Shown here one piece after another: positions 1 through 64,000 of a stretch of 64,000 bases of DNA. Numbering within the stretch: the stretch's first letter is position 1; each line of letters starts with the position of its first letter. The translations under genes and the position numbers were made by a program. The notes below the pieces were generated by a model. The model was not told the origin of the DNA, did no database searches, and saw nothing but the letters and a program-made list of their open reading frames with translations. The stretch is from Amorphoplanes digitatis (GTDB taxonomy: Bacteria > Actinomycetota > Actinomycetes > Mycobacteriales > Micromonosporaceae): positions 1,674,001-1,738,000 of the forward strand of contig NZ_JACHNH010000001.1 in the NCBI RefSeq assembly GCF_014205335.1. Reading direction: 5' to 3'.

Positions 1-2
1 CG

Positions 3-659
3 GGTGCGCTGACCGCGCTGCGGCTGTCGCTGGAGACCGCCACCATCGCCACCGTCGCGTGCCTGCTGTTCGGCGTGCCGCTGGCGTGGCTGCTCGCCCG
101 GGTCGAGTTCCCCGGCCGGCGGCTGGTCCGCGCGCTGGTGACCGTCCCGCTCGTGCTGCCGCCGGTGGTCGGCGGCGTCGCGCTGCTGCTGGTGTTCGGC
201 CGCAAGGGCCTGCTCGGCTCCTGGATGGACTCCACGTTCGGTGTCACGCTGCCGTTCACCACCACCGGTGTGGTCGTCGCCGAGGCGTTCGTGGCCATGC
301 CGTTCCTGGTCATCGCCGTGGAGGGCGCGCTGCGTGGCGCGGACACCCGGTACGAGGAGGCCGCCGCCACCCTTGGCGCGGGCCGGTGGACCGCCTTCAC
401 CCACGTCACGCTGCCCCTTGTCGCGCCGGGCGTCGCGGCCGGCGGCGTGCTGTGCTGGGCCCGGGCGCTCGGTGAGTTCGGCGCCACCATCACGTTCGCC
501 GGCAACTATCCCGGCATCACACAGACAATGCCCCTTGCGGTGTACCAGACCATGGAGGGCGGCGACCTGGACGGCGCGGTCGTGCTCAGCCTGATCCTGC
601 TCGCCGTGTCGGTGACGATCCTCGCCGCGCTCCGCGACAAGTGGATCACCAGCGGATGA
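3..659 (+). CDS. modB: Molybdate ABC transporter permease ModB (5'-truncated by window edge)
   Basis: Inner-membrane permease that carries molybdate (or tungstate) from a periplasmic-type binding protein to ModC. The reading frame is open from the first bases of the window, so the true start lies upstream and only about the last 218 residues are seen. They are hydrophobic with several membrane spans and include the EAA-type cytoplasmic loop that docks the ATPase, around EEAAATLGAGRWTAF, followed by the G..LPL..PG pattern of binding-protein-dependent permeases. The stop codon overlaps the start of modC as ATGA, so the two are translationally coupled. The assignment to molybdate rather than sulfate rests on permease sequence and on ModC with a TOBE-like tail; the binding protein modA would be expected just upstream, outside the window. 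Confidence 0.85.
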   Translation, partial: GALTALRLSLETATIATVACLLFGVPLAWLLARVEFPGRRLVRALVTVPLVLPPVVGGVALLLVFGRKGLLGSWMDSTFGVTLPFTTTGVVVAEAFVAMPFLVIAVEGALRGADTRYEEAAATLGAGRWTAFTHVTLPLVAPGVAAGGVLCWARALGEFGATITFAGNYPGITQTMPLAVYQTMEGGDLDGAVVLSLILLAVSVTILAALRDKWITSG

Positions 660-1768
660 CCGGACTACCGGCTTCCGGCCCGGTCCTCGACGCGCACCTG
701 CTCGTCGACCGGGGCGCCTTCCGCCTCGACGTGCCGCTGCGCATCGGCGCCGGGGAGGTGGTCGCCCTGCTCGGCCCCAACGGTGCCGGCAAGACCACCG
801 CGCTGCGCGCCCTGGCCGGGCTCCAGCCGCTCACCGCCGGACACGTCACCCTGGCCGGGAACGACCTCGACCGGCCCGACCGCCGACTGTGGACGCACAC
901 CGAGCGCCGGCCGATCGGCGTGGTGTTCCAGGACTACCTGCTCTTCCCCCATCTCAGCGCGCTGGACAACGTCGCCTTCGGGCCGCGCCGGCACGGCGCC
1001 GACCGGCGTACCGCCCGCCGGCTGGCCGCGGGCTGGCTCGCCCGGGTCGGCCTCGCCGAGCACGCCCGGCGCAGGCCGCGGCAGCTCTCCGGCGGGCAGG
1101 CGCAGCGCGTCGCGCTCGCCCGCGCCCTCGCGGTCGATCCGGTCCTGCTGCTGCTGGACGAGCCCCTCGCGGCGCTGGACGCCCGCACCCGGCTGGACAC
1201 CCGCGCCGAGCTGCACCGCCATCTCACCGCGCACCCCGGCGCGACCCTGCTGGTCACCCACGACCCGCTCGACGCCCTGGTCCTGGCCGACCGGCTGGTC
1301 ATCATCGAGGACGGCCGCATCGTGCAGGAGGGCGACGCCGCGACCATCACCGCCCGGCCGCGCACCGACTACGTCGCCCGCCTGGTCGGGCTCAACCTGT
1401 ACCGCGGCACCGCCGCCGGCCACGCCGTCCAGCTCGGGTCCGGGTTCGCCCTGACCGCCGCCGACGCCCTGCACGGCGACGCGTTCGTGGCGTTCCCGCC
1501 GTCGGCGGTGGCGCTGCACCTTCAGCGGCCGGACGGCAGCCCCCGCAACACCTGGCAGGCGACCGTCACCGGCCTACAGCGACACGGCGACAACCTGCGG
1601 GTGCAGCTCGCCGGCCCGATCGGCGTCGCGGCCGACGTCACTCCGGCCGCCGCCGCGGACCTGCGCCTCGCACCCGGGCAGGCGGTGTGGGCCGCGGTCA
1701 AGGCCGCCGAGACCCGCGCCTACCCCGCCGACGCCGGCCCCGCGCCCGCCGAGGCGCAGACCCGGTAA
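656..1768 (+). CDS. modC: Molybdate ABC transporter ATP-binding protein ModC
   Basis: ATPase that powers molybdate import with ModB. It has Walker A GPNGAGKTT, Q-loop VFQDYLLFPHLSALDN, ABC signature LSGGQAQRVALARAL, Walker B LLLLDEPLAALD and a switch histidine in LLVTHDPLDAL. After about residue 240 comes a TOBE/MOP-like beta domain (NTWQATVTGLQRHGDNLRVQL), typical of ModC regulatory tails that bind oxyanion. The ATG at 656 overlaps the modB stop (ATGA), so I prefer it over the in-frame GTG at 641. Length, about 370 residues, is normal. The closest alternative is a sulfate or iron ATPase (CysA or FbpC type), but the partner permease and the domain order favour molybdate. Confidence 0.88.
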   Translation: MTGLPASGPVLDAHLLVDRGAFRLDVPLRIGAGEVVALLGPNGAGKTTALRALAGLQPLTAGHVTLAGNDLDRPDRRLWTHTERRPIGVVFQDYLLFPHLSALDNVAFGPRRHGADRRTARRLAAGWLARVGLAEHARRRPRQLSGGQAQRVALARALAVDPVLLLLDEPLAALDARTRLDTRAELHRHLTAHPGATLLVTHDPLDALVLADRLVIIEDGRIVQEGDAATITARPRTDYVARLVGLNLYRGTAAGHAVQLGSGFALTAADALHGDAFVAFPPSAVALHLQRPDGSPRNTWQATVTGLQRHGDNLRVQLAGPIGVAADVTPAAAADLRLAPGQAVWAAVKAAETRAYPADAGPAPAEAQTR

Positions 1769-1778
1769 CGGCGGCGAG

Positions 1779-1807
1779 TCAGGGTGGCCGGGGCATCTCG
1801 GCCCTGA
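1779..1807 (+). terminator. Hairpin after modC
   Basis: An inverted repeat (TCAGGG then GGCCG, loop, CGGCC then CTGA) lies 10 bases after the modC stop. There is no clear T-run, so it is a plausible but weak terminator. The rest of the gap to 1951 is locally AT-richer and holds no gene. Confidence 0.35.
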
Positions 1808-1951
1808 GCTGGGAATCCGCGTCCTATTCTGGCCAGCATGGCCTATCATCACAATCTGGATATTTCTCTCATATCCTTTGATTACGGCGGCCCGCACGAT
1901 CTCAAGCCCTCGTCGCTCTGACGCCGGCGCGGGCAGCACAAAGGAGAAGGA

Positions 1952-4675
1952 ATGTCCGTCGAGCTGGAGCCCGATCTGCGCGACATGCGCGGCCTGAGCT
2001 GGCATGCCATGACGGTCGACGAGGTGGCCGAGACGCTGGCCGCCGACGCCGGGCGGGGCCTGTCGAGCGCCGAGGTCGCCGCGCGTCAGGCCCGGTACGG
2101 GCCCAACGCGCTCAAGTCGGCGCCGCCGACGCCGTGGTGGCGGACGCTGCTTGCCCAGTTCACCGACGGGCTGATCCTGGTGCTGTTCGGCGCCGCGGTG
2201 CTGTCCCTGGCCATCGGCGAGATCGAAGAGGCCGCCTTCATCGCCGTTCTCCTGGTGTTCAACGGCCTGCTCGGGTTCTGGCAGGAACGGCAGGCGCAGA
2301 AGTCGCTCGCCGCGATCCAGGCGCTGGTCGTGCAGCAGGCGCGGGTCCGCCGCGACGGCGCCGTACAGCAGATCCCGGCGGATCAGATCGTCCCGGGCGA
2401 CGTCGTGCTGCTGGAGGCCGGCGACACGGTGCCGGCCGACGGGCGCCTCGTCGCCGCGTTCCGGCTGGCGATGGCGGAGGCGGCGCTCACCGGCGAGGCG
2501 GTGCCGGTCGACAAGGACTCCGGCCCGGTCGGCCGCGACGCCGCCCTCGCGGACCGCACCGACATGGCGTTCACCCACACCGCGGTCACGGCCGGCCGGG
2601 CGGAGGTGCTGGTCACCGCGACCGGCATGGACACCGAGATCGGCAAGCTGGCGACGCTGATGTCCGAGGTGGAGGCCGAGCCGACGCCGCTGCAACGCCA
2701 GACCGCCCAGCTCGGCCGGCGGCTGGCGATCATCGCCGGTTTCGCCGTGCTCGGTCTCCTGCTGATCGGGCTCGCGCAGGGGCAGGAGTTCGCCGAGCTG
2801 GTCGTCGGCGCGATCGCGCTGGCCGTCGCGGCCATCCCGGAGGCGCTGCCGGCGACCGTCACGGTGACGCTCGCGGTGGGGATGAGCCGCCTCGCCAAGC
2901 GTCGCGCGGTGGTCAAGCGCCTGCACGCCGTGGAGACCCTCGGTTCCACCTCGGTCATCTGCAGCGACAAGACCGGCACCCTGACCCTCAACCAGATGAC
3001 CGTGCGGACCCTGGTCCGCGGCGACGAGGAGTTCTCCGTCGACGGACAGGGCTACTCGCTCGAGGGGCGGATCGTCGCCACCGACTTCGACGGCCGGCCG
3101 CCCGAACTGCGCCGCCTCGCGGCCGCGATGGCGCTCTGCAACGACTCGGTCATCCGCGACGGCGCCTGCATCGGCGACCCCACCGAGGGCGCGCTGGTGG
3201 TCCTGGCCGCCAAGGCGGGCATCGACGTCGACGGCGCCCGGCAGCGGTTCCCGCGGGTCGGCGAGGTGCCGTTCGACTCCACCACGAAGTACATGGCGAC
3301 GATCCACGAGGACCGGCTGCGGCAGCACGGCGACGAGCTCGTGATCTGCGTCAAGGGCGCGGTCGAGAGCGTGCTCGAACGCGTCGACGACATCGCGGAC
3401 CACGACGGCGAGCCGGTCGCCCTCGACGACGCCGGTCGCGCCGCGGTCCGGGCGTCCGCCGAGCGGCTCGCCGAGGGCGGGCAGCGGGTCCTCGCGGCCG
3501 CGGGCCGGTGGGTGCCCCGCAACCGGATCGACCTCGACGGCGACCTCGCGCAGGCCGCGACCGGCATGACCTTCCTCGGCCTGGTCGGCATCGTGGATCC
3601 GCCGCGGATCGAGGCGAAGGAGGCGATCGCCGCCGCCCACAGGTCCGGCATCGAGATCAAGATGATCACCGGTGATCATCCGGCGACGGCGGGCGCCATC
3701 GCCGACGCCCTCGGCATCACCGGCGAGGTGATCCGCGGCGCCGACCTCGAGCACATGGACGACCGGGAGTTGGCCGGCCGGGTACGCGACATCGGGGTGT
3801 TCGCCCGGGTCGCGCCCGAGCACAAGCTGCGCATCGTGCGGGCGTTGCAGTCGCAGGACCTGGTGGTGTCGATGACCGGCGACGGCGTGAACGACGCGCC
3901 CGCGCTGGAGCAGGCGGACATCGGCGTGGCCATGGGGATCACCGGCACCGAGGTGACCAAGGAAGCCGCCGACATGATCCTGCTGGACGACAACTTCGCG
4001 ACGATCGTGACCGCGGTCCGCGAGGGGCGGACGATCTACGAGAACATCGTCAAGTTCGTCCGCTTCCAGCTGTCGACCAACCTGAGCGCCATCATGGCGG
4101 TCCTGGCCAGCGCGTTGCTGGGCATGGCCGCGCCGTTCACGACGATCCAGATCCTCTGGGTCAACCTCATCTGCGACGGCCCGCCGGCGCTGGCGCTCGG
4201 CGTCGACGAACCCCGCCCGGGTGCGATGGACGAGCCGCCGCGGCCCAAGAAGACCCAGATCCTGCCCGGGGCCCGCCTGCGGGTGCTGCTCTGGCTCGCC
4301 GCGATCATGGCCGCCTGCTCCCTCGGGGTGGTGGCCCTGGCCGAGCCGGCGTACGGCGTCGCGGTCGCGGCCACGATGGGCTGGACCACGTTCGTGCTCG
4401 CCCAGCTCTTCAACGTCTTCAACGCGCGCTCCGAGCGGGCGTCGACGTTCGTCTCGGGATTCTTCTCGAACCGCTACCTCTGGATGTCGGTCGGCGTCGT
4501 GGCCGTCGCCCAGCTCGCCATCGTCAAGGTCGAGTGGCTGGGCGAGTTCTTCAACGCCACCCACCTGAGCGGGGCTCAGTTCGCGATCTGCCTGGCCGCC
4601 GGCTCGGTCGTGCTGTGGCTCGAGGAGATTCGCAAGGTGGTCGTCCGTAGCCGCGCCCGCGCCCGGGCGCGGTAG
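1952..4675 (+). CDS. P-type cation-transporting ATPase (Ca2+-type, P2A-like)
   Basis: Membrane ATPase of about 907 residues that forms a phospho-aspartate intermediate to move a cation, most likely Ca2+. An N-terminal cation-ATPase domain (DEVAETLAADAGRGLS) comes first. The actuator TGE loop follows in AALTGEAVP, then PEALPATVTVTL in M4, where classical Ca2+ pumps have PEGLP. The phosphorylation motif CSDKTGTLTLNQM places the phosphorylated Asp near residue 339, and the hinge motif MTGDGVNDAPAL follows. The C-terminal membrane block contains NLICDGPPALALG, which keeps the ligand Asn and Asp of the Ca2+-pump M6 motif NLVTDGLPA. A good Shine-Dalgarno, AAGGAGA at 1941-1947, fixes the start. The ion is inferred from family resemblance; Na+ or Mn2+ cannot be excluded. 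It stands alone, with a convergent gene four bases downstream. Confidence 0.85.
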   Translation: MSVELEPDLRDMRGLSWHAMTVDEVAETLAADAGRGLSSAEVAARQARYGPNALKSAPPTPWWRTLLAQFTDGLILVLFGAAVLSLAIGEIEEAAFIAVLLVFNGLLGFWQERQAQKSLAAIQALVVQQARVRRDGAVQQIPADQIVPGDVVLLEAGDTVPADGRLVAAFRLAMAEAALTGEAVPVDKDSGPVGRDAALADRTDMAFTHTAVTAGRAEVLVTATGMDTEIGKLATLMSEVEAEPTPLQRQTAQLGRRLAIIAGFAVLGLLLIGLAQGQEFAELVVGAIALAVAAIPEALPATVTVTLAVGMSRLAKRRAVVKRLHAVETLGSTSVICSDKTGTLTLNQMTVRTLVRGDEEFSVDGQGYSLEGRIVATDFDGRPPELRRLAAAMALCNDSVIRDGACIGDPTEGALVVLAAKAGIDVDGARQRFPRVGEVPFDSTTKYMATIHEDRLRQHGDELVICVKGAVESVLERVDDIADHDGEPVALDDAGRAAVRASAERLAEGGQRVLAAAGRWVPRNRIDLDGDLAQAATGMTFLGLVGIVDPPRIEAKEAIAAAHRSGIEIKMITGDHPATAGAIADALGITGEVIRGADLEHMDDRELAGRVRDIGVFARVAPEHKLRIVRALQSQDLVVSMTGDGVNDAPALEQADIGVAMGITGTEVTKEAADMILLDDNFATIVTAVREGRTIYENIVKFVRFQLSTNLSAIMAVLASALLGMAAPFTTIQILWVNLICDGPPALALGVDEPRPGAMDEPPRPKKTQILPGARLRVLLWLAAIMAACSLGVVALAEPAYGVAVAATMGWTTFVLAQLFNVFNARSERASTFVSGFFSNRYLWMSVGVVAVAQLAIVKVEWLGEFFNATHLSGAQFAICLAAGSVVLWLEEIRKVVVRSRARARAR

Positions 4676-4678
4676 GGG

Positions 4679-5110
4679 TCATCCGGCGGTCGCCGTGCGG
4701 GTGAGTTCGAGGACGGGGATGGTCCGGATCCCGGCGGTCTTCCGCGCGTACTCGGCGAAGCCGGGATAGCGGCCGGCCTGCTCGTCGAAGCGCCGGTCGC
4801 GCTCGTCACCGGTCAGCTCCCGCACGGTCACGGCGTACGTGACGGTGCCGCGCTCCACGGTGGCCCGGCCGGCCGCGACGAGGTTGTGGTACCAGTCGGG
4901 GTGTTCCGGCGCGCCGGCCTTGGACGCGAACACGTCGATGACGTCGTCGTCGGTCTCGTGCGGCAGATACATCAGCGGGGCGACGAGTTCGCGTCCGCTC
5001 TTGCGGCCGCGGTGGTGCAACAGCACCATGGGCGCCCCGGCGAACGGCCCGCCGACGCGGCCCTCGTTCGCCCGGAACTCCTCGATGATCTTGGTGTTCC
5101 AGTCACTCAT
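4679..5110 (-). CDS. Nitroreductase-family deazaflavin (F420)-dependent oxidoreductase, Ddn-like
   Basis: A 143-residue single-domain split-beta-barrel protein of the Ddn family, which uses reduced coenzyme F420 to reduce quinones or nitro compounds. The family fingerprint is clear: VLLHHRGRKSGRELVAPLMY near residue 30, then PEHPDWYHNLVAAGRATVE in the middle and R..VLELTR at the end. Two further members of the family lie at 38331-39221. It converges with the P-type ATPase gene and precedes the SpoIIAA-like gene with a 15-base gap, possibly co-transcribed with it. The substrate is unknown. Confidence 0.85.
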   Translation of the reverse strand: MSDWNTKIIEEFRANEGRVGGPFAGAPMVLLHHRGRKSGRELVAPLMYLPHETDDDVIDVFASKAGAPEHPDWYHNLVAAGRATVERGTVTYAVTVRELTGDERDRRFDEQAGRYPGFAEYARKTAGIRTIPVLELTRTATAG

Positions 5111-5125
5111 CGGAATGCGGTCCCC

Positions 5126-5497
5126 TTATGCCGTCAGCCATTGCTTGGCCGACTCCAGTTCTGGCTGCGGATAGGCGCGCGCCTCGCCGGGCATCATCCA
5201 GGCGAACAGGCCCATGGCGTGGCGTACCCAGTCCAGGTCGGAGACTATCGCGATCCGTTCCCACGCCTTGTGATGCGACAGGGCCGGTCCGAGGCCGAAC
5301 TTCAGGTCCTCCCAGAAGGCGCCCGGCTGGAACCAGCCGAAGTCGTCCTCGACGACGAACAGGAGCCGTATCCCGCCCTGCTCGAGCGCGGCCTTCATCG
5401 GCGGCAGCAGGATGTTCACGTATTCTTCGCGGCTGATCGGCCCGGAGAATCGGAAGCCGAGGGCGCCGTCCGGCAGGTCGGAAAGCACTTCGATCAT
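5126..5497 (-). CDS. SpoIIAA/STAS-like domain protein
   Basis: A 123-residue protein resembling the SpoIIAA-like (PF11964) family: it opens with an IEVL-D-P-GALGFRFSG strand and a hinge (ISREEYVNILLPPMKAALEQ), followed by LLFVVEDDFGWF and a C-terminal HHKAWERIAIVSDLDWVRH helix-strand unit ending in W. The frame stays open for 117 codons further upstream, but that part overlaps 5570-5863 on the other strand and does not look like protein; the ATG at 5497 gives the expected length. The family has no settled biochemical role; members resemble anti-sigma-factor antagonists but lack the phosphorylatable serine context. Confidence 0.7.
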   Translation of the reverse strand: MIEVLSDLPDGALGFRFSGPISREEYVNILLPPMKAALEQGGIRLLFVVEDDFGWFQPGAFWEDLKFGLGPALSHHKAWERIAIVSDLDWVRHAMGLFAWMMPGEARAYPQPELESAKQWLTA

Positions 5498-5569
5498 GGG
5501 ATGACGATGACCCAGCCGGCCCGCGGGCACCTCATCCGCGATGGGTGATCCGCGTGAGAAACTGCGTTC

Positions 5570-5863
5570 ATGAGCGGTGACGTGGACCCCGAGGTGAGCG
5601 CCCTGGCGATCAACGTCACGATCCCCGAGGAGCTCCGCTGGGCCGACACCCGGCGCGGTGTGGAGTTCATGCTGACCACGCTCAACGTCCGGCTGCTCAA
5701 GGACGGCAGCCTCGCGGCGAAGGCGTACGGCCGGCCGACCGCCGGTGGCCGCGGCGCCTACGTCTCGTTCACCGTGCCCGACCGGCCCGAGCTTGTTGCC
5801 CTGGTCGAGCGAGCCGCCGGCCGTGCCGGCGAGCTGTGGGCCGCGCACCGCGGTCTCGGCTGA
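5570..5863 (+). CDS. Small hypothetical protein (97 aa)
   Basis: A soluble 97-residue protein that I do not recognise. It contains a conserved-looking core, LAINVTIPEELRWADTRRGV, then GRPTAGGRGAYVSFTVPDRP and a basic alanine-rich C-terminal helix. There is no signal peptide, membrane span or Cys. The gene is divergent from the SpoIIAA-like gene with about 70 bases between the starts, and faces the secreted protein gene at 5939 across a large hairpin. Codon usage is strongly G/C at third positions, which supports real coding. Confidence 0.6.
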   Translation: MSGDVDPEVSALAINVTIPEELRWADTRRGVEFMLTTLNVRLLKDGSLAAKAYGRPTAGGRGAYVSFTVPDRPELVALVERAAGRAGELWAAHRGLG

Positions 5864-5870
5864 TCAGCGG

Positions 5871-5938
5871 CCGGCCCCGGCGCCCCATCGCCCCGCTCGG
5901 CCGGAGCCGGGCGGGTGCGATGGGTGCGGCGGGGTCGG
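5871..5938. terminator. Long imperfect hairpin between convergent genes
   Basis: The whole gap between the converging genes folds on itself: the GCCCCATCGC block at 5882-5891 pairs with the GCGATGGGTGC block near 5917-5927, with the outer GGCCCCGGC and GCGGGGTCGG pairing further. It fits a bidirectional terminator and lacks a T-run. Confidence 0.6.
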
Positions 5939-6352
5939 TCAGCCGATGCCGATGTTGTTGTGCGCCATGACCGGCCGGAACCAGCGGTTGCCGGAGAAGA
6001 TGGCGTCGTAGCCGTTCACCAGCAGGTTCGCCAGGGAGATCGGCGGCGGGATGGGCCCGTTGCGGCACTCGGCGACGCCGTTCCAGTCGGTGGTCGCCTC
6101 GCACATGAACCAGCGCTCGCCGGTGGTGACGAACGAGACCGGAAGACCCGGTACCGGGCGGCCGTCGAGGGTCGTGATCCGGGTCCGGAGGTTGAGGACC
6201 TCGCGGGCGATCACGTCCAGGGTGCCGTAGTAGGCGGTGGCGTGAAGCCGCTGCGGCGGCGGTTGTGCCCCGACGGCCTGGGCCGGGCTAGCAGTAGCGA
6301 CGCTTATGAGCGCCACGGCGATTGCGAGCAATCGCTTGATGGTTTGCTTCAT
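5939..6352 (-). CDS. Small secreted protein, possible Ig-like domain
   Basis: About 137 residues with a clear Sec signal peptide: KQTIKRLL, then an AVALISVATASPAQA hydrophobic and cleavage region. The mature part, about 108 residues, contains LDGRPVPGLPVSFVTTGERW, a pattern seen in bacterial Ig-like/invasin-type beta-sandwich modules, plus two cysteines in FMCEATTDWNGVAECRNG that could form a disulfide. No catalytic motif is visible. I placed the start at the second Met (6352), since it begins a standard signal peptide; an upstream Met at 6361 would add three residues. Confidence 0.6.
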   Translation of the reverse strand: MKQTIKRLLAIAVALISVATASPAQAVGAQPPPQRLHATAYYGTLDVIAREVLNLRTRITTLDGRPVPGLPVSFVTTGERWFMCEATTDWNGVAECRNGPIPPPISLANLLVNGYDAIFSGNRWFRPVMAHNNIGIG

Positions 6353-7005
6353 GGAGCACAAAGTAGGTGATTTGTCTGCCTAACAGGCACGGACACACCC
6401 AAGCGTGTTCAAATGCCCACCATCGGGTGTATTGGACATGTCACCGCCGCGCTCCGTCACCTGTTCGCCGGCCCGACACGCCGGGGTCCCGCCTCCGTGG
6501 CGGCGGCGAGGAGATGTCGCCGGGGTTGCCACGCTTCTACCCGGACGCATTGGTTGCCCCGGTCATTCGCTCGCTCCGGTAAATGCGAGGGGCTCGGCGA
6601 GAAGCGTGCCCGGAGGCTCCCGCAGGTTCGCGTGCCGCGCCCCTAATGGCAAAAAAGGGGAAGCGGGCGTGGCAACGGAGAAAGCGGCGGGCCAGGACGC
6701 GACCGGTCGCCTGCGGGCCGGTCCGACCACATTCGACACGGCGGCGAAAACACCATTCGCGTATGCACCGTCCATCCCGGTCGGAGCGGCTTGCGACGTA
6801 CTGCACTTACGCGGTGGTGAAACCCAACCGGGTGACCCGCTTGCAAGATCACCCTGCCGATGTCGCGTGTTCTACCTTGGACTGCGAAAGGTATGGTTAG
6901 CATCCCTGAAAGCGCATCCGCCGGCGATCGCGCATCGGTGAGTTCTGCGTTTTCGTGGCGGCTTTCCGGTCAAGCCGTCAACCGCACGCAAGCATGGGGA
7001 CATCA
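6353..7005. other. Gene-free 650-bp region upstream of the PKS gene
   Basis: The region is less GC-rich and has no convincing coding frame; open frames here have Cys-, His- and Arg-rich translations unlike neighbouring proteins. It holds a weak inverted repeat (TGTTCAA at 6406-6412, TTGGACA at 6432-6438) and a possible promoter just before the PKS gene (TTGGAC at 6877-6882, TAGCAT at 6898-6903, a short 15-base spacer). A regulatory leader for the biosynthetic gene is likely, but I cannot define it better. Confidence 0.4.
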
Positions 7006-10000
7006 GTGGACATTGCGATTGTCGGTCTTTCTTGCCGTTTTCCGGGTGCTCGTGACGTCGTGGAGTTCTGGGCGAACTCGTTGAACGCAGCTCATCAATT
7101 CCGGAGTGTTCCGTCCGCGCGATGGAATCACGAGACAGTTTTCTCAAACGATCGCCGGGATGCGCATTCCACCTACACCGACCGGGTGGCCTTCCTCGAC
7201 GGCGTCGAGAATTTCGCCGCCCTGCACCACCGGATTCCGCCCCGGCGCGCCAAGGCCATGGATCCCCAGCATCGCCTGCTCATCGACCTGGCCCGGGAGG
7301 CGGTGCAGGACGCCGGCTGGGAGCGGTCCGAGTTCGACCGGGCCACCACCGGGGTGTTCGTCGGCCTCAGCACGTCCGACTACTCGAACGTGGCAGCCGC
7401 GCGGGTCACCGCGATGATGCTGGCCGACGGGTCACTGTCGCCGGAGGCGTCCGACGCCGGGCTGCTCGGCGCGGTGGCGGAGGCGGCGGCGACGGCCGTC
7501 GACGCGCCGCAGTCCTTCTCGCTCGCCGGCTCGCTGCTCAACATGGGGCCGTGCACCGTCAGCGAGCTGCTCGACCTCGGCGGTCCCTCGTTCGCCGTCG
7601 ACGCGGCGTGTTCGTCCGCGCTCGTCGCGCTGCACCAGGCCGTCAATCACCTGCGGACCGGGTCGTGCAGCGCGGCGCTGGTCGGCGGGGTCTTCCTCAA
7701 CCTGACCCCCAACGCGCTCATCGGCTTCTCCCGCGTCGGCGCGCTGTCCGCCGCCGGGGTGTGCCGGCCCTTCGACGCCCGCGCTGACGGCTTCGTGCTC
7801 GGCGAGGGCGGGTCGCTCGCCGTGCTGCGCCCACTGCGCGACGCGGTCGCGGCCGGCGACCGGATCTACGCGGTGCTCAACGGCATCGGCACGGGCAACG
7901 ACGGCAAGGGCTCCGGGCCGATGACCCCGAGGGCCGAGGGCCAGGAGGCCGCGATGCGGGCCGCCTACCGGGACGCGGGCGTCACCCCGGGCGCCATCGA
8001 CTTCCTCGAGGCACACGGCACCGGCACGACGGTCGGCGACCGGGTCGAGATCGAGGCGGTACGGCGGCTGCGCGCGACGGGCGCCGCCGGGCGGCCCTGC
8101 TACCTGTCGTCCGGAAAGGCGATCATCGGGCACACCCTGCCGGCGGCCGGCGCCGCGGGCGTGCTGCGGACGGCGCTCGCGCTGCACCACCGCACCGTGC
8201 CGCCGCAGCCGGCCTTCACAGCGCACCCCGACCTGCCGCTCGCCGCGGCGGGGCTGGAGATCACCACCGAGGCCCGGGAGTGGCCGGAGGTACCGGACGA
8301 CTGCCGGCGCGCCGGCGTCAGCTCGTTCGGTTTCGGCGGCACCAACGTGCACGCCGTGCTCAGCGAGGCGTCCGATCAGCGGGAGCCCGTCGACGCTGAC
8401 CGGGGTGGCGACGACCGCCCGTGGCTCGTGCTGCTCTCCGCGGACACGCCCGACCTGCTGGCGGCGTACGCCGCACGGATGGCGACCGTCGTCGCCGACG
8501 ACGACACGATGACCCCCGCCGCCGTGGCCCGCACGATGGCCGGCCGCCTGCCGCTGCCCGCCCGCCTGGCCGTGATGTGCCGGAGCCGGACGGAGCTCGT
8601 CGACCGGCTCGTGGCCGCCGCGCGGGCGCTGGCCGCCGGCTCGCTCGGCCGGCTCGGGCCGGGCGTGTACGCCGGTGCGGCGCCGCTCCCGCCCGAGCAG
8701 CGCCGGCTCGCCTTCCTCTACCCGGGCCAGGGTTCGCTGCGGGCGGGCGTGCTGCGCGACCTGGTGGCCCGCTTCCCCGCGCTGGACCGGCACGTACGCC
8801 CGCTCACCGACCTGGTCGACCAGCGCACCGGCACCCCGGTCTCCAAGCTGCTGTGCGAGGAGCCCGGTCCGGACGCCGAGTCGGAGGTGAACGCGACCCG
8901 GATCTGCCAGCCCGCGCTCGGCGTCGCCGGGATTCCGATGACCCAGCTGCTCGCCGACTGCGGGGTGCTGCCGCTGGTGACGCTCGGGCACAGCGCCGGC
9001 GAGGTGGTCGCCGCCGTCGCCGCCGGTGCGCTGACGCCCGGCGACGGCATCGACTTCCTGGTCGACCGCGGCGCGGCCGTGACCGCCGGTGAGGAGCCGC
9101 CGCCCGGCGCCATGGCCGCGGTGAAGATCGGCCCGGCCGGGTTCGAGGAGCTGCGCCGGGGCATCGAGGGTGTCTGGGCCGGCTGCTACAACCATCCGTC
9201 GCAGACGGTGGCCAGCGGTCATCGGAAGGCGATCGCGCGCCTGCTGGAGCGGTGCCGTGACCGTGGCGTCCAGGCCGTGCCGCTGCGGGTGTCGCACGCG
9301 TTCCACTCGCCGCTGCTCGCCGGGGTCGACACCCTGGTGGCCGCGCACGCGGCCGAGCTGACGGTGCACAAGCCCGCGGTGAGGCTGGTGTCCAGCGTGG
9401 ACCCGAGCGCGGCGAGCGATCCGGAGACGCTGCGCGCACTGTGGAGCCGCCAGGGCTCCTCGCCCGTGCTGTTCCGCGACGCCGTCGACGTCGCGGTCGA
9501 CTCCGGCGCCGACATCCTGGTGCAGGTCTGCGCCGGGGACGCCCTGCTCGGCATGGCGGCGCAGACGCCCTCGGCCAAGGGGCTGGAGGCGATCGCGCTG
9601 ATGCCGGCGGAGCCCGACGACGGCTACGCGCTGCTCGAGGGGCTGGGCCGGCTGACCGTCGCCGGCGTGCCCGTGAATCTGATGCCGCTGTTCGCGGGGC
9701 TGCGGGTGCCCCTGCTGACCCTGCCGCCCACGCCGGTGGCGACCCAGCACTACTCGATCCGCCGTGGTGCCGGCGACGGTCGCCCGCGGCCGGCCGGCGC
9801 GCGTGCCGGCCGCCCGCCGGTGGCCGGGCCGGCGCAGCCCACCCGGATCGAGTCCCGTCCACCGGAGCGCGCCGCGCTTCCGGCCGTAACCAGGAATGGA
9901 GAGCGGACGTACATGAACGACGTCATCCTGCTGCTGCGGGAACAACTCGCTGCCCTGCAAAGCTTCAGCGCCGAGCCGCTGGAACACTATGCCGGCACCG

Positions 10001-11706
10001 GCATGCGGGACGTCACGCCGTCCTCCGCCGCGGGCTGCTCCCCGACGGCGGCCGTCGCCCGCCCGCCGGCCGCGCCGGAGCTGCCGGCCTCGCCCGCGAC
10101 GCGGGCGCCGGTGCCCGCGCAGAAGACGTCGCCGGTCGACGCCGGCCAGATCCTGACCGAGCTGGGCGTCATGGTGGGCCGGATCAGCGCCTACCCGCCG
10201 GACCTGGTGCGCGCGGAGCATTCGTTCGCCGCCGACCTGGGCTTCGACTCGATCATGAGTTCCGAGCTCACCGCGGCCGTGAAGCGCCGCTGGCCGCACG
10301 TGTCCCTCGACCCCGCGGACGTCTTCGGCATCACCACGGTCGGCGAGCTCGCCCAGGCGCTGGCCAAGGCACACGCGGGCGGTTCCGTGGCACCCGCGCC
10401 GCCGGTCGCCGAGGTCGCGCCGGTCGCACCGGCCGCGGAGTCCGGGCCGCGCCAGGTGTGGCCCGAGCCGCGCAGCGCCGAGGTCGCCGACGTGGCGTAC
10501 CTGCCCGAGGTCGTGGCGTTCCAGCAGCGCGGCGTGATGCTCGAGCGGCTACAGGTGGCCAACCCCTACTTCCTCGTGCACGACAGCGTGATCGACAGCC
10601 GGACCCGGGTCGGCGGGCGCCAGCTGATCTCCTTCTCCAGCTACAACTACCTCGGGCTGGCCGGGCACCCGGCCGTCGCGGAAGCGGTGAAGGACGCGGT
10701 CGACCGGTACGGCTCCTCGGTGTCCGCGGCGCGGATCCTGTCCGGCAACCGTGCCCTGCACGACGAGCTGGACCAGGCCCTTGCCGACCTGGTCGGCGCG
10801 GAGGACGCGATCACGCTGATCGGCGGGCACTCCACGAACGTCAGCGTGATCGGCCACCTGGTCGGCCCGGACGACCTGATCGTGCACGACGCCCTCGCGC
10901 ACGACAGCATCCTCCAGGGCTGCCGCCTCTCCGGCGCGAGCCGCCAGCCGTTCCCGCACCAGAACCTGGACGCGCTCGACGCGATGCTCGGGCAGATCCG
11001 CGACCGCTACCGCCGCGTGCTGATCGTGGTCGAGGGCGTGTACAGCATGGACGGCGACATCTGCGAGCTGCCGGCGCTCATCGCGCTCAAGAAGCGGCAC
11101 GGTGCCCTGCTCATGGTGGACGAGGCGCACAGCATCGGGGTGCTCGGCGCGGGCGGTGGCGGCGTCGGTGAGCACTTCGGTGTCGACCGCGGCGACGTCG
11201 ACGTGTGGATGGGCACGCTGTCGAAGTCGCTGGCGAGCTGCGGCGGCTACGTGGCCGGCCGGCACGAGCTGATCGAGTACCTGCGGTACACACTGCCGGG
11301 CTTCATCTTCAGCGCCGGGATGAGCCCGGCGAACGCCGCGGCGGCCCTGGCCGCGATGCGGATCTTCTGCGCGGAGCCGCAGCGGCTGGCCCGGTTGCAC
11401 GACCGCGCCGCCCTGTTCCTGCGCCTCGCCCGTGAGGCCGGCATCGACGTCGGCACCAGCGCGGGCACGCCGGTGATCCCGTGCATCACCGGCGACTCCG
11501 TCAAGGCGCTGCGGCTCTCCGACACGCTGCTCAAGAACGGCGTCAGCGCCAACCCGATCCTGTACCCGGCGGTCAAGGAGGAGCTGGCGCGGCTGCGGTT
11601 CTTCGTCACCGCCGAGCACAGCCCGGAGGACATCGAGACCACCGTCGACCTTCTGGCCCGCAACCTCGACCCGGCGTGCCAGGCCATCGTGCCGCAACCG
11701 GCATGA
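7006..11706 (+). CDS. KS-AT-ACP-alpha-oxoamine synthase fusion polyketide synthase
   Basis: A single protein of about 1566 residues. The ketosynthase spans roughly residues 1-440, with active-site Cys202 in DAACSSA and both His motifs (EAHGTGT and IIGHTLPAAG). The acyltransferase, about 540-880, has Ser663 in GHSAGE and the malonyl-type motif HAFH. The acyl carrier domain is around 1040-1120, with phosphopantetheine Ser1082 in LGFDSIMSSEL. The C-terminal PLP-dependent alpha-oxoamine synthase is about 1200-1560, with SSYNYLGLAG, DEAHSIGVLG and Schiff-base Lys1407 in GTLSKSLASCGGY. There is no KR, DH, ER or thioesterase. Known oxoamine synthases release an acyl chain by decarboxylative condensation with an amino acid, so the inferred product is an amino-diketone able to cyclise to a hydroxypyrrole-like ring. 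GTG 7006 has GGGGA five bases upstream; ATG 6994 and GTG 6955 are alternatives. Confidence 0.88.
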   Translation: MDIAIVGLSCRFPGARDVVEFWANSLNAAHQFRSVPSARWNHETVFSNDRRDAHSTYTDRVAFLDGVENFAALHHRIPPRRAKAMDPQHRLLIDLAREAVQDAGWERSEFDRATTGVFVGLSTSDYSNVAAARVTAMMLADGSLSPEASDAGLLGAVAEAAATAVDAPQSFSLAGSLLNMGPCTVSELLDLGGPSFAVDAACSSALVALHQAVNHLRTGSCSAALVGGVFLNLTPNALIGFSRVGALSAAGVCRPFDARADGFVLGEGGSLAVLRPLRDAVAAGDRIYAVLNGIGTGNDGKGSGPMTPRAEGQEAAMRAAYRDAGVTPGAIDFLEAHGTGTTVGDRVEIEAVRRLRATGAAGRPCYLSSGKAIIGHTLPAAGAAGVLRTALALHHRTVPPQPAFTAHPDLPLAAAGLEITTEAREWPEVPDDCRRAGVSSFGFGGTNVHAVLSEASDQREPVDADRGGDDRPWLVLLSADTPDLLAAYAARMATVVADDDTMTPAAVARTMAGRLPLPARLAVMCRSRTELVDRLVAAARALAAGSLGRLGPGVYAGAAPLPPEQRRLAFLYPGQGSLRAGVLRDLVARFPALDRHVRPLTDLVDQRTGTPVSKLLCEEPGPDAESEVNATRICQPALGVAGIPMTQLLADCGVLPLVTLGHSAGEVVAAVAAGALTPGDGIDFLVDRGAAVTAGEEPPPGAMAAVKIGPAGFEELRRGIEGVWAGCYNHPSQTVASGHRKAIARLLERCRDRGVQAVPLRVSHAFHSPLLAGVDTLVAAHAAELTVHKPAVRLVSSVDPSAASDPETLRALWSRQGSSPVLFRDAVDVAVDSGADILVQVCAGDALLGMAAQTPSAKGLEAIALMPAEPDDGYALLEGLGRLTVAGVPVNLMPLFAGLRVPLLTLPPTPVATQHYSIRRGAGDGRPRPAGARAGRPPVAGPAQPTRIESRPPERAALPAVTRNGERTYMNDVILLLREQLAALQSFSAEPLEHYAGTGMRDVTPSSAAGCSPTAAVARPPAAPELPASPATRAPVPAQKTSPVDAGQILTELGVMVGRISAYPPDLVRAEHSFAADLGFDSIMSSELTAAVKRRWPHVSLDPADVFGITTVGELAQALAKAHAGGSVAPAPPVAEVAPVAPAAESGPRQVWPEPRSAEVADVAYLPEVVAFQQRGVMLERLQVANPYFLVHDSVIDSRTRVGGRQLISFSSYNYLGLAGHPAVAEAVKDAVDRYGSSVSAARILSGNRALHDELDQALADLVGAEDAITLIGGHSTNVSVIGHLVGPDDLIVHDALAHDSILQGCRLSGASRQPFPHQNLDALDAMLGQIRDRYRRVLIVVEGVYSMDGDICELPALIALKKRHGALLMVDEAHSIGVLGAGGGGVGEHFGVDRGDVDVWMGTLSKSLASCGGYVAGRHELIEYLRYTLPGFIFSAGMSPANAAAALAAMRIFCAEPQRLARLHDRAALFLRLAREAGIDVGTSAGTPVIPCITGDSVKALRLSDTLLKNGVSANPILYPAVKEELARLRFFVTAEHSPEDIETTVDLLARNLDPACQAIVPQPA
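9893..9915 (+). promoter_or_regulatory. Internal ribosome binding site and start inside the PKS gene
   Basis: At the linker between the AT and ACP domains, GGAGAG (9898-9903) stands nine bases before an in-frame ATG (9913). Translation from there would begin MNDVILLLREQLAALQ and produce a free ACP-oxoamine synthase of about 597 residues. The surrounding linker is low in conserved residues, as expected at a fusion joint. Confidence 0.45.
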
Positions 11707-11737
11707 CCCGCGGCCTCCTTCGCAGATTGCGCCTGAC

Positions 11738-13984
11738 ATGACCCCTGTGAAATCTCCGCCGACCCGGGCCGCCCGGCCCGACGGGGTCACCACCCGCGGC
11801 CCGGGCACCGGCACGGTACTGCCGTTCGTCGCCCGCCGCCCGAAGCTGGTCATCCTCGCCGCGCTGCTGCTGGCGGCGCTGGCGGTCGCCTTCAGCGGCG
11901 ACGTGGTCGGCGCGCTGAAGACCGGCGGCTTCGACGACGTCAACTCGGACGCGGTGCGGGGGAGGGCGGTGCTCGCCGAGCACTTCCGCGGTGCCGACCC
12001 GAACCTCGTCATCCTGGTCGAGAAGCCGGGCGGCAGCGCGTTCGACACCGACGCGGGCGACGCGGCGCGGCGGGTCGTCCGGCGCCTCGCGATGACGCCC
12101 GAGGCGAGCATCGTCGGCGTGTACTGGGACGACATGCTGCCGCAGCTGGTCAACCGGGCCGGCGACCGGGGCATGATCCTGGTGCACGTTGACGGCGACG
12201 AGGACCAGAGCATGCAGCGGGTCGAGCGCCTGCACGAGGACCTGGCCGGCACGACCGGCGCGGTGCGGGTGTCCTTCGGCGGCCTGACGCAGATCAACAA
12301 CGACATCGCCGATCAGGTGACGGAGGACCTGGCCCGGGCCGAGTCCATCGCGATCCCGATCACCCTGCTGTTGCTGCTGCTGGTCTTCGGCACCGTCTGG
12401 GCGGCCGGCGCCCCGCTGCTGATCGGCATCTTCTCGATCGTCATGACCCTCGGGGTGTTGCGGCTGCTGGCCGTCTTCACCGACGTGTCCGTCTTCTCGG
12501 TCAACATGGCGACGGCGCTGGGCCTCGGCCTGGCCGTCGACTACAGCCTGCTCTTCGTCTCGCGCTACCGGGAGCAACGCGGCCGGGACAAGGACATCAT
12601 CTCCGCGCTCGGCGTCACCATGCGTACCGCCGGCCGGACGATCCTGTTCAGCGCGGCCACCGTCGCGGTGGCGCTGTGCAGCCTGCTGGTCTTCCCGCAG
12701 TACTTCCTGCGCTCGTTCGCGTACGCCGGAATCGCCGTCGTCATGGCGACCGTCGGCGCCGCGCTGCTGGTGCTGCCGGCCCTGCTCGTGCTGCTCGGTG
12801 ACCGCATCGACAAGTGGCCGGTGTGGCCCCGGAACCGGACGGCCGGCGGCGACACCGCGTTCTGGGGCCGGGTCGCCGGTCACGTGATGCGCCGCCCGGC
12901 GCTGACGGCGGCGCCGGTCGTGCTCGTGCTGCTGGTTCTCGCGCTGCCGTTCACCCACGTGGGTTTCGGCGTCGCCGACGACCGGGTGCTGCCCAAGCAC
13001 GCGGAGAGCCGGACGGTCGCCGACTCGATCCGGGGCGAGTTCGGCGGTACCGGGAACGGCGCCGCCGTCATCGTCGCGGAGCACTGGGGGCACGGGCCGG
13101 AGGCCGTCATCCGGGCCGCCGACTACGCCACCCGGCTCTCCCGCATCCCGGGGGTACAGCGGGTCGACAGCATGGCCGGCTCGTTCGGCGGCGGCACCGC
13201 GGTCGTCACGGCCGCGCCGCCCATGGCCTTCATCGCCGGCGAGACGGCCTGGTTCTCGGTGCTCAGCAACCTCGAGCCGTACTCGGACGCCGGCGCCGAC
13301 CTGGCCCGCGCCCTTCGCGCCGCGCCGGTGCCGCAGGGCGTACCCGTGCTGGTCACCGGGCTGGCCGCGCAGCTTGTCGACATGACCGGCTCGATCGGTG
13401 ACCGGTTGCCCGTCGCGCTGGTGCTGATCGCCTGCACCACGTTCGCGCTGCTGTTCCTGCTGACCGGGAGCGTGCTGTTGCCGATCAAGGCGCTGGTGCT
13501 GAACCTGCTGACGATGAGCGCCGTCTTCGGGGTCGCCGTCTGGGTCTTCCAGGACGGTCATCTCTCCGGCGTCCTGGGCCATACCGCGACGCCGCTGGCG
13601 GTGGCCATGCCGGTGCTGCTGTTCTGCGTCGCGTTCGGACTGTCGATGGACTACGAGGTCTTCGTGCTCTCGCGGATCATCGAACGGCACGGCCAGGGCG
13701 CCGATCTGCACACCTCGGTCGTCGACGGCTTGTCCCGCAGCGGGCGGGTGATCAGCGCCGCCGCGGCGATCCTGTCGGTGTCGTTCCTGGCCATGCTGTC
13801 GTCCGGGGTGTCGTTCATCCAGTTCTTCGGCCTGTGCGCCAGCCTCGCGATCATCCTCGACGCGCTGCTGGTACGCCCGGTGCTGGTGCCCGCCCTGATG
13901 CGGCTGGCCGGGCGCTGGAACTGGTGGGCACCGCGGCCGCTGCGCGCGCTGCACGACCGGCTCGGGCTGCGGGAGCAGTCGTGA
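11738..13984 (+). CDS. MmpL/RND-family transporter
   Basis: A 748-residue membrane protein of the MMPL family, which exports lipids and other hydrophobic metabolites using the proton gradient. It has two halves. Each consists of one membrane helix, a large extracytoplasmic loop and five clustered helices. The family motifs are GLGLAVDYSLLFVSRYREQ in the first half and AFGLSMDYEVFVLSRI in the second; the Asp-Tyr pairs correspond to the proton-relay positions of MmpL proteins. It starts 31 bases after the PKS-oxoamine synthase gene on the same strand, so the two are probably one transcript and the protein likely exports the product of that enzyme. The C-terminus lacks the long tail of mycobacterial MmpL3. 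Confidence 0.85.
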   Translation: MTPVKSPPTRAARPDGVTTRGPGTGTVLPFVARRPKLVILAALLLAALAVAFSGDVVGALKTGGFDDVNSDAVRGRAVLAEHFRGADPNLVILVEKPGGSAFDTDAGDAARRVVRRLAMTPEASIVGVYWDDMLPQLVNRAGDRGMILVHVDGDEDQSMQRVERLHEDLAGTTGAVRVSFGGLTQINNDIADQVTEDLARAESIAIPITLLLLLLVFGTVWAAGAPLLIGIFSIVMTLGVLRLLAVFTDVSVFSVNMATALGLGLAVDYSLLFVSRYREQRGRDKDIISALGVTMRTAGRTILFSAATVAVALCSLLVFPQYFLRSFAYAGIAVVMATVGAALLVLPALLVLLGDRIDKWPVWPRNRTAGGDTAFWGRVAGHVMRRPALTAAPVVLVLLVLALPFTHVGFGVADDRVLPKHAESRTVADSIRGEFGGTGNGAAVIVAEHWGHGPEAVIRAADYATRLSRIPGVQRVDSMAGSFGGGTAVVTAAPPMAFIAGETAWFSVLSNLEPYSDAGADLARALRAAPVPQGVPVLVTGLAAQLVDMTGSIGDRLPVALVLIACTTFALLFLLTGSVLLPIKALVLNLLTMSAVFGVAVWVFQDGHLSGVLGHTATPLAVAMPVLLFCVAFGLSMDYEVFVLSRIIERHGQGADLHTSVVDGLSRSGRVISAAAAILSVSFLAMLSSGVSFIQFFGLCASLAIILDALLVRPVLVPALMRLAGRWNWWAPRPLRALHDRLGLREQS

Positions 13985-14012
13985 CGCCCGGGCCGCGGCG
14001 GGCGTCCGGGCG
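13985..14012 (+). terminator. Hairpin after the MmpL gene
   Basis: CGCCCGG and CCGGGCG form a seven-base stem immediately after the stop codon, followed a few bases later by GATTTT. It would end the PKS-MmpL transcript. Confidence 0.45.
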
Positions 14013-14041
14013 GCGAGTGGGATTTTGCACTCGTCGTGCAC

Positions 14042-14077
14042 TTGTCTTGGTGTGCGTAGAAACCTAGCGTCACACCA
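14042..14077 (+). promoter_or_regulatory. Promoter of the DUF2855 gene, predicted leaderless
   Basis: TTGTCT (14042-14047) and TAGCGT (14065-14070) are separated by 17 bases. The predicted start of transcription falls on the ATG at 14077, so the mRNA would have no leader, consistent with the absence of a Shine-Dalgarno there. Confidence 0.5.
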
Positions 14078-15144
14078 TGCCTGCTTCCTGGACGTTCGCC
14101 GTGGCCCGCGACGACCTCGGCGAGACAACGCTCATCGAGGGCGAGACGCCCGCGCTGGCCGACGGGGAGGCTCTGCTGCGGGTGGACCGCGTCGGCCTCA
14201 CCGCCAACAACGTGACCTACGCGGTGCTCGGCGAGTCGATGCGGTACTGGCAGTTCTTCCCGCCCGGGGCGTTCGGGCTCGGGCCGGGCTGGGGGCTGCC
14301 GCCGCTGTGGGGCTTCGCCGAGGTGGCGGCGTCGACGGTGCCGGGCGTCGCGGTGGGCCTGCGGGTCTACGGCTACTTCCCGTCCGCCGGGCACCTGGTG
14401 GTGCGGCCGGACCGGGTGGACGCCTCCGGGTTCCGCGACGCGAGCGCGCACCGGGCCGACCTGCCGTCGCCGTACAACGTGTACCGGGCGACGACCGGCG
14501 ACCCGGCGTACCGGCCGGACGCCGAGGACCTGCTTGTCCTGTTCCGGCCGCTCTTCTTCACCTCCTTCATGCTGGCCGACCAGGTCATCGACGAGGACTA
14601 CTACGGCGCGCGGGCACTGGTGCTGTCGTCGGCGTCCAGCAAGACCGCCTACGCCGCCGCGTTCGAGCTGCACGGCCGCGGCCCGCGCCTGGTCGGGCTC
14701 ACCTCGCGCGGCAACGTCGAGTTCACCCGGTCGCTCGGCTGCTACGACGACGTCGTCGCCTACGACGAGATCGGCGACCTCGACGAGGTGCCGACGGCGT
14801 ATCTCGACCTGTCCGGCGCGCCGGCGACCCGGGCCGCCCTGCGGCGGCGCCTCGGCGACCTGCTGGTGCGCGATGTCGCGGTCGGGCTCACCAACCAGAT
14901 CCCGAACATGGACGCCGCCGGGGAGTTCTTCTTCGCGCCGGTACGGATGCGCAAGCGCCGCGAGGAGTGGGGCCGTGACGAGCTCGACCGGCGGTTCGCC
15001 GAGGCCTGGCAGCGGTTCGCCGACGTCGTCGGCGGGTGGCTCGACGTCCGGGTCGGCACCGGGCCCGACGCCCTGCGGCAGGCGTGGCTGGAGGTCCTGC
15101 GGGGCCACACGCCGCCGCGGGTCGGCCAGGTCGTCCAGCTCTGA
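14077..15144 (+). CDS. DUF2855 family protein (MDR-like fold)
   Basis: A 355-residue protein matching the DUF2855 family, which resembles zinc-free medium-chain dehydrogenases: an N-terminal GroES-like part (LRVDRVGLTANNVTYAVLGE, GFAEVAAS), and a Rossmann-like half with VLSSASSKTAYAAAFELHGR and the conserved stretch NMDAAGEFFFAPVRMRKRR. Family function is unknown. It follows the MmpL gene on the same strand but has its own promoter and a terminator-like hairpin in front. Membership in the polyketide locus is therefore possible but unproven. Confidence 0.75.
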   Translation: MPASWTFAVARDDLGETTLIEGETPALADGEALLRVDRVGLTANNVTYAVLGESMRYWQFFPPGAFGLGPGWGLPPLWGFAEVAASTVPGVAVGLRVYGYFPSAGHLVVRPDRVDASGFRDASAHRADLPSPYNVYRATTGDPAYRPDAEDLLVLFRPLFFTSFMLADQVIDEDYYGARALVLSSASSKTAYAAAFELHGRGPRLVGLTSRGNVEFTRSLGCYDDVVAYDEIGDLDEVPTAYLDLSGAPATRAALRRRLGDLLVRDVAVGLTNQIPNMDAAGEFFFAPVRMRKRREEWGRDELDRRFAEAWQRFADVVGGWLDVRVGTGPDALRQAWLEVLRGHTPPRVGQVVQL

Positions 15145-15205
15145 GGCGGGCGCCGGGTACAGGTCGCCCGAAGGTGTCGCGGGAGCAGCCCCTAGGGTGG
15201 TGCCC

Positions 15206-16144
15206 GTGCGTGACATCGCGGTATTCACCGGGAGTGCCCATCCGGAGCTGGCGGCAGAGATCTGCGAGCAGCTGGGCGTGCCGCTGCTGCCGACCAAGAC
15301 GTCCCGGTTCGCCAACGACTGCATCGAGGTGCAGTTGCAGGGCAACTGCCGCGAACGGGACGTCTTCCTGATCCAGCCGCTCGTGCCGCCGGTGCAGGAG
15401 AACCTCGTCGAGCTGCTGTTCATGCTCGACGCCGCCCGGGGCGCCTCGGCCGGGCGGATCACCGTGGTGCTGCCGCACTACGCGTACGCGCGCAGCGACA
15501 AGAAGGACGCGCCGCGCATCTCGATCGGCGGACGCCTGGTCGCGGACCTGCTGCAAACCGCGGGCGCGCACCGGATCCTGGCGATGACCCTGCACTCGCC
15601 GCAGGTGCACGGCTTCTTCAGCGTCCCGGTCGACCACCTGCACGCCCTGCGCGAGCTGGCGCACCACTTCCGCGGCTACGACCTGAGCAACACCGTCGTG
15701 GTCTCGCCGGACCTCGGCAACGCCAAGGAGGCGGCGGCGTTCGCCCGGATGCTCGACATCGAGGTCGCGGCCGGCGCCAAGCAGCGGTTCGCGGACGACA
15801 AGGTCGTGATCAGCTCGGTGATCGGCGAGGTGGCCGACCGCGACGTGATCGTGCTGGACGACGAGATCGCCAAGGGCAGCACGGTCTTCGAGCTGCTCGA
15901 CCGGCTCCGCGAGCGCCACGTCCGCAGCGTGCGGGTGGCCTGCACGCACGGGCTCTTCACCGCCGGCGCGGTGGCCCGGCTCTCGGCGGAGAAGGACATC
16001 GAGGAGATCGTCTGCACCAACACCGTGCCGATCCCGGCCGGTACCCGCACCGACAAGCTCACCGTGCTGTCGGTGGCGCCCGCGCTGGCGGAGGCGATGC
16101 GCCGCATCCACAACGGCGAGTCGGTCAGCGCGCTGTTCGCGTAG
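15206..16144 (+). CDS. prs: Ribose-phosphate pyrophosphokinase, divergent actinobacterial type
   Basis: A 312-residue protein of the PRPP synthetase family, which makes phosphoribosyl pyrophosphate from ribose-5-phosphate and ATP. Family landmarks are FTGSAHPELA at the N-terminus, FANDCIEVQ, the flexible-loop region HYAYARSDKKDAPRISIGGR (classical enzymes have YARQDKKHRGREPI) and VVSPDLGNAKEA. The PRPP loop reads VLDDEIAKGSTV instead of the usual VDDMIDTAGT, so this is a divergent paralogue rather than the housekeeping copy. GTG 15206 is preceded by TAGGGT (15193-15198), which can act as a -10 box for a leaderless message or, through AGGG, as a weak ribosome site. GTG codons at 15197 and 15200 are alternatives. 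It converges head-on with the kinase gene. Activity is likely but not certain. Confidence 0.75.
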   Translation: MRDIAVFTGSAHPELAAEICEQLGVPLLPTKTSRFANDCIEVQLQGNCRERDVFLIQPLVPPVQENLVELLFMLDAARGASAGRITVVLPHYAYARSDKKDAPRISIGGRLVADLLQTAGAHRILAMTLHSPQVHGFFSVPVDHLHALRELAHHFRGYDLSNTVVVSPDLGNAKEAAAFARMLDIEVAAGAKQRFADDKVVISSVIGEVADRDVIVLDDEIAKGSTVFELLDRLRERHVRSVRVACTHGLFTAGAVARLSAEKDIEEIVCTNTVPIPAGTRTDKLTVLSVAPALAEAMRRIHNGESVSALFA

Positions 16145-18205
16145 CTAGTCCGACTTCGGCGAGGGTTGCGGCCCGCAGAGCGACAGGATCGCGCCGAGCA
16201 GCGTCGAGCGGGTGAACGGCTTCTCCACCAGCATGCTGTTCTCGTCCAGGTGCAGCTGCGGGCCGAGCGACGCGGCCGTGTAGCCCGACATGTAGAGCAC
16301 CGGCAGGTCCGGGTGGTGGGTGCGCAGCGCGGCGGCCAGCTCGGGCCCGGTCATCGTCGGCATCACCACGTCGGTGATCAGCAGGTCCGGCTGCGCGCCC
16401 GAGGCCACCTCGGTGACCGCGGTGAGCGCGTCCGTCGCCACCGTGATCTCGTAGCCGGCCGGCGCGATCAGCCGCTGCACCAGCTGGGCCACCTCGGGCT
16501 GGTCCTCGACGATCAGCACCCGGCCGATCACCGCCGGCTTGGTCCGCCGGTCGACACCGGCGCGCTGTTCGGCCGCGGGCAGGTACAGGTGCACGGTCGT
16601 GCCCATTCGCGGCTCCGACTCCAGCTCGATGTGCCCGCCGATGCCCTTCACGATGCCGGCGGTCGTGGCCAGGCCCAGGCCGGCGGCGGTGGGCCGGGTG
16701 GTGAAGAACGGCTCCAGCGCCCGCTTGCGGGTCTCGTCGGTCATGCCGACCCCGGTGTCCTGGATGACCATGTGCACGAGGCGGCCGTTCGGCGCGTCCT
16801 CGGCGAGCTGACCCGGCTCGATCACCTCGTTGGTCGCCGCCACCCGCAGCATCCCGCCGTGCAGCATCGCGTCGCGGGCGTTCGCCGCCAGGTTCACCAG
16901 CGCCTGCTCCAGCGGGCCGCGCTCCGCCCGTACCGGCCAGACGTCGGGGCCGAACGCCAGGTCGAGGCCGATGCGCTCGCCCAGCGTACGGCTGAAGAGG
17001 CTCTGCACGTCGGTGAGCAGGTCCGGGATCGGGATGATCTCGGGCCGGTTGCCCTCGGTCCGGCCGAAGGCCAGGAGCTGGTGTGTCAGGGTCCGCCCGG
17101 TGTTGACCGCCTCCATGATGTCCTCGGCCATCCGGTGCTGCGGCGAGTCCTCGGGGGTGGTTGTGGCGATCATGTCGGCGGAGCCCTGCACGACGGTCAT
17201 CAGGTTGTTGAAGTCGTGCGAGATGCCGCCGATGAGCTGGCCCATGCTGTCGAGCCGGCGCAGGTGGTCGAGCTGGCGCTTGAGGCCGCGCGCGTCGATG
17301 TGGTCGGTCGTGTCGGTGATCATGCAGAGCACGTGGCCGTGCTGGCCGTGCTCGTCGTCAAGCGGCATCATGCTCATCCGCACGCTGCGCTGCGAGCCGT
17401 CGGCGCGCATCAGCCGGGTCGCGCCGACCGTCGAGCGGCCCGCCCGGCACTCGGCGAGGCGGCGCATCAGCTCACGCTGGCCGTGGTCGTCGAGGAAGCC
17501 GCGCAGCGAGACCCCGATCAGCTGGGCCCGGGGCAGGCCCAGGACGACGCCGATCGGCTCGTTCGCGTACGTGGCGACGCCCTCGTCGTCGAGCTGGAGC
17601 ACGCCCTCCGGGATGGTCTCCAGGACCCGGCGGTAGCGCTCCTCGCTGGCCCGCAGCCGCTCCTGTGCCCGGGCCGAGGACAGCGCCAGCGACAGCTCAC
17701 CGGCGATGTCGCGGGCCAGCTCGACCTCGGCCTCGGTGTAGATCGCGCCGGGGGTGCCCCGGACCACCACCAGGTAGCCCGCGTAGGTGTTGTCGACGAT
17801 GACCGGGCAGAGCACGGCCGCGTGGACGGCGGCCGGCCGGGCGCCCGGCTCGGCGCCGGCCGGCGGCCGGAACAGCTCGGTGAGCGGCTCGGTGCCCTCG
17901 CCGGCCAGCACGACCGGACGGCGGCTCGCGGCCAGCCCGGTCGAGAAGTCGTCGTCGGGCAGCTCACCCTCGCGGTCGAGCAGCCCGGCGTACGGCGCGC
18001 GGAGCCCATCATCGGGATGATGGAACGTGATCGCGTCGTAACGGCCGTCCTCGCGCAGCAGCTGGATCCCGGCACCGTCGCCGACCATGTCGGCGGCGGC
18101 CTGCGCCGCGGTGGCACGGATCTTGGCCACGTCCTCGGCTGCCCGGCTGAGGGCCAGCGCCAAGTCGGCCAACGCGTACCGGAGGGGATATGCCATGACA
18201 CCCAT
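16145..18205 (-). CDS. Hybrid sensor histidine kinase (GAF-PAS-HisKA-HATPase-REC)
   Basis: A soluble protein of about 686 residues. A GAF domain lies around residues 10-180. A PAS domain follows, about 190-310 (RYRRVLETIPEGVLQLDDEG). The HisKA H-box is GGISHDFNNL with phospho-acceptor His330. The catalytic ATPase domain has N-box NLAANARDAM and G-boxes DTGVGM and GLGLATTAGIV. The C-terminal receiver domain carries phosphorylatable Asp612 in LLITDVVMP and the conserved Lys in VEKPF. No separate response regulator gene is adjacent, so signalling may run through the receiver to a distant partner. The frame extends to 18268, but the Met at 18205 (or 18196) is a better start than the Arg-rich upstream part. 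The ligand sensed by GAF or PAS cannot be read from the sequence. Confidence 0.85.
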   Translation of the reverse strand: MGVMAYPLRYALADLALALSRAAEDVAKIRATAAQAAADMVGDGAGIQLLREDGRYDAITFHHPDDGLRAPYAGLLDREGELPDDDFSTGLAASRRPVVLAGEGTEPLTELFRPPAGAEPGARPAAVHAAVLCPVIVDNTYAGYLVVVRGTPGAIYTEAEVELARDIAGELSLALSSARAQERLRASEERYRRVLETIPEGVLQLDDEGVATYANEPIGVVLGLPRAQLIGVSLRGFLDDHGQRELMRRLAECRAGRSTVGATRLMRADGSQRSVRMSMMPLDDEHGQHGHVLCMITDTTDHIDARGLKRQLDHLRRLDSMGQLIGGISHDFNNLMTVVQGSADMIATTTPEDSPQHRMAEDIMEAVNTGRTLTHQLLAFGRTEGNRPEIIPIPDLLTDVQSLFSRTLGERIGLDLAFGPDVWPVRAERGPLEQALVNLAANARDAMLHGGMLRVAATNEVIEPGQLAEDAPNGRLVHMVIQDTGVGMTDETRKRALEPFFTTRPTAAGLGLATTAGIVKGIGGHIELESEPRMGTTVHLYLPAAEQRAGVDRRTKPAVIGRVLIVEDQPEVAQLVQRLIAPAGYEITVATDALTAVTEVASGAQPDLLITDVVMPTMTGPELAAALRTHHPDLPVLYMSGYTAASLGPQLHLDENSMLVEKPFTRSTLLGAILSLCGPQPSPKSD

Positions 18206-18272
18206 GCAGTTCACTATCTGCAATAGCGAGGTGCGGCGCGGGCGTTTCCCCTCAATGCAACCGACCACCCGG

Positions 18273-19208
18273 TCAAGCCGTGGCGAACCAGCGCTCGGCG
18301 AGCGACTCGAACGTGGGCTCGGCCGGGGCGGGCAGCCGTTTCAGGTACGCGCCCAGGTTGCTGTAGTAATGCAGCAACGTCCAGGCCATCAGTCGCCGCC
18401 GCAGTTCCCGGTCCGGCTCGATCCCGTACGCCCGCAGCATCCGGCCGTAGAAGCGCCCGTCGCCGTTCGCGAGGAACACGGCGGGCCCGACGAAGTCGTA
18501 CTCGGCGGCGCCGCGCATGGCCGGCTCGAAGTCGATCAGCCCGGTCAGCCGGCCGTCGGCGACCAGCAGGTGCTCGTCGAGGATCTCGGTGTGCAGCAGC
18601 ACGGGCGTCTCCGCGCCGAGCGGCACCTCGGCGAGGAAGGACGGTATCTGGGCGACCCAGGCCGGGCCGAGCCCGAGCGCCCGCTGCCGGCCGGCGCACC
18701 CGCTCGCCTGGTCGCCGACGAACTCGGCCCAGTCGGCGGGCCACCACTCGTCGATCTCGGGTACGGCGAGGGCGTGCAGGGCGGCGATCGCCGCGCCGAG
18801 CTGATCGGCCAGGGCGTCCCGCTCGGGCGCGGCGAGGCCCGGCCAGACAGAGGAGAGCGGCACGCCGGGCATCCGGTCCATCAGGACGTAGCCCCACCGC
18901 TCGAAGCTCCCGGTGGCGTGCACGGCGGGCGTCGGCACCGGGAGGCGGCCGTGCACCGCCGCCAGGACCCCGGCCTCCACCGGCAGCTCGTCGACGTGCA
19001 CCGGCGGGAAGAGCTTCAGGACCAGGTCGCCGACGGCGTAGACGGGAAGTGATCCGGTCGGGTAGCGCGACGCGGCACCGGTGACGCCGAGCGACGCGCA
19101 GAGGGCGCGGACGCCGGGGCCGAGCGCCTCCTCGTCGCGGGCGACGAAGTCGAAATCCTCCTCGTCGTCGGCGCATGGCCAGACCGTGTCGACGTTTTCC
19201 CTGGTCAA
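18273..19208 (-). CDS. Aminoglycoside phosphotransferase (APH)-like protein
   Basis: A protein of about 311 residues with the APH/choline-kinase fold: nucleotide-lobe strands (LPVYAVGDLVLKLFPP with the ATP-anchoring Lys), WGYVLMDRMPGVPL hinge, and a catalytic loop LLHTEILDEHLLV followed by LIDFEPAMRG. The usual Brenner motif HGDLHPGN is altered to HTEILDEH, so the catalytic Asp and Asn positions are non-canonical. The frame is open to 19439, but a TTG at 19208 preceded by AGGTGGAG with a five-base spacer gives a good start and removes an unlikely leader. Substrate is unknown; true antibiotic resistance is not implied. Confidence 0.7.
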   Translation of the reverse strand: MTRENVDTVWPCADDEEDFDFVARDEEALGPGVRALCASLGVTGAASRYPTGSLPVYAVGDLVLKLFPPVHVDELPVEAGVLAAVHGRLPVPTPAVHATGSFERWGYVLMDRMPGVPLSSVWPGLAAPERDALADQLGAAIAALHALAVPEIDEWWPADWAEFVGDQASGCAGRQRALGLGPAWVAQIPSFLAEVPLGAETPVLLHTEILDEHLLVADGRLTGLIDFEPAMRGAAEYDFVGPAVFLANGDGRFYGRMLRAYGIEPDRELRRRLMAWTLLHYYSNLGAYLKRLPAPAEPTFESLAERWFATA

Positions 19209-19408
19209 GTGCGCTCCACCTCGATGAACGACAGTCCGGGACGGCGGTGACGGGTAGCGCCGGACAACCACCTCACGTGCGAACTCCGACCCTGAAACTT
19301 GCAAGTTGATCCGGACAAACAGCATTATTCCGGTCGGTTCGAGCTTGTTGACCGCACAGCTGGTTCGACGACGGAGCACACCACAGCGGCCGGAAGGACA
19401 CGACCACG

Positions 19409-21163
19409 GTGGACCAGGATGCCACGGGTGGCGGCGCACGCCCGGATTCCCTCGGCGCGTCGACCCTCGATCTCAGCGGGCGGTGCGTCGGCGGCTCGTA
19501 CCTCCTCGTCCGCCCCATCGGGCAGGGCGCGACCGGCACGGTGTGGCGCGGGGTCGACCGGGCCTCGGGCGAGCCGGTCGCGGTCAAGCTGCTGCACGAG
19601 AGCCTGCTGCGCCAGCCGAAGCTGGTCACCCGCTTCGTGCAGGAGCGCACGATCCTGATGATGCTGCGGCACCGCAACGTGGTGCGGGTCCGCGACCTGA
19701 TCACCGTCGGCGAGTCGCTGGGCCTGGTCATGGACCTGGTACCGGGCGGCAGCCTGCGCGAATACCTGCGGGAGCACCACACCCTGCGGCCCGGTGAGGC
19801 CGCCCGCGTCGCCGCGCAGGTCGCCGCGGCCCTGGCCGAGGCGCACGAGCTGGGCATCGTGCACCGCGACCTGAAGCCGGACAACATCCTGCTGCACCGC
19901 GAGGACGGCCGCCTCGACATCCGGCTGACCGACTTCGGCATCGCCCGGGTGCTGAACACGCCGAGCCTCACCACCTCGAACGCCGTCGTCGGCACGCCGC
20001 ACTACATGGCGCCCGAGGCGTTCCAGAGCACCCCGACCAGCCCGGCCGCCGACGTGTACGCGCTCGGCGTGCTCATCTACGAGACGGTCTGCGGCCGGCC
20101 GCCGTACGACAGCGACAGCGTCCACGAGCTGATGCAGCTGCACCTCCAGGGCAACCCGGTGCGGCCGCCCGGCATCCCGGACGTGCTCTGGGACGTCATC
20201 GTCGGCTGCCTCGACCAGAGGCCGCGGCTGCGCCCGACGGCCGCCGAGCTGATCGCCGACCTCGGCGACGTCGAGCGCCGGGCGGGGGGCGCGCCGGCGC
20301 TGCCCAGGACGGCCGGTGCGCCGTCGCGCGCCCCGGCCCCGTCGCACCACCCGGTGACCCCGCCGCCCGAACCGGTGCACCCCTCGCTCGACGGCCGGCC
20401 GCGGGTACCCGCGCCGCGCGGCGGCAACCAGCCGGCCGGCTGGCGATGGGGGCGGCCCTGGGCGATGATCGGGCTGGTCACCGCGGCGATCGTGGCCTCC
20501 GGCGTGACCACGACGGCCTGGCATCTCGGCCGCGCCGATGATCCCGGCGCCGCCGTGGCGCAGGAGCCGATCCCGCGGGTGCCGGTGGTCCGCCCGGCCG
20601 GCTCGGCCGCCGCGACCCCGGCGACCACGCCCCACTCGCCGGTGAAGACAGCCGCGCCCGCCAAGGGCACCGCACGGCGCCCGGCGCCGATCGCCGCGCA
20701 GGCGCTCACCCCGGTGCGCCCGCGCAAGCCACAGGAGACCCGCCGGCCCGCCGCGCCGCGCACGGCCGGCACCCGGCCCCCGGTCCGCGAGGCCAAGGAG
20801 TACGGCCCCGAGAACTGCCGCAGGCGCCTCACCGTCGTCGACTTCAGCAACCCGATGCTGCACAACGCCTGCCACGCGATCGGCGCCAAGGTGCAGATCC
20901 GCGGCGGAATGACCGCGCCGAGCCGGGGCGAGGGCCGGATCTCGGTGGCCCTGCGGGACGCCGGCACCGGGCGCCTCGCCGGCGCACCGAAGGTCTGCGC
21001 GGGCCTCGACTACGGCCGGGAGCGTCCGATGCACGACTGCGGCCCGGTGACCCTCGACCCGCCGCACGGCCACCGGTACCAGGTGGTCGTGGAGTGGACC
21101 TTCACCCCGGCCGGCCGGCCGGCGACGACGGGCGAGGCGACGGGCGACGACTTCGACTGGTGA
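19409..21163 (+). CDS. Membrane-anchored serine/threonine protein kinase
   Basis: A 584-residue Hanks-type kinase. The cytoplasmic catalytic domain (about residues 30-290) has the glycine loop IGQGATGTVW, VAVKLL Lys, catalytic loop HRDLKPDN near residue 152, DFG in LTDFGIARV and the activation-segment GTPHYMAPE. A long Pro/Ala linker follows, then one membrane helix (WAMIGLVTAAIVASG, around 350-370). The extracellular part of about 200 residues holds four cysteines, consistent with two disulfides, and no PASTA repeats. It is the kinase's likely sensor; the ligand is unknown. It starts with GTG about 200 bases from the divergent phosphotransferase gene. Confidence 0.9.
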   Translation: MDQDATGGGARPDSLGASTLDLSGRCVGGSYLLVRPIGQGATGTVWRGVDRASGEPVAVKLLHESLLRQPKLVTRFVQERTILMMLRHRNVVRVRDLITVGESLGLVMDLVPGGSLREYLREHHTLRPGEAARVAAQVAAALAEAHELGIVHRDLKPDNILLHREDGRLDIRLTDFGIARVLNTPSLTTSNAVVGTPHYMAPEAFQSTPTSPAADVYALGVLIYETVCGRPPYDSDSVHELMQLHLQGNPVRPPGIPDVLWDVIVGCLDQRPRLRPTAAELIADLGDVERRAGGAPALPRTAGAPSRAPAPSHHPVTPPPEPVHPSLDGRPRVPAPRGGNQPAGWRWGRPWAMIGLVTAAIVASGVTTTAWHLGRADDPGAAVAQEPIPRVPVVRPAGSAAATPATTPHSPVKTAAPAKGTARRPAPIAAQALTPVRPRKPQETRRPAAPRTAGTRPPVREAKEYGPENCRRRLTVVDFSNPMLHNACHAIGAKVQIRGGMTAPSRGEGRISVALRDAGTGRLAGAPKVCAGLDYGRERPMHDCGPVTLDPPHGHRYQVVVEWTFTPAGRPATTGEATGDDFDW

Positions 21164-21427
21164 ACGGCGGCGCGGGAAATAGGGTCGCCCGCGCCGGCGT
21201 TTCCACCTACCGTGATCGCCATGTTCGCCGCGCCCGGTATGCAGCTGCCCGCAGGGATCACCCTGCCGGTGGCTCCCGCGTGCGATACGCGAATCTGACC
21301 CTTCCCCAGACTGCGGCAGAACACGGGGAAGGGTGGCCCGTGCCGTTCTGGCGCGCGTCCCTGGGCAAGGCTCGCGTTCCGCTTTCCGACCCGACGTTTC
21401 TCGCATCCAGTGAGGACAGGCATTCCC
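21164..21427 (+). promoter_or_regulatory. Hairpin-rich leader of the EF-Tu paralogue
   Basis: Two clean hairpins lie in front of the gene: GCAGGG/CCCTGC with a four-base loop at 21251-21266, and ACCCTTCCCC (21298-21307) with GGGGAAGGGT (21325-21334), a perfect ten-base stem. A good ribosome site (GAGGACAGG) lies seven to eight bases before the ATG at 21428. The arrangement could be an attenuator or the tail of an upstream transcript. No ORF of note is seen here. Confidence 0.5.
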
Positions 21428-22615
21428 ATGGCCAAGAGCCAGTTCGTCCGTAACAAGCCACACCTGAACATCGGCACGATGGGTCACGTCGACCACGGCA
21501 AGACGACCCTGACCGCCGCCATCACGAAGGTCCTCGCCGACCGCGACCCGGCCGCCAACCGGTTCGTCGCCTTCGAGGGCATCGACAAGGCACCCGAGGA
21601 GGCCCTGCGCGGCATCACCATCAACATCTCGCACGTCGAGTACGAGACCGCCGGCCGCCACTACGCCCACGTCGACATGCCGGGGCACGCCGACTACGTG
21701 AAGAACATGATCACGGGGGCGGCGCAGGTGGACGGCGCGATCCTGGTGGTCTCGGCGCAGGACGGCGCGATGCCGCAGACCCGCGAGCACGTGCTGCTCG
21801 CCCAGCGGGTCGGCGTGCCGTACCTGGTCGTGGCGCTCAACAAGAGCGACGCGGTCGAGGACCCGGAGCTGCTCGACCTGGTCGAGCTGGAGGTGCGTGA
21901 GCTGCTCGGCGAGTACGGCTTCCCCGGCGACGAGGTGCCGGTGGTGCGGGTCAGCGCGCTGGGTGCCCTCGAAGGCGAGCCGCGGTGGACCCGGTCGGTC
22001 GTCGACCTGCTCGACGCCGTCGACGCGTACGTGCCGGTCCCGCCGCGCGAGCTGGGCGAGCCGTTCCTGATGCCGATCGAGAACGTGCTCACCATCAGCG
22101 GGCGTGGCACGGTCGTCACCGGGAAGATCGAGCGCGGCACGCTGCGGGTCGGCGAGCCGGTCGAGATCGTGGGCCTCGGCCCGACGGTGGCGACGGTCGC
22201 CACCGGCCTCGAGACGTTCGGCAGGTCGCTGCCGGTCGCGGAGGCCGGTGACAACGCGGCGGTGCTGCTCCGCGGCATCAAGCGCGACCAGGTGCGGCGC
22301 GGCCAGGTCGTGGCGCTGCCCGGCAGCGTCACCCCGCACCGCGCGTTCCGCGCGCGGCTGTACGCGCTGAGGAAGGAGGAGGGCGGAAGGCACACGCCGT
22401 TCGTGGCCAACTACCGTCCGCAGTTCTTCTTCCGCACCACCGACGTCTCCGGCGCGATCGACCTGGGCGACCGGCCGATGGTCATGCCGGGCGACACGGC
22501 GGAGGTGACCGTGTACCTGGGCAAGGAGGTCGCGATGGACGCCGGCCTCGGCTTCGCGGTCCGCGAGGGCGGCCACACGGTGGCGGCCGGAACGGTCACG
22601 GAGCTGCTCGACTGA
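21428..22615 (+). CDS. tuf: Divergent second elongation factor Tu
   Basis: A 395-residue EF-Tu: G1 GHVDHGKT, switch [14 protein letters not shown]3 [12 protein letters not shown] (normally DCPGH), G4 NKSD, G5 SALGALEG, and domains II and III ending [15 protein letters not shown]. It delivers aminoacyl-tRNA to the ribosome. The gene is alone, not beside fusA or rpsL/rpsG, so it is a paralogue of the usual tuf. The residues [13 protein letters not shown] replace the usual LLARQVGVPY, putting Arg at the position of E. coli Gln124, where Lys is a described kirromycin-resistance substitution. Residues matching Tyr160, Gly316, Gln329 and Ala375 look unchanged. A role in surviving an elfamycin or in stress translation is inference. 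ATG 21428 is chosen because it begins MAKSQF and has a ribosome site. Confidence 0.9.
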
Positions 22616-22618
22616 CGT

Positions 22619-22656
22619 GCCGGTGCCGTCCGGGAACCCGCCCGGGCGGCACCGGC
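22619..22656. terminator. Strong bidirectional hairpin between tuf and the PLDc_N gene
   Basis: GCCGGTGCCG-TCCGGG (22619-22634) pairs with CCCGGGCGGCACCGGC (22641-22656), 15 of 16 Watson-Crick pairs plus one G-U, around a six-base loop. Confidence 0.75.
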
Positions 22657-22658
22657 CG

Positions 22659-23063
22659 TCACTGCTCCTCGGACTCGCGCTTGCGCAGCTCCTGCTCGGG
22701 CCGGCGCAGGTCGGCCTCCCAGCGCTTCATCATCGACTCGTCCTCGCGCAGCGAGCCGGCGAGCCTCTTCAGGAACTCCGGGTCGTCGTCCGGGGCGACC
22801 GGACCCTTCCTCGGGCGCTGGTCCTCCGGGAACCCGCTGCCGGGCCGCCACGTGGTGCCGTTGCTGAGCTGGACGGCGCGGGCCGGGCGCCCGGCGACGA
22901 ACCAGGCGATCGGCCCGATCGGCGAGAACAGCAGGATGATGAAGACCCAGGCGATCCGAGGCAGGGCCCGGATCTGGAACTCCTCGGCGGAGAGGCAGTC
23001 GATCAGGGCGATGACCAGCAGCGCGAGGTCGATCAGCACGAAAAGCGAGTAGAGGCGGATCAT
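22659..23063 (-). CDS. PLDc_N-domain membrane protein
   Basis: A 134-residue protein with two membrane helices (SLFVLIDLALLVIALIDCL and the IAWVFIILLFSPIGPIAWF stretch) matching the PLDc_N (phospholipase D-nuclease N-terminal) module, whose signature is the P.G...WF stretch. Unlike full-length enzymes there is no catalytic HKD domain. The C-terminal half is charged and Glu/Arg-rich (DESMMKRWEADLRR), probably a coiled coil in the cytoplasm. No function can be assigned. Confidence 0.75.
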   Translation of the reverse strand: MIRLYSLFVLIDLALLVIALIDCLSAEEFQIRALPRIAWVFIILLFSPIGPIAWFVAGRPARAVQLSNGTTWRPGSGFPEDQRPRKGPVAPDDDPEFLKRLAGSLREDESMMKRWEADLRRPEQELRKRESEEQ

Positions 23064-23099
23064 GGCCAGAGATCTTCGCAGATCCGGGCCTTCCGCACC

Positions 23100-23135
23100 G
23101 GCCCGGGCGGGTGGTGGATCCCGCCCGGGCCGTTT
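23100..23135 (-). terminator. Terminator beyond the SGNH esterase gene
   Basis: GGCCCGGGCGGG (23100-23111) and CCCGCCCGGGCC (23120-23131) form a perfect 12-base stem. The TTTT run lies on the plus-strand side (23133-23136), but the hairpin sits downstream of the minus-strand esterase gene, for which it is the natural stop signal. Confidence 0.6.
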
Positions 23136-23147
23136 TCGGGGGGCGGG

Positions 23148-23954
23148 TCAGCCGAGCGCCGCGTTCAGCGCCGGGAGGTAGCCGTACCGGTAGCCGGCGT
23201 TGTTCGGGTGGAACGAGTTCGTCGGCGGTACGACGGTCAGGCCGTGCAGCCACGCGTTGGTGCCGCAGATGCCGTGGCCGGCGAACTCGTCCTCGACGCT
23301 CGACCAGGTGAAGCCGGCCGCCTGTGAGCGCGCGGCGATCACCTTGTTGAGCTCGACGGCGCCCTTGTTCAGCGACTTGCGCTTGGTCACGCTCATGCCG
23401 CCGACGCCGCAGTTCGCGACCGTCTCGTCGAACAGGATCGGGTAGCCGAGTACGACGACCTTGGCGTTGGGTGCCTTGCCCCGGATGTCGGCGTACGTGG
23501 CGTTGAGCTTGGCCGGCAGCTGGTCGCGCACCTTGACCAGGGCGTCGGCCACGGCGGACGCGCAGCCGCTGTCGCTGGCCAGCGTGCAGGTGATCACCGT
23601 GTCGGCGAAGCCGATGTCGTTGCCGCCGATGGTCAGCGTGACCAGGTCGGTCTCGGCGTTCAGGCCGGACAGCTGCCCGGACCGCAGGGTGGCGGTGGTC
23701 GCGCCGCTACAGGCGTTCGACCGGTACGTCTTCGGGCTGTTCGCCGTGTTCCACAGGCCGGGGTAGGCGTTCGAGCTGCGCAGGCAGAGCCCGGTCTGCC
23801 CGGACGCGCCGACGCCGGACGAGTACGAGTCGCCGAGCGCGACGTAGTCCCAGTCGGACACGGCCGCCGCGGCCGCCGCGGCGGGCGCGGCGATGACGAG
23901 GCTGAGAAGGGTCGAGGTGACGAGGCAGGCGAGGACGTTGGTGCGTCTGCTCAT
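23148..23954 (-). CDS. Secreted SGNH/GDSL hydrolase (esterase or lipase)
   Basis: A 268-residue secreted esterase with a Sec signal peptide ending around AAPAAAAAA. Catalytic blocks are GDSYSSG (nucleophile Ser43), the oxyanion Gly and Asn in TIGGNDIGF, and the C-terminal His in NSFHPNNAGY. Cysteine pairs (CLRSSNAY...NACSG, CTLASDSGC, CGVGG...ICG) fit the disulfide pattern of the Streptomyces SGNH esterase family. It probably hydrolyses acyl esters outside the cell. The start follows a low-GC upstream region and the transcript ends at the hairpin 23100-23135. Confidence 0.88.
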   Translation of the reverse strand: MSRRTNVLACLVTSTLLSLVIAAPAAAAAAAVSDWDYVALGDSYSSGVGASGQTGLCLRSSNAYPGLWNTANSPKTYRSNACSGATTATLRSGQLSGLNAETDLVTLTIGGNDIGFADTVITCTLASDSGCASAVADALVKVRDQLPAKLNATYADIRGKAPNAKVVVLGYPILFDETVANCGVGGMSVTKRKSLNKGAVELNKVIAARSQAAGFTWSSVEDEFAGHGICGTNAWLHGLTVVPPTNSFHPNNAGYRYGYLPALNAALG

Positions 23955-24194
23955 CGGGTTGGCCTCCGGATCCGCGGGGGGATGGGGGCCGGAGCGCTCC
24001 GGTTACCGAACAGTAAGTCAAGACTTCATGGAAAGAAACATAGTGACATTCCTGTTACCTCGTAGTAACATCCATCGATGTGACCTGCATCTATGTCATG
24101 CAGTCATGTTTCGTGTGCGGAGCGCGATTATTTCTTACCGGCAGTCCAGCCGGTCTTCAGCGCGCGCTCAGGTCGGCGGAATAGCGTCGGGGGC
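23955..24194. promoter_or_regulatory. AT-rich divergent promoter region
   Basis: This is the least GC-rich stretch between the esterase and the 24195 gene. It carries an inverted repeat (GTTAC 24054-24058, GTAAC 24065-24069) and short direct repeats around CATGC. TAGCGT at 24182-24187 lies seven bases before the ATG and would give a leaderless message. Nothing else is recognised. Confidence 0.35.
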
Positions 24195-24581
24195 ATGGAA
24201 GAGAAGCGGGCCCGGAGAGTCGTCGAGACATTGCGCGGACGCAACGTCTTCGCCCATGTGAAATTGCCGCACGCCGGCATCACCCAGTACGGGATCCGGG
24301 TCGTCCTGCCCGACGGGCGCGAGGCGATCTGGGACAACGACGGCACGGCCGGCCTCGAGGCGCAGGTGATGCGCGACGGGGTGCTCGTCGGCTTCGTGTC
24401 GTCGATCCCCGGCTCGGAGAACTTCGGCGACGAGCAGATCATCGACGCCATCGCGGCGGCCGACTACGACCGGCCGATCGGCCGCTCCCGGCCGACCACG
24501 CCCTCGCGCGCCGACCGGGTCGTGGCGGCACCGCCCCCGGTGGGGCTGGGCGACCGGCTGCGCCGCACCTTCCGGGGCTGA
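24195..24581 (+). CDS. Hypothetical protein (128 aa)
   Basis: An unrecognised soluble protein. The N-terminal 90 residues look globular (RVVETLRGRNVFAHVKLPHA, GIRVVLPDGREAIWDNDGTA), and a Pro/Arg-rich tail ends in LGDRLRRTFRG. There is no signal peptide or membrane span. ATG 24195 is chosen because an upstream open extension overlaps the AT-rich promoter. Confidence 0.55.
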   Translation: MEEKRARRVVETLRGRNVFAHVKLPHAGITQYGIRVVLPDGREAIWDNDGTAGLEAQVMRDGVLVGFVSSIPGSENFGDEQIIDAIAAADYDRPIGRSRPTTPSRADRVVAAPPPVGLGDRLRRTFRG

Positions 24582-24597
24582 ACCGGCCTGCGGCGAG

Positions 24598-25323
24598 TCA
24601 GCCCACGCCGAAGGACGCGTTCCCGGCCGGCAGCCGCCGGCCGTCCCGGTCGTGCGCGCTGAGCTTGCCCAGCCGGGCGCCGGGGGCGACCTGATCGAGG
24701 GTGAACCAGAACAGCACGACCGAGGGATCCTCGCTCCAGGTGGCCTGCCGCGCCGTGACCTTCTTCCCGTCGGCCGTCACGGTGATCTTCGCCGCGTCGC
24801 CGACGTAGTAGCCGAACGCCGGCGACGGCCCGCTGCCGATCGTCATGGGCGCCTGCGCGGCATGGAAGCCGGGCGCCCGATCCGAGCCCACGGACTCGTT
24901 CGACATGACGTCGACGACGAGCCCGCCCCCGGCGTCCCGGCGGCCGACCGCGATCCCGATGCCGGTGTCCGGCAGGGCGGGGTCCTCGAGCTCGGTGACC
25001 CACAGCAGCCGCGGCCCGCCGCCGATGGTCATCCCGGTGTCGACGACGTCGCCGAACGCGCCGTCCTGCCGCGGCTCGACCGGGGTGACGTTCACCCCCG
25101 TGCCGGGCGACCCGGCGCTCACGGGCTGGGCGCCGTCCGGGCGGGCCAGTTGCGCGCCGCCGACCAGCAGGGCCAGCACCGCGAGGCCGGAGGTCGCGCC
25201 GACGGCGAGGCGGCGGCGCCGGCGCAGGCGGCCGCCTGCGGCCATGACCGCACCGAGATCGAGGGGTTTCGGCGAAAAGTCCGGCGTGTTCATGGCGTCT
25301 CTCAGGTCATCGAGGTCGTTCAC
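24598..25323 (-). CDS. Membrane-bound anti-sigma-like protein coupled to the SigE-family sigma factor
   Basis: A 241-residue protein: a short N-terminal cytoplasmic segment (NDLDDLRDAMNTPDF), one membrane helix (LAVGATSGLAVLALLVGG) and an extracellular domain of about 190 residues. Its GTG start overlaps the stop of the sigma gene (GTGA), so translation is coupled; by analogy with other SigE-family pairs I infer an anti-sigma or sensor role. There is no zinc-binding ZAS motif. The C-terminal half is homologous to the secreted protein at 25947-26618, both containing APGFHA-Q and FGYY-GDAA-IT. Confidence 0.65.
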   Translation of the reverse strand: MNDLDDLRDAMNTPDFSPKPLDLGAVMAAGGRLRRRRRLAVGATSGLAVLALLVGGAQLARPDGAQPVSAGSPGTGVNVTPVEPRQDGAFGDVVDTGMTIGGGPRLLWVTELEDPALPDTGIGIAVGRRDAGGGLVVDVMSNESVGSDRAPGFHAAQAPMTIGSGPSPAFGYYVGDAAKITVTADGKKVTARQATWSEDPSVVLFWFTLDQVAPGARLGKLSAHDRDGRRLPAGNASFGVG

Positions 25324-25847
25324 GTGCGTACTCCGCTTTCGGCGCGCCGGGGTGAAGGGATGGAGACCCGGAGCTTGGCGAGCGCCCGGGAGTTGAGGCT
25401 CTTGACCGTGCCGAGGGAGATGTCGAGCTCCCGGGCCACGTCGACCTCGGTCGCGTCGAAGAAGTGCCGGAGCACGACCACCGCGCGCTCGCGCGGCGAC
25501 AGCGCCTGTAACGCGCCGATCAGCCAGCGGCGCCGGGCGACGTCGTCGGCCAGGTCCCGGGGCAGCGGCTGCTCCGGCAGCTGCTCGGTCGCGTACTCGC
25601 GCATCGGGCGGCGCCACTGGTCGGTGATCAGGTTGGCCAGCACCGTGCGGGTGTACGCGTACGGGTCCTTGCGGCGCACCCGGCCCCAGGCCGCGTACAC
25701 CCGGACCAGGGCGGCCTGTGCCGCGTCCTCGGCCTGATGTCGGTCGCCGGTCAGCAGGTACGCGGCGCGTTGCAGCCGCGCCGAGTTCGCCTGCGCGAAC
25801 TCGACGAACTCGTCGTCGCCTCTTCGAGCTAATCCCACGACGGCCAT
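25320..25847 (-). CDS. SigE-family ECF RNA polymerase sigma factor
   Basis: A 175-residue ECF sigma factor. Region 2 includes RAAYLLTGDRHQAEDAAQAA and VRVYAAW; region 4 includes LSPRERAVVVLRHFFDATE and the helix-turn-helix around DISLGTVKSLNSRALAKLR. The pattern LTGD-H-AEDA-Q is typical of actinomycete SigE-family (SCO-type) sigmas. It starts with ATG and is coupled to the anti-sigma-like gene by a four-base overlap. It would direct its own regulon and perhaps the divergent 25947 gene. Confidence 0.88.
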   Translation of the reverse strand: MAVVGLARRGDDEFVEFAQANSARLQRAAYLLTGDRHQAEDAAQAALVRVYAAWGRVRRKDPYAYTRTVLANLITDQWRRPMREYATEQLPEQPLPRDLADDVARRRWLIGALQALSPRERAVVVLRHFFDATEVDVARELDISLGTVKSLNSRALAKLRVSIPSPRRAESGVRT

Positions 25848-25946
25848 GACGGCTGAGGGGCGGAAAAGGTTGCGGCAACCTTTCCCGGCGACCGCCCGTC
25901 TCGATCATCGTCATGCACCATCCGCCCATCCTGATGGAGATACGCA

Positions 25947-26618
25947 ATGGGACTGTCCCGAAACCGCTGGATCCTCACCGCCGGGGTAACCGGAACCGCA
26001 CTCGCCGTGGTGGTGGCGGGCGCCGTGGCCGCCAACGCCGCGCAGGAGAAGCCGGCGGTTCCGCCCACGGGGGCCGCACCGCGGCCGGCCGCGAGCGCAC
26101 TCGCCTCCGCACCCGCCTCCGCACCCGCCTCCGCGCCCGCCTCCGCGGAGCCGGAGTCCGCTCGGGAGCGGCTGGGCGACGTGGTCGACGCCGGCTTCGC
26201 GGCCAAGCAGGGTACGTGGGTGCTCTACGCCGTACCGGTCAAGGAGAAGTCGCTGCCCGGCACGCATTTCGGGGTGATGGCCGGCCGCAGGCTGGCCGAC
26301 GGCACGATCGTCGACGTGGTCGTCACCAACGAGGTCGAGGGGCGGGACCGGGCGCCCGGCTTCCACGCGGTGCAGGGCGGCATGGAGGTCGAGGGCGAGC
26401 CGACACCGTCCTTCGGCTACTACGCCGGCGACGCGGCGCGGATCACCGCGCGGGCGGGCGGCCGTACCGTCGTGGCGAAGGTTGCGGCGTGGAGCAAGGA
26501 CCGCCGGATCAAGTTCTTCTGGTTCGACCCGGCGACCGAGGCCGTCGCGAATCTGAAGGCCTTTGACCGCGGCGGCCGCGCCCTGCCCGCGGGCAACAAC
26601 CAGGTCGGCGTCGGCTAG
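25947..26618 (+). CDS. Secreted paralogue of the anti-sigma extracellular domain
   Basis: A 223-residue protein with an N-terminal membrane/signal segment (ILTAGVTGTALAVVVAG), a Ser/Ala/Pro low-complexity linker and a domain from about residue 90 that resembles the C-terminal half of the 24598-25323 protein (DRAPGFHAVQGGMEV and PSFGYYAGDAARIT). It is transcribed away from the sigma factor with about 100 bases between the starts. A shared ligand or a titration role is inference. No enzyme motif is present. Confidence 0.6.
   Translation: MGLSRNRWILTAGVTGTALAVVVAGAVAANAAQEKPAVPPTGAAPRPAASALASAPASAPASAPASAEPESARERLGDVVDAGFAAKQGTWVLYAVPVKEKSLPGTHFGVMAGRRLADGTIVDVVVTNEVEGRDRAPGFHAVQGGMEVEGEPTPSFGYYAGDAARITARAGGRTVVAKVAAWSKDRRIKFFWFDPATEAVANLKAFDRGGRALPAGNNQVGVG
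26098..26150 (+). repeat. 12-bp tandem repeat coding for Ser-Ala-Pro-Ala
   Basis: CACCCGCCTCCG-type units are repeated four times with single-base drift within the linker of the secreted protein and encode an ASAPASAPASAPASA stretch. It is a likely site for slippage. Confidence 0.7.
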
Positions 26619-26620
26619 CG

Positions 26621-27454
26621 CTACGCCCAGACCGCGCGGACCCGCTCGGCCACCTCGGCCGCCTGCGCCCGGCCGGCCTCGCCGGCGGGCGCACGGCGGG
26701 CCGGGTCGAGCGGGTTGCGGCCGATCGCGGTCAGGGCGGCCCGGTTCGGGCTGACCACGGCGGTCCGCACGCCGGCACCGAGCGCCGCCGCCTGCGCACC
26801 CGGGCGGTCGGCGCGCCGGGCCGCCGCGACCAGCGGCGCGATCACCACCACCCGGTCGTAACCGGCGGCCAGGTCCACGTTGGCGACCGAGCGCACCCCG
26901 CCGTCGATGTAGCGGCGGTCGCCGACCGTCATCGGCGGCCAGACCAGCGGCACCGCGCAGCTCGCGGCCACCGCGTCGACGAGCGACGCCCCGCTGTCGC
27001 TGTCGAAGACCACGACCTCGCCGGTGCGCGCCTCGACGGCCGGGATCAGCAGCCGGGCCGCGGGCCAGTCGTCGCGCCGCACGCGCGAGGCGATGGCCGT
27101 GCGCCGCTCGGACTCCGGCACCGTGCGGGCCTTCAGCGCGGCCCGGCCCAGCCGGGCCCGGCCGCGGGCCCGGCCGCCGGGCCAGAGCGCGGCCATCACG
27201 AAGCCGAGCAGCACCCGCGTGCCGATGGTGGCGCTGCGGTCGCCGCCGGTGTCGGCGAGCTCGCGCTCGTAGAGCTCGGCGACGGAGGCGCCGCCGGTCA
27301 GCTGGGCGGCCACGACCGAGCCGGCCGAGGTGCCGACGAACAGGTCGGCCGTGGTGAGGTCGACGCCCCGCTCGGCGAGGCCGTGCAGCAGGCCGATCTC
27401 CCAGGCGACGCCGGTGACGCCGCCACCACCCAGCACCAGCGCGCGTCTCTGCAT
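26621..27454 (-). CDS. Patatin-like phospholipase
   Basis: A 277-residue patatin-fold acyl hydrolase. The glycine-rich oxyanion loop GGGGVTG comes first, the nucleophile elbow GTSAGS carries Ser43, and the dyad Asp184 lies in YIDGGVRS. There is no signal peptide, so it probably acts in the cytoplasm on phospholipids or acylglycerols. The frame extends upstream of ATG 27454, but those residues overlap the GH26 gene start region and are unlike patatins. It lies 10 bases downstream of the GH26 gene on the same strand, so may be co-transcribed. Confidence 0.85.
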   Translation of the reverse strand: MQRRALVLGGGGVTGVAWEIGLLHGLAERGVDLTTADLFVGTSAGSVVAAQLTGGASVAELYERELADTGGDRSATIGTRVLLGFVMAALWPGGRARGRARLGRAALKARTVPESERRTAIASRVRRDDWPAARLLIPAVEARTGEVVVFDSDSGASLVDAVAASCAVPLVWPPMTVGDRRYIDGGVRSVANVDLAAGYDRVVVIAPLVAAARRADRPGAQAAALGAGVRTAVVSPNRAALTAIGRNPLDPARRAPAGEAGRAQAAEVAERVRAVWA

Positions 27455-27464
27455 GCCGCCAAGC

Positions 27465-28592
27465 CTATGCGCCGAAGAGGTTCTTGTAGACCGCCGCCGA
27501 CCGCGGATTGGGGAAGCAGCCGGCGTCCGTGCGGTACAGGCTCGACTGCACCCCGCCCGCGCCGCAGTCGGAGAAGTAGGTCTCGTACGCCAGGTACCTG
27601 GCATGGCCGGCGAACCAGGCGTGCATCCAGGTCACGAACGACGGGTTCTCCCGGCCGGCGTCGCCGGTCGGTACCACGCCCCACTCGCCGACCGCGAACA
27701 GCTTGCCGTGCGCCCGGGCGAACCGGTACAGCCAGTCAAGGCCCTCGGGGGCCGCGGCCACCCGGTCGAACGCCGCCTTCGTCGGCGACCAGGGGTAGTG
27801 GTCGTAGTTGTCGATGCCGACGATGTCCACGTAGGCGTCGCCGGGGTAGCAGTTCGTGCTCACCCCGCCGCACACCCCGGCCGGCGTGCCGTGCGCGTTG
27901 ATCGTCCAGTCCAGCAGCACGTCCGGATTGCCGGCGCGGATGTTGGTGGCGGCGCGGCGGTAGCAGGCGATCCAGGTCGCCGGGTCGTCGGCCCGCCAGG
28001 GCGAGGTCCGCTCGTTGAACTCCCAGCCCAGCCGCACCACCGAGTCGCCGCGGCCGTGGCGGGTCATCAGGGCGCCGAAATTCCTCCAGTCCCGATCCTT
28101 TTCGCCGTTCGCGCACGCCGCCAGGTCCGCGGCCGCACCGATGGGCACCAGCCCCTGCGAGACGACGAGCATGCCCTCGAAGTCCGCGAACAGGTCGAAC
28201 GTCCAGCCGGTGCCGGCCGTCATCGACTCCCACGACGTCCGGTCCGTGTAGGTCTGCGCGACATGGCACGGCCGGCCGCGCGCGGCGCAGAACGCGTTGA
28301 CGTGCGCGGTGTCGAACTTCGGGTCGCCGTTGACGCCGGACAGGCCGTTCGGGCCCGGCCATTCGCCGTCCTGGCGGGGGAGCGCGATCAGTCGCCGAGC
28401 GGAGCGCGATTCGGCGGAGGACGGCGCGCCGCGGGACGCGGAGGTGGGCCTGGACGGCGTCGCGGTCGGCGTCGCGGCCGGCCGGGGTTCGCCGGCGGTG
28501 TTCGCCAGGGCGACGCCGAGCCCGGCGAGCAGGATCAGCGCCGCGACGCCGGCCCGCCACAGCCTCGGGCCACGCGGTCGCTCGTCGGTCAT
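27465..28592 (-). CDS. GH26-like glycoside hydrolase, membrane-anchored or secreted
   Basis: A 375-residue protein. The N-terminus has a membrane helix (AGVAALILLAGLGVALA) and a Thr/Ser/Pro linker. The catalytic TIM barrel resembles family 26: acid/base Glu191 in LGWEFNE and nucleophile Glu303 in AVGEWGV, separated by the usual distance, with WTFDLFADFEGML early in the barrel. Several cysteines (CAARGRPC, CGGVSTNC, CGAGG) suggest an extracellular location. The substrate is probably a beta-mannan or related beta-glycan; specificity is not readable. A carbohydrate-binding module is absent. Confidence 0.75.
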   Translation of the reverse strand: MTDERPRGPRLWRAGVAALILLAGLGVALANTAGEPRPAATPTATPSRPTSASRGAPSSAESRSARRLIALPRQDGEWPGPNGLSGVNGDPKFDTAHVNAFCAARGRPCHVAQTYTDRTSWESMTAGTGWTFDLFADFEGMLVVSQGLVPIGAAADLAACANGEKDRDWRNFGALMTRHGRGDSVVRLGWEFNERTSPWRADDPATWIACYRRAATNIRAGNPDVLLDWTINAHGTPAGVCGGVSTNCYPGDAYVDIVGIDNYDHYPWSPTKAAFDRVAAAPEGLDWLYRFARAHGKLFAVGEWGVVPTGDAGRENPSFVTWMHAWFAGHARYLAYETYFSDCGAGGVQSSLYRTDAGCFPNPRSAAVYKNLFGA

Positions 28593-28649
28593 GCGGCGCG
28601 TCCCTCCGACGATTGAGTGTTTTGCCCGATTATGCCAGCTTTGATCGGG

Positions 28650-28668
28650 TGAGGATTGCCTTCCCTAA
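28650..28668. promoter_or_regulatory. Iron-box-like site upstream of the DUF1540 gene
   Basis: TGAGGATTGCCTTCCCTAA matches 13 of 19 positions of the IdeR/DmdR consensus TTAGGTTAGGCTAACCTAA by my count. It lies between the GH26 gene and the DUF1540 gene, 115 bases before the latter's start, in an AT-richer region. Confidence 0.35.
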
Positions 28669-28782
28669 AGAATGGTGAATGGAGGCTTACCTCATTTGTA
28701 AACCCGCGAAAAATGACGTCGGTCATGCCGCGCGAAGCCGCTTCACATAGTTTATGGTCGGCTAGAAGAAAGGGGCCCCACC

Positions 28783-29073
28783 ATGACTCAGATGTTGGAG
28801 ATGCCGCGCGTTCAGACCTGCACGGTCACGGCCTGCGGCTACAACCACGGCGGCTGCACGGCCTTCGCGATCACCATCGGCGGCGTGAACTCGGCGTGCG
28901 ACACGTTCGTCGAAACCACCGACAAGGGCGGGATGGGCCAGGCCACGGCGCAGGTCGGCGCCTGCAAGCGGTCCGAGTGCGTGCACAACACCGAGCTCGA
29001 GTGTCACGCGCCGTCGATCGTCGTCGGCGCCGCGCAGGATCGGGCGGACTGCCTCACCTTCGAGGCGCGATAA
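28783..29073 (+). CDS. DUF1540 domain protein, Cys-rich
   Basis: A 96-residue protein with the DUF1540 pattern twice: TCTVTACGYNHGGCTAFA ending CDTF, and a second CKRSECVHNTELECHA unit with CLTF. Eight cysteines in paired C...C arrangements suggest metal binding. No catalytic residue can be named. The ATG has a GAAAGG ribosome site upstream. It is flanked by iron-box-like sites and followed by a strong terminator, so it is a single-gene transcript. Confidence 0.8.
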   Translation: MTQMLEMPRVQTCTVTACGYNHGGCTAFAITIGGVNSACDTFVETTDKGGMGQATAQVGACKRSECVHNTELECHAPSIVVGAAQDRADCLTFEAR

Positions 29074-29082
29074 GCGTTTCGA

Positions 29083-29101
29083 TTAACTAAGCCTTGCCTT
29101 A
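29083..29101. promoter_or_regulatory. Second iron-box-like palindrome after the DUF1540 gene
   Basis: The reverse complement TAAGGCAAGGCTTAGTTAA also matches 13 of 19 positions of the IdeR/DmdR consensus. It overlaps the first base of the terminator, so it may instead be coincidental AT-rich flank. Confidence 0.25.
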
Positions 29102-29138
29102 AAAGGCCGCCGCCGGAAATCTGGGCGGCGGCCTTTCT
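29101..29138 (+). terminator. Rho-independent terminator after DUF1540
   Basis: AAAGGCCGCCGCC (29102-29114) and GGCGGCGGCCTTT (29124-29136) form a perfect 13-base stem around a nine-base loop, ending TTTCT. Confidence 0.85.
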
Positions 29139-29185
29139 GCTGATCGTTATTCATTGTCGGGCCTGGTTGCGCGCCGGCCCCGGGG

Positions 29186-29250
29186 TTGACCCGGCCGGGC
29201 GCAGCGGCTAGGTTGTTCTCAGATCGAGTCTTACTCACATCGAGAACAAC
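29186..29250 (+). promoter_or_regulatory. Promoter and operator of the NUDIX operon
   Basis: TTGACC (29186-29191), a 17-base spacer and TAGGTT (29209-29214) form a good housekeeping-type promoter. An inverted repeat, GTTGTTCTC (29212-29220) and GAGAACAAC (29242-29250), overlaps the -10 box and flanks the expected start of transcription. Half-sites are 30 bases centre to centre. The layout is that of a repressor operator, most simply for the NrtR-like protein encoded next. Confidence 0.7.
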
Positions 29251-29261
29251 GCGGGGCGACG

Positions 29262-30014
29262 ATGACGAACGAACGGGAGTTCCTCGAGGGCTACGACCCG
29301 GGTGCATACGCCCCGGTCGCCGTCACCGTCGACGTCGTGGCGCTGACCATCCGGGACGCCCGGCTGCACGTCCTGCTCGTCGAGCGCGGCGGCCACCCGT
29401 TCACCGGATGGCGTGCCCTGCCCGGCGGCTTCGTGCGCGACGAGACACTCGACGGTGCCGCCCTGCGCGAGCTCGCCGAGGAGACCGGCCTGCGCCCGGG
29501 CGAGGACGACCTGGACCGGGTGCACCTCGAGCAGCTCCGGTCCTACGGGAACCCGGGCCGCGATCCCCGGATGCGGGTCGTCTCGGTGGCCTACCTGGCG
29601 TTCGCGCCGAGCCTGCCCGACCCGAGGGCCGGCGGCGACGCGTCCGGCGCGTTCTGGGTGCCCGTCGACGAGGCCGGCGAGCTGGCCTTCGACCACGCGG
29701 CGATCCTCGCCGACGCCCTCGACCGGGCCCGCGCCAAGCTGGAGTACACGCCGCTGGCCACCGCGTTCGTCGGCGACGAGTTCACCATCGGCGAGCTGCG
29801 GGCGGTCTACGCGGCGGTCTGGGGCGAGGAGTTGCACGCCGGCAACTTCCACCGCAAGGTGCTGTCGGTGCCGGGCTTCGTCGAGAGCACCGGCGAGACG
29901 GCGGCCCGCGGCGGGGAGCGCGGCGGGCCCAAGGCGCGGCTCTACCGGGCCGGCGACGCGCGGCTGCTGCACCCGGCGCTGCTGCGGCCGGCCCGAGAGG
30001 ACGGCATCCGATGA
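29262..30014 (+). CDS. NUDIX hydrolase with C-terminal winged helix, NrtR-like
   Basis: A 250-residue protein. The NUDIX box is present as GGFVRDETLDGAALRELAEE plus the following TGL, and the C-terminal 90 residues (FTIGELRAVYAAVWGE, NFHRKVLSVPGFV) have the winged-helix pattern of NrtR regulators, which repress NAD-metabolism genes until bound by ADP-ribose or related ligand. It may be a hydrolase, a repressor or both. It is the first gene of a coupled operon, preceded by an inverted repeat over its promoter, which supports autoregulation. Its stop overlaps the next ATG (ATGA). Confidence 0.8.
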   Translation: MTNEREFLEGYDPGAYAPVAVTVDVVALTIRDARLHVLLVERGGHPFTGWRALPGGFVRDETLDGAALRELAEETGLRPGEDDLDRVHLEQLRSYGNPGRDPRMRVVSVAYLAFAPSLPDPRAGGDASGAFWVPVDEAGELAFDHAAILADALDRARAKLEYTPLATAFVGDEFTIGELRAVYAAVWGEELHAGNFHRKVLSVPGFVESTGETAARGGERGGPKARLYRAGDARLLHPALLRPAREDGIR

Positions 30015-31006
30015 CCGCGGCGCCGTCGTTCGCGGACGCCGTCGGCCGCATCACCGCGGCGCGCACCTTCGCGGACCTGGTGGACGACGCGCCCGGGCAG
30101 ACCGCCGGGCACGCGTACCGGATGCTGGTCAAGGCGGTGCATCCGGACGTCGCACCGGCGGGCCGGGCCGCGGCCGCGACGGCGGCCCTCGCCCGGCTCG
30201 CGCGGCTCTGGGCCGACCGCGACGGCCGGGTGCTGACGACCGGGCGGGCGACCTACCGGGTCGGCGAGGTGGTCGCGAGCGGCGACATCGCCGAGCTCTA
30301 CGCCGTCGACGGCGGCGCGGCGCTGCTCAAGCTGCCCCGCCGGCCGGGCGACAACGACCTGATGCGGGCCGAGGCCGCCGCACTTGACCGGCTGGCGTCC
30401 GACGGCGACCCGCGATACCGGGCCTACGCGCCTCGGCCGATCGAGAGCTTCACCCACGAGGACGGCGCGAGGGCGCGCCGGACGGCGACCATCGTCGAAC
30501 GCCAGAACGGCTTCGTGTCCCTCGCGGACGTGCGCCGCGCCTACCCGGGCGGCATCGACCCGCGCGACGCCGCCTGGATGTGGCGCCGGCTGCTCACCGG
30601 GCTCGGCTGGGCGCACCGGGCCGGCGTCGTGCACGGCGCGGTGCTGCCCGAGCACGTCATCGTCCACCCCGCGGAGCACGGCGTGGTCCTCGTCGACTGG
30701 TGCTACTCGGTGGCGCCCGGCACGCCCGTGCCGGCGCTGGTCGCTCGGCACCGGGCCGCCTACCCGCCCGAGGTGACCGCCGGCAAGCCGGCCACCGCCG
30801 CCACCGACATCTTCATGGCCACCGGCCTGATGCTGCGCCTGATCGCCGACCCGCCGGCACCGCTCGCGCGCTTCGCGGCCGGCTGCACCTACGACGCGCC
30901 ACGCATGCGTCCGCAGGACGCGTGGTCACTGCTCGGGGAGCTCGACGAGCTGCTCGGGAACCTGTACGGACCCCGCCGCTTTCGCCCGTTCGCGATGCCG
31001 GCGTGA
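30011..31006 (+). CDS. J-domain-like protein fused to a pseudokinase
   Basis: A 331-residue protein. Residues 1-70 carry the HPD signature of J domains (MLVKAVHPDV, HPD at 44-46). From about residue 80 comes a protein-kinase-like fold: a candidate beta-3 Lys107 in ALLKLPR, an alpha-C Glu121, a loop HGAVLPEHVIV where kinases have HRDLKPEN, and VDWCYS where they have DFG. The catalytic Asp and the metal-binding Asn are Ala and His, so phosphotransfer looks lost. The ATG overlaps the NUDIX stop. The J motif would normally recruit Hsp70, but no DnaK gene is near. The function is unknown. Confidence 0.7.
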   Translation: MTAAPSFADAVGRITAARTFADLVDDAPGQTAGHAYRMLVKAVHPDVAPAGRAAAATAALARLARLWADRDGRVLTTGRATYRVGEVVASGDIAELYAVDGGAALLKLPRRPGDNDLMRAEAAALDRLASDGDPRYRAYAPRPIESFTHEDGARARRTATIVERQNGFVSLADVRRAYPGGIDPRDAAWMWRRLLTGLGWAHRAGVVHGAVLPEHVIVHPAEHGVVLVDWCYSVAPGTPVPALVARHRAAYPPEVTAGKPATAATDIFMATGLMLRLIADPPAPLARFAAGCTYDAPRMRPQDAWSLLGELDELLGNLYGPRRFRPFAMPA

Positions 31007-31024
31007 CTCACCAGGAGGTATGAG

Positions 31025-31993
31025 ATGGGAAGCGGACACTGGTCAACCGACGTCTACGCCGCGGCAGCCGGCTATCGGGCCGCCAGCGGCACGAGCGCCT
31101 TCGCGTACAGCGACGGCGGCGCCCGCAAGGCACACCCGGCGCTCGACCCGATGAACGTGGGCAAGCGGGAGAGCCGCGACAGCGACGAACACCCGCACAG
31201 CACGCCGATCGCCGTCCTCTTCGACGTGACCGGCTCGATGGGCACCGTGCCGCGGGTGCTGCAGACGAAGCTGCCGCAGCTGCTCGGCCTGCTGACCCGC
31301 AAGGGCTACGCCACCGATCCGCACATCCTGTTCGGCGCGATCGGCGACGCCACCTGCGACCGGGTGCCGTTGCAGATCGGGCAGTTCGAATCCGACAACC
31401 GCATGGACGAGGACCTGGCCCGCATCGTCCTGGAGGGCGGTGGCGGCGGCCAGCGCCGCGAGTCGTACGAGCTCGCCATGTACTTCATGGCCCGGCACAC
31501 CAGCCTGGACTCCATCGCCGCGCGGGGGCGCCGCGGCTACCTGTTCATCATCGGCGACGAGATGCCGTACCCGCAGGTCAAGCCGAAGGAGGTCAAGCGT
31601 TTCATCGGCGACCGGCTCGGCGAGCCGATCGCGATCGAGGCGGTGCTGGCCGAGCTGCGGCGCAGCTTCGACGTCTACTACATCATGCCGACCGCGGCCG
31701 GCTGGGGCGGCGACCCGGAGATCCTCGGCCACTGGCGCACCCTGCTCGGCCAGCAGGTCATCGAGCTGGACGACCTCGACGCGGTCTGCGAGACCATCGC
31801 GCTGACCGTCGGCCTCGGCGAGGAGTCCATCGACCTCGACGCCGGCCTCGCCGACCTGGTCGACGTCGGATCGGTGGCCGGCCCGTCGGTCAGCAGGGCG
31901 CTCGCGCCGCTCGGCGCGGGGCGGGTCACGGCCGTTCGTTCCTCCCTCGACCCGGGCGGCGCGGCAACGCCGAGCGGGAACGAACGGCTGTGA
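31025..31993 (+). CDS. VWA-domain protein (TerF-like)
   Basis: A 322-residue soluble protein with a von Willebrand A fold: a metal-ion-dependent adhesion site DVTGSMG (variant of DxSxS), GGGGGQRRESYELAMYFMAR with the second MIDAS contribution, and LFIIGDEMPYP. AGGAGG at 31013-31018 is six bases from ATG 31025, the best ribosome site in the window. The stop overlaps the GTG of the next gene (GTGA). VWA proteins often act with AAA or chaperone partners; both a J-domain protein and an AAA ATPase are neighbours here. Confidence 0.75.
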   Translation: MGSGHWSTDVYAAAAGYRAASGTSAFAYSDGGARKAHPALDPMNVGKRESRDSDEHPHSTPIAVLFDVTGSMGTVPRVLQTKLPQLLGLLTRKGYATDPHILFGAIGDATCDRVPLQIGQFESDNRMDEDLARIVLEGGGGGQRRESYELAMYFMARHTSLDSIAARGRRGYLFIIGDEMPYPQVKPKEVKRFIGDRLGEPIAIEAVLAELRRSFDVYYIMPTAAGWGGDPEILGHWRTLLGQQVIELDDLDAVCETIALTVGLGEESIDLDAGLADLVDVGSVAGPSVSRALAPLGAGRVTAVRSSLDPGGAATPSGNERL

Positions 31994-33198
31994 ACCCTGC
32001 GGGGCACGTCGCCGTGGTCGATCTCGGCTACGGCGACGCCGGCAAGGGCACGGTGGTGGACGCGATCTGCGCGACCGGGCCGGTCACCGCGGTGATCAGG
32101 TTCAACGGGGGTGCGCAGGCCGCGCACAACGTGGTCACGCCGCAGGGCCGGCACCACACGTTCGCGCAGTTCGGGTCGGGCACGTTCCAGGGCGTGCCCA
32201 CCCACCTGTCGCGCTTCACGGTGGTCGACCCGCTCGCGCTCGCGGCCGAGGCCGCCGCCCTCGGCAACCCGTTCCACCTGCTCACGGTGGACGGCGACGC
32301 GCTGCTCGCCACCCCGTGGCACCGGGCCGCGAACCAGGCCCGCGAGCGGCGGCGCGGGCGGGACCGGCACGGCTCGTGCGGCATGGGCGTCGGGCAGACC
32401 GTGGAGTACGCCCTCGGCCACGCCGACGCGCCCCGGGTGCGCGATGTGCTCTCGCCGGCCCGGCTCCGGTCGCGGCTGGCCGCGGTGCAGGCCGCGTTCG
32501 GCCCGCTGGCGGCGGCGCCGCTGGACGACGTCGTGGACGCGTTCCTCGCCTTCGGCCGCGCGGTGCGGATTGTGGACTCCTCGTACGTCGGCGTGCTGCT
32601 GGACGCCGGGCGGTGCGTCTTTGAGGGCGCGCAGGGGGTGCTGCTGGACGAGTGGCGGGGCTGGCACCCGTACACGACGTGGTCGACCACGACGTTCGAC
32701 AACGTGGCGGCGCTCTGCCCCGACTTCCTGCGGCTGGGCGTGGTGCGGACGTACACCACCCGGCACGGCGCCGGGCCGTTCGTCACCGAAGCGCCGCTGG
32801 AGCTGCCCGAGGCGCACAACGGCGTGGGGGAGTGGCAGGGCGAGTTCCGGGTCGGGCACTTCGACGCGGTGGCGCACCGCTACGCCGCCGAGGTCGCCGG
32901 CGGCGTGGACGCCCTGGCGGTCACCCACCTCGACGCCCCGGCGCGGGATCCGCGGCTGCGCGTCTGCACCTCGTACGAGCTCGACGGCGCGCGGTGGGAG
33001 CGCATCGTCCCGGCGCCGCCGCGGGACCTGGGCCGGCAGGCCGCGCTGACGGCGCTGCTGGCCCGGTCCCGCCCCGGTGACCTGGAGCGGCCCGGCGACT
33101 TCGCGGCCCGGATCGCGGACCTGCTGGACGCGCCGGTGTTCCTCGAGTCGCACGGGCCGTGCCGCACCGACAAGCGGTTCCGGGTGCCGGTGCTATAG
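31990..33198 (+). CDS. Adenylosuccinate synthetase-like enzyme, divergent
   Basis: A 402-residue PurA-fold protein. It keeps the P-loop shape LGYGDAGKGTVVD (PurA: QWGDEGKGK), RFNGGAQAAHN (RFQGGHNAGHT), EGAQGVLLDEWRG, TYTTRHGAGPFVTEAP and a C-terminal SHGPCRTDKRF in place of STGPDRTET. Residues matching PurA Asp13 and His41 remain, but Glu14 is Ala and the TTGRGIGP loop reads SCGMGVGQT, so the IMP or aspartate site has changed. It is too different to be the housekeeping PurA. Reaction unknown; an ATP/GTP-driven ligation of an amino acid to a nucleotide is the family expectation. The GTG start overlaps the VWA stop. Confidence 0.72.
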   Translation: MNPAGHVAVVDLGYGDAGKGTVVDAICATGPVTAVIRFNGGAQAAHNVVTPQGRHHTFAQFGSGTFQGVPTHLSRFTVVDPLALAAEAAALGNPFHLLTVDGDALLATPWHRAANQARERRRGRDRHGSCGMGVGQTVEYALGHADAPRVRDVLSPARLRSRLAAVQAAFGPLAAAPLDDVVDAFLAFGRAVRIVDSSYVGVLLDAGRCVFEGAQGVLLDEWRGWHPYTTWSTTTFDNVAALCPDFLRLGVVRTYTTRHGAGPFVTEAPLELPEAHNGVGEWQGEFRVGHFDAVAHRYAAEVAGGVDALAVTHLDAPARDPRLRVCTSYELDGARWERIVPAPPRDLGRQAALTALLARSRPGDLERPGDFAARIADLLDAPVFLESHGPCRTDKRFRVPVL

Positions 33199-34326
33199 GT
33201 ACATGCCGGTCGCCGGCGGGGCGGTCGGCACGGTCACCGGGCGGGCGCCGGTCCGCAGCGCGTACAGCTCGGCGAGGGTCGCCCCGTCCGGGCCGACGCC
33301 CGCCGGGGTGCCGAGCCAGGCGACCGCCTCGCCGTACGGCAGGCGCCCGACCTCGATGCTGGCCAGGCACCGACCCGGCCGGACCACCGCGGGGTGCAGC
33401 GACGCCAGATCCTCGTTTGTGGTGATCGCGATCAGCGCGTTGCGGCCCTGGCCGAGCAGCCCGTCGGTCAGGTTGAGCAGCCGGGAGAGCGACTGCCCCG
33501 CGGCCGCCTTGGCCTCGCCGCTGATCAGCTCGTCGCAGTCCTCGAGCATGAGCAGCCGCCAGCGCGGCTCGTCGTCGTCGCCGCTGCCCAGCGCCACGCT
33601 CATCAGGTACGCGGGGTCGCCGAACAGCCGCTCGGGGTCGAGCACGCAGTCGACCTGGCACCACGGGCGCCACTGCTGGGCCAGCGCGCGCAGCGCCGTC
33701 GTCTTGCCGGTGCCGGGCTCGCCGTGCAGCAGCATGAGGCGGCCGTTGACCGTCGTGCCGTCGATGGCCATGAGCCGTTCCAGGGTGCGCGCCACCGGAT
33801 CCGCGTAGTTGGCGCGGATCTTCTCCCACGGCGCGGCGTCGATCTCGCGCTGCACGCGCCGCGGGCCGTGCGGTCCGAAGTGCCAGAAGCCGATCGGCAC
33901 GCTGTCCGCGGCCGGGGGCGGCTCCTCGACGGCGTTCTCCACCGCGACGGCAAGCACCGACTCGGCCATCTCGGCGCTGACCGCGGTGACCGTCACGCGG
34001 GCGCGGCGGCTCTGCTTCCAGCGGGTGACGTGCAGGGTCCAGCCCTCGCCGACGGAGAGCCGGCCGTGGCCGTCCTCCTCGACCGCGTCCCGGACGATCC
34101 GGGCGTCGTCGGTGGTCAGCAGGGCCTCGGCGCGGACGTTCTCGAGGTGCGTGGTGCGGCCGTACGGCTCCCGTCCGGTGACGAAGGCATCGAGCGCGAG
34201 CAGGTCGACGACGTCCACCAGCCGGTCGCAGTCGTCGACTGCACCGGACAGCGGCAGCGAGGCGGCGACGGCCGGCTCGGCGGCGCGGCTGCCGAGCCGG
34301 TCGACGGACTGATGGGGGGTGCGCAT
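33193..34326 (-). CDS. DUF5925 domain-containing AAA family ATPase
   Basis: A 377-residue protein with an N-terminal alpha/beta domain of the DUF5925 type (residues 1-170, DDARIVRDAVEEDGHGRL) and a C-terminal AAA+ module: Walker A GEPGTGKT at 202-209, Walker B LLMLEDCDE around 258-266, sensor ITTNED and an arginine in PAVVRPGR. It overlaps the adenylosuccinate-synthetase-like gene tail-to-tail by six bases. A remodelling or unfolding role in concert with the VWA and J proteins is plausible but inferred. Confidence 0.78.
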   Translation of the reverse strand: MRTPHQSVDRLGSRAAEPAVAASLPLSGAVDDCDRLVDVVDLLALDAFVTGREPYGRTTHLENVRAEALLTTDDARIVRDAVEEDGHGRLSVGEGWTLHVTRWKQSRRARVTVTAVSAEMAESVLAVAVENAVEEPPPAADSVPIGFWHFGPHGPRRVQREIDAAPWEKIRANYADPVARTLERLMAIDGTTVNGRLMLLHGEPGTGKTTALRALAQQWRPWCQVDCVLDPERLFGDPAYLMSVALGSGDDDEPRWRLLMLEDCDELISGEAKAAAGQSLSRLLNLTDGLLGQGRNALIAITTNEDLASLHPAVVRPGRCLASIEVGRLPYGEAVAWLGTPAGVGPDGATLAELYALRTGARPVTVPTAPPATGMYL

Positions 34327-34412
34327 TACCCCATGATCGACCCTGGGTGGGGCAGGAGCATCCCGTTTTCCCGCATGTCCCCGGTTTCCAAGATCCTCGA
34401 CCTTCGATCGCG

Positions 34413-34428
34413 TTAGGTTGACCTAACC
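34413..34428. promoter_or_regulatory. Iron box (IdeR/DmdR-type operator)
   Basis: TTAGGT-TG-ACCTAA is a perfect six-base inverted repeat around two bases, followed by CC, as in actinobacterial iron-repressor sites. It lies 29 bases before the GTG of the siderophore-binding protein, where a bound repressor would block the promoter. Confidence 0.8.
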
Positions 34429-34456
34429 CTGTGTAATCAAGGATTTGGAGACCGAC

Positions 34457-35455
34457 GTGGCGACACCTATCTCGCGCCGGAACCTGTTGCGCGGCGCGGC
34501 CGGTGTCGCGGCCGCCGGAATGCTCGCGGCCTGCGGCGATGACGACAGCCCTGACACGGGGAGTTCCCCGGCCGCCTCCGGCGGCACGTTCCCGACCACC
34601 GTGACGCACCAGTTCGGCAGCACCACCCTCGACGAGTCGCCCGCCGTGGTCGTCTCGCTCGGCTGGGCCGACGCCGACGCCCTGCTCGCCCTCGGCGTCG
34701 TGCCCACCGGCATCCTCGACTGGTTCCAGGCCTGGCCGACCGGCGTCGGGCCCTGGGCTCAGCCGAAGCTGGGCGGCGCCAAGCCCACCGTCCTCACCGG
34801 CCCGGAGATCAACTTCGAGAAGGTCGCCGCGCTGCGGCCCGACTTCGTCACCCTGACCAAGAGCGACAACGTGAAGGCCACCTGGGAGCAGCTGGAAAAG
34901 CTCGCACCCACGCTCTCCGGGCCCGCCGGCACCCAGCCGTACGGCACCACGCTCGAGGACCAGACACTCACGATCGCCCAGGCGCTGGGCCGCGAGTCCG
35001 AGGGCGAGGCCCTGGTCGCGGCCAACGACAAGGCGCTCGCCGACGCCAAGGCGGCCAACCCGGGATTCCAGGGCAAGACCGTCGTCGTCGCGGCCGCTTT
35101 CAACGGGCAGTACGGCGCCTACACCAGCGGCGACGGCCGGGTGCAGTTCATGGAGGCGCTCGGCTTCACAAACTCGCCGAAGATCGAGGCACTCAACCCG
35201 CCCACCTACTACGCCCCGATCTCCAAGGAGCAGGTCGCCCTGCTCGACGCCGACCTCACCGTCGTCTTCGGCATCGGCGCCGGCAAGGAGCTCGCGGATG
35301 ACCCGATCCTGAACAGCATCCCGTCCGCGAAGGACGGCCGGATGCTGATCATCGACGACCCCGATCTGGCCAACGCGTTCTCCACCAACTCGGTGCTGAG
35401 CACGCCGTACACCATCGAAAGGTTCGTGCCGATGGTCAAGGACGCCCTGGCGTGA
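34457..35455 (+). CDS. Iron-siderophore ABC transporter substrate-binding lipoprotein
   Basis: A 332-residue extracellular binding protein. The N-terminus combines a twin-arginine motif (SRRNLLRG) with a lipobox ending MLAACG, so the protein is folded, exported and lipid-anchored. The mature part has the periplasmic-binding TroA/FhuD-like lobes (ADALLALGVVPTGILDW, KVAALRPDFVTLTKSDNV). GTG 34457 is preceded by GGAG with a six-base spacer; the open frame reaches TTG 34445 but without a ribosome site. It is the first gene of a four-gene operon under an iron box. The siderophore is not identifiable. Confidence 0.9.
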   Translation: MATPISRRNLLRGAAGVAAAGMLAACGDDDSPDTGSSPAASGGTFPTTVTHQFGSTTLDESPAVVVSLGWADADALLALGVVPTGILDWFQAWPTGVGPWAQPKLGGAKPTVLTGPEINFEKVAALRPDFVTLTKSDNVKATWEQLEKLAPTLSGPAGTQPYGTTLEDQTLTIAQALGRESEGEALVAANDKALADAKAANPGFQGKTVVVAAAFNGQYGAYTSGDGRVQFMEALGFTNSPKIEALNPPTYYAPISKEQVALLDADLTVVFGIGAGKELADDPILNSIPSAKDGRMLIIDDPDLANAFSTNSVLSTPYTIERFVPMVKDALA

Positions 35456-36516
35456 CCCACGCCGCCGCCGAGCGGGCCGGATACACCACCCTCGAGGCGC
35501 GGGTCCGCCACCGGGGCGGACTCACCACCCGCGGCCTCGGGCTGGCGCTCGCCGCCGCCACGCTGGTCGCGGTCGCGGCCCTGAGCGTCGCGGTCGGCAC
35601 CAAGTCGATCCCGCTCGGCACGGTGTGGGACGCGATCCGGACCGGAGGCGGCACCAGCGAGGACGCCCGGATCGTCCTCGACCTGCGGATACCGCGGACG
35701 CTGATCGGGCTGGCAACGGGCGTCGCGCTCGGCCTGGCCGGCGCGCTGATGCAGGCGCTGACCCGCAACCCCCTGGCCGACCCGGGCATCCTGGGCATCA
35801 ACGCGGGCGCGGCGACCGCCGTCGTGCTCGGCATCCGGGTGCTCGGCGTCGGCACGCTGACCGGCTACATCTGGTTCGCGTTCGCCGGCGCGGCGGGCGC
35901 GTTCGTCGTGGTCTACCTGCTCGGCACCCGCGGCCGCTCCGCCGCCTCCCCCGAGCGCCTCGCGCTGGCCGGCGCCGCCGTCGGCGCGGCCCTGCTGGCG
36001 GTCACGAACGCGGTCGCGCTGCTCGACGTCACCACCTTCGACCGCTACCGGCTGTGGACGGTCGGCTCCCTCTCCGGCCGCGACCTCGGCGTCCTCTGGG
36101 GTGTGCTGCCGTTCATCGCCGTCGGCACGCTGCTGGCCCTGCTCCTCGGCCCGTCGCTGAACGTCATCGCGCTCGGCGAGGACACCGCGCGCGCCCTCGG
36201 CGCCGACCTGAACCGCACGCGGGTGCTCTCGGCGATCGCCGTCACGCTGCTCTGCGGCGCCGCCACCGCCGCCGTCGGGCCGATCGCGTTCCTCGGGCTC
36301 GCCGTGCCGCACATCGCCCGCATGCTGGTCGGGCCGGACCAGCGCTGGCTGCTGCCGTACTCGCTGCTCTTCGCGCCGACCCTGCTGCTGCTCGCGGACA
36401 TCATCGGACGCCTGGTCGTGCGCCCCGGCGAGCTACAGGCCGGCCTGGTCACCGCGTTCCTCGGCGCGCCCGTCTTCCTCGGCGTGATCATGCGCCGCCG
36501 GATCGTGCCGCTTTGA
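35452..36516 (+). CDS. FecCD-family siderophore permease, subunit 1
   Basis: A 354-residue permease with about ten membrane helices and FecCD signatures: PRTLIGLATGVALGLAGALM followed by QALTRNPLADPGILGIN, and the C-terminal VGPIAFLGLAVPHIARML that contacts the ATPase. Its GTG overlaps the binding-protein stop (GTGA). With the next gene it forms the heterodimeric channel. Confidence 0.92.
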   Translation: MTHAAAERAGYTTLEARVRHRGGLTTRGLGLALAAATLVAVAALSVAVGTKSIPLGTVWDAIRTGGGTSEDARIVLDLRIPRTLIGLATGVALGLAGALMQALTRNPLADPGILGINAGAATAVVLGIRVLGVGTLTGYIWFAFAGAAGAFVVVYLLGTRGRSAASPERLALAGAAVGAALLAVTNAVALLDVTTFDRYRLWTVGSLSGRDLGVLWGVLPFIAVGTLLALLLGPSLNVIALGEDTARALGADLNRTRVLSAIAVTLLCGAATAAVGPIAFLGLAVPHIARMLVGPDQRWLLPYSLLFAPTLLLLADIIGRLVVRPGELQAGLVTAFLGAPVFLGVIMRRRIVPL

Positions 36517-37544
36517 GGCGCCGGATCACCGTCCGCGCGCCGGGCGTCGCCCTGCGCCTCGACGTGCGCACCCTCTGGGTCGGCGGCGCCCTGCTGCTGG
36601 CCGTGACCGCCATGGTCGCGCTGACAATCGCGGCGGTCGGGATCTGGCTCCCGCTCGCCGACATCGTCGAGATCGCCGGCGGCGGCGGCCGGCGCGCCGA
36701 CCGCTTCATCCTGCTCGACCTGCGCCTGCCCCGGGTGACCCTCGGCCTGCTCGTAGGCGCCGCGCTTGCCATGTCCGGCGCGGTCTTCCAGAGCCTGTCG
36801 CGCAACCCGCTCGGCAGCCCCGACATCGTCGGCTTCACCACCGGCTCCGCCACCGGCGCGATCCTCGCGATCGTGGTCCTCGGCGCCGGGCCGGCCGGCG
36901 CCGCCGGCGCGGCCATCGTGAGCGGCCTGCTCACCGCCCTGATCGTGTACGGGCTGGCGGCGATCGGTGGCGGCGCGGTGCGGCGCCTGGTACTCGTCGG
37001 CATCGGCATCGGCGCGATGCTGGTCGCGGTGAACAGCTACCTGATCAGCCAGGCCCGGCTCGACGCGGCCCAGTCCGCCGCGGTCTGGCTTGTCGGCACC
37101 CTGAACGGGCGGACCTGGGAGTACACGCGCCTGCTCGGCCTGGCCCTGCTGGTGCTGACGCCGCCGCTGCTGCTGCTCTGCCGGCGGCTGCGGATGCTCG
37201 AGATGGGCGACGAGTCCGCGCAGTCCCTCGGCGTACAGGTGCACCGGTCCCGGCTGATGCTGGTGGTCCTCGCGGTCGCGGTGTGCGCGGTGGCGACCGC
37301 AGCGACCGGCCCGGTCGCGTTCGTGGCGCTGGCCGCGCCGCAGATCGCCCGGCGCCTCACCGCCGCGCCCGCACCGCAGCTGCTGCCGGCCGCGATCACC
37401 GGCGCGCTGCTGATGGTGCTCAGCGACTTCGTCGCGCAGCGGCTGCTGGCACCCGCCCAGCTACCCGTCGGCGTGGTGACCGGCGCGGTCGGCGGCGTCT
37501 ACCTGGCCTGGCTGCTCAGCCTCCAATTTCGAAGGGAGGGCTGA
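36513..37544 (+). CDS. FecCD-family siderophore permease, subunit 2
   Basis: A 343-residue partner permease: PRVTLGLLVGAALAMSGAVF followed by SLSRNPLGSPDIVGF, and TGPVAFVALAAPQIARRL. The start is a TTG overlapping the first permease's stop (TTGA), the only position that keeps the typical spacing; the frame stays open upstream without good starts. About 40 percent of residues look shared with the other permease by eye, as usual for this pair. Confidence 0.9.
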   Translation: MRRRITVRAPGVALRLDVRTLWVGGALLLAVTAMVALTIAAVGIWLPLADIVEIAGGGGRRADRFILLDLRLPRVTLGLLVGAALAMSGAVFQSLSRNPLGSPDIVGFTTGSATGAILAIVVLGAGPAGAAGAAIVSGLLTALIVYGLAAIGGGAVRRLVLVGIGIGAMLVAVNSYLISQARLDAAQSAAVWLVGTLNGRTWEYTRLLGLALLVLTPPLLLLCRRLRMLEMGDESAQSLGVQVHRSRLMLVVLAVAVCAVATAATGPVAFVALAAPQIARRLTAAPAPQLLPAAITGALLMVLSDFVAQRLLAPAQLPVGVVTGAVGGVYLAWLLSLQFRREG

Positions 37545-38341
37545 TGACATCGCGGCTGTCCGGCTCGGACCTGACCCTCGCGTACGACAGCCGGGTGATC
37601 GCCTCCGGCCTCGACGTGAGCATCCCCGACGGCTCCTTCACGGTGATCGTCGGGCCGAACGCGTGCGGCAAGTCGACGCTGCTGCGGGCGCTCGCCGGCC
37701 TGCTCGCGCCGAAGCAGGGCGCCGTGGTGCTGGACGGCGCGTCGATCAGCTCGTACCGGGCCAAGGAGGTGGCCCGCCGGCTGGGGCTGCTGCCGCAGAC
37801 GGCGACCGCGCCGGAGGGCATCTCGGTGGCGGACCTGGTGGCCCGCGGCCGGTATCCGCACCAGCGGCTCCTGCGCCAGTGGACCCCCGAGGACGAGAAC
37901 CAGGTCGCGGCGGCGATGGAGGCGACCGGCGTGACGGCGCTGGCGGACCGCGCGGTCGACGAGCTCTCGGGCGGCCAGCGCCAACGGGTCTGGATGGCGA
38001 TGGCGCTGGCACAGCAGACGAACATCCTGCTGCTGGACGAGCCGACGACCTTCCTGGACATCGCACACCAGATCGACCTGCTGGACATGTGCGCCGACCT
38101 GAACGAGCAGGGCCGGACGCTCGTCGCGGTCCTGCACGACCTCAACCAGGCCTGCCGCTACGCCAGCCACCTGATCGCGATGAAGGGCGGGAAGATCGTC
38201 GCGGAGGGCGACCCGAGCGCGATCATCACGGCCGAACTGGTGGCCGACGTGTACGGCCTGGCCTGCGAGGTGATCCCGGACCCGCAGACGCACACGCCGC
38301 TGGTGGTACCGGCGGCGCGTGCCGCCCGCCTCAAGCGCTAG
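37544..38341 (+). CDS. Siderophore ABC transporter ATP-binding protein
   Basis: A 265-residue FepC-type ATPase: Walker [12 protein letters not shown]-loop [13 protein letters not shown], signature [16 protein letters not shown], Walker [13 protein letters not shown], switch VLHDLNQA. The GGGAGGG ribosome site lies at 37534-37540 and the ATG shares one base with the previous stop (TGATG). It completes the iron operon and runs ten bases into the convergent gene at 38331. Confidence 0.92.
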
Positions 38342-38771
38342 CCCGCCGCAGCACGAACACCGGGATCGAGCGCTTGGTCTTCTTCTCGTAGCCGGCGTAG
38401 TTCGGGAACGCCTCGACCGCGCGGTCCCACCACAGCGCCCGCTCGGCGCCGGAGACCTCGTGCGCGACGTACTCGTGCTTCTCCTCGCCGTCCTGGAGCT
38501 CGACCTCGGGGTTCTTGCGCAGGTTGTAGACCCAGACCGGGTTCTTCGGTGCGCCGCCCAGCGAGCCGACCACCGCGTACTCCCCGTCGTGCTCGACGCG
38601 CATCAGCGCCGTCTTGCGCAGCAGTCCGGTGCGGGCGCCGACCGAGGTCAGCACGATGACCGGCCGGCCCAGGATCTCACCGGCCTTCGCGCCGTTCGTC
38701 GCCTCGTACGTCTCCGCCTGCTCGCGGGCCCAGTTCGACGTGCTCGGTCCGTACTCACCGGTCAGCGGCAT
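38331..38771 (-). CDS. F420-type nitroreductase-family protein, copy A
   Basis: A 146-residue Ddn-like protein: [40 protein letters not shown] and a C-terminal IPVFVLRRA. These are the family's cofactor-binding and core motifs. It is the downstream copy of a tandem pair, nine bases after copy B. It overlaps the end of the siderophore ATPase gene by 11 bases tail-to-tail. Confidence 0.85.
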
Positions 38772-38780
38772 GCGGACTCC

Positions 38781-39221
38781 TCAGTCGGAGGTCGGGGTGA
38801 GTACGAAGACCGGGATGACGCGGTCCGTCTTGGTCTGGTAATCAGCGTACGGCGGCCAGGCCTCGACGGCCCGCTTCCACCACAGCTCACGCTCCTCGCC
38901 GTGCACCTCGCGCGCCTCGTAGTCGCGCTTGACGGCGAGGTCCTGGAGCTCGACGTGCGGATTACCGACCAGGTTCCAATACCAGACCGGGTGCTTCGGC
39001 GCGCCGCCCAGCGAGGCGATCACCGCGTAATGGCCGTCGTGCTCGATCCGCATCAGCGGGGTCTTGCGCAGCTTGCCGCTCTTCGCGCCGACCGAGGTGA
39101 GCACGATGATCGGCTTGCCCTGGAGCTCGTTCGCCTCGGCGCCGTTGGTGGCCTCGAACTGCTCCACCTGCTCGCGGGCCCAGTCGGACGTGCTCGGCTC
39201 GTATTCACCGGTCAACGGCAT
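38781..39221 (-). CDS. F420-type nitroreductase-family protein, copy B
   Basis: A 146-residue paralogue of the neighbouring gene, sharing the N-terminus ([18 protein letters not shown]) and core ([29 protein letters not shown]). It is collinear with copy A and has the same length, so the two are a recent tandem duplication. The substrate is unknown. Confidence 0.85.
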
Positions 39222-39430
39222 GAGAAAACTCCTCCTCAGAGAGCGACAGTCCCGCCGAAAACCTAACCATGGCGGGGGCCGGTTCGCCGCCGCGTTGCGG
39301 GAAGCCGGGCCAGGATTGCGGCGCCGGGTCCCTCCGCTGTCGTGCTCTCGCGGTGCCGGGCGGTGACCCGGCGGATCTCCGGTCGCATCGGGACAGTATC
39401 CGCCCTTCGGCGTCCGATAGCCTCACGATC

Positions 39431-40240
39431 ATGCCTGCGATCGATGTCGGCGACATCACCTTGCACTTCGAGGAGTCCGGGAGTGGTGCGCCGGTGCTGC
39501 TGATTCCCGGCACCGCCGCGCGCGGCCGCACCTGGTGGCTGCACCAGGTGCCGGCCCTCGTCGACGCCGGCTACCGGGCGATAACCCTGGACAACCGCGG
39601 CGTCGGCCGGAGCGGCCCGGCCCGGCCGGGCCTGACCGTCGCGGACCTGGTCGCGGACACGGTCGCGGTGATCCAGCGGGTCGCGGGCGGTCCGTGCCGG
39701 CTGATCGGTACGTCGCTCGGCGCGTACGTGGTGCAGGAGGTGCTCCTGGCGCGCCCGGACCTGGCCGACCGGGCCGTCCTGATGGCGAGCCGGGCCCGGC
39801 CGGACGCGGTGTCGCTGGCGCTGGCGGCCGCGGAACGCGCCATGGCCGACGCCGGGATCGTGCTGCCGCCCGGGTACGACGCCGTCAACCGCGCGCTCCA
39901 GAACCTGTCGCCGCGGACCCTCGAGGAGCCGGAGACAGCGCAGGACTGGCTCGACATCCTGGAGATGTCCCCGACGGACTGGGCCGACGAGGGCCAGCGC
40001 CCGCAGCTGGAGGTGACGGTGGACACCGACCGGCGGGAGGCGTACCGGACGATCCGCGTGCCCACCCTGGTGCTGTCGTTCGCCGACGACCTGATCGCGC
40101 CGGCCGTCCGCGGCCGCGAACTGGCCGCGGCGATTCCCGGCGCGCGGTACACCCGGATCGCGGACGCGGGCCACTACGGCTACCTGGAGCAGCCGGACGC
40201 CGTGAACGAGGCCGTCCTGGAGTTCTTCGCCGATGCTTGA
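39431..40240 (+). CDS. Alpha/beta hydrolase
   Basis: A 269-residue alpha/beta-hydrolase-fold enzyme: oxyanion strand LLIPGTAARGR, nucleophile elbow LIGTSLGAYV with Ser, an Asp in SFADDLIAP and a catalytic His in ADAGHYGYLEQP. It has no signal peptide. TAGCCT at 39418-39423 is seven bases before the ATG, so the message may be leaderless. It overlaps the phosphopantetheinyl transferase gene by eight bases, forming the head of a three-gene operon. The substrate is unknown. Confidence 0.85.
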   Translation: MPAIDVGDITLHFEESGSGAPVLLIPGTAARGRTWWLHQVPALVDAGYRAITLDNRGVGRSGPARPGLTVADLVADTVAVIQRVAGGPCRLIGTSLGAYVVQEVLLARPDLADRAVLMASRARPDAVSLALAAAERAMADAGIVLPPGYDAVNRALQNLSPRTLEEPETAQDWLDILEMSPTDWADEGQRPQLEVTVDTDRREAYRTIRVPTLVLSFADDLIAPAVRGRELAAAIPGARYTRIADAGHYGYLEQPDAVNEAVLEFFADA

Positions 40241-40880
40241 GCGTCTCCTGCCGCCGGACGTGCGGACCGCGTCCACCACGACCGACCCGCCGGATGCCGA
40301 GATCTTCCCGGCGGAGGCCGCCCTCATCACCAACGCCGTCGAGAAGCGCAGGAACGAATTCACCACGGTCCGGCACTGCGCGCGGCTCGCCCTGGCCGAG
40401 CTCGGCGTGCCGCCCGCGCCGATCCTGCCCGGGGTACGCGGCGCGCCGGTCTGGCCGGCGGGGATCGTGGGCAGCATGACGCACTGCGTGGGCTACCGCG
40501 GCGCGGCGGTGGCGCGGGCGGGCGCGGTCCGGGGCGTCGGCATCGACGCGGAGGTGGACGGTCCGCTGCCGGAGGGCGTACTGGATCTCGTCTCGTCGGA
40601 GCGGGAGCGGGAGCACCTCGGGCAGCTGGCGCGGCAGTGGCCGGCGGTGCAGTGGGAGCGGCTGCTGTTCAGCGCGAAGGAGTCCGTCTACAAGGTGTGG
40701 TCGCCGCTGACCGGTGAATGGCTCGGCTTCGAGGGTGCGGCGGTGACGTTCGATCCGGAGGCGGAGACGTTCACGGCGCGGCTGCTTGTCGACGGGCCGT
40801 TCGAGACGCTGGCCGGGCGGTTCCTGGTGGCGGACGGGATCGTGCTGACGGCCATCACCCTCGGCGGTCCGGTGCGATGA
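40233..40880 (+). CDS. 4'-phosphopantetheinyl transferase (EntD/Sfp type)
   Basis: A 215-residue enzyme that loads phosphopantetheine on carrier proteins. Motifs: EKRRNEFTTVRHCARLAL, GVGIDAEV with the Mg2+-binding Asp and Glu, and WERLLFSAKESVYKVW. It overlaps the hydrolase gene (8 bases) and the phosphotransferase gene (ATGA). It could activate the ACP of the PKS at 7006-11706, which lies 28 kb away on the same strand; the link is speculative. Confidence 0.88.
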   Translation: MLERLLPPDVRTASTTTDPPDAEIFPAEAALITNAVEKRRNEFTTVRHCARLALAELGVPPAPILPGVRGAPVWPAGIVGSMTHCVGYRGAAVARAGAVRGVGIDAEVDGPLPEGVLDLVSSEREREHLGQLARQWPAVQWERLLFSAKESVYKVWSPLTGEWLGFEGAAVTFDPEAETFTARLLVDGPFETLAGRFLVADGIVLTAITLGGPVR

Positions 40881-41734
40881 AACGGCTGGGTGCGGGCGTG
40901 GACAACGTCGCGTACCTGATCGACGACCTGGTGGTGCGGTTCCGGCGCACCGACCCGGGTGCGGTCTCGCGGGAGGCCCGGGTGCTGCGGGCGGTCGCGG
41001 CGGTGTCGCCGATCGCGGTGCCCGTGCCGGAGTTCGTCGACCCGGTGGGTGGGTGTCTCGCCTACCGGATGCTGCCGGGGGTGCCGTTGCTCTCGGTCGC
41101 AGGCTGGGACGCGGGCGAGCTGGGCCGAGGACTTGGCCGCCTACTCGCGGCGTTGCACGCCCTGCCGGCCTCACCCCTGGCGTTGCACCCCCTGCCGGCC
41201 TCACCCCTGGCCGGGTCGCCCATGGCGGCGGAGTCCTCTTCGGAGGCGGAGTCTCTCTGGGAGACGGACGACTCCGTGCCCCAGGAGTGGCTGGACGAGG
41301 CGCTTTCGCTGTGGCCCGAGGTGGTGGCGGAGGTGCCGGCGGCCTGGCACGGCGCGGTGCGGGCGTTCCTGGCCGACCCGGCGCCGGACCCGGCGCCGTC
41401 GCCGGCCTTTTCGCACCAGGATCTCGGCGCCGAGCACGTTCTGGTCGATCCGGGCACGTGGGAGATCACCGGGATCATCGACTGGTCGGATGCGGCGGTG
41501 GGCGACCCCGCCCAGGACCTCGGGCTGATCCTGCGCGATCTCGGACCGGTGGCGTTCGCGGCGGCGGTGGAGCAGATCGCGCCGGAACTGCGTGACCCGG
41601 GAATCGCCGAGCGGGCGCTCTTCTATGCGCGATGCGGGCTCATCGCCGACCTCGCGTACGGCATCGCCACGGACCAGCCGGTCTATCGGGAGAAGTCGAT
41701 CGCGGGCCTGGCCCGGCTCTTCGCGCCGACTTAA
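40877..41734 (+). CDS. Phosphotransferase-family (APH-like) protein
   Basis: A 285-residue APH/kinase-fold protein: nucleotide-lobe GAGVDNVAYLIDDLVVRFR, catalytic loop FSHQDLGAEHVLVD (close to HGDLxxxN, with His and Asp kept, Asn replaced by His) and IIDWSDAAVGDPAQDLG, the metal-binding IDW.xA..GDPA.DL. A ten-residue repeat sits near residues 92-111. The ATG overlaps the PPTase stop. Acceptor substrate unknown. Confidence 0.78.
   Translation: MKRLGAGVDNVAYLIDDLVVRFRRTDPGAVSREARVLRAVAAVSPIAVPVPEFVDPVGGCLAYRMLPGVPLLSVAGWDAGELGRGLGRLLAALHALPASPLALHPLPASPLAGSPMAAESSSEAESLWETDDSVPQEWLDEALSLWPEVVAEVPAAWHGAVRAFLADPAPDPAPSPAFSHQDLGAEHVLVDPGTWEITGIIDWSDAAVGDPAQDLGLILRDLGPVAFAAAVEQIAPELRDPGIAERALFYARCGLIADLAYGIATDQPVYREKSIAGLARLFAPT
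41150..41209 (+). repeat. 30-bp tandem duplication within the phosphotransferase gene
   Basis: Two copies of a 30-base unit (41150-41179, 41180-41209) differ at one base by eye and encode LHALPASPLA and LHPLPASPLA. It is in frame, so it inserts ten residues in a loop. Confidence 0.85.
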
Positions 41735-41767
41735 GACCTCCACAGCCGACACCAACCGCTTTGGGCG

Positions 41768-42441
41768 TCAGTCCAGGAATGTCACGGTCTCCGACAGCGG
41801 GGCGCGGCGGATCCGCGGATGCGCGACCGCCGGATCGGCGAAGCCGATCGACATGCCGCAGAACAGCATTCGTTCCGGCGGCGGGGAGATCACCTCAGCG
41901 ACGCTGCGGTGATACTCCGCCCACACCTCCTGTGCGCAGCTGTGCAGACCTTCGGCCCGCAGTAGCAGCATCACCGTCTGCAGGTAGATTCCGACGTCGG
42001 CCCAGCGCGGCGTCGGCATGTCCCGGCCGAGATAGCAGAACAGCGCCGTGCCGGCACCGAAGCAGTTCCAGTTCCGGGCCCGGATCCGGGCCCGGCCCGC
42101 TACATCCTCGCGCGCGACACCGTGTGAGCCGTAGAGGACCCGCCCAGTGCCGCCATGCGCTCGACGTACGGCGCACGCAACTCGGACGGGTAGGTCGCGA
42201 ACTCTCGACTGTCGCCGGAGCCGCCGGCCGCGACCCGATCGGCCACTGTCCTTTTCAGCCTGGCCAGCGGGTCACCGGTCACGACGTAGACATTCCATGG
42301 CTGCATGTTGCTGCCCGACGGTGCATCGGCGGCCGCCGCCAGCACCCGTTCGAGAACCTCGCGCGGGACGGGTTGATCGGTGAATCCACGAATCGACTGC
42401 CTTGTTCGTACCGCGCGATAGACGTCCATCGAGTCCATCAT
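41768..42441 (-). pseudogene. Nitroreductase-family gene with a single frameshift
   Basis: The first part (RQSIRGFTDQPVPREVLERV, DAPSGSNMQPWNVYVV) and the second part (PTPRWADVGIYLQTVMLLL, MSIGFADPAVAHPRIRRAP) are the two halves of one FMN nitroreductase. The first frame runs off near position 42140 and the second frame takes over there: a one-base deletion in the CCCGCCCAG context (about 42138-42146) joins them. Restored, the product would be about 224 residues, the family length. It may be a real pseudogene or a sequencing error in a GC run. Confidence 0.7.
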
Positions 42442-42715
42442 CCCAACTTCGTGACCAGCCGCCGCACGGGACCGGGCACGACGAGGCGGCCTCTACCGGC
42501 CTGACACCGCCGATCTCCAGCGCGCCAAGCCGGACCCGGCCATGCGCGGCATGCAGCAGGTACAGGAACGGGCCGCCGAAGTGCCCTCCCTGCGGATCCA
42601 GGCGGTCATTCCGGCAGGAACTCCCCGCGCTCGCTCAACTGCCGCCGAGCGCCTCGAGACGTGTCCCCTGGCCGTCCGCCGGGATCGCCCGGATACGACT
42701 GCCGAAGCCTGGCGG
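42442..42715. other. No confident gene; possible remnant
   Basis: A plus-strand frame between about 42480 and 42660 reads like protein (RPDTADLQRAKPDPAMRGM, QQVQERAAEVPSLRIQAVIP) but has no good start or stop context and runs into sequence antisense to the VWA gene. It may be a gene remnant. Nothing else is seen. Confidence 0.3.
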
Positions 42716-43888
42716 TCACTGCTGTTGGCGGGCCGCGAAGGCCATCAGGTCGCGGCGTTCGATGGCCGCCGCCATCAGGTCCGGGAACGCGTCCGGCGTG
42801 CACGCGAAGGCCGGCACGCCCAGGGCCGCCAGCGCCGCCGCGTTCTCGTGGTCGTAGGCCGGCGCACCCTCGTCCGAGAGCGCCAGCAGCACCACCACCT
42901 GGACACCGGCCGCCGTCATCTCCGCGACCCGGCGCAGCATCTGCTCGCGGACGCCGCCCTCGTAGAGGTCGCTGATCAGCACGAAGATGCTGTCCCGCGG
43001 CCGCGTGATCAGTTGCCGGCTGTAGCCGATCGCCCGGTTGATGTCCGTCCCGCCGCCGAGCTGCGTGCCGAACAGGACCTCGACCGGGTCGCTCAGCTGG
43101 TCGGTCAGGTCGACCACCGCGGTGTCGAAGACCACGAGCGACGTGCGCAGCGAGCGCATCGACGCCAGCACCGCCGCGAACACCCCGGAGAACACCACCG
43201 ACGCGGCCATCGAGCCGGACTGGTCGACGCAGAGCACCACGTCGCGCTGGATCGCGGTGGCGCGGCGGCCGTAGCCGACCAGGCGTTCCGGGATCACCGT
43301 GCGGTGTTCCGGCTGGTAGTGCTTCAGGTTCGCGCGGATGGTCCGGTCCCAGTCGATGTCGGCGTGCCGGGGCCGGTTGATGCGTGCCGCCCGGTTCAGG
43401 GCGCCGCTCACCGCCGCCCGGGTGTGCTGGGAGATGCGTTGCTCCAGCTCGGCGACGACCTTGCGGACCACCTGCCGTGCCGCGTCCTTGGTCCGCTCCG
43501 GCATCACCGCGTTCAGCGAGAGCAACGTCCCGACCAGGTGCACGTCCGGCTCGACGGCGTCCAGCATCTCCGGCTCCAGCAGCAGCCGGGTCAGGTCGAG
43601 GCGCTCGATCGCGTCCGCCTGCATCACCTGCACGACCGTGCTGGGGAAGTACTCCCGGATGTCGCCCAGCCACCGCGCCACCTTCGGCGCGGACCCACCG
43701 AGGCCGGCGGACCGCGACGTGCCGGCCCCCTCGCTGTCACCACCCGCGTCGTAGAGAGCGGCCAGCGCCGCGTCCATCGCGGAATCGCGCCCCTGCGCCG
43801 TGCCCAGGGACTCCTGCGCCGGACCACCCAGCACAAGCCGCCACCGGCGCAGACGCTCCCGCCGCGCCGGATCCTCATCGTCCGTCAT
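42716..43888 (-). CDS. VWA-domain protein of the MoxR/DUF5682 cassette
   Basis: A 390-residue protein. The N-terminal 190 residues are helical and charged; the VWA fold then has the MIDAS motif DQSGSMAAS, FDTAVVDLT and GGGTDINRAI. It resembles CoxE/YehP-type VWA proteins that act with MoxR ATPases. It is the last gene of the cassette and its ATG overlaps the stop of a 30-codon coupled ORF. Confidence 0.82.
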   Translation of the reverse strand: MTDDEDPARRERLRRWRLVLGGPAQESLGTAQGRDSAMDAALAALYDAGGDSEGAGTSRSAGLGGSAPKVARWLGDIREYFPSTVVQVMQADAIERLDLTRLLLEPEMLDAVEPDVHLVGTLLSLNAVMPERTKDAARQVVRKVVAELEQRISQHTRAAVSGALNRAARINRPRHADIDWDRTIRANLKHYQPEHRTVIPERLVGYGRRATAIQRDVVLCVDQSGSMAASVVFSGVFAAVLASMRSLRTSLVVFDTAVVDLTDQLSDPVEVLFGTQLGGGTDINRAIGYSRQLITRPRDSIFVLISDLYEGGVREQMLRRVAEMTAAGVQVVVLLALSDEGAPAYDHENAAALAALGVPAFACTPDAFPDLMAAAIERRDLMAFAARQQQ

Positions 43889-44015
43889 CTGATCTCCCGG
43901 CCTAGTGGCGCGCTGAGGGTCGGCAGTGGGGGTGGCTGGCGGCGTGGGCGTTGTGCCGGTTCGTCGTTGTGGGTCATCTGATCTCCCGGCCCAGCAGCGC
44001 GCTCAGCGTCGGCAG
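43884..44015. repeat. 43-bp direct duplication of the DUF5682-VWA junction
   Basis: 43884-43926 and 43973-44015 agree at 38 of 43 positions, with an offset of 89 bases. Each copy contains a stop/start overlap. Confidence 0.8.
43885..43977 (-). CDS. 30-codon ORF coupled on both sides
   Basis: The ORF starts with an ATG overlapping the DUF5682 stop (ATGA) and ends in a TGA overlapping the VWA start (ATGA). It encodes MTHNDEPAQRPRRQPPPLPT ending LSAPLGREIR, whose last residues copy the DUF5682 C-terminus LPTLSALLGREIR. It arose by duplication of the junction and may only relay ribosomes. Expression is not shown by the sequence. Confidence 0.35.
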   Translation of the reverse strand: MTHNDEPAQRPRRQPPPLPTLSAPLGREIR

Positions 44016-46439
44016 GGCGAGGGCCGCCCTCTCGTGGTCCAGCACCAGCGGCTCGGCGGCCGCCCGCCCGCCGGCGCCCGAGCCCGCGATGCGTTCGCCG
44101 ATCGCGCGTCGTTCGCCGGCGGCGAACCCGCCGAACGTGCGGCGCAGCAACGGCAGGACGTCGTCGAACGCCTCCGCCGGGATGTCGGCGACCCAGCCGT
44201 CGAGCAGGTCCAGCAGCGTGTCGTCGTGCACGAGCAGCAGACCGCCGCCGCCCAGGAAGCCCTCGACCCAGGCGGCGCCGTGCGCGGGCGGCGTGCCGAC
44301 GGTCAACGGCAGCCGCAGCCGCCGCAGCACCTCCGCGATGCCGAGGCGGCCGGCGTCGAGCAGCAGGCGGGTCAGCCGGCCGGCGAGCAGGCCGTGCAGG
44401 TCGGCGCGCTGCGAGACGGAGGACAGCGTGGTCAGCCAGCGCTCCCGCAGCTCGTCGTCGTCCAGCAGGGCGACGGCGGAATGCACGCCGTCGACGCGCT
44501 CGCGCAGCTGCTCGGCGGCCTCGTCGGAGAGCGAACCGGCGGCGGCCGGCAGCCCGGCGCAGACGCGGGCGAGCAGGCTCGCCGTCACGGTGGACAGGCC
44601 GGCGAGGTCGGTGCGGCGGACGTCGCCGTAGCGCAGGGTGCGTGCCAGCGCGGGGATCGCCGCCATCAGGTGGCCGATGTCCGAGTCGAGCGCGGCCCGG
44701 GTGTCGAGGGCGGCGAGCACGGGCGGGTACGCGCCGGCCAGGTCGGCCAGCAGGCACACCTCGACCAGCTCGGTCACGTCGGCGAGCGTGGCCGCCTTGC
44801 GGGCGGCGTCGATCACCTTGGTGGTCGCCGCGACGGCGACGGTCGTGCCCCACATGCTGCCCTCGACCAGCTGAACGGCGAACTCCGGCTGCCAGCGCAG
44901 CCGCCACTGCTCGCGGAACGTGCCGGTGCCGCGCCGGGCCGTCTCCGCCTCGCCCCACGGCACCCCGATGGCGCGCAGCCGGTGCAGCAGCCGGCTGCGG
45001 GACAGGTCGATGTCGCGGCGCAGGTCCAACTCGAGCTCGCGTTCCAGCGCCTCCGGCTTGAGCCGCACGGTGCGCTGCTGCGCCGCGAGATCCTTGGCCA
45101 GCGGCACGGCCGGCATGTCGTCGGGCACGCCGCCGAGCCGCTCGCCGACGACGAGGCGCCGGTCGATCAGCTCAAGGCGCAGCGGCTCGCCGTCGCACAT
45201 GACGGCCTCGGCCGCCTCGGTCACCTCGGCGAGCCCCGCGAGTGGCCGCCCGCGCACGACCGCGAGCGCCTCGGCGAGCCGGGTGGCCTCGATGACGTGC
45301 GCCGACGAGGTGGGCACGCCCTCGGCGCGCAGCACCCCGGCCGCGTCGACGAGCCACCGCGGCACGACGTCGTCGGTCGTCGTGAACAGGTGGTGATACC
45401 AGCCCGGCGACCGCACACCCGCGCCGTAGCCGGACTGTGCCGCCAGCCGCCCGTAGGTCCACGGCACCCAGGTGAAGGCGACCTTGGCCTTCTTCCGCCC
45501 CTTGAGCAGCGCGGCATCGTCCTTGGCGGCGACCTTGCGCGCCAGCGCGGGGACGTGCCACGCGCCGCACACGACCGCGATGTTGTCGTGGGTGCGGCGC
45601 ACCTCGCGCAGCACCGTGCGCATGTAGGCCTCGCGGACGAGGTCCTCGGGGTCCTCAGGCGACGACTCGCGGATGGCGGTCATCGCCTCGGCGATGGCCT
45701 CGAACGCGGGCAGCCCCCGGTGCTCGACGACGTCCTCCCACCAGCGCTCGGGATCGTCATATCCGGCGGCAGCGGCGAGCTCCCCGATCGGATCGACCGG
45801 CCGCACCCGCACCGGCGCCGTGACACCCCCGTCCTCACCGGGTTCCGTCGGCCCGGGAGTCACCCGCCCCGGCCCACCGCCGCCCTCCGAGACGTCCAAC
45901 TCGCCCGGACCCGCGCTGCCCAGGTCGCCCGTCACGGCCGGACCGGGGCCGCTCTGGGCAGGTGCGGCGGGGTCGGCGGCAGGGTGCGTGTTCAGGTCGG
46001 CTGGGTGTGTGTTGGTGGGCGGGTGCGGCGTGTGGGTGTCGATCGGGCCCGTGTCGGCGGGTGGGGGCGACGGTGTGGCGGGGCGCGGGCCGGCGGTCGG
46101 TGGGGTGTCCTGGGTGCGGTCGTCGGTGAGGCGGTAGGAGTAGGGGAGGTCGAAGAAGCGGACCGGCACCCTGTGCTCCACCGCCCAGCGGATTGCCTGC
46201 CACTCCGGTGAGAAGACCGCGAACGGCCAGAAGGCCGCGCGGGCGGGGTCGTCCGCCGCGTAGCCCAGCAGCGCCACCGGCGGTTCCAGGCCGGTGTCCG
46301 CCGCCCAGCGGACCAGGTCGTCGGCCTCCGGCGGGCCCTCGATCAGCACCATTGCGGGGCGCTGGCGATTCAGCTCCTGGACGACCGCGCGGGCCGAGCC
46401 GGGTCCGTGGTGGCGGATGCCGTAGAACTGCTCAGGCAT
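43974..46439 (-). CDS. DUF5682 family protein
   Basis: A protein of about 821 residues. The N-terminus MPEQFYGIRHHGPGSARA, RPAMVLIEGPPEADDL and VCGAWHVPALARKVA are DUF5682 hallmarks; related to E. coli YehM. There is a Pro/Thr-rich low-complexity insertion of about 100 residues (roughly 45800-46130 on the DNA) not seen in compact relatives. It overlaps the MoxR stop by eight bases, so both are coupled. The family function is unknown. Confidence 0.75.
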   Translation of the reverse strand: MPEQFYGIRHHGPGSARAVVQELNRQRPAMVLIEGPPEADDLVRWAADTGLEPPVALLGYAADDPARAAFWPFAVFSPEWQAIRWAVEHRVPVRFFDLPYSYRLTDDRTQDTPPTAGPRPATPSPPPADTGPIDTHTPHPPTNTHPADLNTHPAADPAAPAQSGPGPAVTGDLGSAGPGELDVSEGGGGPGRVTPGPTEPGEDGGVTAPVRVRPVDPIGELAAAAGYDDPERWWEDVVEHRGLPAFEAIAEAMTAIRESSPEDPEDLVREAYMRTVLREVRRTHDNIAVVCGAWHVPALARKVAAKDDAALLKGRKKAKVAFTWVPWTYGRLAAQSGYGAGVRSPGWYHHLFTTTDDVVPRWLVDAAGVLRAEGVPTSSAHVIEATRLAEALAVVRGRPLAGLAEVTEAAEAVMCDGEPLRLELIDRRLVVGERLGGVPDDMPAVPLAKDLAAQQRTVRLKPEALERELELDLRRDIDLSRSRLLHRLRAIGVPWGEAETARRGTGTFREQWRLRWQPEFAVQLVEGSMWGTTVAVAATTKVIDAARKAATLADVTELVEVCLLADLAGAYPPVLAALDTRAALDSDIGHLMAAIPALARTLRYGDVRRTDLAGLSTVTASLLARVCAGLPAAAGSLSDEAAEQLRERVDGVHSAVALLDDDELRERWLTTLSSVSQRADLHGLLAGRLTRLLLDAGRLGIAEVLRRLRLPLTVGTPPAHGAAWVEGFLGGGGLLLVHDDTLLDLLDGWVADIPAEAFDDVLPLLRRTFGGFAAGERRAIGERIAGSGAGGRAAAEPLVLDHERAALALPTLSALLGREIR

Positions 46440-47493
46440 CGCGGGCGGCACGGTAGAAGTCGCGCCAGTCGGTGCGTTCGCGGACGACCGTCTCGAGGTA
46501 TTCGCGCCAGACCACGCCGTCCGAGGCCGGGTCCTTGACCACGGCGCCGACGATGCCGGCGGCCACATCGGACGGGTGCAGGGTGCCGTCGCCGAAGTGT
46601 GCGGCAAGGGCCATGCCGTTGGTGATCACCGAGATCGCCTCGGCGGGGGAGAGCGTGCCGGTCGGCGACTTCAGCTTGGTGCGGCCGTCCTCGGTCAGGC
46701 CGGTGCGCAGCTCGCGGAAGATGGTCACCACCCGGCGGATCTCGTCGAGGGCGGCCGGCACCTCGGGCAGGTCGAGCGACTTGCCGAGCTGGGCCACCCG
46801 GCGGGACACGATCTCCACCTCGTCGTCGGCCGAGGCCGGGACCGGGAGGACCACCGTGTTGAACCGGCGGCGCAGCGCGCTGGAGAGCTCGTTGACGCCG
46901 CGGTCGCGGTCGTTGGCGGTGGCGATCAGGTTGAAGCCGCGCTGGGCCTGCACCTCCGTGTTGAGCTCCGGCACCGGCAGGGTCTTCTCCGAGAGCACGG
47001 TGATCAGCGCGTCCTGCACGTCGGACGGGACGCGGGTCAGCTCCTCCATCCGGGCGATCGCGCCGGTCCGCATGGCGCGCATGATCGGGCTGGGCACCAG
47101 GGCCGCCTCGGACGGGCCGTCCGCGAGCAGGCGGGCGTAGTTCCACCCGTAGCGGATCGCCTCCTCTGCCGTGCCGGCGGTGCCCTGCACCAGCAGGGTC
47201 GAGTCGCCCGAGATCGCGGCCGCGAGGTGCTCGGAGACCCAGGTCTTGGCCGTGCCGGGCACGCCGAGCAGGAGCAGCGCCCGGTCGGTGACCAACGTGG
47301 ACACCGCGACCTCCATGAGCCGCCGAGGGCCGACATACTTCGGGGTGATCTTGGCGCCGTCGCCCAGGAGGTAGGTCACCACCGCGTGCGGGGACAGCCG
47401 CCAGCCCGGCGGTCGCGGCCGGTCGTCGGTCGCGGCGAGCAGCGCGAGCTCCTCGGCATACTGATCCTCGGCGTGCGGTCGCAGTGCGGTCAC
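46432..47493 (-). CDS. MoxR-family AAA+ ATPase of the cassette
   Basis: A 353-residue ATPase: Walker A GVPGTAKTW, Walker B region ARMEELTRVPSDVQDAL, sensor IATANDRDRGVNE and arginine finger SSALRRRFNTV. GTG 47493 has AGGAG with a five-base spacer; the open frame extends to 47514 without one. It follows the SWIM-DUF5691 gene by 90 bases on the same strand. Partner of VWA proteins in many systems; the substrate is unknown. Confidence 0.85.
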   Translation of the reverse strand: MTALRPHAEDQYAEELALLAATDDRPRPPGWRLSPHAVVTYLLGDGAKITPKYVGPRRLMEVAVSTLVTDRALLLLGVPGTAKTWVSEHLAAAISGDSTLLVQGTAGTAEEAIRYGWNYARLLADGPSEAALVPSPIMRAMRTGAIARMEELTRVPSDVQDALITVLSEKTLPVPELNTEVQAQRGFNLIATANDRDRGVNELSSALRRRFNTVVLPVPASADDEVEIVSRRVAQLGKSLDLPEVPAALDEIRRVVTIFRELRTGLTEDGRTKLKSPTGTLSPAEAISVITNGMALAAHFGDGTLHPSDVAAGIVGAVVKDPASDGVVWREYLETVVRERTDWRDFYRAARDA

Positions 47494-47583
47494 TCGAACT
47501 CCTGTCTGTCCCACGGCCCGGCTGCCCGGCCCGCCGGCGCTGCTATGACTGGCACGTTACTAAGCACCTCCGACAAGAACCGG

Positions 47584-50487
47584 TCAGGTGCGCGAGCCGG
47601 GCTCCACCTCGGATTCCGGCGGCCGCAGCTCCCGGAGCATCTCGTGGCGGAAGGCGAGGATCCGGGCCAGCTCGGCGACCGGCCGCACCCGGGACGGGTC
47701 GGCCGGCTGCTGATCGAGCTGCTCGGCCAGCCGGGCGACCTGCGCCGCGTAGCCGGGCGGCATCGCCATCGCCGCGGCCCGGCACAGCTCGGCGAGCTGC
47801 CAGCTGTGCTTGTCCGCACGCACCCGGTGCGCGATGGTCTCCACCACCGCGACGGCGAGCTCGTCCGGCCAGGCGCCCGGGTGCACGGCAAGCAGCCGGT
47901 GCGCGAGATGGTCCTCGCGTCGCAGGAAGTCGGCGGCGATGCGGGCCAGGTCGGCCGGCGGCAGCAGCAGGTGCAGGTCCCATCGGACGGCCTCGCGCAG
48001 CCCGGTCGCGCTTCCCCGGGTGTCGTTGTCGACGAGCGCGGCCGCCCAGGCGGAGTCGGCCTGCATGATCGCCGCCTTGGCCCAGCCGTGCAGCAGCGGC
48101 GTCTCCCAGTCGTGCCCGCGGGCCAGGTCGACGACCGCGGCCGGGGAGCGCCCGAATGCGTCGGTCCAGATGGTCAGGGGCGTGCCGGCGACGACCTCCT
48201 CGAGCAGCCAGGCCTGCACCCCGGTGCCGTGCGCGGGCTGTGCGCCGACGCCGTCGCGCCGCAGCTCGGTCGTCAGCTCAGCGGGCGGGCCGACGACGAG
48301 CCGGTCGCGCCCGAGTGTGCGGCGCTCGAGGCGCACCGCCGCCGTCGCCCGGGTGGTCATCCGCCGGCCGAGCGACGATCCCGGCAGCCGCCGCAGCAGG
48401 TCGAGGGCGGCCTCGCGGACACCCTTGCGCCGGTCGTCGAGTGCACGGTCGAGGAAGGCGTCGTCGGCGAGGGACAGCCCGGTGCCGATCGCGTCGACGA
48501 ACCGAGTGCGGTCCTCGGGCGTCTCGGTCTGCCAGGTGCTCTCCAGCAGGGCGAGCGCGGCGGCCGGGTCGGTGCCGCGCAGCCGGGTGAGGTGGGCCAG
48601 GCGTTCGCCGCCGGTGCCGGTCTCCCACACCTGCGGATCCGACGGCGTGGCGGCGCCGGGCGCCTCGTCGCGCAGCCAGCGCCAGTCGGCGCGCATCGCG
48701 GCGAGCCAGTCGCCGCGCCGGCCGGCGACGCGGCCGATCGCGGGCCGGACGGCGCCGTTGCGGCGGCCGGCGTCGAGCAGCGCGGGCAGCGACTCGGGCG
48801 GGACGAACCCGCCGTGCCGGGCGGCCGCGGTCAGCCACTGTGCGAGCAGCTCCTGCGCCTGCTGGGCGCCGCCGGGCGCGCCGCCGTCGGTCAGCAACCG
48901 CCGAAGCCGGGCCCCGGCCGCGGCGGGCAGCGGCGGGCCGGTCTCGGCGGGCGCGGACGGGACCGGCGCGTGGCCGGACGACGGCGTGACGCCCGCCCGC
49001 CGATAGGTCAGCGCGGTCGCGGCCGCCTCCAACAGATCGGCGGCCGGAGCACCGGCCGGTGCCAGGCTCAGGACCCGGTCGCCGACGTGCAACCCCGGTG
49101 ATGTCCACGGCCGCCGGGCGGTGCCGACGAGGGCCGCCGCCAGCAGGTCGGCCGGCAGCTCCGGCCCGCGCCCGCCCCCGCCGCCGGGCGCCGGCGGTGG
49201 CGCCGGCACATAGTTGCCGTCGACCCACGCGGCCAGCGGCCGCAGCCCCGACGGCGACCACTCGCCCGCGACGGTCGCGGGCGACCCGCCGGCGGCGGCC
49301 AGCAGCCACCATGGCTCGCGGTGCCCCGGCGCCAGCGGCAGGGACTCCCCGGCGGCGTCGACGAGGAACCCGTCGGCGCCCGGCACCACGTCCGCCAGCA
49401 GCACCGGCGCGTCGTGACGCCAGGGCTCGGCGGCCAGCGTCGACGACCAGCCGGCCAGCGCCGCCCGCAGGCCGGCGGCCGGTGCCGGTGCGGTCAGCGG
49501 CCGGGGCGTGCCGAACTGCTCCTTCACCAGCGCCCGCAGCGGCGCGGCGCCGGGGTAGAAGCAGAGCGCCGCCTCGATCGCCGTGCCCGGCACCACCTCG
49601 GCCGCCGGCGACTGCCCGGGCGCCGCGAACGACAGCAGCAGCGCGAACCGTCCACTGCCGACGCCGAGCAGCCAGGTCCGCCGGGTCGTGATGGCGCCCT
49701 CCTCGCTGTCGATCTGCCCCAGCACCTGCCACAGGTCCCGGACCTCGGCGGTGGCGAGCACGTCCTGGTTGGCCACCGGGAACCCGATCCGGGACCGGAC
49801 CGTGGCGGCCAGCGCCGGCGGCAGCGCGCCGAGCCGCTCATGACCCGCGACCAGCAGCCGGAGCAGCGCGAGCTCGCCGAGCAGCCGGTCGGCCCAGTGC
49901 GGCCCGATGCCCGCGACCCCGCCCAGCCGGCGCACCGCGGAGGCGGCGGCGGGCGCCTGCGCGTCGACGAGACGGGCGGCCATCGCCTCGTAGGGCCGGC
50001 GCCCCGCCTGCTCCGCGCCGGCCAGGCCCTGCTGCACCTGGTCGTCGAGCCACCGCCGCAGCTCGGCCATGCCGGCCGCGACCCGGTCCGCCCGCTGCCG
50101 GGCGCGTTTCTCGGCGGCGGCCGGGTCCACCGTCCCGGCGCCCCGGGCCGGCGCCGCCGTCGCGCGGGCCGCGCGGGCCGCCTGCCACTCGCCGGCGAAC
50201 GCGGGCGCTGGCGCCTCGACCGGGCCGCCGCCGGCCCAGTAGAGCAGCAGGCCGAGCGCGTGCTTGCAGGGGAACTTCCGGCTCGGGCACGAGCATCGGT
50301 AAGCCGGCCCGGCCAGGTCGACGCAGACCTGGTACGGCTTCTGCCCGCTGCCCTTGCAGAGACCCCACAGGACCTCATCGAGCAGGCCGGCCTCCAGCCA
50401 CTGATTGACGCCGCGGGCACCCTTCAGCGAACTCGCGTCGGGGGCCAGGGCGTCGATCTGTGCGGTGGACCATAGTTCAACGGGCAC
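47584..50487 (-). CDS. SWIM zinc-finger protein fused to a DUF5691-like domain
   Basis: A protein of about 967 residues. The first part holds a SWIM finger CSCPSRKFPCKHALGLLL near residue 64-82, a metal- and nucleic-acid- or protein-binding module. It is followed by a linker (PAPPPAPGGGGGRGP) and a C-terminal half that begins ELPADLLAAALVGTARRPW, matching DUF5691 proteins normally encoded separately. The fusion is continuous in frame. GTG 50487 is chosen because it begins VPVELWSTAQIDALAPD. The gene leads the cassette with MoxR, DUF5682 and VWA. Confidence 0.75.
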   Translation of the reverse strand: MPVELWSTAQIDALAPDASSLKGARGVNQWLEAGLLDEVLWGLCKGSGQKPYQVCVDLAGPAYRCSCPSRKFPCKHALGLLLYWAGGGPVEAPAPAFAGEWQAARAARATAAPARGAGTVDPAAAEKRARQRADRVAAGMAELRRWLDDQVQQGLAGAEQAGRRPYEAMAARLVDAQAPAAASAVRRLGGVAGIGPHWADRLLGELALLRLLVAGHERLGALPPALAATVRSRIGFPVANQDVLATAEVRDLWQVLGQIDSEEGAITTRRTWLLGVGSGRFALLLSFAAPGQSPAAEVVPGTAIEAALCFYPGAAPLRALVKEQFGTPRPLTAPAPAAGLRAALAGWSSTLAAEPWRHDAPVLLADVVPGADGFLVDAAGESLPLAPGHREPWWLLAAAGGSPATVAGEWSPSGLRPLAAWVDGNYVPAPPPAPGGGGGRGPELPADLLAAALVGTARRPWTSPGLHVGDRVLSLAPAGAPAADLLEAAATALTYRRAGVTPSSGHAPVPSAPAETGPPLPAAAGARLRRLLTDGGAPGGAQQAQELLAQWLTAAARHGGFVPPESLPALLDAGRRNGAVRPAIGRVAGRRGDWLAAMRADWRWLRDEAPGAATPSDPQVWETGTGGERLAHLTRLRGTDPAAALALLESTWQTETPEDRTRFVDAIGTGLSLADDAFLDRALDDRRKGVREAALDLLRRLPGSSLGRRMTTRATAAVRLERRTLGRDRLVVGPPAELTTELRRDGVGAQPAHGTGVQAWLLEEVVAGTPLTIWTDAFGRSPAAVVDLARGHDWETPLLHGWAKAAIMQADSAWAAALVDNDTRGSATGLREAVRWDLHLLLPPADLARIAADFLRREDHLAHRLLAVHPGAWPDELAVAVVETIAHRVRADKHSWQLAELCRAAAMAMPPGYAAQVARLAEQLDQQPADPSRVRPVAELARILAFRHEMLRELRPPESEVEPGSRT

Positions 50488-50548
50488 CGGAGCACTGTAG
50501 AAGCCGGGTACGACGTTCCGCGCCCGCGAGCGGCGGGAGAATGCGTAC

Positions 50549-51193
50549 ATGAAGGTCATCATCTTCGGTGCGACCGGCATGGTCGGCCAGGGCGCCCTGC
50601 GTGAGAGCCTGCTCGCGGACGATGTCGAGCAGGTGCTCACCGTGGTGCGCCGGCCGGCCGGGGTGCGGCATCCCAAACTCCGGGAACTCGTCTGGGCGGA
50701 CTTCGCCGACCTCGGCGGCATCGAGGACGAGCTGCGCGGCTACGACGCCTGCTTCTACTGCCTCGGCGTCTCGTCGGTCGGGCTCAGCGAGGCGGAGTAC
50801 ACCCGCATCTCGTACGACTTCCCGGTCGCGGCCGCGCACCTGCTCGCCCGGCTCAACCCCGAGATGACCTTTCTCTACGTGTCAGGCGCCGGCACGAATC
50901 CCGACGGCCGCGCCATGTGGGCCCGGGTCAAGGGCCGCACCGAGCTCGAGATCATCAAGACCTTCCCGAACGGGTACGCGTTCCGCCCGGCCTTCATCCA
51001 GCCGACGCAGGGCGCCACCTCGAAGACGGGCCTCTACCGGGCCCTGTACACGCTCACCGCTCCGCTGCTGCCGCTGCTCGGGCGCGTGGCGCCGAGGTAC
51101 GTGACCAGCACCGACCGGCTCGGCCGGGCCATGCTGCGGGCGGCCCGCACCGGCTTCCCCACGCACGTCGTGGAGAACGCGGACCTGCGCTGA
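50549..51193 (+). CDS. NAD(P)-binding epimerase/dehydratase-like protein
   Basis: A 214-residue Rossmann-fold protein: GATGMVGQGALRES at the N-terminus binds NAD(P), with YDACFYCLGVSSVGLSEAEY in the middle. It lacks the YxxxK of classic SDRs; it resembles atypical NAD-dependent epimerases. GGGAG precedes the ATG. Its last third is overlapped on the other strand by the extended EamA frame. Confidence 0.8.
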   Translation: MKVIIFGATGMVGQGALRESLLADDVEQVLTVVRRPAGVRHPKLRELVWADFADLGGIEDELRGYDACFYCLGVSSVGLSEAEYTRISYDFPVAAAHLLARLNPEMTFLYVSGAGTNPDGRAMWARVKGRTELEIIKTFPNGYAFRPAFIQPTQGATSKTGLYRALYTLTAPLLPLLGRVAPRYVTSTDRLGRAMLRAARTGFPTHVVENADLR

Positions 51194-52027
51194 CGCACCG
51201 TAGAGGACCGCGCCGAAGGCGACCATCATCCCCAGCAGCTGCGCGGGCGTGAGCACCTGGCCGAGCACCGCCCAGCCGACCGCGGTCGCCACCAGCGGCG
51301 AGAGTAACCCGAGCAGGGAGATCCGGGCGGCCGGCAACCGCTCGAGACCCCAGAACCAGATCATGTACGCCGCCGCGGTGCCGACCAGCGACAGGTACGC
51401 GTACCCGGCGAGGTTCGCGGAGGTGAGCGTGGCCGGCAGCCCCTCGACGGCGACCGCAACCGGTGCGAGCAGCAGCCCGCCGGCGGTCAGCTGCCAGCCG
51501 GTCGTGGTCAGCAGCGAGGTCTTGTCGGGCCGGCCCCAGCGCTTGGTCAGCACCAGCCCGAGCGACATCGACGCGGTGCCGCCCAGCCCGGCGAGCAGCC
51601 CGACGGGATCGAGCCCCACGACGGCCGTCAGCACCGTCGCCGCGACCCCGCCCGCGCCGGCGACAGCCGCGACGACGGTACGCAGCGCGACCCGCTCGGT
51701 CAGCAGCAGCGCGGTCAGCCCGGCGACGAACAGGGGCGCGGCGGCGCCGAGCACGGCGGCCATCCCGCCGGGGAGCCGGTAGGCGCTGACGAACAGCAGC
51801 GCGAAGAACACCCCGATGTTGAGCGTGCCCAGCACCGCGGACCGCCACCACCACACGCCGTGCGGCAGCCGCCGGGCGAGCGCGATCAGCAGGAGCCCGG
51901 CCGGCAGCGCCCGCAGGGTGCCGGCGAGCAGCGGACGGTCGGGCGGCAGGAACTCGGTCGTCACCGCGTACGTGGTGCCCCAGGCGACGGGAGTGAGGGC
52001 GGTGACCAGCAGGACCGGCGGGCGCAT
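50882..52027 (-). CDS. EamA-family drug/metabolite transporter with an antisense run-on tail
   Basis: The first 280 residues are a ten-helix EamA permease (TALTPVAWGTTYAVTTEFLP, GGMAAVLGAAAPLFVAGL, GTAAAYMIWFWGLERLP). The normal end is near VAFGAVLYGAS, but there is no stop, and the frame continues about 104 codons into Arg/Gly/Pro-rich residues antisense to the epimerase-like gene. The start at ATG 52027 has AAGGGAG with a five-base spacer. It is divergent from a MarR regulator that likely controls it. The tail is probably non-functional or the gene is disrupted at its 3' end. Confidence 0.75.
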   Translation of the reverse strand: MRPPVLLVTALTPVAWGTTYAVTTEFLPPDRPLLAGTLRALPAGLLLIALARRLPHGVWWWRSAVLGTLNIGVFFALLFVSAYRLPGGMAAVLGAAAPLFVAGLTALLLTERVALRTVVAAVAGAGGVAATVLTAVVGLDPVGLLAGLGGTASMSLGLVLTKRWGRPDKTSLLTTTGWQLTAGGLLLAPVAVAVEGLPATLTSANLAGYAYLSLVGTAAAYMIWFWGLERLPAARISLLGLLSPLVATAVGWAVLGQVLTPAQLLGMMVAFGAVLYGASAQVRVLHDVRGEAGAGRPQHGPAEPVGAGHVPRRHAPEQRQQRSGERVQGPVEARLRGGALRRLDEGRAERVPVREGLDDLELGAALDPGPHGAAVGIRAGA

Positions 52028-52050
52028 CCCAACTCCCTTGACGTAAAGTA

Positions 52051-52108
52051 TCTCGACATCAAGAGACTCTCTCTGGACCATCTTCTTGTCAAGATGCTCG
52101 ACATCGAG
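52051..52108. promoter_or_regulatory. Three palindromes between the EamA and MarR genes
   Basis: TCTCGACATCAAGAGA (52051-52066, near-palindrome), TCTTGTCAAGA (52084-52094, perfect) and CTCGACATCGAG (52097-52108, perfect) fill the gap between the divergent genes. They resemble MarR-family sites with TCTTGA/TCAAGA arms, so the regulator probably controls both genes. Confidence 0.6.
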
Positions 52109-52119
52109 ACAATGGAGAC

Positions 52120-52620
52120 GTGGCACACCTCGACCGCGTAGACCGCATCACCGAGCAGTGGCGCGGCGAGCGCCCGGAGCTCGACACGACGGCGATGGCC
52201 GTCTTCGGCCGGATCTTCCGGCTGTCCCGGATCGCCGGCGACGAGATGGAGCGCGTCTACGCCGGCTACGGCATCGGCCGCCCCGAGTTCGACGTGCTGG
52301 CGACCCTGCGCCGGGCGGGTGAGCCGTTCCAGCTCTCGCCGGGCGCGCTCGCCGCGTCGATGATGGCCAGCACGGGCGGCACCACCGCCCGGCTCGACCG
52401 GCTGGAGCGGGCGGGGCTGGCCAGCCGCTCCCCGTCGCCGACCGACCGCCGCGGCGTGCAGGTCCGGCTCACGCCGAAGGGGCGCGAGGTCGTCGACCGG
52501 GCGGTCGCCGCGGGCCTGGCCGAGCAGCAGCGCCTGCTGTCACACCTGTCACCGGCGACCCAGCGGCAACTCGCGGACCTGCTACGGGAGGCGCTCGCCC
52601 CGCTCGAGAAAACCCCCTGA
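52120..52620 (+). CDS. MarR-family transcriptional regulator
   Basis: A 166-residue winged-helix repressor: FDVLATLRRAGEPFQLSPGA, then LAASMMASTGGTTARLDRLE as recognition helix and SPTDRRGVQVRLTPKG as the wing. It is divergent from the EamA transporter with three palindromes between. GTG 52120 is used; no Shine-Dalgarno at proper distance is seen, only GGAG two bases away. The ligand is unknown. Confidence 0.88.
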   Translation: MAHLDRVDRITEQWRGERPELDTTAMAVFGRIFRLSRIAGDEMERVYAGYGIGRPEFDVLATLRRAGEPFQLSPGALAASMMASTGGTTARLDRLERAGLASRSPSPTDRRGVQVRLTPKGREVVDRAVAAGLAEQQRLLSHLSPATQRQLADLLREALAPLEKTP

Positions 52621-52622
52621 GG

Positions 52623-53186
52623 TCACCGCGGGAAGGTCTGTACGGCCCGCAGCGCGCCCGATGACGAGCCCTCGAACCTGAGGACCTCGCGTGCCTGCTC
52701 GTCGGTCAGTTCTCTTCTGCTCAACGCGCTCACGCCGGCGGCCGGCAGGCAATCGTGGTCCTGGCTCATCCACATTCCCAGCATCGGCGCGGTGTTGGAC
52801 GGCAGCCGCTCGAGGTACCGCATCACCACCGTGTGGTCGTGCGGGCTCCCGGACAGCGACAGCACGAGGTGTCCCTCGTAGCTCACCCGTCCCGCGTAGC
52901 TGAGATCGGTGACCTCACCGTCGGGGTGTGTCTCGTGCTGCACGACGACGGCCATGAGCGCGTTCTTGAAACCCGGCCGGATGGTCACGGCCGCGCGGCC
53001 GAGGATCACCTGGCCGTGCCGGAACGTGTAGTGGTACTCGTACCAGGTACCCAGCAGATGTTGGTGATCGTTGCGCGCACGCAGGTACCTGATCGGCGAC
53101 GACCACCAGGTCACCGACGCGCCGACCAGGGCGCCGACGAGAGTCACGATGATCCAGTTGGGTTCCTGCGACAGGGCGATGAGCAT
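52623..53186 (-). CDS. Hypothetical membrane-anchored protein (187 aa)
   Basis: Unrecognised protein with one N-terminal membrane helix (WIIVTLVGALVGASVTWW) and a cytoplasmic beta-rich domain (HLLGTWYEYHYTFRHGQVIL, YAGRVSYEGHLVLSLSG). ATG 53186 has GGGAG with a five-base spacer; the frame continues to a GTG at 53246. No family or function is recognised. It converges with the MarR gene three bases away. Confidence 0.55.
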   Translation of the reverse strand: MLIALSQEPNWIIVTLVGALVGASVTWWSSPIRYLRARNDHQHLLGTWYEYHYTFRHGQVILGRAAVTIRPGFKNALMAVVVQHETHPDGEVTDLSYAGRVSYEGHLVLSLSGSPHDHTVVMRYLERLPSNTAPMLGMWMSQDHDCLPAAGVSALSRRELTDEQAREVLRFEGSSSGALRAVQTFPR

Positions 53187-53265
53187 GCCGGCTCCCGGTC
53201 TGGTCTGGCCCTTCAACCAGTCCACCTGAATCCAGCCTGAAGTCACCTGTCAAACACGAAACCCC

Positions 53266-54066
53266 TTACGGCTTACGGGCGACACCGCCGAACATCGCGA
53301 TGTGTGCCGGGTCCGGCCGCGGCTCCGGCTCGTCCTCGGCGCGCCACTCGCTGACCGCGGCCACGCCGGGTTCGACGAGCTCGAGTCCGTCGAAGAGGGC
53401 GGTGAACTCGGCCCGGTCCCGCGGCCAGACGTTGGTGATGCCGGCGGCCAGGGCCGCGTCGTAGGCCGCCGCCATCTCCGGACCGAGGAAGTCCTTGGTG
53501 GCGTTCGTGATCACCAGGAAGCTGCCGCTGGGGAGGGCGTCCATCAGGGTGCGCACGAGCGGCGCGCCGGCTCCGTACCCCTCGATGAAGTGCAGGACGG
53601 CCACCAGCATGAGCGCGACGGGCCGGCCGAGATCGAGGGTCTCCCGCAGGGCCGGGTCCGCGACGATGGCCTCGGGCGACCGCAGGTCGGCCTCGAGGTA
53701 GGTGGTTCTGCCCTCCGGCGTGCTGTTCAGCAACGCCCGCGCGTGCACCATGACCATGGGGTCGTTGTCGACGTAGACGACGCGGCTCTCGGGCGCGATG
53801 CGCTGCGCGACCTCGTGGGTGTTGTCGGCGGTCGGCAGGCCGGTGCCGATGTCCAGGAACTGCCGGATGCCCGCCTCGGCGACCAGGTAGCGCGTCGCCC
53901 GCTGGAGGAAGCGGCGATTCTCCAGCGCCGCGATCCGGGCGGTCGGGAAGGACTTGAGGATCTCGTCCCCGGAGGCGCGGTCGACCGCGAAGTTGTCCTT
54001 GCCGCCGAGCCAGTAGTTGTACCGGCGGGCCGGCTGAGCGGTCGAGCTGTCGATCTGGTCGCTCAC
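53266..54066 (-). CDS. DUF574-type SAM-dependent methyltransferase
   Basis: A 266-residue protein of the actinomycete DUF574 family: ARRYNYWLGGKDNFAVDRAS at the N-terminus, RQFLDIGTGLPTADNTHEVA as SAM-binding motif I and RVVYVDNDPMVMVHARALL as the adjoining strand. GTG 54066 has GGAGG with a five-base spacer; an ATG at 54078 without one is the alternative. The methyl acceptor is unknown. Confidence 0.88.
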   Translation of the reverse strand: MSDQIDSSTAQPARRYNYWLGGKDNFAVDRASGDEILKSFPTARIAALENRRFLQRATRYLVAEAGIRQFLDIGTGLPTADNTHEVAQRIAPESRVVYVDNDPMVMVHARALLNSTPEGRTTYLEADLRSPEAIVADPALRETLDLGRPVALMLVAVLHFIEGYGAGAPLVRTLMDALPSGSFLVITNATKDFLGPEMAAAYDAALAAGITNVWPRDRAEFTALFDGLELVEPGVAAVSEWRAEDEPEPRPDPAHIAMFGGVARKP

Positions 54067-54210
54067 GGGGACCTCCATGGTGGACTTTGCCGAGCATCGT
54101 AGGGCGTCAATGCACGGCACCGCCGCCCCCGCCGGCGCCGAGGTGACCGGGTCGGTGCCGGAAACCGCCGGTCCTGGGCGGTGCCCCGGATTTTCTGGCA
54201 AGGTAGTCGG

Positions 54211-55311
54211 ATGAACGCCAAGATCGGTTCCTACCTTGCCCGGTGGACGGCGTGGATTCCGGTGCTGGCCGTCGTGGCGCTCATCCTGACCTGGGGCCGC
54301 GAACTGCCGGCGCCGCTTGTGATCATCAGCGGCACGCTGCTGGCCGGCGCGGTGCTCGCGGCCGTGCACCACGCGGAGGTGGTCGCGCACAAGGTCGGCG
54401 AGCCCTTCGGCTCGCTGGTCCTGGCCGTCGCCGTCACCGTCATCGAGGTCGCCCTGATCGTCACCCTGATGATCACCGGTCCCGAGAAGTCACAGGCACT
54501 TGCCCGCGACACCGTCTTCGCCGCCGTGATGATCACCTGCAACGGCATCCTGGGCCTGTCCCTGCTGGTCGGAGCGGTCCGCCGCCGCTTCGCGGTCTTC
54601 AATCCGGAGGGTACGGGCGGAGCACTGGCCGCCGTCGCCACGATCGCCACACTGGGCCTGGTCCTGCCCAGCTTCACCACCAGCCGCCCGGGCGCGCAGT
54701 TCTCGCCGGCGCAGCTGGCCTTCGCGGCGGTGGCCTCGCTCGCCCTGTACCTGCTCTTCGTGCTGGTACAGACGCACCGGCACCGCGACTACTTCCTGCC
54801 GATCACGACCGCCGGCAAGGTGATCGAGGAAGAGGACCACCTGGAACCGCCCACCGGCCGGGCGGCGATGGCCAGCCTCGGCTTCCTCCTGGTGGCCCTG
54901 GTCGCGGTCGTCGGCCTGGCCAAGGGCGTCTCACCCGCGATCGAGACGGGCGTGCTCAAGGCGGGGTGGCCGCCGGCCGTGGTCGGCCTGGTGATCGCCC
55001 TGCTGGTGCTGCTCCCGGAGACCATCGCGGCGGTACGCGCCGCCGCCCGCGACCGCATCCAGACCAGCCTGAACCTGGCGCTCGGCTCGGCGATGGCGAG
55101 CATCGGCCTGACCATCCCGGCCATCGCGATCGCCATGATCTGGCTGCCGGGCCCGCTGCTGCTCGGCCTGGGCGGCACGCAGATGGTGCTGCTGGCGCTG
55201 ACCGTGGTGGTGGGCACCCTGACGGTGGTACCGGGCCGCGCGAACGTCCTCCAGGGCGGCATCCACCTGAGCCTGCTGGCGGTCTTCCTCTTCCTCGCCG
55301 CCAGCCCGTAG
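54211..55311 (+). CDS. Ca2+/H+ antiporter, ChaA-like
   Basis: A 366-residue membrane protein with about eleven helices and the two conserved cation-exchanger repeats: GEPFGSLVLAVAVTVIEVAL and VVGLVIALLVLLPETIAAVR, each carrying an acidic residue needed for ion exchange. It would export Ca2+ (or Na+/K+) using the proton gradient. ATG 54211 gives the normal length; a start at 54181 would add ten residues. Confidence 0.88.
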   Translation: MNAKIGSYLARWTAWIPVLAVVALILTWGRELPAPLVIISGTLLAGAVLAAVHHAEVVAHKVGEPFGSLVLAVAVTVIEVALIVTLMITGPEKSQALARDTVFAAVMITCNGILGLSLLVGAVRRRFAVFNPEGTGGALAAVATIATLGLVLPSFTTSRPGAQFSPAQLAFAAVASLALYLLFVLVQTHRHRDYFLPITTAGKVIEEEDHLEPPTGRAAMASLGFLLVALVAVVGLAKGVSPAIETGVLKAGWPPAVVGLVIALLVLLPETIAAVRAAARDRIQTSLNLALGSAMASIGLTIPAIAIAMIWLPGPLLLGLGGTQMVLLALTVVVGTLTVVPGRANVLQGGIHLSLLAVFLFLAASP

Positions 55312-55358
55312 CCCACGAGGCGGATCAGCCGGTCCACCGAAGGAAGCGGTCGAACAGG

Positions 55359-55613
55359 TCACTGGCCGTCGGCCGCCCCCGGCTCGGAGTGGGAGGGGTG
55401 TTCGGCGGCCCAGGCCAGTCGGTCGTCCTCGTCGGAGAGGCTGAGGTCGGCGCCCAACGCGACGCCCAGGCGGGCCGCCGTTTCCGCGGCCGGGTTGCGG
55501 CGGCCCGTCTCCAGGTCGTGGAGGTGGCCACGCGAGTAGTGGACCTGCGCGGCCAGCTCACGCAGCGACAGCCCGGCGGTCCGCCTGGCGACTCGGAGCC
55601 GTTCGTGCCACAT
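55359..55613 (-). CDS. XRE-family helix-turn-helix protein (84 aa)
   Basis: A small DNA-binding protein: WHERLRVARRTAGLSLRELA, AQVHYSRGHLHDLETGRRNP is the HTH with recognition helix, and AARLGVALGADLSL follows. There is no sensory domain. GGGGTGG precedes the ATG. It is just downstream of a possible 56-residue gene on the same strand. Confidence 0.8.
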   Translation of the reverse strand: MWHERLRVARRTAGLSLRELAAQVHYSRGHLHDLETGRRNPAAETAARLGVALGADLSLSDEDDRLAWAAEHPSHSEPGAADGQ

Positions 55614-55679
55614 CGGACCACCCCGCTGGTTGACCCATCCCTGCCAGCGATACGGCGCTGTCGGGCAGGACTCGGAACG

Positions 55680-55850
55680 TCACCTGTCGAGCCAAGGAGG
55701 GACGGGCCATTGGGCGGCCGTCTTCAGCAGTCGCATCCGAGCGGCACACCGTTCGGCCTCCTGGGCCGCCGCAGCGGCATCGAGCACCGCCTGTCGTTGC
55801 CGCTTGGACCACCGGGTCAATAGCCAGGTCTGCTGCCGCCGTCGCGTCAC
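55680..55850 (-). CDS. Possible small basic protein (56 aa)
   Basis: GTG 55850 opens a 56-codon frame reading TRRRQQTWLLTRWSKRQRQ, then AVLDAAAAAQEAERCAARM and a C-terminal AAQWPVPPWLDR before TGA. An in-frame TGA lies six bases upstream, so it cannot be longer. The composition (amphipathic alanine-rich helix, basic start) looks like protein, unlike other frames here. It ends 67 bases before the XRE gene start and could be co-transcribed. Confidence 0.4.
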   Translation of the reverse strand: MTRRRQQTWLLTRWSKRQRQAVLDAAAAAQEAERCAARMRLLKTAAQWPVPPWLDR

Positions 55851-56054
55851 CGTTCAGCCCGCCCTTGATCAATGGGGACAGCGGCTGAGGTCGAAATGTC
55901 AGGACGCCGTCTCCAGACGCAGCGTCGCGCCTCACGCACGGGGAACGGCAGGGTCATCGCGTTGCCATCGTTGGCAACACTGGCGGTGGCAACGCTCAGC
56001 TTTCCCGCGGCTCTCACCCCATGCTTCACGAGCGCCGGGACGTAGGGTCGGCTC
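55851..56054. other. Intergenic stretch with no gene seen
   Basis: This stretch is less GC-rich than the average; it includes TAGGGT (56043-56048), a -10-like box six bases before the DinB gene ATG. No coding signal is convincing. Confidence 0.35.
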
Positions 56055-56549
56055 ATGATCGAGTCGCAGCGTGAACGGGTGCCGCTCAATGACGGCGGTG
56101 AGCTGGATACGGCGCTGGCGTTTCTGGCTTTTGCGCGGTCCTGTGTGCTGAAGAAGCTGAGTGGGCTGGACGAGGAGCAGGTGCGGCGGCGCCTGGTCGT
56201 GTCCGGCACGACGCTGCTGGGGCTGGTGCAGCACCTGGTCGACGCCGAGCGGTACTGGTTCGGATACACATTGGCCGGTGACCCGCGATACGCCGAGGTC
56301 ACGTTCGACATGGTGGTCGCGCCGGAGCGGTCCGTGGATCAGGTCATCGCGGACTACCGCACCGCTATCGCCGAGAGCGACGCCCACATCCGCGCGGCGG
56401 GCGGCCCCGAGGCCCGTACCGCCAACCCGGTGAACGACGAGCCGCGCACGCTGCGCTGGGTGCTCGCCCACGTGACGGGCGAGACGGTCCGGCACGCCGG
56501 GCACGCCGATATCCTGCGGGAGCTCATCGACGGCGTGACGGGTCGCTGA
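56055..56549 (+). CDS. DinB-family protein (DUF664-like)
   Basis: A 164-residue four-helix-bundle protein: TTLLGLVQHLVDAERYWFGY with the first metal-binding His, and HVTGETVRHAGHADILRELI with two more His. DinB/DUF664 members include mycothiol-dependent enzymes and proteins of unknown role. The message may be leaderless. It converges with the LacI-family gene directly after its stop. Confidence 0.85.
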   Translation: MIESQRERVPLNDGGELDTALAFLAFARSCVLKKLSGLDEEQVRRRLVVSGTTLLGLVQHLVDAERYWFGYTLAGDPRYAEVTFDMVVAPERSVDQVIADYRTAIAESDAHIRAAGGPEARTANPVNDEPRTLRWVLAHVTGETVRHAGHADILRELIDGVTGR

Positions 56550-57608
56550 TCACGCCGACTGGCGTAGTACCAGGGTCGGCTCGTAGATGACCGAGGAGAT
56601 CCGCATGCTCGGGTCGTCGATCCGGGCCAGCAGCAGCCGCGCGCTCTCGGCCGCCATGTCCTCCAGCGGGTGCCGCACCGTGGTCAGCGCCGGGCTCGCC
56701 GCCACCGCCGCGCTGCTGTCGTCGAAGCCCACCATCGCGACGTCGTCCGGCACCCGCCGGCCCGCGTCGCGCAGCGCGAGCAGTGCGCCGAGCGCCATCA
56801 GGTCGTTGGCCACGAAGACGCCGTCGATGCCGGGGTTCTCGGCGAGCAGGGCGCGCATCGCGACCTCGCCGCTCTCCTGGGTGAAGTTGCCGGAGGCCAG
56901 CGGCACCCAGGCGTGGCCGTGCCGGGCCATCGAGCGGCGGAACCCGGCGATCCGGTCGTTGCTGGCCGGCACGTCCGCCGGGCCCGAGATCATCCCGATC
57001 AGCTGGCAGCCGCGTTCGACCAGGTGGTCGGCGGCCAGGGACGCGCCCGTGTCGTTCGCCAGGTCGACGTAGTTGATCGGCACCGGGTCGGCCGGGCGGC
57101 CGATCATCACCGCGGGGACGCCCACGTCCGTGAGCATCCGCGGTAGCGGGTCGTGGCCGGGCAGGGACAGCACGATCACGCCGTCCGCCTGGCCGTGGCG
57201 CAGGTCGCCGACGAGCCGGGTGCGCTGCTCCTCCGTGCCGACGATCTGGAGGGCGAGCTGGATCCCCGCGGCCCGCAGCACGCTCATCAGGCCGCCGACC
57301 ACCCGGCCGAAGTACGGGTCCGCGAAGAACCGGCCCATGAACGGGTCGTCGTCGTGCGACTCGGAGTCGGAGACGACGAGCGCCACCGTGCCCGTCCGGC
57401 GGGTGACCAGCGAGCGGGCCAGCCGGTTCGGCACGTAGCCGGTCTGGCCGACCGCGTTCCACACCATCTCGTGCAGCTGCGGGTCAACGTTGCGGATGCC
57501 GTTGATCACCCGGGACACGGTGGCCCGGGAGACGCCGGCGACCCGGGCCACGTCCTCGAGGGTCGGCAGTCGCTCGCCGACGGGCACCCGCCCGGTGCCG
57601 GCGGTCAT
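56550..57608 (-). CDS. LacI-family transcriptional regulator
   Basis: A 352-residue repressor: HTH TLEDVARVAGVSRATVSRVI, hinge LARSLVTRRTG, and a periplasmic-binding-like ligand domain (SESHDDDPFMGRFFADPYFG, DGVIVLSLPGHDPLPRML, AMVGFDDSSAAVAASPALTT). An operator-like palindrome of LacI type lies 46 bases before the start and two nearly identical ones lie before the secreted-protein genes at 57887 and 60177. It therefore probably represses those genes and itself. The frame is open to 57785, but ATG 57608 fits family length. The sugar ligand is not identifiable. Confidence 0.9.
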   Translation of the reverse strand: MTAGTGRVPVGERLPTLEDVARVAGVSRATVSRVINGIRNVDPQLHEMVWNAVGQTGYVPNRLARSLVTRRTGTVALVVSDSESHDDDPFMGRFFADPYFGRVVGGLMSVLRAAGIQLALQIVGTEEQRTRLVGDLRHGQADGVIVLSLPGHDPLPRMLTDVGVPAVMIGRPADPVPINYVDLANDTGASLAADHLVERGCQLIGMISGPADVPASNDRIAGFRRSMARHGHAWVPLASGNFTQESGEVAMRALLAENPGIDGVFVANDLMALGALLALRDAGRRVPDDVAMVGFDDSSAAVAASPALTTVRHPLEDMAAESARLLLARIDDPSMRISSVIYEPTLVLRQSA

Positions 57609-57653
57609 CGGGTCGCGTTCCGGGTCTGCATAACAGTTTTTATAGCACACGTT

Positions 57654-57667
57654 GGAGAGCGCTCTCC
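57654..57667. promoter_or_regulatory. LacI-type operator upstream of the LacI-family gene
   Basis: GGAGAGCGCTCTCC is a perfect 14-base palindrome within TTGGAGAGCGCTCTCCGAA. On the minus strand a TATAAA-like -10 lies just downstream, so binding would affect the regulator's own transcription. Confidence 0.75.
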
Positions 57668-57724
57668 GAAACGGCCCTGACGGCCCGGTCGCGGGCCGCC
57701 GGGTTCCGGATCTGCCTCGGCATA

Positions 57725-57770
57725 TTGACGGACGTGCAACCTTGGCGTAACACTTCGGAAAGCGCTCTCC
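57725..57770 (+). promoter_or_regulatory. Promoter with LacI-type operator for the 57887 gene
   Basis: TTGACG (57725-57730), 17 bases, TAACAC (57748-57753), then GGAAAGCGCTCTCC (57757-57770) over the expected start of transcription. The promoter and operator match the arrangement at 60055-60107. Confidence 0.7.
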
Positions 57771-57886
57771 AAGTACGTCCCGCATCGCCCGGCCGATCCC
57801 CGCGTCGCCGTGGCGTGGCGCTCCGCCACGCCGTCATGCCGGCGCCAGGCCGGGTGAGGCACTCGTCCTCATCCCCGGGAGAACTC

Positions 57887-59290
57887 ATGAGATCAGGGAA
57901 AAGCCGGCTCAGACGGCTCGTCGCGCCGCTCGGCGTGGCCGCCGTCGTCGGATCGCTGCTGGTGGCGGGGGTCCAGTCGGCGCACGCCGCCGACAGCCTG
58001 CTGTCACAGGGCAGGCCGGCCCTCGCCTCCTCGCTGGAGAACGGTGAATCGCCCGCGGCCGCCGCGGTCGACGGCCGCGCGGACACCCGATGGGGCAGCC
58101 AGTGGGCCGACCCGCAGTGGCTGCGCGTCGACCTCGGCGCCACCGCGACGGTCACCCAGGTCGTGTTGCAGTGGGAGGCCGCGTACGCGCGGGCCTTCCA
58201 GGTGCAGACCTCGCCCGACGGCAACGCCTGGACCACCATCTACAGCACCACGACGGCGACCGGCGGCACCCAGACGCTGGCGGTCAGCGGCTCCGGCCGG
58301 TACGTGCGCATGTACGGCACCCAGCGCGGCACCGGCTACGGCTACTCGCTGTACGAGTTCAAGGTGTACGGCACGAGCAGCGCACCGCCGCCGACCGGCG
58401 GTGCCGGCTACGTCCTGGCCAACCCGCCGGTCACCGGCGTGGTCCCGTCCACGGCCACCCCGCCGGCGACGAATCCGCCGACGACCCACCACGAGTTCCA
58501 GGCGAACTGCTCGGTGAGCCGGTCGAACCTGCCCGACGACCCGATCGTCTTCCCGAACCTGCCGGGCGCCTCGCACTCGCACACGTTCATGGGCAACACC
58601 ACCACGAACGCGGCGACGACCCTGGCCAGCCTGAACGCGGGCGGGACCTCCTGCATCACGCCGGGTGACAAGACCGGCTACTGGATGCCGACGCTGCTCA
58701 ACGGCGACACCGCCGTTCAGCCGGTCGGCCGTCAGGTCATCTACTACAAGAGTGGCGTGATCGACTACCGCAGCGTCCGCCCGTCCCCGCCCGGCCTGCG
58801 GTACGTCGTGGGCAGCCCGGCGGCGACGCTTGACGAGTTCAAGAACGCGCCCGGCGCGGTCGAGGGCTGGGAGTGCGGCGACAGCGTCCGTAACTGGGAC
58901 TTCCCGGGTTCGTGCCCGGCGGGCACCCAGCTGAACATCCGCTACCAGGCACCGAGCTGCTGGGACGGCATCTACCTGGACACGCCGGACCACAAGAGCC
59001 ACATGGCGTACCCGACCGTCGGCGTCTGCCCGGCCAGCCACCCGGTGGCCGTGCCGATGATCGAGTTCAAGATGGCGTTCCCGGTCAGCGGCAACATGTC
59101 GAACGTCCGGCTGTCGAGCGGGCGGGCCTACTCGTTCCACTACGACTTCTACAACGCGTGGGACGCGCCGACCCTCAACGCGCTCGTCAACCACTGCATC
59201 AGGGGCGGGCTGCAATGCGACCCGCGCGGTTTCGACCAGTACAAGCCGGATCGCGGCGCGGCCCTCAACGAGAACTACGTCCTGCCGTAA
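57887..59290 (+). CDS. Secreted F5/8-type-C (CBM) plus DUF1996 protein
   Basis: A 467-residue extracellular protein. Signal peptide (LGVAAVVGSLLVAGVQSAHA), then an F5/8 type C discoidin-like carbohydrate-binding domain around residues 40-165 (DTRWGSQWADPQWLRVDLGA, VQTSPDGNAWTTIYST, YGYSLYEFKVYGT), then a DUF1996 domain from about 190 (FQANCSVSRSNLPDDPIVFP, GASHSHTFMGN, HMAYPTVGVCP). DUF1996 members are secreted fungal and bacterial proteins of unknown activity. GGGAG precedes the ATG by a normal spacing. Under the LacI-type operator, so probably sugar-induced. Confidence 0.85.
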   Translation: MRSGKSRLRRLVAPLGVAAVVGSLLVAGVQSAHAADSLLSQGRPALASSLENGESPAAAAVDGRADTRWGSQWADPQWLRVDLGATATVTQVVLQWEAAYARAFQVQTSPDGNAWTTIYSTTTATGGTQTLAVSGSGRYVRMYGTQRGTGYGYSLYEFKVYGTSSAPPPTGGAGYVLANPPVTGVVPSTATPPATNPPTTHHEFQANCSVSRSNLPDDPIVFPNLPGASHSHTFMGNTTTNAATTLASLNAGGTSCITPGDKTGYWMPTLLNGDTAVQPVGRQVIYYKSGVIDYRSVRPSPPGLRYVVGSPAATLDEFKNAPGAVEGWECGDSVRNWDFPGSCPAGTQLNIRYQAPSCWDGIYLDTPDHKSHMAYPTVGVCPASHPVAVPMIEFKMAFPVSGNMSNVRLSSGRAYSFHYDFYNAWDAPTLNALVNHCIRGGLQCDPRGFDQYKPDRGAALNENYVLP

Positions 59291-59299
59291 CAGGAAACG

Positions 59300-59338
59300 A
59301 AATTCGTCCGGGCGTCGAAACCGGCGCCCGGACAATTT
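59300..59338 (+). terminator. Terminator after the DUF1996 gene
   Basis: AAATT-GTCCGGGCG and CGCCCGGAC-AATTT pair as a 14-base stem with one bulge and a ten-base loop (59306-59314 with 59325-59333). A second hairpin (CACCCGG 59344-59350, CCGGGTG 59361-59367) follows. Confidence 0.75.
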
Positions 59339-59397
59339 CCGGCCACCCGGAAAAAGGAAGCCGGGTGCAATTCTCACTGCCTTTCCGGTGTACGGGT

Positions 59398-59961
59398 TCA
59401 GCGCGCGGCGAGCCTCGGCAGGTACCGCTCCCGGCTGCTGATCACCTGTGCGGCGAGGGTCTTGGTCCGCGGCTCGACGCCGGCCTTCACCTCGCTCTCG
59501 GCCAGCTTCACGCCCTGCTCGAAGTGCGCCTTGAGGTGCCCGGCCAGCAGGGCGTCGAACGCCGCGCCCCTGGCCGCGGCCGCCGCGGTGACCTGCTCGG
59601 GTGTCACCATGCCCGGCATCGGCATGCCCTTGTGTGGGTTCTCGGACGGCAGTCCTGCCTGGTCGTGCAGTCCTTGCAGGGCGGCCAGCTCCTGGTCGTT
59701 GAAGGCCGCGACCTCCGCCGCGAGCGCCTTCGTCGCGGCGTTCGAGCTGTGCGTGGCGACCAGCTCGAGCAGCGGCCGCAGCTCCTCGTTCATGGCGATG
59801 TTGATCTCGACCCAGGCGAGGTCGGTGCCGCCGAAGACGCTTGTCGCGGACGGCGCGATTGAGGCCGGCGCCGGCGCGACGGTGCCGCCGTCGCAGGCCG
59901 CGGCGCCGAGCAGCACTGCCAGCAGGCAGCCGGTCGCGGCGGTGCGCTGCGCGAGGTTCAC
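59398..59961 (-). CDS. DUF305 domain lipoprotein
   Basis: A 187-residue protein with a lipoprotein signal (TGCLLAVLLGAAACDG; Cys23) and a DUF305 ferritin-like helical domain (AWVEINIAMNEELRPLLELV, KALAAEVAAFNDQELAAL, MPGMVTPEQVTAAA). Family members often have a Met/His-rich character and are linked to copper or redox stress; here the HKGMPMPGM segment keeps Met residues. GTG start. Between the two LacI-regulated genes but on the opposite strand. Confidence 0.8.
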   Translation of the reverse strand: MNLAQRTAATGCLLAVLLGAAACDGGTVAPAPASIAPSATSVFGGTDLAWVEINIAMNEELRPLLELVATHSSNAATKALAAEVAAFNDQELAALQGLHDQAGLPSENPHKGMPMPGMVTPEQVTAAAAARGAAFDALLAGHLKAHFEQGVKLAESEVKAGVEPRTKTLAAQVISSRERYLPRLAAR

Positions 59962-60054
59962 GCGAACTCCATTCGAAAGACAAGCGTCTTAGTCTCGGCG
60001 CCCCGGCCGGGGGTGTCAACGCGTCGCCGATTTCATTTCCGGAACCTCGGCGTA

Positions 60055-60107
60055 TTGACGTGGAACAACGGCGCCGTAACAATCGATTTACTTGGAGAGC
60101 GCTTTCC
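60055..60107 (+). promoter_or_regulatory. Promoter with LacI-type operator for the 60177 gene
   Basis: TTGACG (60055-60060), 16 bases, TAACAA (60077-60082), then GGAGAGCGCTTTCC (60094-60107) just downstream. The extended site CTTGGAGAGCGCTTTCCAAA is a near-perfect palindrome. Confidence 0.7.
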
Positions 60108-60176
60108 AAAGATCATTCTGTGGTGGCCTTCTCGATCCCGCCAGCGGGTGCCGCCCCCGTCATGACAGGTAGGACC

Positions 60177-62783
60177 ATGAATCCGATACCGCCGCTCGCG
60201 CGCGGGCGCCGAAAGCTGACCGCCCTCGTCGCAGTCCTTGTCACCGCACTGAGCCTGACCGTCGCCGGCCCGTCCCGCGCCGCCGATCCGCTGTTGTCGC
60301 AGGGCAAGCCGGCGACGGCGTCCTCTCAGGAGGGTGCCGACGTGACCGCGGCCAAGGCCGTCGACGGTGACGCGGGCACTCGCTGGTCGAGCGTGTTCAG
60401 CGACCCGCAGTGGTTGCAGGTCGATCTGGGCGCCACGGCGACGATCAGCCAGGTGGTGTTGCAGTGGGAGGGCGCTTACGGCCGCGCGTACAAGATTCAG
60501 ACCAGCCCGGACGGCAGTGCCTGGACCGATGTGTACAGCACGACCACCGGGGCCGGTGGCACCGAGACGCTGACGGTGAGCGGGTCCGGCCGGTATGTGC
60601 GGATGTACGGGACCGTCCGGGCCAGCGGTTACGGCTACTCGCTGTGGGAGTTCAAGGTCTACGGGACGACGGGTACCACTACACCGCCGGGCAACTGTGG
60701 CACCTCGAACGCCGCGCAGGGCAAGCCCGCGACCGCGTCGTCGCAGGAAGGTGCCGACGTGACCGCGGCCAAGGCCGTCGACGGTGACGCGGGCACTCGC
60801 TGGTCGAGCGTGTTCAGCGACCCGCAGTGGTTGCAGGTGGACCTGGGTGCCGGCGCCTCGGTCTGTCAGGTGGTGTTGCAGTGGGAAGGCGCTTACGGCA
60901 GGGCGTACAAGATTCAGACCAGCCCGGACGGCAGCGCCTGGACCGACGTGTACAGCACGACCACCGGGGCCGGCGGGACCGAGACCCTGACGGTGAGCGG
61001 GACCGGCCGGTACATCCGGATGTACGGCACAGTCCGGGCCAGCGGTTATGGCTACTCGCTGTACGAGTTCAAGGTCTTCACCACCGGCGGGACCACCACG
61101 CCGCCCGTCGAGACGACCGACCCGCGTAACCCGAACTTCGGCCCGAACGTCAACGTCTTCGACCCGTCGACGCCGGCCGCGACCATCCAGAACCGGTTCA
61201 ACCAGCTCTTCACCGCCCAGGAGACCAACCAGTTCGGCCCCGAGCGCTACGCCGTGCTGTTCAAGCCCGGCACCTATACCGCCGACGTCAACCTCGGCTT
61301 CTTCACCCAGGTCTCGGGCCTCGGCCTCTCTCCCGACGACGTCAACCTCAACGGCCACGTGCGCGTCGAGGCCAACTGGATGAACGGCAACGCCACCCAG
61401 AACTTCTGGCGCGTTGCCGAGAACCTGTCCGTCACCCTGCCGGCCGGCACGACCGTCGAGCGGTACGCCGTCTCGCAGGCCGCGCCGTACCGCCGCATGC
61501 ACCTCCGGGGCGCCGGCAACCAGATCCAGCTCTGGAACGGCGGCGACGGCTGGTCGTCCGGCGGCCTGATGGCCGACACCAAGGTCGACGGCGCGGTCGT
61601 CTCCGGCTCGCAGCAGCAGTGGTACTCGCGCAACAGCGAGTTCGGCAGCTGGGCCGGCTCGGTCTGGAACATGGTGTTCCAGGGCGTGCAGGGCGCACCG
61701 CCGCCGAACTTCCCGAACCCCTCGCACACGGTCATCGCCACCACCCCGACCGTGCGGGAGAAGCCCTTCCTGTACGTCGACGGCGCCGGCGAGTACAAGG
61801 TGTTCGTGCCCGCGCTGCGCCAGAACAGCACCGGCACGAGCTGGTACAACAAGACCCCGGCCGGCTCGTCGATCTCGCTGAGCCAGTTCTTCGTGGTCCG
61901 GCCCGGCACCACCGCCGCGACAATGAACGCGGCCCTGGCGCAGGGCCGGCACCTGCTGGTCACCCCGGGCGTCTACAACCTGGACCAGCCGTTGCAGGTG
62001 AACCGCGCGGACACCGTGATCCTCGGCCTCGGCCTGGCCACGCTGAAGCCGACCGCGGGCACCGCGGCCGTCAAGATCGCGGACGTCGCGGGCGTCAAGC
62101 TGGCGGGCGTGCTGGTCGAGGCCGGCGCGACCAACTCGCCGACGCTGATCGAGGTCGGCCCGGCGGGCTCCACCGCGAACAACGCGGCCAACCCGATCTC
62201 GCTGCACGACGTGTTCGTCCGGATCGGCGGCTCCGGCGTCGGCCGGGCGACGAACAGCGTCGTGGTCAACAGCAACCAGGTGATCGGCGACCACCTGTGG
62301 CTGTGGCGCGCCGATCACGGCGACGGCGTCGGCTGGTCGGTAAACACCGCCGACCAGGGCCTGGTCGTCAACGGCGCCGACGTCACCATGTACGGCCTGT
62401 TCGTCGAGCACTTCCAGAAGTACCAGACGGTCTGGAACGGCGAGCGCGGCCGGACGTACTTCTACCAGAACGAGATGCCGTACGAGATGCCGAACCAGGC
62501 GGCCTGGATGAACGGGGCGACCCGCGGCTACGCGGCGTATAAGGTCGCCGACGCGGTGAACACCCACCAGGCCTGGGGCGTCGGCAGCTACTGCGTCTTC
62601 ACCCTCGACCAGTCGGTGGTGGGTGAGCGCGCGATCGAGGTGCCGGTCAAGGCCGGCATCCGGTTCACCAACATGGTCACGGTCTCCCTGGGCGGCCAGG
62701 GCACCATCAACAAGATCATCAACGACAAGGGTGGTACGGCGCAGCGGGGCGCGGAGATCCAGTACCTGACGTCCGGCCCGTAA
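60177..62783 (+). CDS. Secreted protein with two F5/8-type-C domains and a beta-helix catalytic-like domain
   Basis: An 868-residue extracellular protein. The signal peptide (LVAVLVTALSLTVAGPSRAA) is followed by two nearly identical discoidin-like CBM domains (about residues 40-165 and 180-305; both contain DAGTRWSSVFSDPQWLQVDL and IQTSPDGSAWTDVYSTTTGA). A C-terminal 560-residue domain begins NFGPNVNVFDPSTPAATIQN and contains QTVWNGERGRTYFYQNEMPY. It looks like a pectate-lyase-type right-handed helix, as in fungal and streptomycete secreted proteins of unknown specificity, some mislabelled adenylyl cyclase. A catalytic residue cannot be assigned. Start 60177 is chosen by signal-peptide fit; ATG 60162 is the alternative. 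The LacI-type operator suggests glycan induction. Confidence 0.85.
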   Translation: MNPIPPLARGRRKLTALVAVLVTALSLTVAGPSRAADPLLSQGKPATASSQEGADVTAAKAVDGDAGTRWSSVFSDPQWLQVDLGATATISQVVLQWEGAYGRAYKIQTSPDGSAWTDVYSTTTGAGGTETLTVSGSGRYVRMYGTVRASGYGYSLWEFKVYGTTGTTTPPGNCGTSNAAQGKPATASSQEGADVTAAKAVDGDAGTRWSSVFSDPQWLQVDLGAGASVCQVVLQWEGAYGRAYKIQTSPDGSAWTDVYSTTTGAGGTETLTVSGTGRYIRMYGTVRASGYGYSLYEFKVFTTGGTTTPPVETTDPRNPNFGPNVNVFDPSTPAATIQNRFNQLFTAQETNQFGPERYAVLFKPGTYTADVNLGFFTQVSGLGLSPDDVNLNGHVRVEANWMNGNATQNFWRVAENLSVTLPAGTTVERYAVSQAAPYRRMHLRGAGNQIQLWNGGDGWSSGGLMADTKVDGAVVSGSQQQWYSRNSEFGSWAGSVWNMVFQGVQGAPPPNFPNPSHTVIATTPTVREKPFLYVDGAGEYKVFVPALRQNSTGTSWYNKTPAGSSISLSQFFVVRPGTTAATMNAALAQGRHLLVTPGVYNLDQPLQVNRADTVILGLGLATLKPTAGTAAVKIADVAGVKLAGVLVEAGATNSPTLIEVGPAGSTANNAANPISLHDVFVRIGGSGVGRATNSVVVNSNQVIGDHLWLWRADHGDGVGWSVNTADQGLVVNGADVTMYGLFVEHFQKYQTVWNGERGRTYFYQNEMPYEMPNQAAWMNGATRGYAAYKVADAVNTHQAWGVGSYCVFTLDQSVVGERAIEVPVKAGIRFTNMVTVSLGGQGTINKIINDKGGTAQRGAEIQYLTSGP
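60300..61080 (+). repeat. Near-identical tandem domain repeat
   Basis: Bases 60300-60663 and 60717-61080 are offset by 417 (139 codons) and almost identical over long blocks, for example the 60344-60420 block recurs at 60761. They encode the two CBM domains and could recombine. Confidence 0.8.
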
Positions 62784-62799
62784 CCACCGCAACAGAATC

Positions 62800-62842
62800 C
62801 CCCTGCGCGCCACGGTGCCACCGAGGCTGTGGCGCGCAGGGG
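62800..62842 (+). terminator. Terminator after the CBM/beta-helix gene
   Basis: CCCCTGCGCGCCAC (62800-62813) and GTGGCGCGCAGGGG (62829-62842) form a perfect 14-base stem around a 15-base loop, 16 bases after the stop. Confidence 0.8.
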
Positions 62843-62906
62843 CTTCCATCACCCGCGGCGGGACCCGGGCTGGCGTACCGGAAACCCGGCGCGTTTAGAT
62901 GGCACC

Positions 62907-63383
62907 GTGAGCCGATCCGTTCTGCTGCTGGACCTCGACGGGGTATTGAACCCGTTCGCCGCGTCCTCCTGCCCCGACGGTTACCTCGAGCACGAGTTCT
63001 ACCCGGGCGAGGGACCGGAGCGTTACTGCCCCGCGCACGCCGCCTGGATCACCGAACTGGCCACGGCCGGTGACCTGCACTGGGCGAGCGCCTGGGGCGA
63101 GGACGCGAACACGCTCTACGGGACCGTGCTGGGCGTCGAGCCGTTGCCGGTGGTGCCGTTCCCGCCGCTGCCGTTCCCGCCGGAGGCCAAGGTGCCGGCC
63201 GTTGCGGCGGTGGCTGGCGACCGCCCGCTCGCCTGGATCGACGACAACCACACCGAGGCCGGGCGCCGGTGGGCCGCCGAGCGATCGGCACCCACCCTGC
63301 TGGTGCCGGTCGACTCGGCGATCGGCTGGACCCGCGCCGACGTGGACCGCGTACTGGCCTGGGCCGCCGGACTGGCCGGCTGA
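62907..63383 (+). CDS. HAD-superfamily-like protein
   Basis: A 158-residue protein with HAD-type first motif LLLDLDGVLNPF (DxDGxxN) and a later AWIDDNHTEAGRRW, where an acidic DDN lies at the motif IV position. It is close to small HAD domains of unknown substrate. GTG 62907 begins the conserved strand; TTAGAT at 62895-62900 suggests a leaderless message. The open frame extends to 62829 through the terminator hairpin, so the longer start is unlikely. Confidence 0.75.
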   Translation: MSRSVLLLDLDGVLNPFAASSCPDGYLEHEFYPGEGPERYCPAHAAWITELATAGDLHWASAWGEDANTLYGTVLGVEPLPVVPFPPLPFPPEAKVPAVAAVAGDRPLAWIDDNHTEAGRRWAAERSAPTLLVPVDSAIGWTRADVDRVLAWAAGLAG

Positions 63384-63392
63384 CCCAGGCCG

Positions 63393-63767
63393 TCAGGCGT
63401 TCTGCCAGAGGCCGATCAGGTTGCCCTCCGTGTCGGTGACGTAGGCCGAGAAGCCCATGTCGCCGACCGGCTGCCGCCCGAGCTTCACCGAGCCGCCCAG
63501 CTTCTCCACCCGGGCCAGCGACTCGTCCAGGTCCTCCACACCGATCGTGATGACCGGGCTGGTGATCGGACCCTGCCTGGCGAGCATCCCGCCGTTGATG
63601 CCGCCGGTCTCACCGGGCCGTCCCGATTCGTCCGTCGGCGTGGTCGTGACCATCGTGTAACCCATCTGCGGCATGGTCCGCAGCTGCCAGCCGAAGGCCT
63701 CGCGGTAGAAGGCGTGTGCCCGGTCGGCGTCGTCGTAGGGAACCTCGAAATGGACCACCTTGTCCAT
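63393..63767 (-). CDS. VOC-family (glyoxalase-like) protein
   Basis: A 124-residue vicinal-oxygen-chelate protein: VVHFEVPYDDADRAHAFYRE and AFGWQLRTMPQMGYTMV in the first module and ITIGVEDLDESLARVEKLGG plus DTEGNLIGLWQ in the second. The metal ligands can be His6 and the terminal Glu. Substrate unknown. It converges with the HAD gene. Confidence 0.88.
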   Translation of the reverse strand: MDKVVHFEVPYDDADRAHAFYREAFGWQLRTMPQMGYTMVTTTPTDESGRPGETGGINGGMLARQGPITSPVITIGVEDLDESLARVEKLGGSVKLGRQPVGDMGFSAYVTDTEGNLIGLWQNA

Positions 63768-63801
63768 GGCCGCTCCTCAGCGTTGGCGTTCCCCGCCGAC
63801 G

Positions 63802-64000
63802 TTAGTGCGTATCGCGCCGGCCGACGCGAAGTTCACGCTCCAGCTCCATGATCACCGCGCGCAGGTCGTCGAGGCGCTGGCTGATCGCGATCCGGTCCAG
63901 CTCGTCCGGAATACCGTCGCCGTCCTCGTCGAAGTCCGGGGCGAGGCCCTCGGTCATCTCCAGCCGGCGTACCTCCTCCATCGAGTTCACGATGACCGCG
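63802..64000 (-). CDS. C-terminal fragment of an unrecognised protein (truncated at window edge)
   Basis: The frame stays open to the end of the window, so the true start may be further on. The visible part, EVRRLEMTEGLAPDFDEDGD followed by GIPDELDRIAISQRLDDLRA, has a dockerin-like Asp-rich DxDxDG pattern (DEDGDGIPD) and then a charged coiled coil ending RVGRRDTH. A Met at 63958 or GTG at 63990 could also be the start of a small protein. Confidence 0.45.
   Translation of the reverse strand, partial: AVIVNSMEEVRRLEMTEGLAPDFDEDGDGIPDELDRIAISQRLDDLRAVIMELERELRVGRRDTH

Follow-up and report, generated by a model that had tools for sequence, protein, structure and literature searches.

The window (the whole 64-kb stretch of DNA that was analysed, at 1,674,001-1,738,000 of a 9.13 Mb source genome in one contig) encodes a single-module polyketide synthase with ketosynthase (KS), acyltransferase (AT), acyl carrier protein (ACP) and PLP-dependent alpha-oxoamine synthase (AOS) domains in one protein, followed by the gene for an MmpL transporter with which it is co-inherited. 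The closest characterised analogue of the synthase is RedL, not RedN/PigH as the first-pass annotation had proposed, the AOS tree placing RedL inside and RedN outside the clade to which the window domain belongs. Arguing by analogy, and with little more than even confidence, we propose that the genes form a self-contained mini-pathway in which one malonyl extension would be followed by decarboxylative off-loading with an amino acid, ring closure and MmpL-mediated export.

The synthase gene and its neighbours

As the first-pass annotation had it, a single KS-AT-ACP-AOS protein without a reducing domain or thioesterase is present, and the MmpL gene starts 31 bases past its stop codon (Table 1). 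Pfam scores are 228 bits for the ketoacyl synthase, 130 for the acyltransferase, 155 for Aminotran_1_2 and 33.8 for PP-binding (cut-off 20.8). No KR, DH, ER or TE, and no product template, cyclase or aromatase domain, is among the Pfam families listed for the protein. The catalytic residues reported earlier were all recovered with the numbering shifted by +17, such that KS Cys202 becomes Cys219, ACP Ser1082 becomes Ser1099 and AOS Lys1407 becomes Lys1424. Across 121 aligned sequences (the window protein, its own database record and 119 relatives among the best 120 of 3656 matches), KS Cys219, His354, Lys388 and His393, AT Ser680 and His784, ACP Ser1099, and AOS His1316, Asp1389, His1392, Lys1424 and Arg1548 are invariant (121/121). 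The KS and AT active residues, whose absence had been named beforehand as grounds for giving up the reading, are intact, and the first His of the HAFH motif (781-784) is the one that varies among the relatives (79 His, 37 Asn, 5 other). The GHSAG and HAFH motifs are those of a malonyl-type AT.

Table 1. Features of the synthase region, in window coordinates
Feature	Position	Strand	Remarks
Small Ig-like protein gene	5939..6361	-	Divergent from synthase; start Met probably 6352
PKS-AOS protein, KS-AT-ACP-AOS	6955..11706	+	1583 aa from GTG 6955 (ORF reading, Pfam, protein search, alignment)
Alternative PKS-AOS starts	ATG 6994, GTG 7006	+	GTG 7006 has GGGGA upstream
Ketosynthase domain	7009..8364	+	Residues ~19-470; Cys219, His354, Lys388, His393 (Pfam, alignment, KS tree)
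KS extra stretch	7390..7536	+	Residues ~146-194, upstream of the active-site Cys
Acyltransferase domain	8713..9615	+	GHSAG (Ser680), HAFH (781-784); motifs read as malonyl-type
Acyl carrier protein domain	10180..10362	+	Phosphopantetheine Ser1099
PLP-dependent alpha-oxoamine synthase domain	10558..11661	+	His1316, Asp1389, His1392, Lys1424, Arg1548; selectivity position Ala1259
MmpL transporter, MmpL3-like	11738..13984	+	748 aa; Pfam MMPL 244.5 bits; Asp-Tyr pairs in both halves (GLAVDYSLLF, GLSMDYEVF)

The KS is distinguished by the stretch before its active-site Cys, which is ~32-35 residues longer than in CurL or PksL in the alignments and of similar length in all 13 rows displayed, two of which are the window's own protein. 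A seemingly high match of the synthase to structure 7zma arises from summing two KS copies in the alignments and is not a sign of closeness.

The transporter belongs to the MMPL/RND superfamily, having MMPL domains and both Asp-Tyr pairs of the proton relay. Its best solved match is the trehalose monomycolate exporter MmpL3 (7nvh, 317 bits, nearly full length in two pieces), but it is shorter than full-length MmpL3, is linked to a PKS and scores 370.1 bits against the MmpL3 NCBIfam equivalog, below the cut-off of 1400. A DUF2855 gene (14077-15144) was considered as a third pathway gene and rejected; it has no match beside the 15 other Actinoplanes copies of the module, and a weak terminator-like site lies between.

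The divergent Ig-like gene encodes a small protein that is apparently secreted (signal peptide recognised by eye), with a weak Big_1 match below the Pfam cut-off and an AlphaFold model that is strand-rich and of low confidence (mean pLDDT 53). Its alignment from 16 loci has a mean column identity of 84% (two rows truncated), and the gene is found in exactly the 16 of 67 Actinoplanes genomes that hold a synthase of the window type and in 0/51 others at E 1e-5; no counterpart was noted beside the other loci in the domain map (61 loci). The Ig-like, PKS-AOS and MmpL genes occur together in three surroundings: one in the window, a second in L071-L073 and L085, where the same gene follows MmpL, and a third in L074-L084. 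In the draft L074 the synthase and MmpL matches are each in two pieces. The unit conserved in Actinoplanes therefore consists of these three genes, one more than the two-gene pathway originally described.

Distribution of the module and inheritance of the exporter

The protein search scored 7990 candidates, of which 3656 pass E 1e-30, and the best 120 of these 3656 all have KS, AT and Aminotran_1_2. Given these matches, the shared domains and the residues invariant throughout the alignment, the KS-AT-ACP-AOS architecture is not a product of chance. Among the best 120 of 3656, named relatives from Actinoplanes are 71-93% identical, and those from Streptomyces, Kitasatospora, Kibdelosporangium, Kutzneria, Frankia and Protofrankia ~46-70% (the upper end of this range coming from alignments of partial coverage); their database names are 'type I PKS' or '8-amino-7-oxononanoate synthase'. 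An ACP-AOS match is present in 17/394 genomes of the class sample at E 1e-95 (own genome included), in 17/67 genomes of the genus sample (own included; 16 of the window type and one, G449, AT-less), and in 95/392 Streptomyces genomes at E 1e-70, a count that takes in stand-alone AOS, RedL and RedN types. The architecture is widespread in actinomycetes, and it is the divergent KS lineage and the co-inherited MmpL that set the module apart.

We compared 76 loci, comprising all 18 non-own match places of the class sample, all 16 of Actinoplanes, 40 picked from 131 Streptomyces match rows, and L016 and L017; the counts hold for these loci, not for genera at large, and the domain map covers 61 of them. 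L009-L015 lie on the same contigs as seven Actinoplanes loci and are counted once. Class A (KS-AT-ACP-AOS as in the window) has 15 Actinoplanes and 29 other loci, in one of which (L123) the domain map found neither KS nor AT. Class B (KS-ACP-AOS; 9 loci, with Pfam confirming one, L141) lacks a recognisable AT and so would need malonate from an AT acting in trans. Class C is the RedL type (10 loci, L142 verified), class D combines KS-AT-ACP-AOS with a separate FAAL-like ligase (3 loci), and class E joins an AOS to a reducing-type PKS (7 loci, with Pfam reducing domains in L016 and L053 and the rest assigned by size and spacing). Three loci (L042, L050, L051) fall outside these classes.

Several of these loci have distinctive neighbours. 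Class B loci (L045, L046, L086, L138-L141, L153, L154) are accompanied by HTH and ImmA-like (M78) genes in 9/9 and a TetR gene in 8/9, and in class D (L043, L044, L047) the stand-alone FAAL-like ligase corresponds to the loading part of RedL as a separate gene. At 5832-8531 on the minus strand, L042 encodes a protein of 899 aa, one part of which is an acyl ligase and another appears by eye to be aldehyde-dehydrogenase-like; it adjoins the PKS-AOS and an MFS transporter. The loci of one subclade (L037, at 17847-19007, L115, L116, L039 and L048) have an FMN-binding oxidoreductase of Acg type adjoining the MmpL or the synthase; the two that were scanned score below the family cut-off. A PPTase gene follows the synthase in 15/29 non-Actinoplanes class A loci.

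We scored an MmpL gene as linked if it matched at > 200 bits and lay <= 4 kb from the synthase. Such a gene is present at all 15 Actinoplanes loci besides the window and at 20 of the remaining 29 class A loci, compared with 0/9 in class B, 0/10 RedL loci, 0/3 in class D and 1/7 in class E. For 20/29 against 0/19 Fisher's test gives p 6e-7, which is a guide only since related loci are not independent. Actinoplanes and L048 have the MmpL gene downstream of the synthase, most MmpL-bearing Streptomyces loci have it upstream, and in L037, L115 and L116 the two genes diverge with a TetR gene between them. In a quick MmpL tree (5/15 Actinoplanes kept) the class A-linked transporters form one clade of 26 (SH-aLRT 99) apart from the own-genome paralogues, and its subgroups resemble those of the AOS and KS trees without matching them exactly. 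Outside class A, the L054 MmpL is 34% identical and groups with an own-genome paralogue, and that of L047 is distant.

That the MmpL is there by accident or serves envelope maintenance, the product being kept in the cell or used further, is distinctly unlikely. Nine of the 29 non-Actinoplanes class A loci do have no MmpL within the stretch examined (four of these stretches are < 20 kb and end with their contigs), and the exporter is thus not kept everywhere. Against this, the linkage persists across three gene orders, the linked transporters cluster together with subgroups near those of the synthase domains, and the own-genome paralogues are <= 40% identical to the window MmpL as against 45-60% for class A-linked MmpLs of other genera. 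Like the domains, the catalytic residues and the AOS clade, the co-inheritance of synthase and MmpL is established from sequence.

Ancestry of the AOS and KS domains

The AOS tree comprises 104 domains, of which 86 are from the loci, one is from the window, 14 are stand-alone rows (unclassified) and three are solved structures (two SPTs and ThAOS). The window domain groups with those of Actinoplanes (16 rows, 100/99), and four Streptomyces-type rows join this group next (20 rows, 100/98). A larger clade of 74 rows (100/100) contains classes A-D, L042, L050 and L051, the SgaAB-like L016 and L017, the reducing L053 and L054, and the window. Within it the RedL domains (10 rows, 100/99) are sister to the other 64 with moderate support (90/89). 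The 74-row clade excludes the two SPTs and ThAOS, the RedN domains, the stand-alone rows and the reducing L150-L152; long branches in several reference rows make relations among these outsiders unsure.

We give almost no weight to the possibility that a housekeeping enzyme of BioF/KBL type, or an aminotransferase, was joined to the synthase by accident as its C-terminal domain. BioF is the best NCBIfam score (342.7, below its cut-off of 426.45), and several database relatives among the best 120 of 3656 carry the 8-amino-7-oxononanoate synthase name. However, the tree built to follow up the first-pass annotation gives no BioF placement, the domain lying inside the PKS-linked clade, which includes neither ThAOS nor the stand-alone AOS rows. 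More generally, it is not among the stand-alone AOS (SPT, BioF, KBL) in the tree and passes no curated NCBIfam cut-off, and the window's genome has a further AOS elsewhere, in a frame of 392 aa.

The RedL label is anchored by L142, which its RedH identifies as a prodiginine cluster (RedH equivalog 1646 bits, cut-off 1350) and which has AMP-ligase-ACP-KS-AT-AOS in one ORF (the second ACP below Pfam listing). The RedL loci were found through two AOS matches several kb apart, and the other nine rows are labelled by layout, with two AOS and a ligase as in L142. A RedX/PigJ family search returned 0/246 at a strict E-value and also none in 14 control genomes, and hence gives no evidence of absence.

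The KS tells a different story from the AOS. The tree built from 70 KS domains (5/15 Actinoplanes kept; loci lacking a KS piece that covers 75% are not represented) is divided by a branch with 100/100 support. Classes A and B, L042 and L047 (45 rows) fall to one side of it, and to the other fall RedL, L043 and L044, the reducing and Sga-like PKSs and seven further KS domains from the window's genome. That genome also encodes very large PKS frames of 9028 and 10610 aa at 2.20-2.31 Mb (G000:C1). L043 and L044 have an AOS close to class A and a KS on the RedL side, and constraining their KS domains to group with classes A and B and L042 is rejected (p-AU 3e-6; the group was picked after viewing the AOS tree, and L047 was excluded). 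This conflict indicates that the two halves have recombined and that the window protein cannot be described as RedL stripped of its loading part. Amino-acid off-loading domains have been recombined with different ketosynthases.

Proposed pathway and comparison with known systems

The AOS position that bears on amino-acid choice (PMC11906848) is Ala in 16/16 Actinoplanes proteins and Ser 22, Ala 6 and gap 1 in the other class A proteins. It is Ser in 9/9 of class B, 3/3 of class D, 2/2 Sga-like and 10/10 RedN domains, and Thr in 10/10 RedL domains. ALAS, a glycine enzyme, has Thr at this position (PMC11906848 and PMC4525017). With the V79T variant of ThAOS only alanine was accepted (PMC11906848), and Thr therefore provides no simple glycine rule. 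The Ala or Ser of the window-type proteins tips the balance slightly towards serine or alanine and away from glycine. A hydroxypyrrole product, as originally put forward, keeps its conditional standing; the selectivity residue hints at serine or alanine and hence at RedN-like chemistry, but descent from RedN is not part of it.

The original logic of one extension, amino-acid release and export fits the evidence, and it is from the domain content and these comparisons that we infer the starter, the single extension, the amino acid, the cyclisation and the export. The KS would take an acyl starter made elsewhere, probably a fatty acyl group from primary metabolism. FAAL, PPTase, TetR and TE genes of the related loci have no counterpart in the 64-kb window (tblastn; FAAL-like at E 1e-3), and as no loading ligase or carrier is present we propose that the starter is loaded straight onto the KS. 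The AT would charge the ACP with malonate, and a single round of decarboxylative extension would give an unreduced beta-ketoacyl-ACP. The PLP domain would then condense this thioester with a small amino acid, serine or alanine being likelier than glycine, with loss of CO2, an off-loading step that would stand in for a thioesterase. In the resulting alpha-amino-beta'-diketone the amine could attack the distal ketone to form a 3-pyrrolinone or 3-hydroxypyrrole, as in the RedL reaction, and the amphiphilic product would be exported by the adjoining MmpL.

The missing KR is compatible with iteration without reduction or with reduction in trans, and does not thereby prove a single extension. Single-module synthases often iterate, and the window synthase is itself a single module without reducing domains; iterative, unreduced action of KS-AT-ACP could give a poly-beta-ketone that the AOS would release as an acyl-pyrrole, pyrone or aromatic amine. 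We regard this as quite improbable, as no product template, cyclase or aromatase domain is listed, and as RedL, the closest characterised analogue, off-loads its chain by decarboxylative condensation with an amino acid after a single extension (PMC11188435, a review).

A sphingoid-like aminolipid is unlikely, though several observations are in keeping with it. Fatty-acid enzymes acting in trans could reduce the chain, or the KS could merely hand over an acyl group, such that the AOS and serine would give a 3-ketosphinganine-like base and the MmpL would export an envelope lipid. An SgaB-like AOS lies in the same clade, the selectivity position is Ala or Ser, the exporter is MmpL3-like, and PKS-derived sphingolipids exist (PMC12134224). 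On the other hand, the PKS of the SgaAB-like L016 has its own DH, ER and KR, and the window protein has none of these.

The flanking genes bear on the same question. In 11/15 Actinoplanes (L074-L084) the module is flanked by genes for a desaturase, a CDP-alcohol phosphatidyltransferase, an acyl-CoA synthetase and a PMT-like protein, with a two-component system beside the desaturase; 10 of these 11 stretches also have a FAD/GMC-type gene. We considered these lipid genes as parts of a phospho-aminolipid pathway and rejected this, as the window's genome keeps most of them elsewhere without a PKS. At 1275.5-1295.4 kb (G000:C1) it has homologues of the phosphatidyltransferase (55%), acyl-CoA synthetase (77%), desaturase (77%) and two-component system (67% and 84%), with no KS or AOS match in that interval, and a phosphatidyltransferase homologue is found in 44/67 genomes of the genus at E 1e-90. 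The lipid genes are thus genus background that does not vouch for the function of the module, which we treat as inserted into a pre-existing lipid-gene neighbourhood.

The mini-pathway with one extension and ring closure remains our preferred reading. A more far-reaching version, which we offer as doubtful, is that these are widespread and overlooked actinomycete aminoketide lipids, made by a mosaic single-module synthase with a RedL/Sga-clade AOS and a KS lineage of its own. The co-inherited MmpL would export a serine- or alanine-derived alkyl-pyrrolinone or aminodiketone, and a dedicated Ig-like partner, secreted in Actinoplanes, would carry it, anchor it or give protection against it outside the cell. 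We found no product of a KS-AT-ACP-AOS and MmpL module in the open-access literature, which is not proof of absence. The module represents a small, complete-looking pathway common to many actinomycetes (two genes, or three in Actinoplanes), and it offers a compact system for testing AOS action on an ACP-bound beta-ketone, amino-acid choice, and MmpL cargo outside mycobacteria.

Among known systems, SxtA of saxitoxin biosynthesis has an ACP followed by a C-terminal AOS, with no KS and with N-terminal methyltransferase and GNAT-like domains; Pfam lists none of the latter in the window protein. RedN/PigH is a carrier-AOS fusion without KS or AT whose substrates are a beta-ketothioester and serine (PMC11188435 and PMC3870968). 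Its AOS is outside the PKS-linked clade, and RedN is 34-41% identical to the window ACP-AOS as against 46-51% for RedL-type rows. In SgaAB of Pseudomonas fluorescens, SgaB uses serine to off-load a chain built by an iterative PKS (PMC12134224). Judged from the SgaAB-like L016 and L017, not from the published protein, this AOS is of the same clade as that of the window, but it is a separate protein, the L016 PKS is a reducing one, and neither locus has a linked MmpL. As SgaB acts with serine on a PKS chain and the L016 PKS is reducing, a beta-keto substrate is not readable from the clade alone.

RedL, in undecylprodiginine biosynthesis of Streptomyces, is closer. It sits in a prodiginine cluster without a linked MmpL (0/10), and no prodiginine genes were seen around the window synthase (Pfam; neighbouring genes between 0.6 and 22.6 kb). 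RedL begins with a ligase-ACP loading part, for which Pfam lists no equivalent in the window protein, its KS belongs to the other lineage (split 100/100), and it has Thr where the window-type proteins have Ala or Ser. Its second half nonetheless has the same KS-AT-ACP-AOS order, with an AOS of the same clade. With its different KS lineage and no loading ligase, the window synthase is thus not RedL but a mosaic cousin of it.
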